Translations under genes and position numbers: made by a program
Origin: a virus
DNA: 37,817 nt
IMG/VR virus record: IMGVR_UViG_3300025771_000005
Location: 1-37,817 of that record
Reading direction: 5' to 3' (one strand)
In this document: one piece after another, positions 1 to 37,817 of the stretch
How positions within the stretch are numbered: position 1 is the first letter of the stretch
Layout: the number at the start of each line of letters is the position of its first letter
Notes under the pieces: generated by a model
Told to the model about the DNA's origin: nothing
Database searches by the model: none
Seen by the model: the letters and a program-made list of their open reading frames with translations, nothing else

Positions 1-59
1 AGAAAACAGCGTCTGTTGTTAAGGATGGATCTCTTGTACCCACAATGGCACCGTCTGCT
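1..59. repeat. Left copy of 59-bp terminal direct repeat
   Basis: These 59 bases are identical to 37759-37817. The minus-strand fibre reading frame continues across the junction in phase: the Met codon at 43-41 corresponds to the one at 37801-37799. This is best read as assembly overlap of a circular or circularly permuted genome. A real short terminal repeat cannot be excluded from sequence alone. Confidence 0.9.
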
Positions 60-2404
60 TGGAAGTAAGAACCCTCCCCAGATAATCCAACACTCGTCTT
101 ACCCACCAGCAAGTTACCGCTGCTGTCAAACCTAGCGTATTCAGTTGTCCCAGCGTTGTTTTTAAAGGTGGTATCGCCACGCAAACCGCCAGAGAGGTAG
201 AGGTCTTTGAAGCGGTTATCGGCATCGCCAATATCGGTAGTGCCGTCAAGCCTGTCACCGTTACCATCAACAGGGCGGAAATCTGTATTAGTAAATTCTA
301 TCCCGTTGTGGGGTGAGTTAATATAAAGATTATCATTCGCCCTAACCCCAATACTCCCCACAGTGGTGCCGTCTTTGCGGAACTGCACAATGTCGCCGTC
401 TGATGTCAGGCGGTTGAATACCCCCGCAATAGACCCGTTGCGTGTTGCATTAAGTCGACCATTGTCGTTAGTCTCAATCCCCGCAGTGGCTCCACTGTCA
501 GCCGTTGTCTTACCCACCAGCAAGTTACCGCTGCTGTCGATGCGCATGCGTTCTGTGTCTACTGTAGCAAATGATAAACTGTCACCTGCGCCTGCACTGT
601 TAAGCTGTAAAACACCCGTGCTTGGGTTCTGTATTTTTAATCTAACATTAGTTCCAGTAAAGAAAGCTATATCGGAGCCACCATCTACCTCTAAAGGAGC
701 AGCAGGCGAACTCGTCCCAATTCCAACCTGTCCGTTGCTGTCGATGCGCATGCGTTCTGAGCTACCTAAAAAACTGGTTGTAGCATCACCACCTGTTGTA
801 AATGAAAGCTCACCACTATCCATGATGATCTTACCAGAGCCAGAGCCATCTATTAAACCGATATTTGCAAACTGATCTGAACTCTGAATATACAAAGCAT
901 TGTTATCAGTCCCCATGTCTATATGCAAAGGTACTGCTGGCGAACTCGTTCCGATGCCAACCCGTCCAGAGCTGTCGATGCGCATGGCTTCTTGGAAGTC
1001 AAGATTACGACCCGTTGAGAACGCCATAGCGCCACGTCCAAAATCATCTTCTGCAATTACATCAATTTGACCCGAAGTGTGTGGAGGTGTTCCACTGGCA
1101 TCATTACTCTCAAATTTGATAGAGCCTATAGTTTCTCCAGTTAGTAATCCAGTATCAGTTGACGTTATTTTAATTGCTGCACCAGTGTTGGCAGATACTT
1201 CAAGTAACTCACTAGGCGAACTCGTCCCAATGCCAACATTACCAGAGCTGTCGATGCGCATGGCTTCGCCAACGTCACCTGTAGCCCCACCATCATCAGT
1301 TAGGAAAGCAAGAGATGCTAAGTTATCGCCCTCCCTAATGTTGCGTATATAGCTATCAGAATTGCCTGTTCTGAAATGAAGCTGTGAGAATGAGTTTGTA
1401 GTGGTATCCGTATTTTCTATTTGAATGCCCGCATCATGGGTAGCGTCTGAATATGCAGTGCTATCTGTATACGAAATGTGCAAACTATTGTCAGGCGAAA
1501 TCGTCCCAATGCCAACATTACCAGAACTATCTAGACTAAAACGTGGCTGACCCGCTGTACTATCATAAACATAAAACTTACCTGCGTAGTTTCCTGTGCC
1601 ACTGCCTCCAACTCCTAATTCATATTTACGACCAGATGCTCCAGTATTACTAAGTTTAAGTGTAGAATAGTCTCCAGTTCCAGACTTACTTATATCAACT
1701 AAGGCTGATGGACTTGTCGTCCCAATGCCCAACCTCTCAGCACTCGCATCCCAGAAGAACTTTGCCGTGGTGCCTGTGTCCTCGTAGAAGCTGATGTCGC
1801 CGTTGCCTGCGATTTTGATGCGGTCATTTTCATTGGTCTGAAGGAGCAATGGGTAACTGCCGTTTTTCGTCCTAATAGTTGCGCTTGAACCCGCAGTAAG
1901 TAAGTCAAAATCTAATGCTGTATCCGTGTCTTCAAGGCGGATCAATGGAGTTACATTATGGCTAATGAATATATTTGAAGTAAACGTGCTTACCCCATCC
2001 ACAGTCAGCCCATCGCTGGTCAAAGTACCCGTGATGTCTACGCCTGTGCTGGTGGTGGCGAACTTTGTAGCATTAGCATATCGTAATTCAGCGGCACCAC
2101 TTGCAGTAAACTCAGCATATTTTGTACTTAAATCAGCAGTATAAAACTGTATTTTATCTGAAGCTGCTAAACGCAAGCGACCTTCGCCTTGATCGCTAAT
2201 ATAACTATGCAACCCATCATGGTAAATCTGTAGGTCAGACCCAGCCCCGAAGATGGCTTTGTCGTTGTCGCCGAAGGACAAGTTACCCGTCATGGTGCCG
2301 CCAGATAACTCCAGCTTATCCGTGTTTAGATTTGTAAAGTTGGCATCAACTTCGGCATGGGTAAGCGGTGACCCCTTCCCAGAACGTGTAACAATAGTAG
2401 CCAT
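1..2404 (-). CDS. Tail fibre protein, N-terminal part (gene crosses the contig junction)
   Basis: This is the first 801 codons of a tail fibre that continues at 37817-37181 once the genome is circularised, giving about 993 residues. It starts at ATG 2404, four bases after the stop of the upstream gene. The N-terminus (MATIVTRSGKGSPLTHAEVD) resembles the virion-anchoring start of many phage fibres. The shaft is beta-rich, with at least six copies of a motif of the type MRIDSSGNVGIGTSSP, encoded by near-identical DNA near 515-555, 705-757, 939-991 and 1215-1267. Such repeats are typical of trimeric fibre shafts. The C-terminal part carries an S74 intramolecular chaperone domain. Likely role: host receptor recognition. 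Confidence 0.9.
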   Translation of the reverse strand, partial: MATIVTRSGKGSPLTHAEVDANFTNLNTDKLELSGGTMTGNLSFGDNDKAIFGAGSDLQIYHDGLHSYISDQGEGRLRLAASDKIQFYTADLSTKYAEFTASGAAELRYANATKFATTSTGVDITGTLTSDGLTVDGVSTFTSNIFISHNVTPLIRLEDTDTALDFDLLTAGSSATIRTKNGSYPLLLQTNENDRIKIAGNGDISFYEDTGTTAKFFWDASAERLGIGTTSPSALVDISKSGTGDYSTLKLSNTGASGRKYELGVGGSGTGNYAGKFYVYDSTAGQPRFSLDSSGNVGIGTISPDNSLHISYTDSTAYSDATHDAGIQIENTDTTTNSFSQLHFRTGNSDSYIRNIREGDNLASLAFLTDDGGATGDVGEAMRIDSSGNVGIGTSSPSELLEVSANTGAAIKITSTDTGLLTGETIGSIKFESNDASGTPPHTSGQIDVIAEDDFGRGAMAFSTGRNLDFQEAMRIDSSGRVGIGTSSPAVPLHIDMGTDNNALYIQSSDQFANIGLIDGSGSGKIIMDSGELSFTTGGDATTSFLGSSERMRIDSNGQVGIGTSSPAAPLEVDGGSDIAFFTGTNVRLKIQNPSTGVLQLNSAGAGDSLSFATVDTERMRIDSSGNLLVGKTTADSGATAGIETNDNGRLNATRNGSIAGVFNRLTSDGDIVQFRKDGTTVGSIGVRANDNLYINSPHNGIEFTNTDFRPVDGNGDRLDGTTDIGDADNRFKDLYLSGGLRGDTTFKNNAGTTEYARFDSSGNLLVGKTSVGLSGEGSYFQADGAIVGTRDPSLTTDAVF

Positions 2405-2407
2405 GGA

Positions 2408-2821
2408 TTAGTCCAATCGTATTTTCAGGTTTCCAGCGGAAATGCGAAAGATGTCGCCCGTCTCAATCGTCTTAGGCAAGGCAGTAGTAAAATCGCTTGG
2501 ATCGGTAAGCTGTGCATATGCAAGCAAATTTCCACCGCTAGAAGCGTCGTAAACGCCAGCGTAAGTCACGGTTCCCCATGAGGCTGTGGCAGTCGGAAAC
2601 TCAATTGCAGATGTTGTTGCCGCTTCCGTTGGACTTGTGCCGCTCACAGAAAACGTAGCGGTTTGACGCGCGTATGACCCACCAGACACCTCAGTGCCTG
2701 CAGCGCTATCGCTAGACGCAGACGTGTGCAGCCCAACGTAAAGTGTTGATGGCGCGGTATAGGCGGCGCCTTCGAACACATGCCCCAGTATCTTATCTTC
2801 AAGATAGTCTGTAAAACTCAT
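2408..2821 (-). CDS. Tail-associated structural protein (small conserved fibre-like family)
   Basis: 137 residues. The protein begins with a short helix (SFTDYLEDKILGHVF) and then has a beta-rich body with the recurrent phage motif around YVGLHTSASSD...GTEVSGGSYARQ. Small proteins with a Y-V-(A/G)-L-(H/Y)-T strand followed by E-V-S-G-G-x-Y-A-R are widely annotated as phage tail fibre or minor structural proteins; the exact role is unknown. It lies directly between the adaptor genes and the tail fibre. Its start ATG touches the stop of the upstream gene, so translation is probably coupled. Confidence 0.7.
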   Translation of the reverse strand: MSFTDYLEDKILGHVFEGAAYTAPSTLYVGLHTSASSDSAAGTEVSGGSYARQTATFSVSGTSPTEAATTSAIEFPTATASWGTVTYAGVYDASSGGNLLAYAQLTDPSDFTTALPKTIETGDIFRISAGNLKIRLD

Positions 2822-3438
2822 TAGTAACTCCTAAGATGCATTCGCAAGCCAGACTTCTGGCTCATGGCTTTTTCTGACGATAGATTAACACTATCAAGAG
2901 CAGATTGATATAGGTTCGCCCAGACGGGTATTCTCGCGTCCTCACCCAAGAATGGCGCCGTATGCATCAACGTGCCATACAGATAAACGTCCGGCGCATC
3001 CTGCAGTAGCCAGTTGTATGTGTTGCTATCAGACAGAGCCTCGTTCTTTGCGTAATACAATAGCTCCGCAGTGTATGCCGTGTCTGGCGTTGGATACACC
3101 TCAAACGCGCCATCGCTCATTGTGAAATAACGCGGGCGCCCTGTCGTGTTTAACGCATCCACGCGCTTGCTGATGATTTCAGCGTGGCTTACTTGTGTGA
3201 GTTCAAACGTATTGCCCTCGCTCAAGTAAAAGCGAATGCTCTCTAGCCAGTCAGTCGGCACACGCGAATACTGATCGTCTAGCTGAACTGTCGCGCGCTT
3301 TTCCATTTTCCAATGGCGAACCTTGCGCGCGATGTCTGCTTCCGCCAAGTCAATAAACGTATCAATCGTCTGATCGATGTCAGGCTTATTGATGAAGTTT
3401 CTAACTTGGTCTTTGAGTTCCGCGTATGTCGATGGCAT
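2821..3438 (-). CDS. Head-tail adaptor-like protein, copy 2
   Basis: 205 residues. The start (STYAELKDQVRNFINKPDID, then TIDTFIDLAEADI) matches the fold pattern of the SU10/P22 gp4-type adaptors that attach under the portal ring. The central motifs RPRYFTM, VYPTP, LLYY and DAPDVYLYGTLMHTAPFL are shared, in order, with the upstream neighbour, so the two are clear paralogs. Expected role: a dodecameric ring linking portal to tail. Which of the two is the true adaptor cannot be told here; the other may be a tail-tube or gatekeeper-like piece. Confidence 0.75.
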   Translation of the reverse strand: MPSTYAELKDQVRNFINKPDIDQTIDTFIDLAEADIARKVRHWKMEKRATVQLDDQYSRVPTDWLESIRFYLSEGNTFELTQVSHAEIISKRVDALNTTGRPRYFTMSDGAFEVYPTPDTAYTAELLYYAKNEALSDSNTYNWLLQDAPDVYLYGTLMHTAPFLGEDARIPVWANLYQSALDSVNLSSEKAMSQKSGLRMHLRSY

Positions 3439-3446
3439 GTGTCACC

Positions 3447-4139
3447 TTATGCGTTGTTTGCAGCGTTGCTAACAGCAGCCAATGCAGATTGTTGAGCAGA
3501 TGCAACGTCAGCAGGCGCAGACAATGAGAAGCCAGCAGATTTAACGTCATCAAACGATAGCGTCTGCTGCGACTTGACTGCCGCCATAACTTGCTGCGAC
3601 ACTGTGTTGTTGAACACCTGATAACGCGCGTCATCCATTAGGAATGGCGTTGCATGTAGCAATGACGTGTAAAGATACACATGCGGCGCATCTGTCAGAA
3701 GCCAGTTTGTGCCGTCTGACGCACCCGAACGCAAAGACGGAATGCGCTGGTAGTAGTCAATGTCAATCGACAGAGAGCCAGACGGTGACGGCGTTACAAC
3801 CATTTCACGACCAATGATTGCAAAGAAGCGCGGGTTTGCCGCAGAACGTGTGCGCGTGCGGCGTAGCATTGTAAGCTGCTGCGGCGTAATTTGCTCTAAC
3901 GGCTCATCCTCAGTAGACGCGACCTGCGCGTACACGACCTCTAGCGCATCCGCTGGCAACGCGGCGCGACCAGATGTGATTGCAGTTGTATTTGACGCAA
4001 CCATGTCAGCGCTACGCAGCACGTCGTTTAGAGTGCTTTCCGCTAAATCAATAAAGTCTGGGATTTTTTCATCAAGGTCAGCGCGGTTTAGCCAATCCCC
4101 GATTGCAGTCTTTAAATCTGCGTAGGTTGTAATTGCCAT
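3447..4139 (-). CDS. Head-tail adaptor-like protein, copy 1
   Basis: 230 residues, paralogous to the next gene downstream. It shares TYADLKTAIGDWLNRADLDE..FIDLAES at the N-terminus and NPRFFAI, VVTPSPSG, DYYQ and DAPHVYLYTSLLHATPFLMDDARY in the centre. It differs by an Ala/Ser-rich C-terminal tail of about 50 residues (from VKSQQTLSFDD on) that the other copy lacks. A good ribosome-binding site (TTAGGAG) precedes the ATG. Position after major capsid fits a neck component. Confidence 0.75.
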   Translation of the reverse strand: MAITTYADLKTAIGDWLNRADLDEKIPDFIDLAESTLNDVLRSADMVASNTTAITSGRAALPADALEVVYAQVASTEDEPLEQITPQQLTMLRRTRTRSAANPRFFAIIGREMVVTPSPSGSLSIDIDYYQRIPSLRSGASDGTNWLLTDAPHVYLYTSLLHATPFLMDDARYQVFNNTVSQQVMAAVKSQQTLSFDDVKSAGFSLSAPADVASAQQSALAAVSNAANNA

Positions 4140-4180
4140 GTTAAACTCCTAAGATTGGCCTTTTTTACCACGGTTAGACG

Positions 4181-4486
4181 CTACAATCTACCCGCGCGAG
4201 TTCTGAATACTTCGTTGTCGCGGTCGTTCAACCACTTCTTGAACGCCACTGGATCGTCTGCAATCCCACGACGTTTAAGATCATAATACACGTTTAATGG
4301 AATAGACGCTACCTTGTTGACATCGCGGTATCTATCCGGCGTGTCGTTGTATTGACGCTTATTCGCTTCGGCGATCGCCGTGACATCTTGCTGCGTCTCA
4401 ATGACATACTCCCCGTTGTCTTTGACGTGCCAGTATTGTGTGATGCCGGTAAGCGGATCTCGTCCAAATAGTCTTCTTTGTCCCAT
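4181..4486 (-). CDS. Conserved hypothetical protein downstream of major capsid
   Basis: 101 residues, soluble and charged, starting MGQRRLFGRDPLTGITQYWH. I recognise the type (short proteins beginning R-R-L-x-x-x-D-P-L-T-G next to capsid genes in podovirus-like phages) but not a function. It may be a minor virion or assembly factor. It sits after a hairpin that follows the capsid gene, so its transcription may be lower than that of the capsid gene. Confidence 0.65.
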   Translation of the reverse strand: MGQRRLFGRDPLTGITQYWHVKDNGEYVIETQQDVTAIAEANKRQYNDTPDRYRDVNKVASIPLNVYYDLKRRGIADDPVAFKKWLNDRDNEVFRTRAGRL

Positions 4487-4506
4487 AAAGTCCCCCAGAA
4501 ATGAGA

Positions 4507-4526
4507 GGGGCGACCGAAGCCGCCCC
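4507..4526 (-). terminator. Hairpin with UUCG loop after the capsid gene
   Basis: On the minus strand, eight bases pair with eight bases (one G-U pair) around a TTCG tetraloop, forming GGGGCGGC-TTCG-GTCGCCCC, seven bases after the capsid stop codon. The tract that follows (TCTCATTTCT) is only moderately T-rich. It could act as a partial terminator or as a 3' stabiliser of the capsid mRNA. Confidence 0.6.
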
Positions 4527-4533
4527 GTCAGCT

Positions 4534-5487
4534 TTATGATACGTTCAAGTCTGCGACAACAGCGTGCGCTGCTTCGTTCAAGACTTTCAAGCCGAACTCT
4601 GCGATGACCATGCGCTTCTCAGCGTCACCAGTCTTCGCCAACTCAACTTGTTGGATTGGACGTAGGTAGCAGACAGATGCGTACTCTGGGTCTAGCAACC
4701 ATGCGTCACGCTCACGAGAGAAGCGGTTAGCAACAACATTCAATGTGCCGAAGTCTGACAAGTAGACGTCAGCCGCACCGATGATTGTTGTTGGCGCGTC
4801 TGATGGCGCTTGGTAACGCTGTGCCGCGATACCTGCGAAGCCTGATACAACTGTCTTGTTGTGTGGGCCTACCATCAAGATGCTTGGCTGACCGCCAGAA
4901 ACGAACGCCTGCTGCATTGCGTCTTTCAGCATTGTCTCAGTGAAGTCACGCTGAGTGCCGTCTGTACGTGCAGTTGTACCGTCGCCAGTTGTCAAACCGC
5001 CGCCTGTGCCGACGTTCTCGTTAGTCGCAACCCAAGCGCCCAAGCCGCCTGTCTCACGAGCTGTTGAAGAGTTACCAGCAACTTGCGCGTTGTTCGCAGT
5101 CAAAACTGCCTCGATGTCGCGCTTCAACTCTTTACCGCGCTTCGCTAGCTGGTACGCAAGTTCGTCGTTGCGGCCTGCTGTGTCTAGCGCTGAGTAGTTG
5201 TCAGCAACGATTGTGGTGCGACGGCGGATGTGTGTGTAGTTGCCTACACGGCTTGTCGCCGCTGTGCTGTCGAATGATGACACGTCGTCACCATCGATGA
5301 CTGCAGTTGTGCTTGTTGAAGCCAAGCTGTCAGTCTGCCACTCGAAGTAAGTGTTGGCTACGCTTTCTGAGCCAATGTTAGATTGTAGAGGGACTTCCTC
5401 TGGTGAAATATTCGCGATCACGTCTGCAAGACTTTCGCGGATGCCCACACCGTCATGCGATGTGAATGTGTTTGATACGATAGCCAT
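4534..5487 (-). CDS. Major capsid protein, SU10 type
   Basis: 317 residues. The start MAIVSNTFTSHDGVGIRESL is followed by DVIANISPEEVPLQSNIG, the YFEWQTDSL strand and the RVGNYTHIRRRTTIVADNYSALD segment. Next comes RNDELAYQLAKRGKELKRDIEAVLTAN (long helix) and, near the end, DVYLSDFGTLNVVANRF. This order is characteristic of the SU10 major capsid family (formerly DUF5309), an HK97-fold shell protein. Length and position after scaffold and portal agree. A Gly/Thr-rich loop (about residues 150-175) may be exposed. Confidence 0.93.
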   Translation of the reverse strand: MAIVSNTFTSHDGVGIRESLADVIANISPEEVPLQSNIGSESVANTYFEWQTDSLASTSTTAVIDGDDVSSFDSTAATSRVGNYTHIRRRTTIVADNYSALDTAGRNDELAYQLAKRGKELKRDIEAVLTANNAQVAGNSSTARETGGLGAWVATNENVGTGGGLTTGDGTTARTDGTQRDFTETMLKDAMQQAFVSGGQPSILMVGPHNKTVVSGFAGIAAQRYQAPSDAPTTIIGAADVYLSDFGTLNVVANRFSRERDAWLLDPEYASVCYLRPIQQVELAKTGDAEKRMVIAEFGLKVLNEAAHAVVADLNVS

Positions 5488-5496
5488 AATGGCCTC

Positions 5497-6501
5497 CTAG
5501 AGTAACGATTTAATTGCAGCCGCAGCATCTTGCATGCGACCAGTTTGACGTGCGCGCTGTAGCGCTTGTTGTTGCTCACTTCTAGGTTTAGGCTGCGAGC
5601 CACGAGATCCAGCTTTTAGCGTCTTTCTTGGCTTCTGCGTCTTCGGCTTTTGCTTAGCCTCCGTTGCGCGTGTCTGGCCTTGATCGTACAGCATTGCTTT
5701 CCTCGCTAGCTTCACAAGCGTCGCATTCGTTAGACCATTGACATCTTGCTCAGTGAAACCCTCGTTTAAGAGGAATGAGCGAAGGTCTTTAGCCTCTTTA
5801 GACGCGACAGCAGTGTCACGCCATTCTGGAATGATCTCAGGCAGAATTTGGCGCTGCTCCTCGAAGTATCGAGACTGCATTTGCTCCATGCGTTGCTGCT
5901 CTAATTGAGCCATACGCTGACGCTCAGCTTGGACTGCCTCAAGTTGAGCTGCGCGCTCCTCTTGCTGCTTTCTCCACTGGCGTTCTGCCTTCGCTGCCAT
6001 CGTGGGGTCTGTATCGTACAGAGTGTCCCAGTCGGGCTCCTGTTCAACCGGTTGCTGCAAACGCTCCTGCAGTGCAGGTAACATCTGAGCGTATTGAGCA
6101 CGTTCACGTTCAATCTCTTCAGCTTGTGCGGCCATCTCACGACGGGCTTCCGCTAGCTCCTGAGTTTTACGTGTATAATCCCGATGCCTCAGATTTCCGC
6201 GTTTTAGCTCCTCGACGGTAATCTCTTCTCCATCTACCTCGACCGTGGCCGCCAGTATGTCGAAAGATGCGTCGCCTTGCTCGTCGGCTTCGTCTTCGCT
6301 CTCGTGATCGCCTTCGTACTCTGTATCGTACTCTTGAGGGTACTCTTCAGCGTTCTCTGGCATTTCGGCCTCCGCCTCAACGGCTTCAACCTCAAGCGCC
6401 TCAGTGTCTGTCACGTTATCCTCTTGGGGCGCGATCATGTCTCTGATGGCATTTTGTGCTGTGTTCAGATCAGTCCCTAACGGGTTATTGGCTTCTGACA
6501 T
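5497..6501 (-). CDS. Capsid scaffolding protein
   Basis: 334 residues with no enzyme motif. It has a very acidic first third (residues about 25-80, rich in Glu and Asp). The middle, about 110-215, is a long Glu/Gln/Arg coiled coil. The C-terminal tail is basic, with KPKTQKPRKTLKAGSRGS near residue 285 and a last helix AAAAIKSLL. Acidic-helical-basic layout just upstream of the major capsid gene is typical of phage scaffolds, whose basic C-terminus docks on the inner shell surface. Sequence identity to a named scaffold is not apparent, so the call rests on composition and synteny. Confidence 0.8.
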   Translation of the reverse strand: MSEANNPLGTDLNTAQNAIRDMIAPQEDNVTDTEALEVEAVEAEAEMPENAEEYPQEYDTEYEGDHESEDEADEQGDASFDILAATVEVDGEEITVEELKRGNLRHRDYTRKTQELAEARREMAAQAEEIERERAQYAQMLPALQERLQQPVEQEPDWDTLYDTDPTMAAKAERQWRKQQEERAAQLEAVQAERQRMAQLEQQRMEQMQSRYFEEQRQILPEIIPEWRDTAVASKEAKDLRSFLLNEGFTEQDVNGLTNATLVKLARKAMLYDQGQTRATEAKQKPKTQKPRKTLKAGSRGSQPKPRSEQQQALQRARQTGRMQDAAAAIKSLL

Positions 6502-6530
6502 TGCTATAGCTCCATATTATGCGGCTATTT

Positions 6531-6770
6531 CTACTTTTTTTCAATAGTCGCATTATCTTCCATTGCACGCAGCTTCTGGCGAAACGCCTGTACACCGCGC
6601 AGTTTCATGTAGATGTCCTCTCGGGCATCTCTATCGCCGGTGCTCGTCGACTTGAACTCCTCCCAGCAATCCTGCTCCGTCTCATCCAGAAAACGTATGA
6701 GATCGGTGTCACGTAAGAGACGGGCAGCCTCCTGCCCGTCGTCTATGATTTGCTGCTTAGTCTTCACCAT
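6531..6770 (-). CDS. Small conserved protein between portal and scaffold
   Basis: 79 residues, helical and charged (MVKTKQQIIDDGQEAARLL; C-terminus LRAMEDNATIEKK). It overlaps the 3' end of the portal gene by 14 bases, so it is probably translated by re-initiation. Small genes in this slot are common in podovirus-like genomes; the function is unknown. Confidence 0.65.
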   Translation of the reverse strand: MVKTKQQIIDDGQEAARLLRDTDLIRFLDETEQDCWEEFKSTSTGDRDAREDIYMKLRGVQAFRQKLRAMEDNATIEKK

Positions 6771-8883
6771 CTATTCCACTCTTTATGATGTCGGCTTGCG
6801 CCTTCATCACCTCCCGATTAATTGCCAACTCAGAGCGGATCTGCTCCACGTTGAGTTGCGTGCCATACTTGGCCTTCATTTCTTCTGCCTTCACGAACAA
6901 CTCCGCATCCAGCTCGTCACGCTTGCGATCGTCTTCCATGATCATCTTCTCGCGTCCAAGCTGCAGCTCGGCTGCCTTCTTCTGGATGTCCGCTTGGATC
7001 TGCTGAATTTGCACCGCGATCAACTGCTCGTTGATGTCCGGTTTATCCTCCTGCGGCGGCGCTTGGAACTGTGCAGGATCTGACCAGAATTGCGATGCAT
7101 CCTTGAAGCCCGCAAGCTCCGTCATAGACTTCAATGTGTTGGCTAGCTTACTCATGTCTGTCAGCGGATTAACTGGGCCCATCTGCATGATGGCCTCTTT
7201 CTGCATGTCGCTGATTTGTCGCATCATCATCATGCGCTCACTATCTGAGCCACGGCCAAGTGCGACGTTAATCGTAACGTCCATGTTGGCGTTCCACACG
7301 CGTGGGTCAATCGGCACAAACTCGTTTGTCAGGCGAACCATACGCGCACGGTCTTGGTGCGTTGTCAGAAGGTGCAGCACAATCTTGTAGAGCTGCTTCA
7401 TTCCGGTTTCAGCAAAGATACGCGCAATCAGCTCAATGTGCTGCTGTGCGGCGCTGACAGTCGCCTGAACGGCTGCCGCGGTAGATGATTGCAATGCACC
7501 CGCATCCAAGCCTGCAGACGCCTTTGAGATGCCTGTGCGGGCCTCTTTGATCTCGTCCATGTACTGCAAAACCGGAAACGCCTGTTGGCCAACAAATGGC
7601 ATCGCAAGTGGCTGCACTTGACCGGCGGAACGCTGGCGGATAATGGCGCCCGTCTCAGTTGAGAGGACGTCCTCGATATTAACCATGCCCTCGGTGATCG
7701 CCATGCGTGGGTGAATAGACATCGCCAAGCTGTCGAGCGTATTACGCATGATCGACGACTTAATGCGCTGGATGTCCATGACGGTATCCGCGATCGACAT
7801 GCCAAAGAAGTCGTGCGCCTCTGGGTCTGGGCAGAACACAGCAAACGGCACCATCGCGCATGGCTCGTTCGCTAGGATCGTATTTCCGTCGCCAGCGGTG
7901 CACACTTTGCGCAGTTCCGCGATGCCGTCTCCGTCGTAGTCCACCTTAATGTAGTTTTCGACGTAGAGCACCTTCTTCATCGCCGGATCGTAGCGCTCGT
8001 TCATTTCGTTGGTGAGCGCCTTGTTACGTGTGTAGCGCTCGACGTTTGTCTCCATCTCGTCATACGCGGACGCGAGGGAAGACACTTCGTCATAATCGTA
8101 GCCCATTGCCACGAGTTCAGACACGGTCACGACGCGTCGGTGAGCAACGTAGTCGCTGTCCTCAAGTGACTTTGCCTCGCGTGAAATCAGGAACTCTTCC
8201 GGCGGCACTGCCTCTAAACGAACACGCCCGTCTGGGTGCACGTAAGTCATGCGCACGGCGTGCACTGATGGAGGCGGTACGATTTCGCCAGTCATTGGGT
8301 CAATCTGCGGCTCGCCAACCATCTCGGATGCGACGATTTCAACTTCCGCGTCGGGATCCGCCATTAACGCGGCAAGCGCGTTATCGTCCAAGCCGGTCAA
8401 ATCGTGCGTCTCAAAGCGTGTCTGGTCATCCCAGTAACACTTCAGTATGCCAGCCTTGCGAATTAACGCGTCCTTAAACGCGGCGTGCATGTGCAGGAAG
8501 CCGTTGTTATCACGATTGATGATGTAGTTTGCGTATTCCGTCGCCTGCTTGGCGGCGTCAACATCTTCTGGGCCTTGCGGGACGTATTCAACTGTGCGCT
8601 CGGTGCTGTGGAATATGCGCATCAGAGACGGGATAATCGCCTGCACGGTGTCGCGCACGTCCATGGAAACAACTTGGCTGCGGCCCTCTTCCTCATTGCC
8701 AAACGGCTCGCCGCGGTAGTATTGCGTCGCCGTGGCGCGTACTGGAGAGATCCAGTTGTCGATGTAGTCGATCGCGTCCTCGATCTCCTTGCCGACAATG
8801 CCCTGCAGCTCGGCGTCGTCCATCTGGTCAGGGTTTAGCTCGGCTTCGATCTGCGCCGCGAGTTCGTTGATTTTGTAGTCCAT
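6757..8883 (-). CDS. Portal protein
   Basis: 708 residues, in the long portal class. The N-terminal part has DAIDYIDNWISPVRATATQYYRGEPFGNEEEGRSQVVSMD..DTVQAIIPSLMRIF, typical of portals that begin by binding at the capsid vertex. EFLISREAKSLEDSDYVAHR and FFGMSIADTVMDIQRIKSSIMRNTLDS lie in the wing and stem region. The last 150 residues are a Gln/Glu/Lys coiled coil such as forms the barrel or inner crown of P22-like portals. Expected: a dodecameric ring for DNA entry and exit. One base separates its start from the stop of the upstream gene. Confidence 0.92.
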   Translation of the reverse strand: MDYKINELAAQIEAELNPDQMDDAELQGIVGKEIEDAIDYIDNWISPVRATATQYYRGEPFGNEEEGRSQVVSMDVRDTVQAIIPSLMRIFHSTERTVEYVPQGPEDVDAAKQATEYANYIINRDNNGFLHMHAAFKDALIRKAGILKCYWDDQTRFETHDLTGLDDNALAALMADPDAEVEIVASEMVGEPQIDPMTGEIVPPPSVHAVRMTYVHPDGRVRLEAVPPEEFLISREAKSLEDSDYVAHRRVVTVSELVAMGYDYDEVSSLASAYDEMETNVERYTRNKALTNEMNERYDPAMKKVLYVENYIKVDYDGDGIAELRKVCTAGDGNTILANEPCAMVPFAVFCPDPEAHDFFGMSIADTVMDIQRIKSSIMRNTLDSLAMSIHPRMAITEGMVNIEDVLSTETGAIIRQRSAGQVQPLAMPFVGQQAFPVLQYMDEIKEARTGISKASAGLDAGALQSSTAAAVQATVSAAQQHIELIARIFAETGMKQLYKIVLHLLTTHQDRARMVRLTNEFVPIDPRVWNANMDVTINVALGRGSDSERMMMMRQISDMQKEAIMQMGPVNPLTDMSKLANTLKSMTELAGFKDASQFWSDPAQFQAPPQEDKPDINEQLIAVQIQQIQADIQKKAAELQLGREKMIMEDDRKRDELDAELFVKAEEMKAKYGTQLNVEQIRSELAINREVMKAQADIIKSGIDGED

Positions 8884-8884
8884 A

Positions 8885-10699
8885 TTAGCGCTCCAGTCTG
8901 GCCAAGTAGTTCAAGATGCCATCGATAACTTGCGGCGTTAGCTCTTGTGCTGGCATTTTCGTCTTAATTGCGTGTGTCATATTTGCTTCAGTCAAAGGGT
9001 TGCCACGTTTGTCTAGGTTACCACTAATTGCGTCGTAAACGTCCTTAAAAATAAGTCGCTGAGGCACAGGCTGCAATGACCCAAGGTAATCACCCGTAAT
9101 TTGTGTGTTATATGTTGAGTGAGGCACACGCGCCGTTGGCTTGTCGCCCTTGGGTGTATTAAACATCAAAGGCGCGCCTGTATCAATCCGGCTAACCCCA
9201 AGTCCAAACATACCAGACGGCAGCTCATACTGCGTAGGGTCTGTAACACTTTTTCTTGCTTCAGCGGGGCTCGGCAATCCTGCGTCCTGCATGGGTCGGC
9301 TATCCATCAAACGGATAAACGATTTGCGGTTTGGTGATGACGTATTTTTGACCCAGTCTCGCAAATCCGGAGAAAGCAAGCCAACAAAAGTTGGGTCGAG
9401 AGCCTTCATCGTTTTATCGAAATCTTTTGCGGTCTTTTTGGTAATCTTTGAACCTTTTACCAGTTCAGCGACTGCTTCTCCAGTAAATGTCGCAAAGTCA
9501 TTCGCGTCTGGCGCCATGCTGCCGGTTACACCTAGAATATCACGCCCTTCAAACTGACGTTGTGCTTTATCAGCTTCTTTCGAGAGGCGTGTAATAATAT
9601 TCTGGTTAGACGCCCAAATTGCACGATCTTTTTGTGCGGCTGGGCCAACTTTAAAATCAACACCCCCCTCCGTATAAACTGGCGCGTCAAATTTGTAATC
9701 ATTAACGCCTTCCACAAGCAGACCCCTAGACGTGCGGTCGCCGTAGAAGGGTAAAACAACTTTCCCTTCCATGTCTTCCCAGTTCATAGGTCTTCGCGCT
9801 AAGTTTTCACCTAAATCGCGCTGCTGTACCTCTACTTCGGAGAACGGACGACGCATTTTCGTTTTCTGGTAGCCAAACGGGTCTAGCTGCTCTTTTGTCA
9901 AAGGCTTATCGAGCGGAGGGCCACCGTTATCGCCAATCGTCGCTAAAACACCGGCTGCACGCGAACGGTTTGCACCTAAGATACTAGGATTAACAACACG
10001 AATGCCAAACTCTGGGTCAGGATACTCAATCGCGTCTATCCCTGCATCTAACAAACCTCGCTGTATTTGCTCATAGGAAGCATCGGCATCTATCTTGCTT
10101 TCTAAGTCATCTATAAACTCATAAAGCTCGCTTTCGCTGATTATATTCGCTTTATCTAAGTCTATATCAAATTCAGAGATAGAACCGCCGCCGCGCATGT
10201 TTCTGTAGTATTCAGCAACATCAGGGTTGTCAGTCACGCTAAAGCCAATCGGCGTACCTTCTGGGTCTGGGCGCATCTCCACATCTGATGCACTTAGCTT
10301 TTTAGGGCCGCCATGATAAACGCGCATGGTATTTGCGCCCAACGACCCCGCAGGTTTAGGCGCGAAACCTCCTCCAAGCATTGCGGCGCCAGCAGCGCCG
10401 AACGCCTCACCGAGCATATCCTCTTGCGGGATCAAGCCTGCTTTGGACGCTCTAATAGTGTCGCCACCCTTTATGAACGGCTCCAACAAATTACCCACAA
10501 AAGGACGTATACCCTCGTAACGCAGCGTATCAGTGCCCATGACCGGCTCTTTAGAAAGCAATCCGCCAAGAACGGGACGGCGACCTTGTTGCGCAAGTCG
10601 GTTTCTGTAAGCACGATTTGTCGCAAAGAAGTCATTGAACAATCCGCCGTAAGCGGTTGCCTCTCTAGCGCGTCTTATTTCTTCAGCCGTCGCCATCAT
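8885..10699 (-). CDS. Portal-adjacent protein with ADP-ribosyltransferase-like domain
   Basis: 604 residues. A small-residue segment (about 98-123) precedes a module at about 124-242 that resembles ART domains of phage polyvalent proteins. Seen are MRVYHGG (H129), GFSVTDNPDVAEYY (F153, Y164/Y165), strand SEFDIDL and IDAIEYPDPEFGIRVVNPS (E225), fitting the H-Y-E pattern of diphtheria-toxin/PARP-like ARTs. An IGDNGGPPLD motif follows (residues 255-264), of a kind I associate with alphaproteobacterial phage proteins. The C-terminal half (about 280-604) has no family I can name. The start ATG overlaps the stop of the upstream gene (ATGA). Location beside the portal suggests a packaged, ejected protein; activity is inferred. 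Confidence 0.7.
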   Translation of the reverse strand: MMATAEEIRRAREATAYGGLFNDFFATNRAYRNRLAQQGRRPVLGGLLSKEPVMGTDTLRYEGIRPFVGNLLEPFIKGGDTIRASKAGLIPQEDMLGEAFGAAGAAMLGGGFAPKPAGSLGANTMRVYHGGPKKLSASDVEMRPDPEGTPIGFSVTDNPDVAEYYRNMRGGGSISEFDIDLDKANIISESELYEFIDDLESKIDADASYEQIQRGLLDAGIDAIEYPDPEFGIRVVNPSILGANRSRAAGVLATIGDNGGPPLDKPLTKEQLDPFGYQKTKMRRPFSEVEVQQRDLGENLARRPMNWEDMEGKVVLPFYGDRTSRGLLVEGVNDYKFDAPVYTEGGVDFKVGPAAQKDRAIWASNQNIITRLSKEADKAQRQFEGRDILGVTGSMAPDANDFATFTGEAVAELVKGSKITKKTAKDFDKTMKALDPTFVGLLSPDLRDWVKNTSSPNRKSFIRLMDSRPMQDAGLPSPAEARKSVTDPTQYELPSGMFGLGVSRIDTGAPLMFNTPKGDKPTARVPHSTYNTQITGDYLGSLQPVPQRLIFKDVYDAISGNLDKRGNPLTEANMTHAIKTKMPAQELTPQVIDGILNYLARLER

Positions 10700-11130
10700 T
10701 CACCTCGTGCATATTCTGAGATGTAACGCAGCAAGCCTTTTGTGGCTCCAGCGCGCTTATCGGGAGAACTTAGTGGGTTTAGGATGCCGTATGCAGCTTT
10801 ACCCCCAGCACTAATTTGCCCTAGCAAATTGTTTTCACGTCCGGCTTCTTGATAGTCTGACAGTAAATCGCTAAACAAGTCTTCTCCGGCTTCGTAGCTG
10901 TATGGGTAATACACGCCCGCGGAAGCACCTGCGCGTGGCCCTTTTTCGAGCATCTGCTCAATCATGAAGGCGCGCTCTGGCCCTTCCTCTGTGCCTTCTA
11001 ACGCACGCAGCGCACGCAGGATTGTTGCGTCAGAGTACATATGCCCCTCTACATCGTCCTCGCGCGGACGGTAGGCATTATATTCGTCGCCAGTGATATC
11101 GACGTATAGCTTGCGTAAAAATGGATCCAT
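10696..11130 (-). CDS. Hypothetical protein upstream of ART-like protein
   Basis: 144 residues from ATG 11130, which overlaps the stop of the preceding gene as TGATG with AAGGTG just upstream. A TTG eight codons earlier is less likely. It begins MDPFLRKLYVDITGDEYNAYR and ends GILNPLSSPDKRAGATKGLLRYISEY. The C-terminal part resembles linker regions of ejected phage proteins, but I do not recognise a domain. Tight coupling to the ART-like gene suggests a shared role. Confidence 0.65.
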   Translation of the reverse strand: MDPFLRKLYVDITGDEYNAYRPREDDVEGHMYSDATILRALRALEGTEEGPERAFMIEQMLEKGPRAGASAGVYYPYSYEAGEDLFSDLLSDYQEAGRENNLLGQISAGGKAAYGILNPLSSPDKRAGATKGLLRYISEYARGE

Positions 11131-11399
11131 CACCACTTCACCTTGTTTGCCCAATACGCCGCGGACATCTTGCCCTTGGCTATGTTTTTCGCATGGCGCG
11201 CCTTAAACGACTTGCTGCGCGCCGTAGTTTTCTTGTCGCCGCTGACACCCTGCTGGCCAAAGCGGATCGTCTTAACCTTGTCGCCATCCTTCGCCACCAC
11301 GACGTGCGATTTCGTCGGGTGCTTGGGCGTGCGCTTTGGCTTATTATAGCCAGATACGCCGACACGAGATAACCGAGCATCTTTCTTCTTCTCAGGCAT
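11130..11399 (-). CDS. Small basic conserved phage protein
   Basis: 89 residues from ATG 11399, which overlaps the upstream stop (TGATG). Very basic, with GVSGYNKPKRTPKHPTKSHV, KTIRFGQQGVSG and a C-terminal HAKNIAKGKMSAAYWANKVKW. This is a recurrent phage family with near-invariant YNKPKRTP and AAYWANKVKW segments; its role is unknown, and nucleic-acid binding is plausible from charge alone. Confidence 0.8.
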   Translation of the reverse strand: MPEKKKDARLSRVGVSGYNKPKRTPKHPTKSHVVVAKDGDKVKTIRFGQQGVSGDKKTTARSKSFKARHAKNIAKGKMSAAYWANKVKW

Positions 11400-11503
11400 C
11401 AGATTGACTTCTTTAACCTTCCAAGGCAAACGCCGGCCTTTTTGCACGCTGCAGGTGTTGGGCAGCCTTTACATGGGATGCCAGTGGTCGTTGTCGCGGA
11501 CAT
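11399..11503 (-). CDS. 34-residue cysteine-rich micro-protein
   Basis: Starts at ATG 11503 overlapping the previous stop (TGATG) and ends in a TGA that overlaps the next ATG (TGATG). The middle reads GIPCKGCPTPAACKKAGVC: four cysteines spaced C-x2-C-x5-C-x5-C, a plausible zinc-binding knuckle. Coupled on both sides in a chain of micro-genes. Function unknown. Confidence 0.6.
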   Translation of the reverse strand: MSATTTTGIPCKGCPTPAACKKAGVCLGRLKKSI

Positions 11504-11628
11504 CACTTCTTCCTCTTCTTAGCTTTTGCCTTTTTAACAGCCTTTAAGTCGGCTGCGGTAATCTTCTTACGGTTGCCAGCCATCGCGGCCAACTTCTTCT
11601 GCTTGGGCGAGTATTTGCTATATGGCAT
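11503..11628 (-). CDS. 41-residue lysine-rich micro-protein
   Basis: Starts MPYSKYSPKQKKLAAMAGNR and ends in a Lys/Arg tail. Its ATG overlaps the upstream stop as TAATG. I recognise the MPYSKYSPKQKKLAA type as a recurring small phage protein of unknown role. High positive charge suggests DNA or capsid binding. Confidence 0.7.
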   Translation of the reverse strand: MPYSKYSPKQKKLAAMAGNRKKITAADLKAVKKAKAKKRKK

Positions 11629-11819
11629 TACGACTGAACCTTCTTTTCCCACTCATAACATTTCACTTGCACGATCGTATGTGTCGGATAACGCACTTGC
11701 AGCGATATGACGCCGTTTTGCATGAAATCCGCAACGCATTGTTCCTCAGTCGCAAAGGCTGGGCCTCCAATCGCAAAGCAGTTAGCCTGCGTGCATAAAA
11801 GAACAAACGCCGTAAACAT
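11628..11819 (-). CDS. Small exported-looking protein
   Basis: 63 residues from ATG 11819, four bases after the stop of the preceding gene, with GAAG-rich sequence upstream. The N-terminus MFTAFVLLCTQANCFAIGGP is hydrophobic and could be a signal or anchor. The rest (EEQCVADFMQNGVISLQ..TIVQVKCYEWEKKV) contains a possible disulfide pair. Longer in-frame extensions are Arg-rich shadows of the upstream gene. No family recognised. Confidence 0.6.
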   Translation of the reverse strand: MFTAFVLLCTQANCFAIGGPAFATEEQCVADFMQNGVISLQVRYPTHTIVQVKCYEWEKKVQS

Positions 11820-11823
11820 TACA

Positions 11824-11991
11824 TCACTTCTTCGCCTTCTTCTTCGGTTTCTTCGCGGTCTTAGCCGCTGCCTTAAACGCTTTCGCGCTCGGAGCGCCCT
11901 TCGAACCGGCCTTGCGCATCTTTTCGCCAGATCCCGCCGCAATGCGCTTACGCTTGGCGTGGATGTTCGCATACAGTCCCTTCTTGGGCAT
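11824..11991 (-). CDS. Small basic conserved phage protein, first of the leftward operon
   Basis: 55 residues, starting MPKKGLYANIHAKRKRIAAG and continuing SGEKMRKAGSKGAP, a very widespread phage micro-protein pattern without known function. An AAAGGAG ribosome-binding site lies seven bases before the ATG. This is the first gene of the leftward structural operon beginning at the divergent control region. Confidence 0.8.
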   Translation of the reverse strand: MPKKGLYANIHAKRKRIAAGSGEKMRKAGSKGAPSAKAFKAAAKTAKKPKKKAKK

Positions 11992-12047
11992 CGTGAGCTC
12001 CTTTTAACGCGTTATGCACATAATACAGGAAAATCGTTGTAAATAAA

Positions 12048-12073
12048 CCCCGCGCGTGGGAGGCCGCGCGGGG
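12048..12073. terminator. Strong GC hairpin in the divergent control region
   Basis: A perfect 9-bp stem (CCCCGCGCG pairing with CGCGCGGGG) with an 8-base loop. Read on the minus strand it is followed by TTTATTT, so it resembles an intrinsic terminator or attenuator placed about 57 bases before the first leftward gene. There is no T-run on the plus side. Confidence 0.6.
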
Positions 12074-12157
12074 GAGCCTTGCAGCTCTTGCGGCGTGGGA
12101 GGGAGGAACCGCATAGGCATTTTTTACCATTTCGCGTAATTTTTCGCAATTAGAGGG

Positions 12158-12197
12158 TTGTAATATCATTGTGTTAACATTATGCTAACAGTATAAC
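12158..12197 (+). promoter_or_regulatory. Candidate sigma-70-like promoter(s) for the rightward genes
   Basis: Two overlapping options are visible: TTGTAA (12158) - 17 bases - TATGCT (12181), and TTGTGT (12169) - 17 bases - TATAAC (12192). The GTGTTAACAT motif (12171-12180) lies inside the first spacer and TGTTA..TAACA arms flank it, suggesting an operator on the promoter. It would serve the gene at 12230, which has a GGGAGG ribosome-binding site. Confidence 0.45.
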
Positions 12198-12229
12198 TTA
12201 ACAACAGCAGCGCTGGGAGGCGCATTCAA

Positions 12230-12637
12230 ATGTCAAAACATTACACATACAACGACGGCGGACGCGCAGCGTCAGGGCGTAAAGGCACAACTGGAGACTG
12301 CGCCGTTCGCGCCATGGCGATCGCGCTTAGTCTAGATTACGACGATTGCTACAAAGAGCTGGCGCAGGCCAATAAAGACAACGGGCGTGCAAAATCTGTC
12401 CGCCACGGCGTCATGAAAGACGTGTATCAAGCCGTGCTCGCACGTTACGGCTGGGTCTGGATGCCAGCGCCAAAGTTTGACGGACGCAAAGCGCGTTGCT
12501 CAGACATGCCTGCCGGCACAGTAATCGCGCGCCAGTCACGCCACTTTGTCGCCGTCGTCGATGGCGTACCACAAGACATCTTCGACAGCTCTGAAAAGAT
12601 GGTCTACGGCTACTGGCAGAAGGAGGCAAAACAATGA
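12230..12637 (+). CDS. Papain-like cysteine-protease-fold protein, likely early
   Basis: 135 residues. The order of motifs fits a small papain-like or transglutaminase-like fold: TGDCAVRAMAIALSLDYDDCYKEL (Cys24 at the helix start), RYGWVWMP, AGTVIARQSRHFVAVVDG (His105) and IFDSS (Asp119). This Cys-His-Asp family occurs in many phages and plasmids as an uncharacterised protein. The residues are in place, but substrate and activity are unknown. It lies alone at the head of a short rightward transcript, a position common for early host-interaction genes. Confidence 0.65.
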   Translation: MSKHYTYNDGGRAASGRKGTTGDCAVRAMAIALSLDYDDCYKELAQANKDNGRAKSVRHGVMKDVYQAVLARYGWVWMPAPKFDGRKARCSDMPAGTVIARQSRHFVAVVDGVPQDIFDSSEKMVYGYWQKEAKQ

Positions 12638-12840
12638 CATTTTTCTACGCGCTCATCATTGAATACGCTTTGCAGGGGCATCCCCTGCAAGCACGCATGT
12701 ACTTCAACAGCTCAAAGGCGTGTTCCGACGCTCTGAGGGCTGCGGAGAGGCTGTCAGACGCTCTGGAGGCGGATCTTCTCTGCGTCAACACCGGCAAGCT
12801 GTCAGCATCAATACGGCCAAAGCTACGGCCAAGCAACTAA
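12634..12840 (+). CDS. Small hypothetical protein
   Basis: 68 residues, ATG overlapping the upstream stop (ATGA). Starts with a hydrophobic stretch (MTFFYALIIEYALQG), then RMYFNSSKACSDALRAAERLSDALEADL, a helix. Could be weakly membrane-associated. No family recognised; the coupled start supports its being real. Confidence 0.55.
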   Translation: MTFFYALIIEYALQGHPLQARMYFNSSKACSDALRAAERLSDALEADLLCVNTGKLSASIRPKLRPSN

Positions 12841-12845
12841 CACCA

Positions 12846-12864
12846 TGGGCGCCTCATCAGCGCC
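12846..12864 (+). terminator. Hairpin after the 68-residue gene
   Basis: A perfect 6-bp stem GGGCGC/GCGCCC with a 7-base loop, six bases after the stop codon. No T-run follows, so it may be a processing or stabilising hairpin rather than a terminator. Confidence 0.35.
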
Positions 12865-12875
12865 CACCGTAAGCC

Positions 12876-12965
12876 ATGAGTGCGGGGGCGGGTTTTTACC
12901 TCATGTATTTTACCGCCAAACCATGGCAGCGTGAGCCAGTCGGACATTTGCTGGTGATCACGTAG
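12876..12965 (+). CDS. Possible 29-residue micro-protein
   Basis: A short frame from ATG 12876 encodes FYLMYFTAKPWQREPVGHLL in its middle, which looks protein-like (aromatic and Pro/Gly balanced). Its ribosome-binding site is poor and it ends exactly at the terminator stem. Included as a low-confidence candidate between two hairpins. Confidence 0.25.
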   Translation: MSAGAGFYLMYFTAKPWQREPVGHLLVIT

Positions 12966-12996
12966 AGAGGGGCGCTTGGTTCACGCCCCTCTTTTT
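12966..12996 (+). terminator. Intrinsic terminator of the rightward early transcript
   Basis: A perfect 9-bp stem (AGAGGGGCG with CGCCCCTCT), 9-base loop, then a run of T on the plus strand. It ends the 12230-12840 transcript and lies only 22 bases before the HNH gene. Confidence 0.85.
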
Positions 12997-13018
12997 ACCA
13001 ACTCAACGGGAGGACGAT

Positions 13019-13717
13019 ATGACAATACAACGTAGAAAACTAACGCAATCAGAGAAAAACGCGATCAGACATGCGTGGAACAATAAATGCGCATACTGCA
13101 GAAACGACGTCGCTGTTAACGAATATCACATTGACCACATCGTGCCTAAATGCGCCGGCGGGAGCTGTGATATTGAAAACCTTGCTCTAAGCTGTCTAAA
13201 ATGCAATTCGCAAAAAGCAGGAAACAGGCTGCCGCGCATGCACGAGGGGCTGCTACTCGCGACCGCAAGTAGAAAAGCTGAAAAAGTGCGCAACGCGATG
13301 AAGTCAACACAGGTATCAACTGGCAAACTTCTAAACGTGTTTCTGTCTAGTATCGCAGACACTATAGACGGATACGGATACGAGATTGAAAGTATCCAAG
13401 TGCCAATAAGAATAAACACAAACGACGGCGTCGAGGAAAAGCTCGTTACCGTGCCGCTTGGGGGAGAGGTTTACGAAAAAGCTAAGGCGTACGAAATGCG
13501 CGCATTCAATAACCGTGAAGACTATTTTTTTGTGATTAAGCAGATAATGTCGTCGCATAACGGAGCCGTCAAAAGAGTGCAGCTAAAAAAAGAAGCCAGC
13601 GCTCAAATTGGCGCGTCCGAACGCACTATAAACAAGTTTATAAAGCTAATGGTCGATGACGGGTTAATGTTTTACTGGAATAAACACTGCTACCAGCACG
13701 ACCCGTTCAAACGCTAA
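13019..13717 (+). CDS. HNH endonuclease (probable homing endonuclease) with C-terminal helix-turn-helix
   Basis: 232 residues. An HNH module is at 20-65: CAYC (C24, C27), HIDHIVPKCAGG (H37-D39-H40) and the zinc pair CLKCN (C59, C62, N63). The C-terminal part (about 190-225, KKEASAQIGASERTINKFIKLMVDDGL) looks like a winged or simple helix-turn-helix that could fix the target site. It is convergent with the large terminase gene, with overlapping stop codons, and begins just after a terminator. Base use is more A-rich than neighbours. Homing endonucleases beside terminase genes are common; whether it is an active mobile gene is inference. Confidence 0.85.
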   Translation: MTIQRRKLTQSEKNAIRHAWNNKCAYCRNDVAVNEYHIDHIVPKCAGGSCDIENLALSCLKCNSQKAGNRLPRMHEGLLLATASRKAEKVRNAMKSTQVSTGKLLNVFLSSIADTIDGYGYEIESIQVPIRINTNDGVEEKLVTVPLGGEVYEKAKAYEMRAFNNREDYFFVIKQIMSSHNGAVKRVQLKKEASAQIGASERTINKFIKLMVDDGLMFYWNKHCYQHDPFKR

Positions 13718-15138
13718 ACCACCCCACGTATCCCACGCTTCAACGGCTTGCTCCACGCGCCGGACGACGCGCGGCCATACGCCATCGTCGTGTGGTCGTT
13801 TGCCAGTGACAAGCACACAGCGTCGGCGCGGTCAGGCGAGTTCACGCCACGCTTCTTCATCGCCTCCTTGCTCTCAACTTGCATCTTGCCAGACGAGGTA
13901 AAGTGATACCGCGGCGCCGCAAGATCCGCATACAACGCGTCATCCTTCGGCAGCTTAACGTCCATGCCCTCTAACCACTGCTTCGCCTTAAACCACAGCT
14001 CAGCGCGCAAGTTGATGTACGTCTCCTTCTGCGAAGACCGCTCCGACACGTTCAAGCCACGCGCCGGCAGGTCAAGCTCCCGCAAACGATCGAGCACGCC
14101 CGCCCCAAAGCCATTACTATCAACGATGATCTCGACCGGACGCTTGGACGGCGGCAGGGCATCGTACTCCGCCTTCACGGCGCCAGTGAGCTGCATCAAA
14201 TCGAGGTTACGCCAGACCGTCAGCGGATGGATTACTGGGCCTTGTCGTTTGCATAACACGCTGCTGTCGTTGCCCTGCCTCGCAACGTCCAAACCCCATA
14301 TGGCTGGCGTGTCGTCGCTCAGGCGGATCTCGTTGTTCATCGCGTGCTCGATCAACGAAACCGGAATAACCGTGTCCTCCTCACTCGGGGGAAAGTTGCC
14401 AAGTACACGCACATGATACGCCGGACTGTCCTCGCCGTAACGCTTCTTCATGTCCTCAACGAAATCCTCGCTCACGCGCGGGCTTGTAACGCAGCTCACA
14501 TGCATCGTGTACCAGTCCTCACGCAAACGATTGTGCGTGTCATAAAAGAAACCCGTGTTACGCGTCGGGTTGCCCGTCAGAACCGTCGTCGCATTGTGGC
14601 CAGACATTGAGCCTGACGCGGCCTCGAAGACGGCATTCGGTACGCCAGACGCCTCGTCGGCGATGAGCAGCACGTTTTCGCTGTGGACACCCGCTAACGC
14701 CTCCGGCTGCTCGGCGCGTGACGTCCTGCACGAAATAAACGTGGCCTCCGGCTGGCTCTTCAACTCAATGCGATCACTCTTGATTTCGAGGAGGTCGTTA
14801 AACGGAGGCTTTAGCCGCTTGGCCACGTTCTTCATCTCCGCGAAGCAGGCGTCAAACAACTGGGAGCTCGTAGGGGCGGTCACAACGGTCTTGCTCGGGA
14901 TGCGCATCAACACGTGCCAGATGGCCGCCATGGCGACGGCCGTCGACTTGCCTACACCGTGGCCAGACCTAACGCTGATGCGTCGCTCCGCAGGCGCTGC
15001 GATGGCGTCCAAAAGCTCAATCTGCCACTCGTCCGGCTCGATGCCGATGACCTCGCGGGCAAACGCGACGGGGTCGTCACGGTAGCGACGCATTAACGTA
15101 ATGAACGGGTTATCGTGGGATTTTTTTTGCGGGGTCAT
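13714..15138 (-). CDS. terL: Terminase large subunit
   Basis: 474 residues. ATPase domain: Walker A SGHGVGKST at 58-66, Walker B VLLIADE at 156-162 with the catalytic Glu, and coupling motif TGN at 188-190. Nuclease domain (RNase H fold): WGLDVARQGND (D284), IIVDSNGFGAG (D340) and NSPDRADAVCL (D436/D439). All expected motor and nuclease residues are present, and the length is normal. It packages DNA through the portal and makes the headful or unit cut. The ATG is preceded by AGGTG; the GTGTTAACAT motif overlaps the start. Confidence 0.95.
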   Translation of the reverse strand: MTPQKKSHDNPFITLMRRYRDDPVAFAREVIGIEPDEWQIELLDAIAAPAERRISVRSGHGVGKSTAVAMAAIWHVLMRIPSKTVVTAPTSSQLFDACFAEMKNVAKRLKPPFNDLLEIKSDRIELKSQPEATFISCRTSRAEQPEALAGVHSENVLLIADEASGVPNAVFEAASGSMSGHNATTVLTGNPTRNTGFFYDTHNRLREDWYTMHVSCVTSPRVSEDFVEDMKKRYGEDSPAYHVRVLGNFPPSEEDTVIPVSLIEHAMNNEIRLSDDTPAIWGLDVARQGNDSSVLCKRQGPVIHPLTVWRNLDLMQLTGAVKAEYDALPPSKRPVEIIVDSNGFGAGVLDRLRELDLPARGLNVSERSSQKETYINLRAELWFKAKQWLEGMDVKLPKDDALYADLAAPRYHFTSSGKMQVESKEAMKKRGVNSPDRADAVCLSLANDHTTMAYGRASSGAWSKPLKRGIRGVV

Positions 15139-15482
15139 GTTAACACCTGATTACGGAAAGGGGGGCGGGGGTGCGTGGAGGGGTCATTAGCAAAAGCACC
15201 GGCGCGATCTGCGCGAAGGGGGGGGTCAAAACGCCGCGTCTGACGCCGGTATGCAGAAAACGCATGGCAAAACGCAAGTCGTATAACAGCTATTATGTTA
15301 AAACCTTGGTAAGTCATTGCTTTATAACGCTTTTATTTGTGACTGAGTTATGCGCCACGCGCAAACCACAAGATGTTGTGTCTCTGCCGCGTTGCAGCGC
15401 GTCGGCGGATTGACTTAATTGAACGCTTGTTCTATTCGCGCGCACACGTGTGTGACTGTGAGCCAGTGTGCGTTTTCTCCGT
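15139..15482. other. 343-bp non-coding gap before the large terminase
   Basis: I see no convincing gene. It holds a G-run near 15220-15227 and the palindrome CACACGTGTG at 15443-15452. A 60-codon minus frame (15317-15135) ends over the terminase start, but its Arg/Pro-rich composition and poor ribosome-binding site argue against it. The gap may hold a terminase promoter or a packaging-related site; no consensus promoter is clear. Confidence 0.4.
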
Positions 15483-15653
15483 CTACACGTCATCACGATC
15501 CTGCTCCATTTCGAGAGCACGCATCAACACCTGACGAAACCCGTGCTCAAAGAAAAACGCGTAAAGCTCCTTCGACATATCCACGCTCAGCGTCGCAGAG
15601 CCATCCTCGTGCTCCGTTATATCGATCACCTTGATCTCGTTATGCGTCGTCAT
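15483..15653 (-). CDS. 56-residue micro-protein after small terminase
   Basis: Starts at ATG 15653 inside the end of the small-terminase gene (14-base overlap), with GGAGG six bases upstream. The protein has IKVIDITEHEDGSATLSVDM, then SKELYAFFFEHGFRQVLMRAL, a pattern shared by many short phage proteins with an E-D-G-S-A strand. Function unknown. Confidence 0.7.
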   Translation of the reverse strand: MTTHNEIKVIDITEHEDGSATLSVDMSKELYAFFFEHGFRQVLMRALEMEQDRDDV

Positions 15654-16083
15654 CGTCTACCTCCACAGCTTCACCCTCAATCACGTCGCCAAGCAACTGC
15701 GCAGCCTGCGCGTGCAAGTCGTTCACGCTGATGTTGATTGCCACGTCACGTTGCCGCGTGTCGTACTGCGCGTTCAACTTCGACGCCATCCACTTATCCG
15801 TATCCACTTGCAAGCGCGCTACGTTGACCATCGACGGATCTGTGTTCTGCGCCGTATCGACTGCACGCTCTGCGTAGTAATGCCCAGCCTCCAACTGCGC
15901 AGACGCGTAGCGATCACGTCTGCCAGCCTTAGCGTCTAACCACTTCGCCCACAGCTTGTACCCGATCTTCTGCTCTGCCATGATTTTACGTATGCTCTTG
16001 CCGCGCGCGATCTGCTCGAACAGCTCGTCCTCGCCTATCTCTTCTAGCGCCGCGATCTTTGCCTTGCCGACTTCACCGACCAT
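15640..16083 (-). CDS. terS: Terminase small subunit (Sf6-like)
   Basis: 147 residues. The N-terminal part (EDELFEQIARGKSIRKIMAEQKIGYKLWAKWLDA) is a helix-turn-helix; then YASAQLEAGHYYAERAVDTAQ and MVNVARLQVDTDKWMASKLNAQYD form the oligomerisation helices typical of Sf6-type small terminases. The C-terminus is very acidic (EAVEVDDDDA). It should bind the packaging site and deliver DNA to TerL. It is separated from TerL by a micro-gene and a 343-bp gap. The start overlaps the upstream gene by 11 bases. Confidence 0.85.
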   Translation of the reverse strand: MVGEVGKAKIAALEEIGEDELFEQIARGKSIRKIMAEQKIGYKLWAKWLDAKAGRRDRYASAQLEAGHYYAERAVDTAQNTDPSMVNVARLQVDTDKWMASKLNAQYDTRQRDVAINISVNDLHAQAAQLLGDVIEGEAVEVDDDDA

Positions 16084-16345
16084 CGCTGACGATCTCCCCT
16101 ACCAACGCGGCATAGCCGCAGATGTCGACCCAGTGATCCTGCTTGCGTGGCGACGTCTTACTACGCGCTATCTTTAGCAGCATCATCATGTTGGCCACGT
16201 CGACCACCGTGAAGTCGTGATCCAGATAGGACGACCACAACGCCGCGATCGTCTGGAAGTTGTCCTTTGCGTCGCCGTAGTCCGCGTCACGCTCACCGCT
16301 GATCACGCCTTCTGCTATCGCCAGTATCTCGTCTCTCGTTACCAT
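16073..16345 (-). CDS. DUF6378-like protein
   Basis: 90 residues. The pattern ISGERDADYGDAKDNFQTIAALWSSYL, then VVDVANMMMLLKIARSK and DHWVDICGYAALVGE is typical of DUF6378, a small helical phage family with conserved D-Y-G and D-x-W-V-D-I-x-G-Y-A. The role is not established; the all-helical Asp/Glu pattern resembles MazG-like nucleotide hydrolases, but that is a guess. It overlaps both neighbours by a few bases. Confidence 0.75.
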   Translation of the reverse strand: MVTRDEILAIAEGVISGERDADYGDAKDNFQTIAALWSSYLDHDFTVVDVANMMMLLKIARSKTSPRKQDHWVDICGYAALVGEIVSDGR

Positions 16346-16932
16346 GGAATGTCATCTCCTCCTAAATCCCAGTTGATACGATCGTCTCCGTCACGCACCA
16401 TGCGCGTCACCTTTGCATTCGGAAACGTGTTGAATGCATTGTTCAGGAAAGTCTCCGTCCAGTCAAATCGCAACACACGCGCCGCGTCTTCGAAGCTGTA
16501 GACGATCCAGCTTGGATACTTCTTCCGCAGCTCCGCCGCCCCGTGCAATGCGAAGCACACGATTACCTCCTCACACTGCACACAATACGCATGCGGCGGC
16601 AGCGGCTTATGCCCCGCATCCTCCGCAGCTTTCTCCAGCACGTCCCACGCCCTCATGAGCTGCGTTGCTATCTGATTAGTGCCAACCACGTCATCCGCAT
16701 CCACACGCTCCCTGAGCGCCTCGTATGCCGCCTCGAAGCGGCCAGCTAAATCCGGAGACACCAGATCCGGCAACGTATCGCCCCACCGCTCTATCTTCGT
16801 CTTCGCCTTTTCATCGAGCGGACGCAACTGCCCCCACACGCCAGCACTGATCCTACGCTCCTCACTATTCAGCGTCCCACGCGCCTTCACGTCCTTATAG
16901 CCAACCCTCGCCTTCGTCGCTTTCTTTGCCAT
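16339..16932 (-). CDS. Hypothetical protein
   Basis: 197 residues; no family recognised. The N-terminus is basic (AKKATKARVGYKDVKARG). The middle is a helical region with LAGRFEAAYEALRERVDADD and QLMRAWDVLEKAAEDAG. A C-x2-C pair (YCVQCEEVIVCF) then precedes strand YPSWIVYSFEDAARV; the C-terminus is acidic (GDDRINWDLGGDDIPW). The stop overlaps the start of the DUF6378 gene. It is the first gene downstream of the 16958-17092 repeat cluster and may be controlled by it. Confidence 0.7.
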   Translation of the reverse strand: MAKKATKARVGYKDVKARGTLNSEERRISAGVWGQLRPLDEKAKTKIERWGDTLPDLVSPDLAGRFEAAYEALRERVDADDVVGTNQIATQLMRAWDVLEKAAEDAGHKPLPPHAYCVQCEEVIVCFALHGAAELRKKYPSWIVYSFEDAARVLRFDWTETFLNNAFNTFPNAKVTRMVRDGDDRINWDLGGDDIPW

Positions 16933-16957
16933 GCCAGCAAACTCCTTCCACGTTCTT

Positions 16958-17092
16958 CCTCAGTTACATTCACCTCAGTCCGTATCTTCCTCCTCAGTTA
17001 CGTATATATACGTAAACACTGAGGAGGAGATAAAAACGGCCTCTTTTACCTCACTTCCTCAATCCACCTCACTTTAACTGAGGAGACTGAGG
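16958..17092. promoter_or_regulatory. Symmetric CCTCAGT/ACTGAGG repeat cluster around an 18-bp palindrome
   Basis: Three CCTCAGT copies (16958, 16973, 16992) on the left face three ACTGAGG copies (17018, 17077, 17086) on the right. At the centre is a perfect palindrome TTACGTATATATACGTAA (16998-17015). The arms 16988-16998 and 17018-17028 are also perfect inverted repeats, so about 19 bp can pair with a 3-base bulge. The cluster fills the 185-base gap between two leftward genes. Likely an operator array, a transcript-end hairpin, or a replication-related site. Confidence 0.7.
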
Positions 17093-17117
17093 AAGCATAA
17101 AACGCCACCCGAAAACG

Positions 17118-17369
17118 CTAGTGATACGTCCCCGAGAAGCCCTGTTTCAGTAGCGCTTGGTTAAGCGCCTGCGCCATGCACACGTCGGCCATGAGCCCAC
17201 GCAACACCTCCATCACAAATGTCATATCGTCGCTGGCCTCCGACATAAGCGGCATCTCATCTGCGCACCACTCGATGACCGCGCCCTCGACTTCCTCGTC
17301 CCACACGATGCGCCCTAGCTCTAGGCGGTCGTCCTCGTCTGCATGGATCTCACGTACTATCTGTGTCAT
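17118..17369 (-). CDS. Small acidic hypothetical protein
   Basis: 83 residues, strongly acidic at the start (REIHADEDDRLELGRIVWDEE), then a helical C-terminus (FVMEVLRGLMADVCMAQALNQALLK). The ATG overlaps the stop of the upstream nuclease-like gene (ATGA). Unknown function; the acidity is reminiscent of DNA-mimic inhibitors, but nothing further supports that. Last gene before the repeat cluster. Confidence 0.6.
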   Translation of the reverse strand: MTQIVREIHADEDDRLELGRIVWDEEVEGAVIEWCADEMPLMSEASDDMTFVMEVLRGLMADVCMAQALNQALLKQGFSGTYH

Positions 17370-17797
17370 AGCTTCAGCTCCTTAAAGTTTGCTATGTCAA
17401 AGTGTACCATAGGCTCGATGTCTTGTGGATCGTCTCTGCGCGTCGTGCCGCCCATTTCCACATGCATATTCTCGTGCGCTGGCGGAAGTTGTGCGATGCC
17501 GGCTTTGTCAGACCACTGCACGGCGAGGAAGCAGGGTAAGCCCGTCGTCATCGTGAGTGAGCGCGCCTGCATCGCCTTGTAGAGCGACAGCATGTACGTT
17601 GGATACCTGTGCATCGCCGTCTTTCGCTGTCTGGCCTCCACGAACGCGACCGCACGCCCGTCGCGCATCGCCATGAAGTCGAGAGACAGCTTTATTGGCA
17701 TCTTGCGTAGGATGCAGTTGTAGTTGACCTCGATCAGATGCGCCAGCTTGCGCTCGTTCTTGCGATCCTCGGCGGTTTCGTAAAACGGTCTAGTCAT
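17366..17797 (-). CDS. PD-(D/E)XK-nuclease-like protein
   Basis: 143 residues from ATG 17797 (GAGGAG eight bases upstream); a longer in-frame start is less likely. The core LSLDFMAMRDGRAVAFVEARQRK gives an Asp followed by Glu-x-Arg, similar to the D-(D/E)xK site of restriction-like folds but with Arg where Lys is expected. It continues with YPTYMLSLYKAMQARSLTMTTGLPCFLAVQWSD, as in small phage nuclease-like proteins. Activity is uncertain because of the Lys-to-Arg change. It overlaps the PP-loop gene by 8 bases, so the two are likely made together. Confidence 0.55.
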   Translation of the reverse strand: MTRPFYETAEDRKNERKLAHLIEVNYNCILRKMPIKLSLDFMAMRDGRAVAFVEARQRKTAMHRYPTYMLSLYKAMQARSLTMTTGLPCFLAVQWSDKAGIAQLPPAHENMHVEMGGTTRRDDPQDIEPMVHFDIANFKELKL

Positions 17798-18545
17798 GAT
17801 CCCACTCCTCGCAAAATAAGCCGCACTCAAAGTCCAGATTTTTCATTGGCTTTCCGAGTGCGTCTGGGTGAAGCTCGTCCAAGAATATACGCTCGTTGTT
17901 TACACGTACCAACTTCGCTCCAAGTTCCCGCGATTGACTGGCGCGCTCTTCAAACACGTCTGGGTGCATCTTTCTGACGTGGTTCCAGTATGTCGGAGAC
18001 GACGCCTTAACGCAGCCTATGCAATTTGCGTTTGGATAGCCCATCTTGTAAACGCGCGGAGGCTTTATGCCGTTAGCACGCAGTAACTGATAGCAGTCTA
18101 GCTTTGAATACTGTGCATCAATTAGCACTGGCAGAACGTTTTCTCGCTCAGTGCGAACGAAACGCTCGTGACGCCCCTCCTCTTCCGAGGTGAAACCTAG
18201 CACATGAAAGTCGACATGGTTCTTCGCCTCCCATTGCTGCCGAGCCTCCTTCTTCAGTAAAAGCGTACATGGTGCGCCAGCAACGCCAGACATAAACTTG
18301 CGTTTAGCCCAGACGTCAACGGCTGAAGCGCTTGGGAACTTCTCGTTTGTGCATATCTCAATCTCTTGGCCAATCCAGTCTTCGACGTCGCGTAAGAAGC
18401 GGCGATTATCCTCGTCCTCCTCCGCCACAGGGTTGTTAATCACACGCACCTCGCAAAATTCGCCATACTTCTTTATTGTCAAGTGCGCTGCCACTGCACT
18501 AGCGGCTCCACACGAAAACCATACTGCAATAACTTTTTTAGTCAT
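17790..18545 (-). CDS. PP-loop ATP-pyrophosphatase, PAPS-reductase-like
   Basis: 251 residues from ATG 18545 (ATGA overlap with the upstream gene). The N-terminal FSCGAASAVAA is a degenerate PP-loop (normally S-G-G-x-x-S) of the N-type ATP pyrophosphatase / PAPS reductase superfamily. A C-terminal set of cysteines, NCIGCVKASSPTYWN and CGLFC, could bind a Fe-S cluster or zinc. Family members activate a substrate with ATP, for example for sulfur transfer to nucleic acid or sulfate reduction. Phage copies are often annotated only as PAPS-reductase family. With a nuclease-like neighbour and no sulfur-metabolism genes, a nucleic-acid modification role is more likely than sulfate reduction; this is inference. 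Confidence 0.75.
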   Translation of the reverse strand: MTKKVIAVWFSCGAASAVAAHLTIKKYGEFCEVRVINNPVAEEDEDNRRFLRDVEDWIGQEIEICTNEKFPSASAVDVWAKRKFMSGVAGAPCTLLLKKEARQQWEAKNHVDFHVLGFTSEEEGRHERFVRTERENVLPVLIDAQYSKLDCYQLLRANGIKPPRVYKMGYPNANCIGCVKASSPTYWNHVRKMHPDVFEERASQSRELGAKLVRVNNERIFLDELHPDALGKPMKNLDFECGLFCEEWDHD

Positions 18546-18766
18546 AGCCACTCGTCTCCCTCTGTTAGCTTTGGCGCTGTTCGATCGAGCGCAGTGCGTC
18601 TGAGCCGATGCGTCCAGCCTTTACGATTTGTTATCGATATGATGTGCAGGTGATGCACGCCGAGCAAGTCAGCCAGCTCACGCGCCGTGATGTCCCACTC
18701 GCGTCGACTGGCGTAATAATGGATCTGCGCGGCCATGGCTTCCATCTTAGGGTTAAACGTTTCCAC
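18542..18766 (-). CDS. Small helix-turn-helix-like protein
   Basis: 74 residues. REWDITARELADLLGVHHLHIISITNRKGWTH resembles a helix-turn-helix with its recognition helix near residues 35-48. It lies one base after the stop of the primase-helicase gene, and its stop overlaps the PP-loop gene start. It could be a transcription factor or DNA-binding accessory protein; the target is unknown. Confidence 0.55.
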   Translation of the reverse strand: METFNPKMEAMAAQIHYYASRREWDITARELADLLGVHHLHIISITNRKGWTHRLRRTALDRTAPKLTEGDEWL

Positions 18767-18767
18767 A

Positions 18768-20963
18768 TTAGCCCCCTATCTCCGACGCGCTAATCCACTC
18801 GCCCACGACGACGCACTGCACGTCACGCCCCTGCCGTTTATCTGGCCACTCTTCCACCTTTAGCACGCCCGTCTCAATCCACTTGGCCAAGATAGCCTTC
18901 GCCTTCGCCTTCTCGTGCTTCTTGTCCATGTCAAGGTCGAGCTGCACGGCGACGCACTTACCCGCCCAATGGTTCGCACGCGCGTCTAGCCGGTACGGTT
19001 CCTGCCGCTCGGCGGCCTGCCCGATCAGGCGCTGCACGGCCTGTGCGTCGCGTGCGCTGACCCCGTCGAAGAGGTCGGGCATTTTGAACGGAACGCAGAC
19101 GCCCACGTATTCGCCGTTTGGCAGCTCCACCCCGTGCATGCGCCTGTACACAGCCTTCGCCGCCGGTGGCGCGAGGTTCGCCTTGCCGTCGTCGACGCGG
19201 AATATGCCGAGGCTCTCCTGCTCGTTCACGCCGAGCTTTAGGGCGTCTTCTTGGCTAACCTTATTGATGACGCGCGCCGCACGGGCTGCTCCGATCAGCG
19301 ATCCGGCGCCGCGGACGCTGTCGATGGTTGCGTCTTCCCCGTTTGTCTTGCGTATGTGGTGCGTTAATACGACTGCGGCGTCGGTCTGGTCTGCAACCCA
19401 GCGCGCTGCCGACACCGCTGCGTTCATCGCGACGTTGTCGTTTTCATTGATGTCGTTGAAGCTGACCCATGGGTCTATGATGACCAAGCCGATTTTGTTT
19501 TTCTTTATCATGTCGACCATGTACTGCAGCATGTCTTCGTCCGTTAGGATGCCGTCACGCGTCTGCTTTGCGAACTGGATCATGAGCTCACGTCCGGCGT
19601 CGACGAAGAGGCGCCCTTTGATTTCTTCTGACTTGATCCCGTAATGCAGAATAATCGCGGCGAACCGGCGCTGCATTTCCTCTAGCGGGTCTTCGCCGTT
19701 GATAACCCACACGTTGCACTGCTCGTGCACTTCCTCGCCAAGTAGCGCGCGCCCGATGGCAATCGATACGGCCTCCACCATCTGCATCGACGTCTTACCG
19801 GTGCCGCCCTGCGACGCCAACACGCTGACGTAGCCGCGAATGTAGTGCTTACCATAAACCCAGCGGCGCTTCGGTATGAGCGACGGGTCGATGATCTCGA
19901 ACTCCGTTGGCCACTGGCGCTCGCTCTGCTTCTGCTGCTCCGCCATTACGGCATAAGGCTGCGCGGTTGCCAGCGCCTCACGCAATTTTGTTTCGCCGGC
20001 CTCGCGTAGGTAGTCGTTTGCGTCCTTGACGTTTTCTTGGTCAAGCTGATCGAAGCGCACGACGTGCACCTGCGTGCTGCCGTCACCCTTTAGCACGTCC
20101 ACGCACTTGTGCACGTCTAAATCCGGATCGGCGCAGATCGTTACGTCTGATGCGCGTGGCGGTGTATACGTCGCCATGCCCGCCTTGCCGAACGTGCAGA
20201 CGATGGTTGCGTCTTCGCCGACCGCCTGCCTGATGCTGAGCGCGTCCTCTGGCCCCTCCGTAATGCAGATTGGGCGATCGCCTTGCGTTTCGCCGATTTG
20301 CATTACATTTCCCGCTAACACGCCGCGTGAGTATTTCGAGATCCCGTTGACCTCGCGCTTCTTTCCGTCTGGCGTGAGAAGCACCTGCTGTATGCCCTCT
20401 ATCGTGCCCTCCGGCGTTGTCGCGGCGAAGATGATCGCCGGCCCGTCGTATGCGTTTGGCGTGAACTTCGCGATGCCAACGGCGGATGATGCGCGCAGGC
20501 CACGCGAGTTGAGGTAAAGCAGCGCAGGCTTTACGGCGTCTAGATTTTCGCGTGTGATTGGCACGGCGCGCTCCCACGCGTCCTGCGCCTTCTTGATTTT
20601 GTCGCTGCGATTTTCCTCGTCGCGCACGATCAAGTCTTGGCTTGCCAGTCTGGCGATCAGGCGCTCCAGCTCGCTTGGTATATACGGTTGTATATCTGAG
20701 CTTTCTAGCTGCTTTGGGTTTTCGCCTCCGCGTTTAAAACCGCTGCCAATGGTAGACTTTATTTCGAAATCCTTGAGGCCGATTTGCCGCGCCGCAGTGT
20801 GGAGCTGCAGGATTGCGTTATCAATGTTGGCTGGTGAGAGGTGCGCGTGCCGCCCGATCGCAAACGCAGCCTTGTTGAGGTTCTCGTTCCGGCCACCTTT
20901 CATAGATGCGATGACATCGTGCACCGCGCCGTCGAGTACCTTGTTGAAATATGCTTCTGACAT
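18768..20963 (-). CDS. Primase-helicase (Toprim plus RepA-like AAA ATPase)
   Basis: 731 residues. The N-terminus (about 28-82: LNKAAFAIGRHAHLSPANIDNAILQLHTAA..SGFKRGGENP) resembles the helical domain common in phage and plasmid primases. The Toprim part has ICITEGPEDALSI (E236) and VTICADPDLDV (D279, D281). A RecA-like helicase follows: Walker A ASQGGTGKT at 383-391, Walker B GLVIIDPW near 492-499 and a LTHH sensor near 533-536. It should prime and unwind for a host polymerase, since no phage polymerase is present. A ribosome-binding site (AGGGA) precedes the ATG. Confidence 0.9.
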   Translation of the reverse strand: MSEAYFNKVLDGAVHDVIASMKGGRNENLNKAAFAIGRHAHLSPANIDNAILQLHTAARQIGLKDFEIKSTIGSGFKRGGENPKQLESSDIQPYIPSELERLIARLASQDLIVRDEENRSDKIKKAQDAWERAVPITRENLDAVKPALLYLNSRGLRASSAVGIAKFTPNAYDGPAIIFAATTPEGTIEGIQQVLLTPDGKKREVNGISKYSRGVLAGNVMQIGETQGDRPICITEGPEDALSIRQAVGEDATIVCTFGKAGMATYTPPRASDVTICADPDLDVHKCVDVLKGDGSTQVHVVRFDQLDQENVKDANDYLREAGETKLREALATAQPYAVMAEQQKQSERQWPTEFEIIDPSLIPKRRWVYGKHYIRGYVSVLASQGGTGKTSMQMVEAVSIAIGRALLGEEVHEQCNVWVINGEDPLEEMQRRFAAIILHYGIKSEEIKGRLFVDAGRELMIQFAKQTRDGILTDEDMLQYMVDMIKKNKIGLVIIDPWVSFNDINENDNVAMNAAVSAARWVADQTDAAVVLTHHIRKTNGEDATIDSVRGAGSLIGAARAARVINKVSQEDALKLGVNEQESLGIFRVDDGKANLAPPAAKAVYRRMHGVELPNGEYVGVCVPFKMPDLFDGVSARDAQAVQRLIGQAAERQEPYRLDARANHWAGKCVAVQLDLDMDKKHEKAKAKAILAKWIETGVLKVEEWPDKRQGRDVQCVVVGEWISASEIGG

Positions 20964-21023
20964 TCGTTTTCCCTGTGCGTCATTGTGCGTGAGGCGCCGT
21001 AGCGCCCCACGTTATTACATTTA

Positions 21024-21623
21024 TTAGAACCCGAAGTTGTTCCCCTCGGCTGGCGCTGCAGCGGGTGGCGCTGCCGGCGCTGGTGCGGGTGCCGTTGCAA
21101 CTGGCGCAGGCGCTGGTGCTTCCGGCGCAGGCTCCCCGCCCGCTGGCTTATCGATCCAAGTGCGGATGTTGAACCCGACGTCATACGACGTGCCCTTACC
21201 CACGACGACAGGTGTTGTCGACGTCACTTGGACGACCGGCACCTTGCCCATGTTGAACTCTTCCATTGTCTCCGCCTTGTTGTAGAGCTTCGCAATGAAC
21301 TCGCGTAGACCGTAAGAGTTTCCGCTAAACTCCGCCTCACGCCCGTCAGCAAGCCAACACTTGACGCTGAAGCCTTGCTTATGGCTTTCGCTTGGCTTCG
21401 CAATGCTTTGGCTAGGCGATGGCCACGGCTGCCAGTCACGAACGCCCACATCGATGTGAAGCCATCCGAAGACAACCTCCTTGATGTCGCAGGCGAAACC
21501 CCGATCCATGTCGATTGTCTCGTCTCCAGCTTCCGTCTTGGCCCACCAGCGGTTTTGCGGCAGGTTTCCACGAATGTAGACGCCGTTGCTTTCTGTGTCA
21601 CTTGATCCGAATGAAATTGGCAT
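21024..21623 (-). CDS. Single-stranded-DNA-binding-like protein
   Basis: 199 residues with a beta-rich core (about 15-150): GVYIRGNLPQNRWWAKTEAG, VVFGWLHIDVGVRDWQPWPS and YGLREFIAKLYNKAE. A Pro/Ala-rich disordered linker (about 160-192) then ends in EGNNFGF. Core plus disordered tail with aromatic tip is the SSB layout, though the tip is less acidic than in bacterial SSB. The position between primase-helicase and exonuclease fits. Called by layout and context, not by a clear OB-fold signature. AAGGAGA lies before the ATG. Confidence 0.6.
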   Translation of the reverse strand: MPISFGSSDTESNGVYIRGNLPQNRWWAKTEAGDETIDMDRGFACDIKEVVFGWLHIDVGVRDWQPWPSPSQSIAKPSESHKQGFSVKCWLADGREAEFSGNSYGLREFIAKLYNKAETMEEFNMGKVPVVQVTSTTPVVVGKGTSYDVGFNIRTWIDKPAGGEPAPEAPAPAPVATAPAPAPAAPPAAAPAEGNNFGF

Positions 21624-21639
21624 AATGTGTCTCCTTGAC

Positions 21640-22434
21640 TTAGTTTGCCTCTGTAAATTTGAACGACCAAGGCGGGATACGGATCGTCGTCAACTCCCCG
21701 TAATTGTAGCCCCACTCGTTGTTGGCTTGCGCTATCGCGTATTGCTCCAGCGCATACTGGACAGCCGCTTCGCCCTCGTTCAGGCTCTCGGTGTCGAGTT
21801 CGTAAATTCCTACTTTGTACGGTGCATCCTTCCCGACAGCTATAAATATAAACCGATCCACCTCGTGCCCGTCAAGCTCCATCACCCTGCGGTAGAAGCT
21901 CTCCTGAATATGGTATCCAAGATTGGCCGCCTGCTTAGCGAACCCTTCCGGCGATGGATCGATGGTCGTCTTTAAGTCGAGCACGCATGCGATGTCTGTA
22001 CGCCAACCGTCTGGACGCGCCCGCAGATCCACGCCTGTCAGCGCGTCCTGCGTAAGTACGCTGGCCTCGCAGACGAGGTTGCCAGATAGCATCTCGGCGG
22101 CTGCAGGGTTTGCGCGTACCGCCTCTGCCATGCGGCTCACCTGATCGTATTCTTTCGTGTTCAAGATGATCGCGCCAGCCTCGTCGGCGCTTTCCTTGAA
22201 CTCGTTGTACTCCTTGCCGGCGCGACGTCCATCCCATTGCCAAATAGTGTCCGCTTGGTTTGGCTCAAACACAAGAGTGTGCACTGCGGTGCCGACGATC
22301 ATCGCCGTCGTCTCCTTGCGCTCACCATGTTTATAGTCGGCGAGTGATTGCATCGCGATCGTCTTTGCGCCTGACGCGGACAGATGCGGCAGCGCGTGAT
22401 ACTCCGCGTTTGATAAGTCGTGATTAACTGCCAT
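21640..22434 (-). CDS. Exonuclease, RecE/PDDEXK-like
   Basis: 264 residues. GTAVHTLVFEP (H52) at the N-terminal side, then LRARPDGW (D142), LDLKTT (D153, K155) and QAANLGYHIQESFY (Q168, Y174, Q177) match the catalytic order of the PD-(D/E)XK exonucleases seen beside phage SSBs. The expected role is 5'-3' resection for recombination. No annealing (Erf, RecT or Red-beta) gene is recognisable in the window, so the SSB-like protein may take that part, or the exonuclease may degrade host DNA. Confidence 0.85.
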   Translation of the reverse strand: MAVNHDLSNAEYHALPHLSASGAKTIAMQSLADYKHGERKETTAMIVGTAVHTLVFEPNQADTIWQWDGRRAGKEYNEFKESADEAGAIILNTKEYDQVSRMAEAVRANPAAAEMLSGNLVCEASVLTQDALTGVDLRARPDGWRTDIACVLDLKTTIDPSPEGFAKQAANLGYHIQESFYRRVMELDGHEVDRFIFIAVGKDAPYKVGIYELDTESLNEGEAAVQYALEQYAIAQANNEWGYNYGELTTIRIPPWSFKFTEAN

Positions 22435-22879
22435 CGTATTTCCCCTTCCCGAACAACGCGATTAGCAATGCCTCCGCACGGTGCTCATCCTTCTTGCGTT
22501 TTAACTGGCTTGCGAGATCCGGAAACCACTGCTGCGCGAGCCTGCGTGCGGCGTCCTTGTCACGCGGTAAATTAAGCGCACGCTTCCAGTTGTTTGGCGT
22601 CACAAGCGTATACGGAGAGCGCGACAGCGCGCATGTAGACACGATCTGGCCGAAGGCGTAGCCCAACTTAAACGTGGAGACGACGCCCTGCTTTGGCATA
22701 GCCTGTTGTCTCTCAATGTATATGTGATCAACTTTTTCGACTGAGGTTATGATATCCATTAGTGACGTAACGTCAACTCCACCCTCATCGTATGTTGGCA
22801 AGTCGTGAACCTCTGACCAGTCATCGCCTACAAGTGCGACGCCGCCAGTACGATATCCGCAGTCAATTCCGATGATCAT
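22424..22879 (-). CDS. RuvC-like Holliday junction resolvase
   Basis: 151 residues. The RNase H fold begins IIGIDCGYRTGGVALVG (D6), followed by HIYIERQQAM (E56) and KKDEHRAEALLIAL (D131, H133, E136). These are the acidic residues of the RuvC-type metal site. Likely function: debranching replication or recombination intermediates before packaging. It overlaps both neighbours (11 and 17 bases), giving a compact recombination block. Confidence 0.85.
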   Translation of the reverse strand: MIIGIDCGYRTGGVALVGDDWSEVHDLPTYDEGGVDVTSLMDIITSVEKVDHIYIERQQAMPKQGVVSTFKLGYAFGQIVSTCALSRSPYTLVTPNNWKRALNLPRDKDAARRLAQQWFPDLASQLKRKKDEHRAEALLIALFGKGKYDGS

Positions 22880-23030
22880 CTTTGAACTCGTAACCTGCTT
22901 GTTTCAGTAAATCTTTCAGCGAGAGTTCCACAATTAGCGACATACTCATGCGCGTTTTGTCGCTGTAATCGTGCAACGCCTCGTAAACATCCTCACGTAT
23001 ACGCGGGCCAATTTGTTTCAATTCTGGCAT
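22863..23030 (-). CDS. Ribbon-helix-helix (Arc/CopG-like) regulator
   Basis: 55 residues from ATG 23030 with GGAGG six bases upstream. Strand LKQIGPRIREDVYEALHDYS and helix MSMSLIVELSLKDLLKQAG match the RHH pattern (R/K in the strand, then a helix-loop-helix). It is the first gene of the leftward replication operon, next to the perfect palindrome at 23053-23062, which makes autoregulation plausible. It may also control the lysis genes that diverge here. Confidence 0.7.
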   Translation of the reverse strand: MPELKQIGPRIREDVYEALHDYSDKTRMSMSLIVELSLKDLLKQAGYEFKDDHRN

Positions 23031-23052
23031 ATAATCCTCCATCTTTCACACT

Positions 23053-23062
23053 GTGTTAACAC
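23053..23062. promoter_or_regulatory. Perfect palindrome GTGTTAACAC between the divergent replication and lysis operons
   Basis: A 10-bp perfect palindrome 22 bases before the regulator start and 68 bases before the first lysis-side gene. Close relatives occur in other control regions (12171-12180, 15138-15146, 26288-26296), suggesting an operator or promoter element. Confidence 0.5.
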
Positions 23063-23130
23063 GAATGTCAGATGTGGCGCAATAGTTGTCGATATGTTAA
23101 AGTGAGAAAAAAATCAGCGGTGCTTTTTTG

Positions 23131-23361
23131 ATGGAAAAAATCGGGATAATTGTAGCAGTGTTTGCGCAGGCGGCGGGTGTCGTTTGGTATGTATCTATGT
23201 TGGCCAGCGGCGTTGACGAAAACACACGTAATATCGCGCGCCACGAGATCATGATCCAGAAGCTAGAAGATACCACGCAGACGCAGGCAATCATGTCTGC
23301 TCGTATCGATGAGAACATCCAGCAGATCCGCGTCACTCTGGAGAAAATGGCGGACAAATGA
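23131..23361 (+). CDS. Small membrane-anchored coiled-coil protein
   Basis: 76 residues from ATG 23131. One N-terminal membrane segment (GIIVAVFAQAAGVVWYVSML), then a polar helix (ENTRNIARHEIMIQKLEDT..MSARIDENIQQIRVTLEKM) likely to be a coiled coil. It heads the rightward lysis-side operon. The topology resembles inner-membrane spanin or accessory lysis proteins, but the coil is short and no family is recognised. Confidence 0.6.
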   Translation: MEKIGIIVAVFAQAAGVVWYVSMLASGVDENTRNIARHEIMIQKLEDTTQTQAIMSARIDENIQQIRVTLEKMADK

Positions 23362-23362
23362 T

Positions 23363-23830
23363 ATGGCTATACTTGAGAGCATTGCCGCTGCGAACGCCGC
23401 TTATTCGGTTATCCGTCAAGCTCTCGGCAATGGCAAAGAGACTGCGGGACTTATCAGCGCGGTTGGTAAATTTCTTTCTGCGGAAGAAGATGTAAAAGAC
23501 GCAGTCCAGAAAAAGAAGAATAGTCCACTCACCGCGATTGCAGGTGGCGAGCAGGGCGACTGGGAAGAGTTCCAAGCATTAGAGAAGCTAAGGCAGCAAC
23601 GTAAGGAGCTGGAAAGCTACTGCCGCCTCTACGCCCCTGCTGGCACATGGGATCGCTGGCAGCAATGGCAGGCAGAGGCACGTAAACAGCGCCAAGCTGC
23701 CAAGAAGGCAGCGCAAGCAGCACACGAAAAGAAGATGGAGCAAATCCAAATCGCGGCTGGTATAATACTGGCGGTCACTGGGGTTGTTCTCAGTATTTAC
23801 TATTTAGGTGTCTACATGGGGAAGTGGTAA
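23363..23830 (+). CDS. Coiled-coil protein with C-terminal membrane segment
   Basis: 155 residues from ATG 23363, one base after the previous stop. It begins AILESIAAANAAYSVIRQAL and continues through a basic coiled coil (EKLRQQRKELESYC, EARKQRQAAKKAAQAAHEKKMEQ). It ends in a single membrane helix (QIAAGIILAVTGVVLSIYYL). The family is familiar from podovirus-like genomes without a proven role; the place before holin suggests lysis or membrane remodelling. Confidence 0.65.
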   Translation: MAILESIAAANAAYSVIRQALGNGKETAGLISAVGKFLSAEEDVKDAVQKKKNSPLTAIAGGEQGDWEEFQALEKLRQQRKELESYCRLYAPAGTWDRWQQWQAEARKQRQAAKKAAQAAHEKKMEQIQIAAGIILAVTGVVLSIYYLGVYMGKW

Positions 23831-23919
23831 ATAAATACGTAGTTTACGATCGGAATGGTAAGGTCGTGATTATTACAAGTAACAAGAGGATTGCAGAACA
23901 CTATGGCAACAATTCTTGA
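23824..23919 (+). CDS. Possible 31-residue micro-protein
   Basis: A GTG-start frame overlapping the previous gene by 7 bases and the holin start by 17. It encodes NKYVVYDRNGKVVIITSNKR, a beta-hairpin-like sequence that reads as genuine protein. The start codon is non-standard and the ribosome-binding site is weak (GGGGAA four bases before). Confidence 0.4.
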   Translation: MVNKYVVYDRNGKVVIITSNKRIAEHYGNNS

Positions 23920-24097
23920 CCAATGGCGCGTGTGGCCGCGCGCAATGATGTTAGTCCAGACAGTAGTATACATAAGGTGCATCGAATGGGCATTATCTCA
24001 ACCGGACTTGAGTACATCTCAAGCGGGCTTAATCAGTGTGGTTACTGGAGCCATGACTGGCACAGTAGCAGTTTTCATGGGAAAGGAAATCAAGTGA
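23903..24097 (+). CDS. Putative holin
   Basis: 64 residues from ATG 23903. The N-terminus ATILDQWRVWPRAMMLVQTV is followed by two membrane segments (MLVQTVVYIRCIEWAL and AGLISVVTGAMTGTVAVFMG). I associate the W-P-R-x-M...PDLSTSQAGLISVVTGA pattern with phage holins in this gene order. It directly precedes the endolysin, whose GTG overlaps its stop (GTGA), so the two are coupled. It would form the inner-membrane lesions that set lysis time. Confidence 0.75.
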   Translation: MATILDQWRVWPRAMMLVQTVVYIRCIEWALSQPDLSTSQAGLISVVTGAMTGTVAVFMGKEIK

Positions 24098-24525
24098 GAC
24101 ACATAGACAGCATTGGCATCCACTGCAGCGCGACACGCGCCAACTGGATGAAGGGGCATTCGACTGCCGATAAGGTCGCGGAGATACGCCGCTGGCATAC
24201 AGAGGAGCGCGGGTGGTCGGACATCGGCTACACGTATGTCATTGACCGCGACGGCACAGTCGCCGCAGCACGCCCCGTCACACGCACCCCAGCGCACGCA
24301 AAGGGACACAATAAGGGGTCAATCGGGATCTGTTTGCTCGGCGGACACGGCGGCGTTGCCGGCGATAGCTTCTTAGAAAACTTCACGCCAGAGCAAGACA
24401 AGGCGTTGCGTCGTCTGCTCGATGATCTGAAGGGCGAGTATCCAATAACATCTGTCTGGGGCCACAACGAAGTGAGCTCAAAGGCGTGTCCATGCTTTCA
24501 GGTAGAGCATTGGTTGCACGGCTAG
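24094..24525 (+). CDS. Endolysin: T7-lysozyme-like N-acetylmuramoyl-L-alanine amidase
   Basis: 143 residues from GTG 24094 with AAAGGA six bases upstream. Amidase_2 fold: IGIHCSAT (H10), WSDIGYTYVIDRDG (Y46), GHNKGSIGICLLGG and VWGHNEVSSKACPCF (H124, K130, C132). These correspond in order to the zinc ligands and catalytic Tyr/Lys of T7 lysozyme. It cuts the amide bond between muramic acid and the stem peptide. There is no signal peptide, so holin release is needed. T7 lysozyme also inhibits T7 RNA polymerase, but no phage RNA polymerase is present here. Confidence 0.93.
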   Translation: MRHIDSIGIHCSATRANWMKGHSTADKVAEIRRWHTEERGWSDIGYTYVIDRDGTVAAARPVTRTPAHAKGHNKGSIGICLLGGHGGVAGDSFLENFTPEQDKALRRLLDDLKGEYPITSVWGHNEVSSKACPCFQVEHWLHG

Positions 24526-24893
24526 TCATATGTCTCCCGCTGTTGCTTGGGGGTTGCTTGGGGTTGCCGTCTTTTCTCTCGCCGTCTGGTGGAGTGAGCG
24601 TGACCCCGATCGGCACGAACGTGGCGCGGGAGGTGGAGCAGAAAGTCGTAGGTCAGGAGACGACGTCTACCGCTGGTCGGGATATCGTGCAGACGGAGAC
24701 GATAAAAGAGGTTGAGCTTGGCCCAGCCGAAAACGTCACCGTCAACAATCAGGACATACCGATGTGGGTGATTTTACTGGCCATCATAGGCTGGCTTTTG
24801 CCTACGCCAACGCAGATGGGATTAGCGCTCTGGAACGCGATTTTGGTGTTGACCATGCCGCTCACTAAACTAAAAAGGCGCGGTGGGGAGTAA
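24492..24893 (+). CDS. Probable unimolecular spanin (lipoprotein with C-terminal membrane segments)
   Basis: 133 residues from ATG 24492 (AAAGG eight bases before), overlapping the endolysin by 34 bases. The lipoprotein signal LVICLPLLLGGC puts the lipidated Cys at 22; a periplasmic stretch of about 68 residues, rich in Val/Thr/Glu, follows. It ends in hydrophobic segments MWVILLAIIGWLLP (91-104) and LALWNAILVLTMPL (111-124) and a basic tail. An outer-membrane lipid anchor plus inner-membrane anchor in one chain is the u-spanin layout (as T1 gp11). Function is inferred from topology and position. Confidence 0.65.
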   Translation: MLSGRALVARLVICLPLLLGGCLGLPSFLSPSGGVSVTPIGTNVAREVEQKVVGQETTSTAGRDIVQTETIKEVELGPAENVTVNNQDIPMWVILLAIIGWLLPTPTQMGLALWNAILVLTMPLTKLKRRGGE

Positions 24894-24898
24894 AAGTC

Positions 24899-24924
24899 AA
24901 CCGCATACCACGGGCGGTTTTGTT
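24899..24924 (+). terminator. Terminator of the lysis operon
   Basis: Stem AACCGC/GCGGTT with a 9-base loop, running into TTTTGTT on the plus strand, six bases after the spanin stop. Outer GTCAA/TTGAC bases can also pair. Confidence 0.65.
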
Positions 24925-24964
24925 GACCCTCAGATAGCCCGACACTCTCTGGCTCCCCACACGA

Positions 24965-25321
24965 CTACTTCTCCTCATCATGCAGTATGCGGTGGCAGTT
25001 CGCACACAATACAATGCAGCGTTCCAGTGCTTCTTTCTGTGCGGCGCCAAAGCGACCGTTACGCACTAAGTCTGTGACACGCTGGTTGTCGTCGCTTTTT
25101 ATGACGTGATGAAAGTCGATCGCCGCCGGATGCGAGAACCCGCATTTAACGCAGGAAAGCGTCTCCTTCCACGCGCGGTATTCTTTGCGCTTGTTGCGGC
25201 GGTAGGTGTTAATTCTGTCTTGAATTTTCCTCTTATTTTTCTGGTAATACTTTTTGCGATACTCTTTATTGTACGCCTTCTGGCGCTCCTTATCTGCGTA
25301 GGGAATGGCTACATCCTCCAT
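24965..25321 (-). CDS. Small HNH endonuclease
   Basis: 118 residues. A very basic N-terminal half (DKERQKAYNKEYRKKYYQKN..) is followed by the HNH module: CVKCG (C57, C60), AIDFHHV (H71-H72) and LCANCHRILH (C106, C109, H110, H114). Domain order and size fit free-standing phage HNH proteins. The start lies just two bases after the T-run of a leftward terminator. It shares no obvious similarity with the HNH protein at 13019 outside the catalytic motif. Confidence 0.85.
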   Translation of the reverse strand: MEDVAIPYADKERQKAYNKEYRKKYYQKNKRKIQDRINTYRRNKRKEYRAWKETLSCVKCGFSHPAAIDFHHVIKSDDNQRVTDLVRNGRFGAAQKEALERCIVLCANCHRILHDEEK

Positions 25322-25322
25322 G

Positions 25323-25346
25323 AAAAAAGGCTCCCGTAAGAGCCTT
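25323..25346 (-). terminator. Leftward terminator immediately before the small HNH gene
   Basis: On the minus strand AAGGCTC pairs with GAGCCTT around a 6-base loop and is followed by a run of six T. It lies three bases after the stop of the upstream gene, so it ends the 26262-25350 transcript. Confidence 0.85.
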
Positions 25347-25349
25347 ATA

Positions 25350-25640
25350 TCATATTTTATGCTTGGAGCGAAATTCGTATAATCGTTGCAGAGTTATGTC
25401 GAGCTTTCTGGCTATCTGCCTGTTATCTTTACCAGCCGCTGCCATCTCCTTAATCACTTGGTAGTGGCGCTCATTACGCTTTCGGCCTCCCTTCTGGCCA
25501 GCCTCACGCTGCGCATTGCTCATGTTGACCTTTTTCTGCATGATGCGGTTTTCGTTACCGCACACTTCCTTGATGATGTCGATGCACATAAGCCAACGCT
25601 CTTCAGTTGGAAGCATTCCCCTTGGCCAAGTAAAACTCAT
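25350..25640 (-). CDS. Helix-turn-helix protein
   Basis: 96 residues from ATG 25640 with GGAGG seven bases upstream. The C-terminal MAAAGKDNRQIARKLDITLQRLYEFRSKHKI is a resolvase-type helix-turn-helix. The centre is basic (MSNAQREAGQKGGRKRNERHYQ), and the start (MSFTWPRGMLPTEERWLMCI) is unlike known domains. Probably DNA-binding; a regulator is the simplest guess. The start overlaps the stop of the upstream micro-gene (TAATG). Confidence 0.6.
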   Translation of the reverse strand: MSFTWPRGMLPTEERWLMCIDIIKEVCGNENRIMQKKVNMSNAQREAGQKGGRKRNERHYQVIKEMAAAGKDNRQIARKLDITLQRLYEFRSKHKI

Positions 25641-25738
25641 TAAAAGCCTCCAAATAAAAACACCTCGATCGCGCGGGCGATGCTGACGCCGCCTAGAGCG
25701 CACACGGTGACGATGACGAATGTATTAAGCTGTGACAT
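25640..25738 (-). CDS. 32-residue single-pass membrane micro-protein
   Basis: Reads SQLNTFVIVTVCALGGVSIA near its start: one hydrophobic helix of about 16 residues, then RAIEVFLFGGF. The ATG lies 14 bases inside the upstream gene and the stop overlaps the next ATG, so it sits in a coupled chain. Function unknown. Confidence 0.5.
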   Translation of the reverse strand: MSQLNTFVIVTVCALGGVSIARAIEVFLFGGF

Positions 25739-25958
25739 GGATACCAAGCTCCTTCTGCATCTGGCGCAGCTCTGCGCGGTCGTCTGATAGCAACGCCATC
25801 TCCATGCCGATGTCTGCGCTGACGCTGCCGCTGCGCACGCCCTTGATGTCGTTTAAACGGTCAATCTTAATCAGGCGCTTCTTGATGCGCTCGACAAGTT
25901 GCTCCATGCGTTCCTGCGGTGTGATGACGTATTCGCCAGTTGTGATATCGTATTTCAA
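25725..25958 (-). CDS. Small helical hypothetical protein with probable TTG start
   Basis: About 77 residues if started at TTG 25958, which overlaps the stop of the upstream micro-gene (TTGA) and has AGAGGA upstream. The sequence KYDITTGEYVITPQERMEQL leads into a coiled coil (VERIKKRLIKIDRLNDIKG, LLSDDRAELRQMQKELG). An ATG at the internal Met would lose the first strand. Function unknown. Confidence 0.55.
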   Translation of the reverse strand: MKYDITTGEYVITPQERMEQLVERIKKRLIKIDRLNDIKGVRSGSVSADIGMEMALLSDDRAELRQMQKELGIHVTA

Positions 25959-26050
25959 AACGGTGGTTCCTCTTCCTGTGTTGCTGGCGTCCACACGATG
26001 TCCACACCGTGCAGCGCCAAGATGAAATCGCGGAGCGTTACGCCCCACAT
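25955..26050 (-). CDS. 31-residue micro-protein
   Basis: MWGVTLRDFILALHGVDIVW followed by an acidic tail ending EEEPPF. Overlaps the upstream gene by 13 bases and is coupled to the next by TTGA. Amino-acid pattern and tight packing suggest it is real; no function known. Confidence 0.45.
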   Translation of the reverse strand: MWGVTLRDFILALHGVDIVWTPATQEEEPPF

Positions 26051-26262
26051 AGTTTTTTGTAATCGGCTAACGCGCTGTCGATGATTACGTTGTACGCCTC
26101 ATCAACCTGCGGCCATTCACCTTCCAAGTTTAATTTGATGTAAGCCGCTAAGCCGTGCATCAGCATGCTGCTGTCTGGCATTGTATGGTTGAACTTGATC
26201 ATTGCCTCTGCAAACGCATTGCCGAGCGATCCGATGATGCTGTGTGCTTCTGAAAGTGTCAT
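26038..26262 (-). CDS. Hypothetical protein, first of a leftward early-type operon
   Basis: 74 residues, helical (TLSEAHSIIGSLGNAFAEAM, LAAYIKLNLEGEWPQVDEAY, IIDSALADYKKL). A strong AGGAGG ribosome-binding site precedes the ATG. No family recognised. It heads the small-gene operon running to 25350. Confidence 0.6.
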   Translation of the reverse strand: MTLSEAHSIIGSLGNAFAEAMIKFNHTMPDSSMLMHGLAAYIKLNLEGEWPQVDEAYNVIIDSALADYKKLCGA

Positions 26263-26287
26263 GTGTACCTCCTCTGTACATACCCTC

Positions 26288-26296
26288 TGTTAACAC
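26288..26296. promoter_or_regulatory. TGTTAACAC motif upstream of leftward small-gene operon
   Basis: Nine bases identical to the core of the 23053 palindrome, 25 bases before the first gene at 26262. A related GTTAAC lies at 26443-26448, 23 bases before the rightward gene at 26472. Probable shared operator; no clear -35/-10 pair was found. Confidence 0.4.
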
Positions 26297-26315
26297 GGCG
26301 GTAACATATGTACAA

Positions 26316-26347
26316 GAAAAAAATGCCCCGCGCTTTCACGCAGGGCA
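26316..26347 (-). terminator. Terminator of the leftward structural operon
   Basis: On the minus strand TGCCC-T-GCG pairs with CGC-C-GGGCA (one mismatch) around a 6-base loop, then a run of seven T. It lies about 310 bases after the last leftward virion gene (stop at 26657), beyond the small rightward gene at 26472, and would insulate the operon starting at 26262. Confidence 0.8.
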
Positions 26348-26471
26348 GTACAGGGAGGCGAATGAGGAACATGGTGTGTCCTAAGCATTCCAGTGCACTA
26401 TATTTAGTTCCGGTTTGCTTTACAATCCCTACGCTGTTAAAAGTTAACTAGCATTTAACGGAGGATCTCTC

Positions 26472-26660
26472 ATGCTTACTGAAGAACAACGCGAACTCGT
26501 CCGCATCTTGAACCAGCCGCACCGTGTACACAACGTGCTGGCATTATTCCGGTCATGCGAAAAGGCGGCCACCCTTATCCAAGAACAAGCCGCCGAGATC
26601 GATGAGCTGAAGCAAGCGAAGCCGGCGCCGAAGAAGCGCGCGGCGAAGTCTGCGGATTAA
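26472..26660 (+). CDS. Small coiled-coil hypothetical protein
   Basis: 62 residues with GGAGG before the ATG. LTEEQRELVRILNQPHRVHN leads into helix SCEKAATLIQEQAAEIDELKQ and a basic, Ala/Pro/Lys tail (APKKRAAKSAD). The stop codon overlaps that of the convergent internal virion gene. It is isolated between two leftward operons, inside the path of leftward read-through, so it may be repressed late. No family recognised. Confidence 0.6.
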   Translation: MLTEEQRELVRILNQPHRVHNVLALFRSCEKAATLIQEQAAEIDELKQAKPAPKKRAAKSAD

Positions 26661-28615
26661 AAGTCTTCTTGGTTCATGCCAAGAGCTGCGCCCAGCGCCC
26701 CGCCGTACAACTCAGGTTGGACAAGCAATCTGCGGCGCAGCATTTCATCCTGCATTTGCCGACCAGATAAACGCTGCATTGCACGCTGTTGCTGCTGAGG
26801 TGTACGTGCAAACAAGATTTCAGACATCTGCTCTGCAACCGGCGCGCCAATACCTTGCGCACGCGTAGACAGTGCTCCAGCGGCTTGACGCACGGCCTCT
26901 CCACGACCACCTGCGATTAACTGCAATAGAGAGGCGGGGTCAACGCCCTGCTCAGCCATTTCTTGGATGTTGCGTTGCGTATCAGAGCCGCCAAGAACAC
27001 GACGCTGTGTGCGCATGATTGCGGCCTCTGCACGCATGTATTCTTCAAACTGATCAAACGATGCATCATCAGGAAACGCTTTGCGCAAAGCCTCACGCCG
27101 CTTCGGTGACCCAAACAAACGCTGCACGTAGTCTGTGCGATCGGAGCCAGATGCGATGTTGCGGATCTTGGTGATCATACCGACTTTCATCGCTTCAACT
27201 TCATCTGGCTTCATCTTGGCAACTTTACGCGCAAACTCTTGAGCTGTTAGTTTTTCATATGCATCGCCAACATCATATGCGCGGCGCATTTCAGAAAAGT
27301 CAGCGAACTGCGCGTCAGCTTTTTTAAAGGCGTCATTCAGGTCGCCAATCCTCGCCTTAAACTGATTGCGCACCGTGAGAACATCTTTTGCACGGTCATT
27401 AAGTTTGCCGGTCACACTATCTGTATTTGCGTTAATTACGCGATCGAGACCTTGCGCAATTTTCTGCAAATACATTGTTGGAACAGTTTCGCCAGACAGC
27501 GCAGTCTCTAAGTCTGGTATAACATCTTCACCAAGAGTGTCGGCGCGACTTTGTATAGCGGCAAACGCATCTTGGAACACCTTGCGATTTGCAAATGTGC
27601 GGAATGGCTCTGCCGGTATGTTTACATCGGCAGCCTCATACAAAGGCTGGAACTTTGCCGCTTGGGCTTCATATAAGTCGTCCAGATAATCCAATCCATA
27701 TGCGCCGGCAGCGTCCATCTTTTCAGCGGTAACATCTGCAATGCGCCCACCTTGCTCAACGCTTCGCTCCATCATGGCTTCAAGCACACCTGTGCGCGTC
27801 GCTGATGGCACCGCCTGTGCTGCGTACGCAGCCCCACGGGTTGCCTCACCGATGTCTGCTGGCATCATAGGGGCTCCTGCCGCTTGCGCCTTCTGTAGTC
27901 GCTCTAGTGCGCCTTGGGGAGTTAAACCCTCGCGCTCTAAGGCTGTGAGGGCGCGACGCTCTGCAAGCTGCGCTGCACGCTTTGGCCCCGTGAAGCCAAG
28001 CCCATCAATAACACGAGACCCTACGTCACCAGCTACCCCTGCAACGGCGGGCATTGCACCGCCTAGAGCGCCGCCTACAGCGGCACCTGTGGCTGCACTT
28101 TCTAGCCGTTTACCTAATCCGCCTTCACCTGCGCCAAATCCTGCCACAGCGCCCTCTGCAGCGCCTGCAGCAGCGCCACGTGCAGCTTGAACTCCCATCC
28201 CCGCTCTTGTGCCTGCCAAGCCCGCGCGAGCGGCTAGTCCAACTGGGCCAGCTAATGTGGGCGCGATGGCGCCCGTTATCTCTAGGCCAGTAGCTAGCGC
28301 AGGGCGTGCTTTCTTAAATTGCTTGAGGTCTTTACGCACTTCAGCCAAAATCTCATCGCGCTCACGGCCAGAGAATGTCGCACGAACATATGCCTCAGCC
28401 TCGTCACCAAAGCCCAGCGTAATACCCTGCGCAAGTGTTCTGGCTGCCCCAGATACCGTGGCTCTTGGCTTAGCTTTTGGAGTTGGCTCTGACCTTGCCT
28501 CTTGCGCTGTTCCTGCAAGCCTGTCAGCCATCTTACGAAATAGCGCAGCGTCGGCTTCGTTCCCACGAGCCTCAGCCTTTTCAGCCGCATCTAAGTATTC
28601 TTTGACCGTCGCCAT
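26657..28615 (-). CDS. Large internal virion / DNA-ejection protein
   Basis: 652 residues. The first about 110 residues are helical and charged. A Gly/Ala-rich hydrophobic region (about 105-200: TGLEITGAIAPTLAGPVGLA, AARGAAAGAAEGAVAGFGAG, ATGAAVGGALGGAMPAVAGV) looks membrane-inserting. Most of the remainder is alpha-helical, with YGLDYLDDLYEAQAAKFQPL, FKARIGDLNDAFKKADAQF and an Arg/Gln-rich end. This layout matches podovirus internal proteins ejected to build a conduit across the envelope. No lytic transglycosylase motif was seen. It is the last gene of the structural operon. Confidence 0.7.
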   Translation of the reverse strand: MATVKEYLDAAEKAEARGNEADAALFRKMADRLAGTAQEARSEPTPKAKPRATVSGAARTLAQGITLGFGDEAEAYVRATFSGRERDEILAEVRKDLKQFKKARPALATGLEITGAIAPTLAGPVGLAARAGLAGTRAGMGVQAARGAAAGAAEGAVAGFGAGEGGLGKRLESAATGAAVGGALGGAMPAVAGVAGDVGSRVIDGLGFTGPKRAAQLAERRALTALEREGLTPQGALERLQKAQAAGAPMMPADIGEATRGAAYAAQAVPSATRTGVLEAMMERSVEQGGRIADVTAEKMDAAGAYGLDYLDDLYEAQAAKFQPLYEAADVNIPAEPFRTFANRKVFQDAFAAIQSRADTLGEDVIPDLETALSGETVPTMYLQKIAQGLDRVINANTDSVTGKLNDRAKDVLTVRNQFKARIGDLNDAFKKADAQFADFSEMRRAYDVGDAYEKLTAQEFARKVAKMKPDEVEAMKVGMITKIRNIASGSDRTDYVQRLFGSPKRREALRKAFPDDASFDQFEEYMRAEAAIMRTQRRVLGGSDTQRNIQEMAEQGVDPASLLQLIAGGRGEAVRQAAGALSTRAQGIGAPVAEQMSEILFARTPQQQQRAMQRLSGRQMQDEMLRRRLLVQPELYGGALGAALGMNQEDF

Positions 28616-28616
28616 T

Positions 28617-29936
28617 TTAGTATCCTTTTAACTTGAGCTCGGCTAACTTTTCTTCTTGCTGCTCTAATTCTTCCATGAGTTGCTCATATGCGAACTGAAT
28701 GTTCTGCGCAGTTTGGCGAGGATTGTTTACTGCATCCATCGGGCCAGAAATCGCGCCGATCGCCTTCAGGTCAGCGTCAGAGAGCGTGCCAAGTTTTGCG
28801 CCAGTTGCCAAAATTGCTTGCAAGTTTTGGAACGTCATGATTGATGAAAACTGCTCAGCGAAAGACTGGAAGTCTCGAAACTGCTTCGTGTCAGGAACAA
28901 CACCTTGCCGCGTGATAAAGAAAGACGATGGGTCATATTCACCAGCCTTCAGGGAAGATAGCATTTGCTCAACGCTATCATATTTACCAGCCGCCGTGAG
29001 TGCGCGCTCAGCAACCCGTAACGCCTGTTCAGTTGACTGGATCTGCCCAGTCGCCTGCTCCAAGTCTATATCATACTCTTCTTTTACTGCTGTCGCCTTT
29101 GCAAGCTCATCCTGTTTAGTTTGCAACATCATCTTAAACTCGTCGACCAGACCAGCTTGCAAATATGTTGGCATTGCATTTTGCAGCGCAGCTATTTCCT
29201 GCTGTAAGCGTTCAGTCGTTGACATCTGCGTAGTATCGCCAGTCGGGGCTTGCTTCATTGGTGATAAGCCAGTTACGCCGATTAGTAGTGCATCAATCTT
29301 TGCCTGCTTAACTTGCTCTGCCTCTAGCTCTAACTGCGCTTGACGCTCCTTACGAGCCTGATCTGCACGCAAGGTAAAGTCTCTCATTAAGTTGCTAAAC
29401 GAACTTCCCTGCTTGCCCTGAAGCGCCATACCCGCGTCGCTAAGTGCGGCAAACGCAAGCATACGTCGCTGCGTCTTTGATAGATTGCTGTATGGGTCTT
29501 CCGGCTTTGCTGGCTGCTGTATTGTGTCTAACAGAGCGGGAGGCGTCTGGGTGAGGCCAAGCTGCTCAGGCGTCATCTGTGAGAATGCAGGCTGAAACGC
29601 GGAGGTGTCAGACTGGTTAACGGTAACTGGTGCAGGTTGATCCGCTTGGATCGCGTCTAAAACATTTTGCGTCTGAGCAACGTCTAAGCCAAGGTCACGT
29701 AACGCCGAGTAGTCGTTTGGATAAGATATGGGCATTTCTTCGGTTTGAATGGCTGCAGTCTGCGGCGTTGCAAATTCCATGGCTGCTGTTTCCGCCTGAC
29801 GTGCTAACTGTTCTTGCTCATTCATCTGCGCTGGGAAGAGTGCCCGTAGCTCTTGCTCAGTTGCCACGTCACCCGCGATTGCGTCGGTTAGATTTAGGCG
29901 GTCGATGTCTTCTTGTGTGAGTAGATACTGTTCCAT
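28617..29936 (-). CDS. Internal virion protein (helical)
   Basis: 439 residues, Gln/Ala/Glu-rich and mostly helical. The N-terminal third is low-complexity (QEDIDRLNLTDAIAGDVATE...). The middle holds SKTQRRMLAFAALSDAGMAL, a hydrophobic helix often seen in phage ejection proteins. Coiled coils follow (RKERQAQLELEAEQVKQAK and, at the C-terminus, QLMEELEQQEEKLAELK). Position between two other internal-type proteins supports the call. No catalytic motif. Confidence 0.65.
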   Translation of the reverse strand: MEQYLLTQEDIDRLNLTDAIAGDVATEQELRALFPAQMNEQEQLARQAETAAMEFATPQTAAIQTEEMPISYPNDYSALRDLGLDVAQTQNVLDAIQADQPAPVTVNQSDTSAFQPAFSQMTPEQLGLTQTPPALLDTIQQPAKPEDPYSNLSKTQRRMLAFAALSDAGMALQGKQGSSFSNLMRDFTLRADQARKERQAQLELEAEQVKQAKIDALLIGVTGLSPMKQAPTGDTTQMSTTERLQQEIAALQNAMPTYLQAGLVDEFKMMLQTKQDELAKATAVKEEYDIDLEQATGQIQSTEQALRVAERALTAAGKYDSVEQMLSSLKAGEYDPSSFFITRQGVVPDTKQFRDFQSFAEQFSSIMTFQNLQAILATGAKLGTLSDADLKAIGAISGPMDAVNNPRQTAQNIQFAYEQLMEELEQQEEKLAELKLKGY

Positions 29937-31042
29937 TACGCGTCTAGCTCCTGCTGTAGTCCGCCGTAGTTCACCATGCGGTATCCATCGTCACTGCGTA
30001 CAACTAGGTTCGGGTGAGTTTCCTCAAGCTCCTGAGCAATAACGCCAAAGCTGCTGCCCTCTAAGCCTTTAGACTTAGCAATGTCATTCCAGTCCCAAGT
30101 ATAGAAGTTTATACCGTTAGACGTGCTATGTGGCTGCACGTTTTCCTTTAGGCGCATGTCTGAGAACCCTAGCGCCGCGAAGCCCTCACCAGCTTTCCCA
30201 GCGGCAGCTAATATGTTCGCAAACTGCCCCATCGGATCGCGTTTTGTTGTTGTTCCCGTCGTTGTACCTAATCCCGCTGGGAAGGCTGATGCGCCGCCAG
30301 TCAACGCTGAGAATTGTGTAAGCGGGAATTGTTGCTGCGCTAGGTACTCCTGATACGCTGCGTCTAGCCCTTGCTGGCTAAGAAGACGCTGCGCTTCGCC
30401 TGCGCCCATCTGCGCGCCAAGTCCGGCAAGCTGCGTCTGGAACTGTGTCGCGCCCAATCCGGCAAGCTGGCCAGCCGCTCCGAGGCGCTGCGCCTGCTCT
30501 GCGCGTCGTGCGGCGTCTTCCGCCTGCTGACGTGCAACGGCCTGAGAGTAACCTTGCTGCTGAAGCTGCCCTAACGTTTGGCCCATGCCCACTTGGTATT
30601 CGCCCTCTAAGGCGCCGCGGTATACGTCGCCACGCGAACCAAAAGCGCCCGCCTTGGCGCGGGTGGCCGCCTCCGCCGTGCGTTGCTTTGCGCGCTGCGC
30701 TTCCATCGCAGCGATCGTGGGATCCATTACGCCGGCGGTGTATTCTTGCGCGTAACGTGCAACGTCTGCGGCGCGCTGCTCTGGAGTGCGTGCCTGCATG
30801 CCCGCTATTTCTTGGAATACACTACCAGCCTGACCGAATTGATCTGGGACGCCGAGTGCGCCGTAACCTGCTAACGCTTGCTCTTGCAGGCCAGTCATAC
30901 CCGCGACGCGTTCTCCGGTATACGGAGTGAACTCCATCCCCGCAATCTGGCCAGCCATTGGCATGAAGTATTGCTCCATGTAACGCTGCTGTAGCGGATC
31001 CATTGTCGAGGTTTGCGTCTGTGTTGTGCTACTCTTGCCCAC
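29936..31042 (-). CDS. Internal/tail protein with C-terminal S74 chaperone domain
   Basis: 368 residues. Residues 1-280 are a Gln/Ala/Gly-rich helical region (LQEQALAGYGALG, EAATRAKAGAFGSRGDVYRG, AVARQQAEDAARRAEQAQRL) like phage ejection or tail-needle proteins. From about 293 the sequence is FSDMRLKENVQPHSTSNGIN..FYTWDWND..GVIAQELEETHPNLV..VNYGGLQQELD, the intramolecular-chaperone (peptidase S74) pattern with its Asp-x-Arg-Leu-Lys-Glu start and conserved G-V-I-A-Q-E. This domain trimerises fibres and cleaves itself off. It is unusual on a helical, internal-type protein. Confidence 0.75.
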   Translation of the reverse strand: MGKSSTTQTQTSTMDPLQQRYMEQYFMPMAGQIAGMEFTPYTGERVAGMTGLQEQALAGYGALGVPDQFGQAGSVFQEIAGMQARTPEQRAADVARYAQEYTAGVMDPTIAAMEAQRAKQRTAEAATRAKAGAFGSRGDVYRGALEGEYQVGMGQTLGQLQQQGYSQAVARQQAEDAARRAEQAQRLGAAGQLAGLGATQFQTQLAGLGAQMGAGEAQRLLSQQGLDAAYQEYLAQQQFPLTQFSALTGGASAFPAGLGTTTGTTTKRDPMGQFANILAAAGKAGEGFAALGFSDMRLKENVQPHSTSNGINFYTWDWNDIAKSKGLEGSSFGVIAQELEETHPNLVVRSDDGYRMVNYGGLQQELDA

Positions 31043-31044
31043 GG

Positions 31045-31509
31045 CTAAAGCTCCATCTCAAAGTGTCGATACGTTTCCAAGAAGCCCTTATCTTGCACGC
31101 AACGTGAAAATCCAATTCTTCCGTCAGCTTCTATGGCAGCTAACTCGCCCTGCTTTGCTACTTCCTTGAGAACATTTATGGCTGCGTTCATCCAGACGTT
31201 CATGTCAGTGCCACCCATATACTCAATGTATAGCGTTTGCCTCTGAGGGTGCCTCATGACGCATGTTGTGAATGCGGCAATCAACGTGTCCTGCATATAC
31301 ACAGCCCATATCAAGCTGCGGCCTTCTAGTATGTCTCTCACAACGTCTTCCATAGAAGAGTTGCGTTCGTTTCTCCGGATTGATGGCTCAAGCAGTGATA
31401 GCGTTTTCTCAACACCCGCTTGGACGTCTTCCACAATGGGTTCAATCCGAATAGTCGGCTTTCGTTCAAAGTTTACAACATTATCAGTCAAACGTGAACC
31501 CTCATCCAT
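31045..31509 (-). CDS. GNAT-like acetyltransferase-fold protein
   Basis: 154 residues from ATG 31509, overlapping the upstream gene by 8 bases. The first half is helical (VEKTLSLLEPSIRRNERNSS). The second half has SLIWAVYMQDTLIAAFTTCV, LYIEYMGGTDMNVWM and IEADGRIGFSRCVQDKGFLE, a strand order like the GNAT fold and like proteins annotated GNAT in phage tail operons. The acetyl-CoA loop (R/Q-x-x-G-x-G/A) is not convincing, so it may be a structural derivative. Role in the virion unknown. Confidence 0.55.
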   Translation of the reverse strand: MDEGSRLTDNVVNFERKPTIRIEPIVEDVQAGVEKTLSLLEPSIRRNERNSSMEDVVRDILEGRSLIWAVYMQDTLIAAFTTCVMRHPQRQTLYIEYMGGTDMNVWMNAAINVLKEVAKQGELAAIEADGRIGFSRCVQDKGFLETYRHFEMEL

Positions 31510-32155
31510 GCAACCTCGTAATCGCAATCGTTGACGCAGGCGCGGCAGGTGCAAATGCAGTTGCCACTGTCGCATCTAAAAACCCGCTTGTGCTGTCTAC
31601 TGCCCACATGGCCTCTAAATAATCGTTAGCACTCACATCAAAGATTGCAGAGCGCGACACAACTAAAACAGAGCCGTTTTGGTGCAGCGCGTTCTTCATC
31701 GTTGACCCCGTAACGTCAACACCGTTTATGCGAGGCCAAAACCAGAAGTTGACTGTGCTGCTAGATGTTGATGCAATCTGCGCGGAAAAGCTAATCATGT
31801 ATTGACCCGCTTCCTCAAAGACAATGCGCGAGGCAGGCGTGCCGTTTGTGACCCCATCGGCAATGCTAGAAGTGTACGTTAAAGCGTACGCTGTGTTTAT
31901 AGCTGCTGCTGTCTGGTCTGCCGTCACTGCGCCAGCGTATTGACCATCCTCCAGAACGATCTGCACGAACTCGTTATTCTTGGACACGACTGGATAGCCG
32001 TTCACCTCATCCCATAAGATGATGCCGTTATCAGACGGGTTATCGTCTGCAGTCTTAAAGCCTAACTTTGACAAGTTGAGCGACAGATACTGCGTGAGCT
32101 GTCTGCCCCACTGGTCAAGGTTTGCTCCGATAACTGGCAGCGTTGGGATCGGCAT
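31502..32155 (-). CDS. Virion protein with C1q/TNF-like jelly-roll domain
   Basis: 217 residues. The N-terminus IPTLPVIGANLDQWGRQLTQ resembles virion-anchoring starts. About residues 85-215 read like a jelly-roll: NTAYALTYTSSI, ASRIVFEEAGQYMISFSAQI, NFWFWPRINGVDVTGSTM, VSRSAIFDVSANDYLEAMWA. Such domains occur at phage tails and collars as trimeric receptor-binding parts. The start overlaps the nozzle stop. Receptor and oligomer state cannot be told. Confidence 0.65.
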   Translation of the reverse strand: MPIPTLPVIGANLDQWGRQLTQYLSLNLSKLGFKTADDNPSDNGIILWDEVNGYPVVSKNNEFVQIVLEDGQYAGAVTADQTAAAINTAYALTYTSSIADGVTNGTPASRIVFEEAGQYMISFSAQIASTSSSTVNFWFWPRINGVDVTGSTMKNALHQNGSVLVVSRSAIFDVSANDYLEAMWAVDSTSGFLDATVATAFAPAAPASTIAITRLHG

Positions 32156-34035
32156 TACCGTTTACCCCCTTGCTGCGCATCAACACGAACAATGCCAAGC
32201 CTGAAGTTGGAACCGTCATCTGGCTCCACGCGCATCTTAAATTGACGGCCAGCGAAGCGTAGCCCTGTCGGCGTTGCGGGGTTAAACGGGCCGTGCTCTG
32301 TCTCGTCGCCATTCGGGTAAAAGCGAGACTTGAACTTCACCTGAACGTCACCCTTTGCGCGTTCATCTGCAATCATCTGGGTTACGTGTGTAATGTTGTC
32401 GCCGTTGCCTAGCTGTATCGGGCCAGTCTCAGCAAACATATTTGTCGCGCCAATGTTTGACTGCTCATGCTCGTAAACATCTGTGCTTTCTAAGAGCAAT
32501 GGATGGCGGAATACGCCGCGCGGTGCGCCTGCGGTGCGAGATAGCGATCCAATGTGCCAGTGGTTTTCTTTGAAATCGTAGGCAACGTATTTGTCGATCT
32601 CACCTGTATCGGTCTGCGCATCAGATTGATAGAACCACCAGACTTCGCCAAACTCTGAATTATTCCACGCCCAAACCTTAGATTTGTTTGTGTCCTGTAT
32701 CTCGCCAAACACATGGTCAAACACATCGCACGGTATTTCTTGCACGACGTTACCATCGAAACGGAAAAAGCCACGTTGGCCCATCCAAAATACGCCTGCA
32801 TCCGTGTCAACTGCCGCCGCGCGGGATATTGCACCGCAGGCTGTGCCGACACGTTGGAAGCCATAAATGAACGGCGGGCCGCTGTATCTTGCGCTGTGCG
32901 CGTCGATGTCAGTTAGTATCAAAACCTGACCGCGTGTGCGAATACCCTGCATTATCTGGCCAGCAGTCTGCAGCTCAATGTCGCCAGCTTGGTTTGCGGA
33001 TGTTGGCGTCCACGCGGTGTTATCCTCAATGTCGCACCACTGCACTTTGCGTGGGTTATTCCCAGCGCCTAACGCAAAAATAATACGCTCCTCGGTGACA
33101 ACCGCACCAAGATTTCCTATTGGCGCGTTAGAGATTTGCGCTGCATCACTCGATGTATTTAACTGCCACTCGTACAGCTTGCCGTCAGCATATGAACAAG
33201 CGATCAAATACTCGCCCCAGTTGTCCAGTGACCATGTGTTTGCCTCTGAGTAAGAGCCAAATTCAGACCTTTCAACACCATATGCGCCAACACCATAGTT
33301 ACCGTACCCGTAGCCTGTTTCTAACGTGCTATGCTCGTCTCCAGCCGTAAGGCCAGTCGGCGTGATGTCATAGAACATGTTATTTGATGTAGCCACTCTT
33401 AATTCGTTGTATGATCCGCCCGCATAAAAACGCGATCCATCGTTGGCTTCCCATGTGTGAAAACCGCGTATCGGATTTACGCTAATCGCTTTCTGCTTCA
33501 AGCTAATATTATCGATGTACCATTCAGGCGTTACCGTTTGCAGCTTATTGACCATGATAGTGACAGTCCCCGCTGCCGTAATATCAAAGTCAAAACTATG
33601 CGATCCATTTGCCACTTCTTCGCTGAGATATATTACCTCATCTGGGCCAAATATGTCTTCTCCAACTCTAACTCTTATAGTGTTGCTTTCACCCAAACCA
33701 CCAACATCAAATGTTATCCTATGCTTGGCAGGGATCACGCTAATATCTTGCGTCAGTGTGGTGGCCGATGGGTAGTTATGTGTCGCGGTATTTGGATAGG
33801 TTCCTGAACTAGAAATTGTCCACCCAGTGGCTGCTGTCCAAGATGTATCAGGTATCGTTGAGAAGTCTCCGTTAGAAACTAGCTCAGCGCCAATCCGCGA
33901 AGTCCATCCACCAACTGGGCGCAGCGTATTGTCACGCCAACGCACGAGTGACGCGTCCTGCCACCTGCCTTGACCCTCTAAGTCCGTGCCGTTCTTATAT
34001 ACGCCTGCTGGCAAGTCTATCGGTACTAACGTCAT
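32155..34035 (-). CDS. Tail nozzle / P22 gp10-like stabilisation protein with inserted carbohydrate-binding-like module
   Basis: 626 residues. The start PAGVYKNGTDLEGQGRWQDA then LVRWRDNTLRPVGGW is typical of the gp10-like nozzle family; later come HTWEANDGSRFYAGGSYNEL, SLDNWGEYLIACSYADGKLY and VFWMGQRGFFRFDGN, consistent with repeated beta-propeller blades. Residues about 48-182 (nucleotides 33489-33894) break in with ELVSNGDFST..WTAATGWT..SFDFDITAAGTVTIM..WYIDNISLK, the layout of CBM4/9-type beta-sandwiches. The nozzle closes the tail channel; the insert may touch surface glycans. Function of the insert is inferred. Confidence 0.7.
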   Translation of the reverse strand: MTLVPIDLPAGVYKNGTDLEGQGRWQDASLVRWRDNTLRPVGGWTSRIGAELVSNGDFSTIPDTSWTAATGWTISSSGTYPNTATHNYPSATTLTQDISVIPAKHRITFDVGGLGESNTIRVRVGEDIFGPDEVIYLSEEVANGSHSFDFDITAAGTVTIMVNKLQTVTPEWYIDNISLKQKAISVNPIRGFHTWEANDGSRFYAGGSYNELRVATSNNMFYDITPTGLTAGDEHSTLETGYGYGNYGVGAYGVERSEFGSYSEANTWSLDNWGEYLIACSYADGKLYEWQLNTSSDAAQISNAPIGNLGAVVTEERIIFALGAGNNPRKVQWCDIEDNTAWTPTSANQAGDIELQTAGQIMQGIRTRGQVLILTDIDAHSARYSGPPFIYGFQRVGTACGAISRAAAVDTDAGVFWMGQRGFFRFDGNVVQEIPCDVFDHVFGEIQDTNKSKVWAWNNSEFGEVWWFYQSDAQTDTGEIDKYVAYDFKENHWHIGSLSRTAGAPRGVFRHPLLLESTDVYEHEQSNIGATNMFAETGPIQLGNGDNITHVTQMIADERAKGDVQVKFKSRFYPNGDETEHGPFNPATPTGLRFAGRQFKMRVEPDDGSNFRLGIVRVDAQQGGKR

Positions 34036-34931
34036 GCCTGCGATCCATAAATTGTTCCGTTATTCACAACTGTGATTGATGTGCCTGAGATTGCAGCGCC
34101 CCCCGCTGCACCAGAGCCACCACCCGCTGCGCCCCAACCGCCGCCACCGTCACCAACGTAAGTCGCAGTGCCAGCGCCACCTGCGTTGCCAAGCGACCCG
34201 CCTGTACCGCCTGTTCCGATTGGCCCTGCGGGGTCTGACGTGCCTCCCGCTCCGCCTGAGCCGTTTAGGATGCGTCCACCACCGCCGCCGCCGTTTACGC
34301 GAAGGCCCTCAAACCAGTTGGAGCCTGCACCGCCGCCCCCACCAGTGCCACCGCCTACGCCGCGCCCACCGCCGCCGCCTGAGTACACGTCCTGTGGCGC
34401 GCTTGTGCCTGATTGGCCGACGGCTCCGCCTGTTCCGCCAGAGTAGATTGTGCCGTTCTCATGGCGACCACGGCCACCGTTACCGCCACCTGCGCCACCG
34501 CCGCCTCCGCCGTAGCCTGAGCCTCCTCCGCCGCCGCCACCGCCGCCCGCGATGTATGCGCCAGATTGGTTGGTGATCGTCACGCCTGTCGCGCTGTTAT
34601 CAATCGCTGGCCCGCCGCTTTGTGCTGCGCCGTCATAGCCGCCGCCGTTTCCGCCGCGACCAATGATGTAGCCAGAGTTAAAGATTGTTACCTTGCCGCT
34701 CATGCTGCTCGGTATGATTAATCCGCCAACCGTCACATCGTCAGACCAGATGTAAACGCCAGACGCGATGCTAACGATAACCTTGTCGCTGCCGTTCCAT
34801 CCCTCTGACGTAAGATACGTGCTAAGGTTTAGCTCTTGCTGGTTAGATGTAATCGTAAACTCGAAGACACCAGCCGTTCTAAAGCCAAAGCCCCTAGCTG
34901 ACATTCCTCCGAAGGTTGATAGTGCTGGCAT
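34032..34931 (-). CDS. Glycine-rich adhesin-like protein
   Basis: 299 residues. A beta-type N-terminal domain (about 20-88: GVFEFTITSNQQELNLSTYL, DKVIVSIASGVYIWSDDVTV) is followed by about 190 residues dominated by Gly runs between short loops such as HENGTIYSG, APQDVYSG and NWFEGLRVNG. The end is TSITVVNNGTIYGSQA. Repeated Gly stretches with variable loops recall the polyglycine-II sandwich of the T-even gp38 (phage S16) receptor-binding tip. The start overlaps the stop of the upstream fibre-like gene by one base. Adhesin role is inferred. Confidence 0.65.
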   Translation of the reverse strand: MPALSTFGGMSARGFGFRTAGVFEFTITSNQQELNLSTYLTSEGWNGSDKVIVSIASGVYIWSDDVTVGGLIIPSSMSGKVTIFNSGYIIGRGGNGGGYDGAAQSGGPAIDNSATGVTITNQSGAYIAGGGGGGGGGSGYGGGGGGAGGGNGGRGRHENGTIYSGGTGGAVGQSGTSAPQDVYSGGGGGRGVGGGTGGGGGAGSNWFEGLRVNGGGGGGRILNGSGGAGGTSDPAGPIGTGGTGGSLGNAGGAGTATYVGDGGGGWGAAGGGSGAAGGAAISGTSITVVNNGTIYGSQA

Positions 34932-35731
34932 TATGCAAATTCCGTCTGGCTCGCTAATACAGTGTAAGTGTCCGTCGCCGTCTTAATGATGGTAAACGTA
35001 TATACGTCAATTCCGCTAGGGTTCCCGCTGGCTGGCGCTGATCCGCCCTGCCACTTAGGTGTAACCGCAGTGCCGTCAATTTGATATGCGCTGAGATAGT
35101 ATGCAGTCGCACCCTGCGTCATCGCAACGCTAACCGTAATGCTTTCGCCATTGGCAAGCATGCTGTTTAGCGTTGTGCTGCCATCGCCGCGAAAGTTAAT
35201 TGTGCGATTGGCTGTTTGATCTGCAGTGTAAAGCTCAACGGCCTGCGTCTTGCAGTCAAAGGTAATTGTGCCAGTCGTGCTTGTCTGCGTTGTGACCTTC
35301 TCGACGACTTCCTCGATTTTAGTCGTGCCGTTCAAGTCTGCGTCTGTGTTTGTGTAAGTGGCAACGTCAGTCATGGCAACTTGCACCATTGTGCCGTCGT
35401 CATTCACGACTACGCGGTCTGCGTCTGCAAGCGTTGTAGATGTCGCGGCTGTGTCGCCGTCTATTACGTTAAGCTCGGAGAACGTAACAGTCGCCCCGCC
35501 TAAGATGTTCAGCTCGTCAACTGTGACAGTTGCGCCAGTCAATATGTTAAGCTCGGCAGCGCTTGACGTGACTGCAGTCCCGCTGACGCTCCACGAACCC
35601 GCCGTCAGGTCTGGCGTAATCTCAAGATCGCCGTCTAGGTAATTGGCAACGGTGTCAAGTGTGCTGTTAAGAGTAGTACCCCATGTGCCGTCAGAACCGC
35701 CGACTATGGGTTTTGTTAGCGTGATAGCCAT
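34931..35731 (-). CDS. Fibre-like structural protein
   Basis: 266 residues. The N-terminus ITLTKPIVGGSDGTWGTTLN resembles anchor domains of short-tailed phage fibres. Residues about 55-100 hold three degenerate copies of (S/D)ELN(I/V)-x-x-GATVT, the trimeric shaft type. The C-terminal part (about 150-266: GTITFDCKTQAVELYTADQT, ESITVSVAMTQGATAYYLSA, YTFTIIKTATDTYTVLASQT) is a beta-sandwich seen in phage tail proteins. Probably part of the distal tail along with the glycine-rich neighbour. Confidence 0.7.
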   Translation of the reverse strand: MAITLTKPIVGGSDGTWGTTLNSTLDTVANYLDGDLEITPDLTAGSWSVSGTAVTSSAAELNILTGATVTVDELNILGGATVTFSELNVIDGDTAATSTTLADADRVVVNDDGTMVQVAMTDVATYTNTDADLNGTTKIEEVVEKVTTQTSTTGTITFDCKTQAVELYTADQTANRTINFRGDGSTTLNSMLANGESITVSVAMTQGATAYYLSAYQIDGTAVTPKWQGGSAPASGNPSGIDVYTFTIIKTATDTYTVLASQTEFA

Positions 35732-35746
35732 GTGATGTCTCCTTTG

Positions 35747-35768
35747 CTGCTAACATACAGCAGTTTTT
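35747..35768 (+). terminator. Weak plus-strand hairpin with T-run in the 46-bp gap
   Basis: CTGCT pairs with AGCAG around a 7-base loop and is followed by TTTTT on the plus strand. No plus-strand gene precedes it, so it could block antisense transcription or be fortuitous. Confidence 0.3.
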
Positions 35769-35777
35769 AGCTTTCGT

Positions 35778-36635
35778 CTATGTTAGTGGGCTTTCATCAA
35801 CCCATGTGTCAGTGTCTTCGGATACGTCTGTCCATATGTCAGTATCCTCAGATATGTTTGTCCAAGTGCCGCTTGCCTCTGCGACAAGTGACCATGTGTC
35901 TGTGTCTTCTGCCTGATCTGTCCAGATGTCGCCATCTTCCGCAAGGTCAATCCACTTCTCGGATAGCGACGCAAGCATTATTGATGTTGCCTGCGTTAGT
36001 AATGCGTTGCTGCTGTAAGTGACCGATGCTGCGATAATTTGGGTTGCTTCGCCAGCGCTTACTGCGCCTGTCTTTGTGCGTATGCGGCCTCCAGACACAA
36101 GCGGCGTGGACGTGGCGAGCGCAGACGCGCCCGTTGGCCTAACAATCAACGGCTGTACGGATGAGTGCGAGGATATTGCGTAGTCAACGTAATTGACCGC
36201 CCAGTAGTCTGCTTCGACGTACAAGCTGCGCGGCACAATGTAGGCGTCGAATGTTGCGTTAGCCCCGATTAGCGTTGTGGCTGCGGCTTGGCTTAGTGAG
36301 CCGTTTGTCCTTACACGATACCCGCCGACAAGCGTTGTGCCTGTGCTGCTAGAACGTACACCCGCAGTGCGGATGCGAACTGAGCCAGTGACTGTAGCAG
36401 ATGCTGGGCTTTGCGACACGCCTGCAGCAACGACGCGGTTGCCGCCGAATAGCGAAGTAACCTCGCCCTCCGACAGCATCGCCGCGATCTGCACGCGTGT
36501 TGGCGCTGTAAGTGTTGTGCTTGTGCCGTCAGACTGCGCTGCGGCAAACTTGGCATCGCCAACCGCATACCCCTCCAGCCAGTATGTCTCACCGCCTGAT
36601 GCGCTCGGCTCTGGCTGGACGTAGTATGCGGTCAT
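35778..36635 (-). CDS. Repeat-containing virion protein with Trp decapeptide tail
   Basis: 285 residues. The start TAYYVQPEPSASGGETYWLE is followed by imperfect 20-residue repeats (GGNRVVAAGVSQSPASATVT, GSVRIRTAGVRSSSTGTTLV, GGYRVRTNGSLSQAAATTLI). A middle section (IVPRSLYVEADYWAVNYVDY) comes next, and from residue 228 there are six units of about ten residues, each beginning with Trp (e.g. WTDQAEDTDT, WTNISEDTDI). Acidic-Trp repeats like this are not a domain I can name. Position among fibre genes suggests a distal tail component. Confidence 0.65.
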   Translation of the reverse strand: MTAYYVQPEPSASGGETYWLEGYAVGDAKFAAAQSDGTSTTLTAPTRVQIAAMLSEGEVTSLFGGNRVVAAGVSQSPASATVTGSVRIRTAGVRSSSTGTTLVGGYRVRTNGSLSQAAATTLIGANATFDAYIVPRSLYVEADYWAVNYVDYAISSHSSVQPLIVRPTGASALATSTPLVSGGRIRTKTGAVSAGEATQIIAASVTYSSNALLTQATSIMLASLSEKWIDLAEDGDIWTDQAEDTDTWSLVAEASGTWTNISEDTDIWTDVSEDTDTWVDESPLT

Positions 36636-36638
36636 GCT

Positions 36639-36842
36639 TTAGCCTTTGTCTGGTAGCTCTTTCTTGAGCATCTCTACGAACGCGTTGCGCCCAACTCTAA
36701 GCTGATCCAAGTTGAACTCCGCGCTGCCAATCTTTTGCTCTAAGCTGTTAATGTGATTAATGCACATTTTCGCAGTGTCGTTCAACTCGTCTTCAGTGTA
36801 GTCTACATCGTCAATCGTGATGACCTTTTTGTCTTCAGTCAT
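36639..36842 (-). CDS. DUF6447-like small protein
   Basis: 67 residues from ATG 36842 with AAGGAG seven bases upstream. DKKVITIDDVDYTEDELNDT, then KMCINHINSLEQKIGSAEFN and RNAFVEMLKKELP match the DUF6447 pattern (short strand pair, then a coiled-coil helix ending in a hydrophobic tip). Recurrent in phage tail modules; role unknown. Confidence 0.7.
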   Translation of the reverse strand: MTEDKKVITIDDVDYTEDELNDTAKMCINHINSLEQKIGSAEFNLDQLRVGRNAFVEMLKKELPDKG

Positions 36843-36858
36843 TTGATCTCCTTTTATG

Positions 36859-37170
36859 TTATTCAGCGGCCCACGGTACTCCCGCTGCGCTGGTTGGGGT
36901 TTTGTCAGCTTCAATCTTGGCAGCAATCGCCGCCTCGACATCCGCTTGGTTTACTTCGGCTTGCGCCCATGCAATGCAGTTGGCTTCCGTTACGCTATCG
37001 TAAGCAATGAAGCCATCCGCATCCGCATCTGGTGTGTGGCTAGTTGTGCCATAGCTAGACGCAGAGTAATCACCGTCTACGCCTGTGCAACGCCAGTGGA
37101 TTACAGTAATGCCACCGTCTGCCAAGTTACGTTCTGTCATTGGTACTGACCATGTGTATGTAATTGCCAT
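36859..37170 (-). CDS. DUF7936-like small tail-module protein
   Basis: 103 residues from ATG 37170 with GGAG upstream. AITYTWSVPMTERNLADGGI then TVIHWRCTGVDGDYSASSYG match a small conserved family found next to fibre genes in marine phages. The middle has a strand-turn (GFIAYDSVTEANCIAWAQAE) and the end is a helix (VEAAIAAKIEADKTP). Possibly a fibre-assembly or chaperone-like partner; not proven. Confidence 0.7.
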   Translation of the reverse strand: MAITYTWSVPMTERNLADGGITVIHWRCTGVDGDYSASSYGTTSHTPDADADGFIAYDSVTEANCIAWAQAEVNQADVEAAIAAKIEADKTPTSAAGVPWAAE

Positions 37171-37180
37171 GATGTTTCTC

Positions 37181-37817
37181 CTATATTGCAGCAATGATGA
37201 ACGCTAGTAATTCGCTGTAGCGAACACCCATGCGTGATCTTTCTTCGCCAGTTTCTTCGTCAGTCCAAGTTGTGTGAATGAACATGGCGTAGTCACCAGC
37301 ATCTAATCCTTCAGCCTCAAATGCAGCTTGTAGGTCTTGTGCAATGATACCAAAGTGCGTTCTGGCTTCATCGCCTTTTTCTTCTACAGCATCTTGCCAG
37401 CGGAACTTGCGCAGTAAACCTTTAGCAGCTACAGCGACACGTTGCTCTGCGTCTGTTAGCTCTGCAATGTCTTGCTTTTCGTTGCGGTCAGATGTTTGGA
37501 TTGTGCCGTTGGTGGCGTATACGTCATCCCAGCGATACCCCGCTGAACCTAAGTCCTTTGAATTGTCTGCGCCCGCTCCAGTGTCGGTTACTGGGAAAAT
37601 ACCATTCGCATAAAAACCAATTCCACAAGGTTGTGAGGAGCTTCCTGCAATATACATATATCTAACTGAACTTATAACAGTAGACCCAATACTCCCCACA
37701 GAGGTGCCGTCTTTGTAGAAGTTAAAAAGATTTCCGTCATCAACAAGTCGGTTTGCATAGAAAACAGCGTCTGTTGTTAAGGATGGATCTCTTGTACCCA
37801 CAATGGCACCGTCTGCT
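37181..37817 (-). CDS. Tail fibre protein, C-terminal part with S74 chaperone domain (continues at 2404-1)
   Basis: The open 5' side joins in phase to 1-2404 once the 59-bp repeat is merged. The shaft ends around GIGFYANGIFPVTDTG and YRWDDVYATNGTIQTSDRNE. The C-terminal about 100 residues, DRNEKQDIAELTDAEQRVAV, FRWQDAVEEKG, HFGIIAQDLQAAFEAEGLD, YSELLAFIIAAI, are the S74 intramolecular chaperone, which helps trimerise and then cleaves itself. The final hydrophobic helix is typical of this domain. Confidence 0.9.
   Translation of the reverse strand, partial: ADGAIVGTRDPSLTTDAVFYANRLVDDGNLFNFYKDGTSVGSIGSTVISSVRYMYIAGSSSQPCGIGFYANGIFPVTDTGAGADNSKDLGSAGYRWDDVYATNGTIQTSDRNEKQDIAELTDAEQRVAVAAKGLLRKFRWQDAVEEKGDEARTHFGIIAQDLQAAFEAEGLDAGDYAMFIHTTWTDEETGEERSRMGVRYSELLAFIIAAI
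37759..37817. repeat. Right copy of 59-bp terminal direct repeat
   Basis: Exact copy of 1-59. See the left copy for interpretation: circularly closed genome of about 37,758 bp, cut inside the tail-fibre gene. Confidence 0.9.

Follow-up and report, generated by a model that had tools for sequence, protein, structure and literature searches.

A candidate iteron-type origin in uncultured marine phages and a predicted two-contact code linking it to the phage primase-helicase

One polypeptide of P4, the alpha protein, unites Toprim primase and helicase with a winged helix for binding the short repeats of the origin, and RSF1010 has been named as a similar kind of initiation (PMC4234260). In the SaPI Rep/ori and SCCmec Cch2 systems, the helicase uses its C-terminal domain to recognise iterons that immediately follow its own gene (PMC7581432). 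The DNA-binding domain of RepA from the Vibrio cholerae satellite PLE covaries with its origin and the two swap together; an origin-directed phage nuclease has been proposed as the force selecting that swap (PMC8263062). In geminiviruses, the virus specificity of replication by Rep is set by short bidirectional iterons close to a stem-loop (PMC8540022). The origin of plasmid pRN1, which lies downstream of the replication gene, requires a stem-loop whose sequence is not conserved (PMC4234260).

The window, as we call the whole stretch of DNA analysed here, is a 37.8-kb virus record (37,817 nucleotides). A terminal direct repeat of 59 bases makes it probable that this phage genome is complete and was assembled as a circle. 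Its portal and capsid genes are of the SU10 type. As the original prediction had noted, a repeat array occupies the gap between the replication-side and terminase-side leftward genes; the genes bordering it are an 83-aa gene (17118-17369) and a 197-aa gene (16339-16932). This array is very probably an iteron-type origin of replication that is read by the primase-helicase of the phage. The features of the array are:

16958-17092, no strand assigned: predicted origin, an iteron array with nine CCTCA-core sites
16958-16964, plus strand: CCTCAGT iteron, by sequence match
16973-16979, plus strand: CCTCAGT iteron, by sequence match
16983-17032, minus strand: predicted hairpin formed by the central iteron pair and the palindrome
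16992-16998, plus strand: CCTCAGT iteron, one arm of the central pair (extended arm TCCTCCTCAGT)
16998-17015, no strand assigned: central palindrome TTACGTATATATACGTAA, its self-complementarity but not its sequence kept in relatives
17018-17024, minus strand: iteron reading ACTGAGG on the plus strand, second arm of the central pair
17049-17055, plus strand: CCTCACT iteron
17057-17063, plus strand: CCTCAAT iteron variant
17067-17073, plus strand: CCTCACT iteron
17077-17083, minus strand: iteron reading ACTGAGG on the plus strand
17086-17092, minus strand: iteron reading ACTGAGG on the plus strand

The predicted reader is encoded upstream, on the minus strand:

18768-20963, minus strand: 731-aa primase-helicase, predicted iteron-binding initiator, from domain matches and covariation
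Residues 233-324 of this protein: Toprim domain (Pfam Toprim_3)
Residues 359-612: helicase domain of the AAA_25, RSF1010-RepA type
18771-19073, minus strand: C-terminal domain (residues ~631-731), a predicted winged-helix DNA-binding domain in an AlphaFold2 model
18831-18833, minus strand: codon of residue 711 (Gln in the window), in the turn of the wing, predictor of iteron base 3
18978-18980, minus strand: codon of residue 662 (Arg in the window), predictor of iteron base 6

Like P4 alpha, this protein carries Toprim, helicase and C-terminal winged helix in one chain, the last of these being a model. Its helicase differs: it is of the AAA_25, RSF1010-RepA type, while that of P4 alpha belongs to the SF3 family. 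P4 also has a second site, crr, whereas these phages have one array per genome. By analogy, the initiator of the window would work like P4 alpha without being its homologue throughout. As in SaPI Rep and Cch2, a C-terminal domain of a helicase is predicted to read the iterons; the SaPI and SCCmec helicases are instead of the DUF927 or D5 type, and the phage protein has a fused Toprim primase and iterons at fixed spacing around a palindrome. RSF1010 (IncQ) shares a sequence-related RepA helicase domain and an iteron-type origin, but its RepA, RepB' and RepC are three separate polypeptides where the phage has one chain. RSF1010 has ssi hairpins. The helicase domain matches the structure of RSF1010 RepA (1G8Y) with an E value of 1.2e-5 for the window protein and 7.5e-18 for RepA of Rhodoferax phage P26218. 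PLE differs from the phages studied here in its RepA_N domain, its ~30-bp semi-palindromic iterons and its wholesale domain exchange, with no single-residue code. Geminivirus Rep is a rolling-circle nicking protein of eukaryotic ssDNA viruses, and we claim no homology to it.

The original prediction described a six-copy mirror-symmetric array. Its heptamers (CCTCAGT at 16958, 16973 and 16992; ACTGAGG at 17018, 17077 and 17086), its palindrome (16998-17015) and the perfect pairing of the 11-bp arms (16988-16998 with 17018-17028) are where it placed them. The total is not six, however, because the sites at 17049, 17057 and 17067 were absent from its list. There are nine, which split six to three by orientation and flank a 44-nt imperfect hairpin; the coding (minus) strand reads F F R R R - F, palindrome, R R R. 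Only the central pair is mirror-symmetric; the array taken as a whole is not. CCTCAGT occurs 11 times in the whole window against an expected 3.2, a count reached in 0 of 100 shuffles. Six heptamers in ~135 bp appeared in 0 of 300 dinucleotide shuffles (the biggest shuffled cluster had two), and the eight-site CCTCA[CG] cluster exceeds the shuffle maximum of five, which allowed any third base. These tests rule out chance clustering. As expected of an origin, short repeats are clustered at one intergenic place, and an AT-rich, potentially unwinding segment lies beside them: GC content in the array falls to 0.40 against 0.53 for the window, and the central palindrome is AT-rich in the window phage. 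GC skew in the window tracks gene orientation and marks no origin.

Relatives were collected from IMG/VR with TerL and the 197-aa neighbour as baits, which gave 80 and 64 hits and 131 distinct loci; 117 rows, the window counted in, have the 197-aa gene. The loci are metagenome contigs, and since a few are two cuts of the same contig, our statistics count distinct sequences rather than loci. More than 110 relatives have the array upstream of the 197-aa gene. The original prediction named relatives without the heptamers in this gap as a refutation; the opposite is seen, with the array retained there, often with another third base. Exceptions are contigs that end in the gap, locus L070, which is rearranged, and a few arrays with partial deletions (e.g. 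L086); three loci of the L113 group fall below the cluster threshold, though their array is visible by reading. Longer loci have one array each, with an extra minor four-site cluster in L051. Sites lie at about -86, -77, -60, -50, -41 and -18 on one side of the centre and +15, +28/+34 and +49 on the other, in a table in which some rows were centred by script on another palindrome and have shifted numbers. This spacing is unchanged even where the neighbouring protein is only 50% identical. A DNA search of annotated phage genomes returned distant gene matches only, and a search for prophage relatives among genome contigs confirmed none.

The central palindrome follows a different rule. Across lineages it occurs as TTACGTATA, TTGCATATA, TAGCGTATA, CGCTAT, CCCTAT, TCGTATAT and ACGCC. 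Its inner pairing nonetheless averages 7.6 of 9 positions, against 5.0 in shuffles, over 24 distinct sequences, some of which are individually non-significant. In the window, positions 16980-17035 folded as DNA give -16.1 kcal/mol (z -7.2). A search of the window against Rfam gave no match. The conserved self-complementarity suggests a hairpin or cruciform, or else a second binder that is symmetric.

The iterons themselves vary in a concerted way. The third base of CCNCA is common to practically all copies within an array and is T, A, G or C between phages. The spacers between iterons retain their own sequences, so the copies have not been homogenised by simple duplication; a reader common to all of them must have changed. 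One could instead imagine that the array acts only as RNA or single-stranded structure, with compensatory changes between forward and reverse copies. The strong predicted hairpin of the central pair and the pairing kept in the palindrome despite sequence change would fit this idea. Most arrays, however, have three forward and six reverse copies, leaving some without partners, and yet all copies change together; the base change also tracks a protein residue, as described below. Structure as the sole explanation is extremely unlikely, although a hairpin may be present in addition to protein-read iterons.

Each alignment column of eight conserved phage proteins was scored as a predictor of the iteron base. 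Residue 711 of the primase-helicase predicts base 3, with Gln corresponding to T or C, Asp to G, and Ala, Thr or His to A. It makes 3 errors in 110 distinct sequences, all of them in C arrays, where Gln is found as in T arrays. The second-best column of this protein errs 19 times; for TerL, TerS, the 197-aa protein, SSB, the exonuclease and the RuvC-like protein, even the best columns err 14-21 times. On contigs outside the discovery set, many of them close relatives of one another, the rule was right in 49 of 49 cases. A FastTree-quality tree built without the C-terminal domain places at least 14 changes of the base and at least 13 of the residue. Independent pairs agree in 10 of 10 cases for A versus the rest (p 0.002) and in 7 of 7 for G versus the rest (p 0.016). 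For T versus the rest there are four pairs on well-supported branches, of which three agree and one, probably T/C, is undecided, a comparison that is non-significant alone. Among close pairs, residue 711 differs in all 73 that are discordant for T, A or G and is the same in all 656 concordant ones; 36 further pairs are T/C. In their C-terminal part, three C sequences differ from T sisters only at residue 708, Ala for Asp. We would guess from this one lineage that Ala at 708 sets C specificity.

Some arrays depart from these classes in detail. Within the A-class arrays of L049, L022 and L034 stand isolated CCGCAC / GTGCGG copies, which belong to another class and may have survived from a recent switch; residue 711 is His in L049 and L022 and Ala in relatives of L034. 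In L025, L026, L027 and L105, base 4 is relaxed (CCTTAC and CCTAAC beside CCTCAC), base 3 is always T, residue 711 is Gln, and the wing reads KRQGKE instead of KRQGRD.

The scoring bears equally on other candidate binders. The gap lies upstream of genes leading to an Sf6-type small terminase subunit (TerS, 15640-16083) and to TerL, and terminase recognition sites often lie near such genes. The array could then be a pac or cos packaging site bound by the TerS encoded 1 kb downstream. No TerS column follows the motif, however: the best makes 16 errors in 81, and that of TerL 21 in 73, against 3 in 110 for residue 711. TerS of the A-class locus L102 is 95% identical to that of the window, whereas TerS of the T-class locus L091 is only 70% identical. 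We consider a packaging site very unlikely.

The ribbon-helix-helix (RHH) and helix-turn-helix (HTH) regulators of the phage, which the original prediction nominated as binders, fare no better. RHH proteins can bind short repeated sites, and the RHH gene is conserved in many relatives, but no column of this protein follows the motif (9 errors in 42 at best). The 74-aa HTH gene (18542-18766) is missing from most array-bearing relatives, and the HTH gene at 25350-25640 is present in just part of them. The chance that the array is an operator for any of these regulators is close to negligible.

A second position of the iteron gives a similar picture for the primase-helicase. Residue 662 predicts base 6, scored as majority G or C, with zero errors (Arg with G, 40; Gln with C, 66-68), and the second-best column makes 8 errors. 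This rule was found and scored on one and the same data set. Independent switches of base 6 agree with residue 662 in 5 of 5 cases (p 0.06, the limit for five pairs). Arrays associated with Gln have C at 571 of 587 sites, while those associated with Arg are mixed (223 G and 71 C), so Arg at 662 seems tolerant of either base.

In the AlphaFold2 model, the C-terminus forms three helices and then a two-stranded wing (residues ~637-720, pLDDT mostly 80-91). Residue 711 (model residue 152) is in the wing turn, and residue 662 (model residue 103) is just before the second helix. A wing residue that discriminates among A, G and T suggests a wing in the major groove. A fold search with this domain gave only weak winged-helix matches (BLM RQC, RTP and DnaD, with E above 0.01), and its sequence profile matched none of the solved structures.

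Close relatives provide natural exchanges of the same two elements. L206 and L207 are ~95% identical in nucleotides over the 2-kb primase gene and most of the following kilobase; identity is 52-79% in the interval of roughly -250 to +200 relative to the primase stop. The DNA-binding domain and the array were exchanged here as a block, a natural domain swap. Between L189 and L201, identity is 0.73 in the domain and 0.80-0.85 in the array region ~940 bp away, and mostly 0.84-0.96 between them. Between L044 and L046, 5 of 160 C-terminal residues are different, including 711 (Gln/Asp), and base 3 differs in nine aligned iterons, the pattern of a change in place. The two-residue covariation and the block exchange together show that array and C-terminal domain are mutually dependent at two specific positions of each and travel together, and they make the phage's own replication protein the probable reader of the iterons.

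Covariation proves such co-dependence and not replication, and the domain could bind the array for transcription regulation. The original prediction had left the array as an operator, a transcription boundary or a replication-protein site. The last of these is now strongly supported, and a scan of the gap for sigma-70-type promoters and intrinsic terminators found neither. An operator through which the C-terminal domain represses or times the terminase-side operon, rather than starting replication, would be well placed in this gap, which immediately precedes the 197-aa gene and the packaging operon, and initiators often autoregulate. A gap without such a promoter argues against it, as does the variable distance of the array downstream of the primase gene (9-1786 bp) at fixed internal geometry, and the predicted binder is a primase-helicase fusion, for which initiation is the simpler role. 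Transcription control in place of replication is quite unlikely, though the array may serve both.

For an origin read by the primase-helicase, we propose the following sequence of events. The C-terminal winged helix would bind the nine iterons directly at their fixed spacing, with wing residue 711 contacting base 3 and residue 662 contacting base 6 of CCNCA[G/C]. Binding would load the RepA-type helicase on or beside the AT-rich palindrome that the central inverted pair encloses. The palindrome would melt and open, possibly as a cruciform or hairpin, the fused Toprim domain would prime on it, and replication would start at the array. P4 alpha (PMC4234260) and SaPI Rep / Cch2 (PMC7581432) offer precedents for these steps.

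For a large group of uncultured marine phages, sequence alone has given a candidate origin, its putative initiator and a readable recognition code. The code is simple and open to single-substitution testing. Close pairs of differing specificity (L044/L046/L049, L206/L207 and L189/L201) are natural experiments on how, in the evolution of DNA recognition, a protein and nine sites switch partners jointly. With slightly less than even confidence, we suggest that the two-contact code (711 with base 3, 662 with base 6) lets nine iterons and their initiator switch while relatives differ by only a few percent, the driver being either competition among relatives that infect the same cell or antagonists aimed at the origin, such as nucleases and satellites. 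The plan, in which iterons face a self-complementary hairpin whose sequence is free, would then be an origin class undescribed in the open-access literature, in phages with fused RepA-type primase-helicases. By analogy with PLE, competition between co-infecting relatives would likewise favour specificity switches.

The neighbourhood of the array has further features. The gene directly downstream (16339-16932, minus strand) encodes the 197-aa protein, which keeps ~50% identity in relatives. This protein has no assigned family, no convincing fold relative when its AlphaFold model (pLDDT 73) was compared with structures, and no match among annotated phage genomes; it is a core protein of this phage group with no function assigned by family or fold. 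Between the primase gene and the array lies a PAPS-reductase-like gene (17790-18551, minus strand) that few relatives have; similar genes occur in Synechococcus phage S-SRP01 and in Rhizobium phage RHph_N65. Upstream of the primase gene are a DUF3799 or exodeoxyribonuclease VIII-like gene (21640-22434, minus strand) and a gene that looks by sequence like a RuvC-type resolvase, without a Pfam hit (22424-22879, minus strand); the two form a recombination module retained in most relatives. Elsewhere in the window, plus-strand CCGCCGC repeats at 34369-34650, inside a gene at 34032-34931, are probably coding repeats.

Beyond this group, three phage genomes have arrays built on this plan from different iterons, after RepA-type genes in P26218 and MW202557 and before terminase-side genes in MW202711. 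Rhodoferax phage P26218, with its host, is the cultured representative of the plan, and its array lies near 2820-3000 of locus L209. P26218 has the gene order RepA, small gene, gap, small gene in the TerS position, and TerL, with TGCTAC at -69, -60, -46 and -21 and at +24, +30, +46 and +62 around a hairpin. GGGACA sites in MW202711 face each other across CTCTATATAGAG. The repeat clusters of these two genomes exceed those of 60 of 60 shuffles. In MW202557 the corresponding place is taken by TACTCA sites with a GGGTAAAGGGTTTTTAAACCCTTACCC hairpin, an array claimed by reading the sequence, as the shuffle test is dominated by a tandem repeat elsewhere. The stretch read in Rhizobium phage RHph_X2_26, which has the closest helicase domain of those compared (39.6%), contained no clear array, and the Microcystis phage among the hits has a tandem repeat only. 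Upstream of RepA in MW202557 (L211), long direct tandem repeats with ACAGATCGGCC-type units at 3090-3360 fall in a stretch annotated as a pentapeptide-repeat protein. MW202711 (L135) has, besides its GGGACA array, an array of GAACGT units at 293-440 within the repA reading frame.
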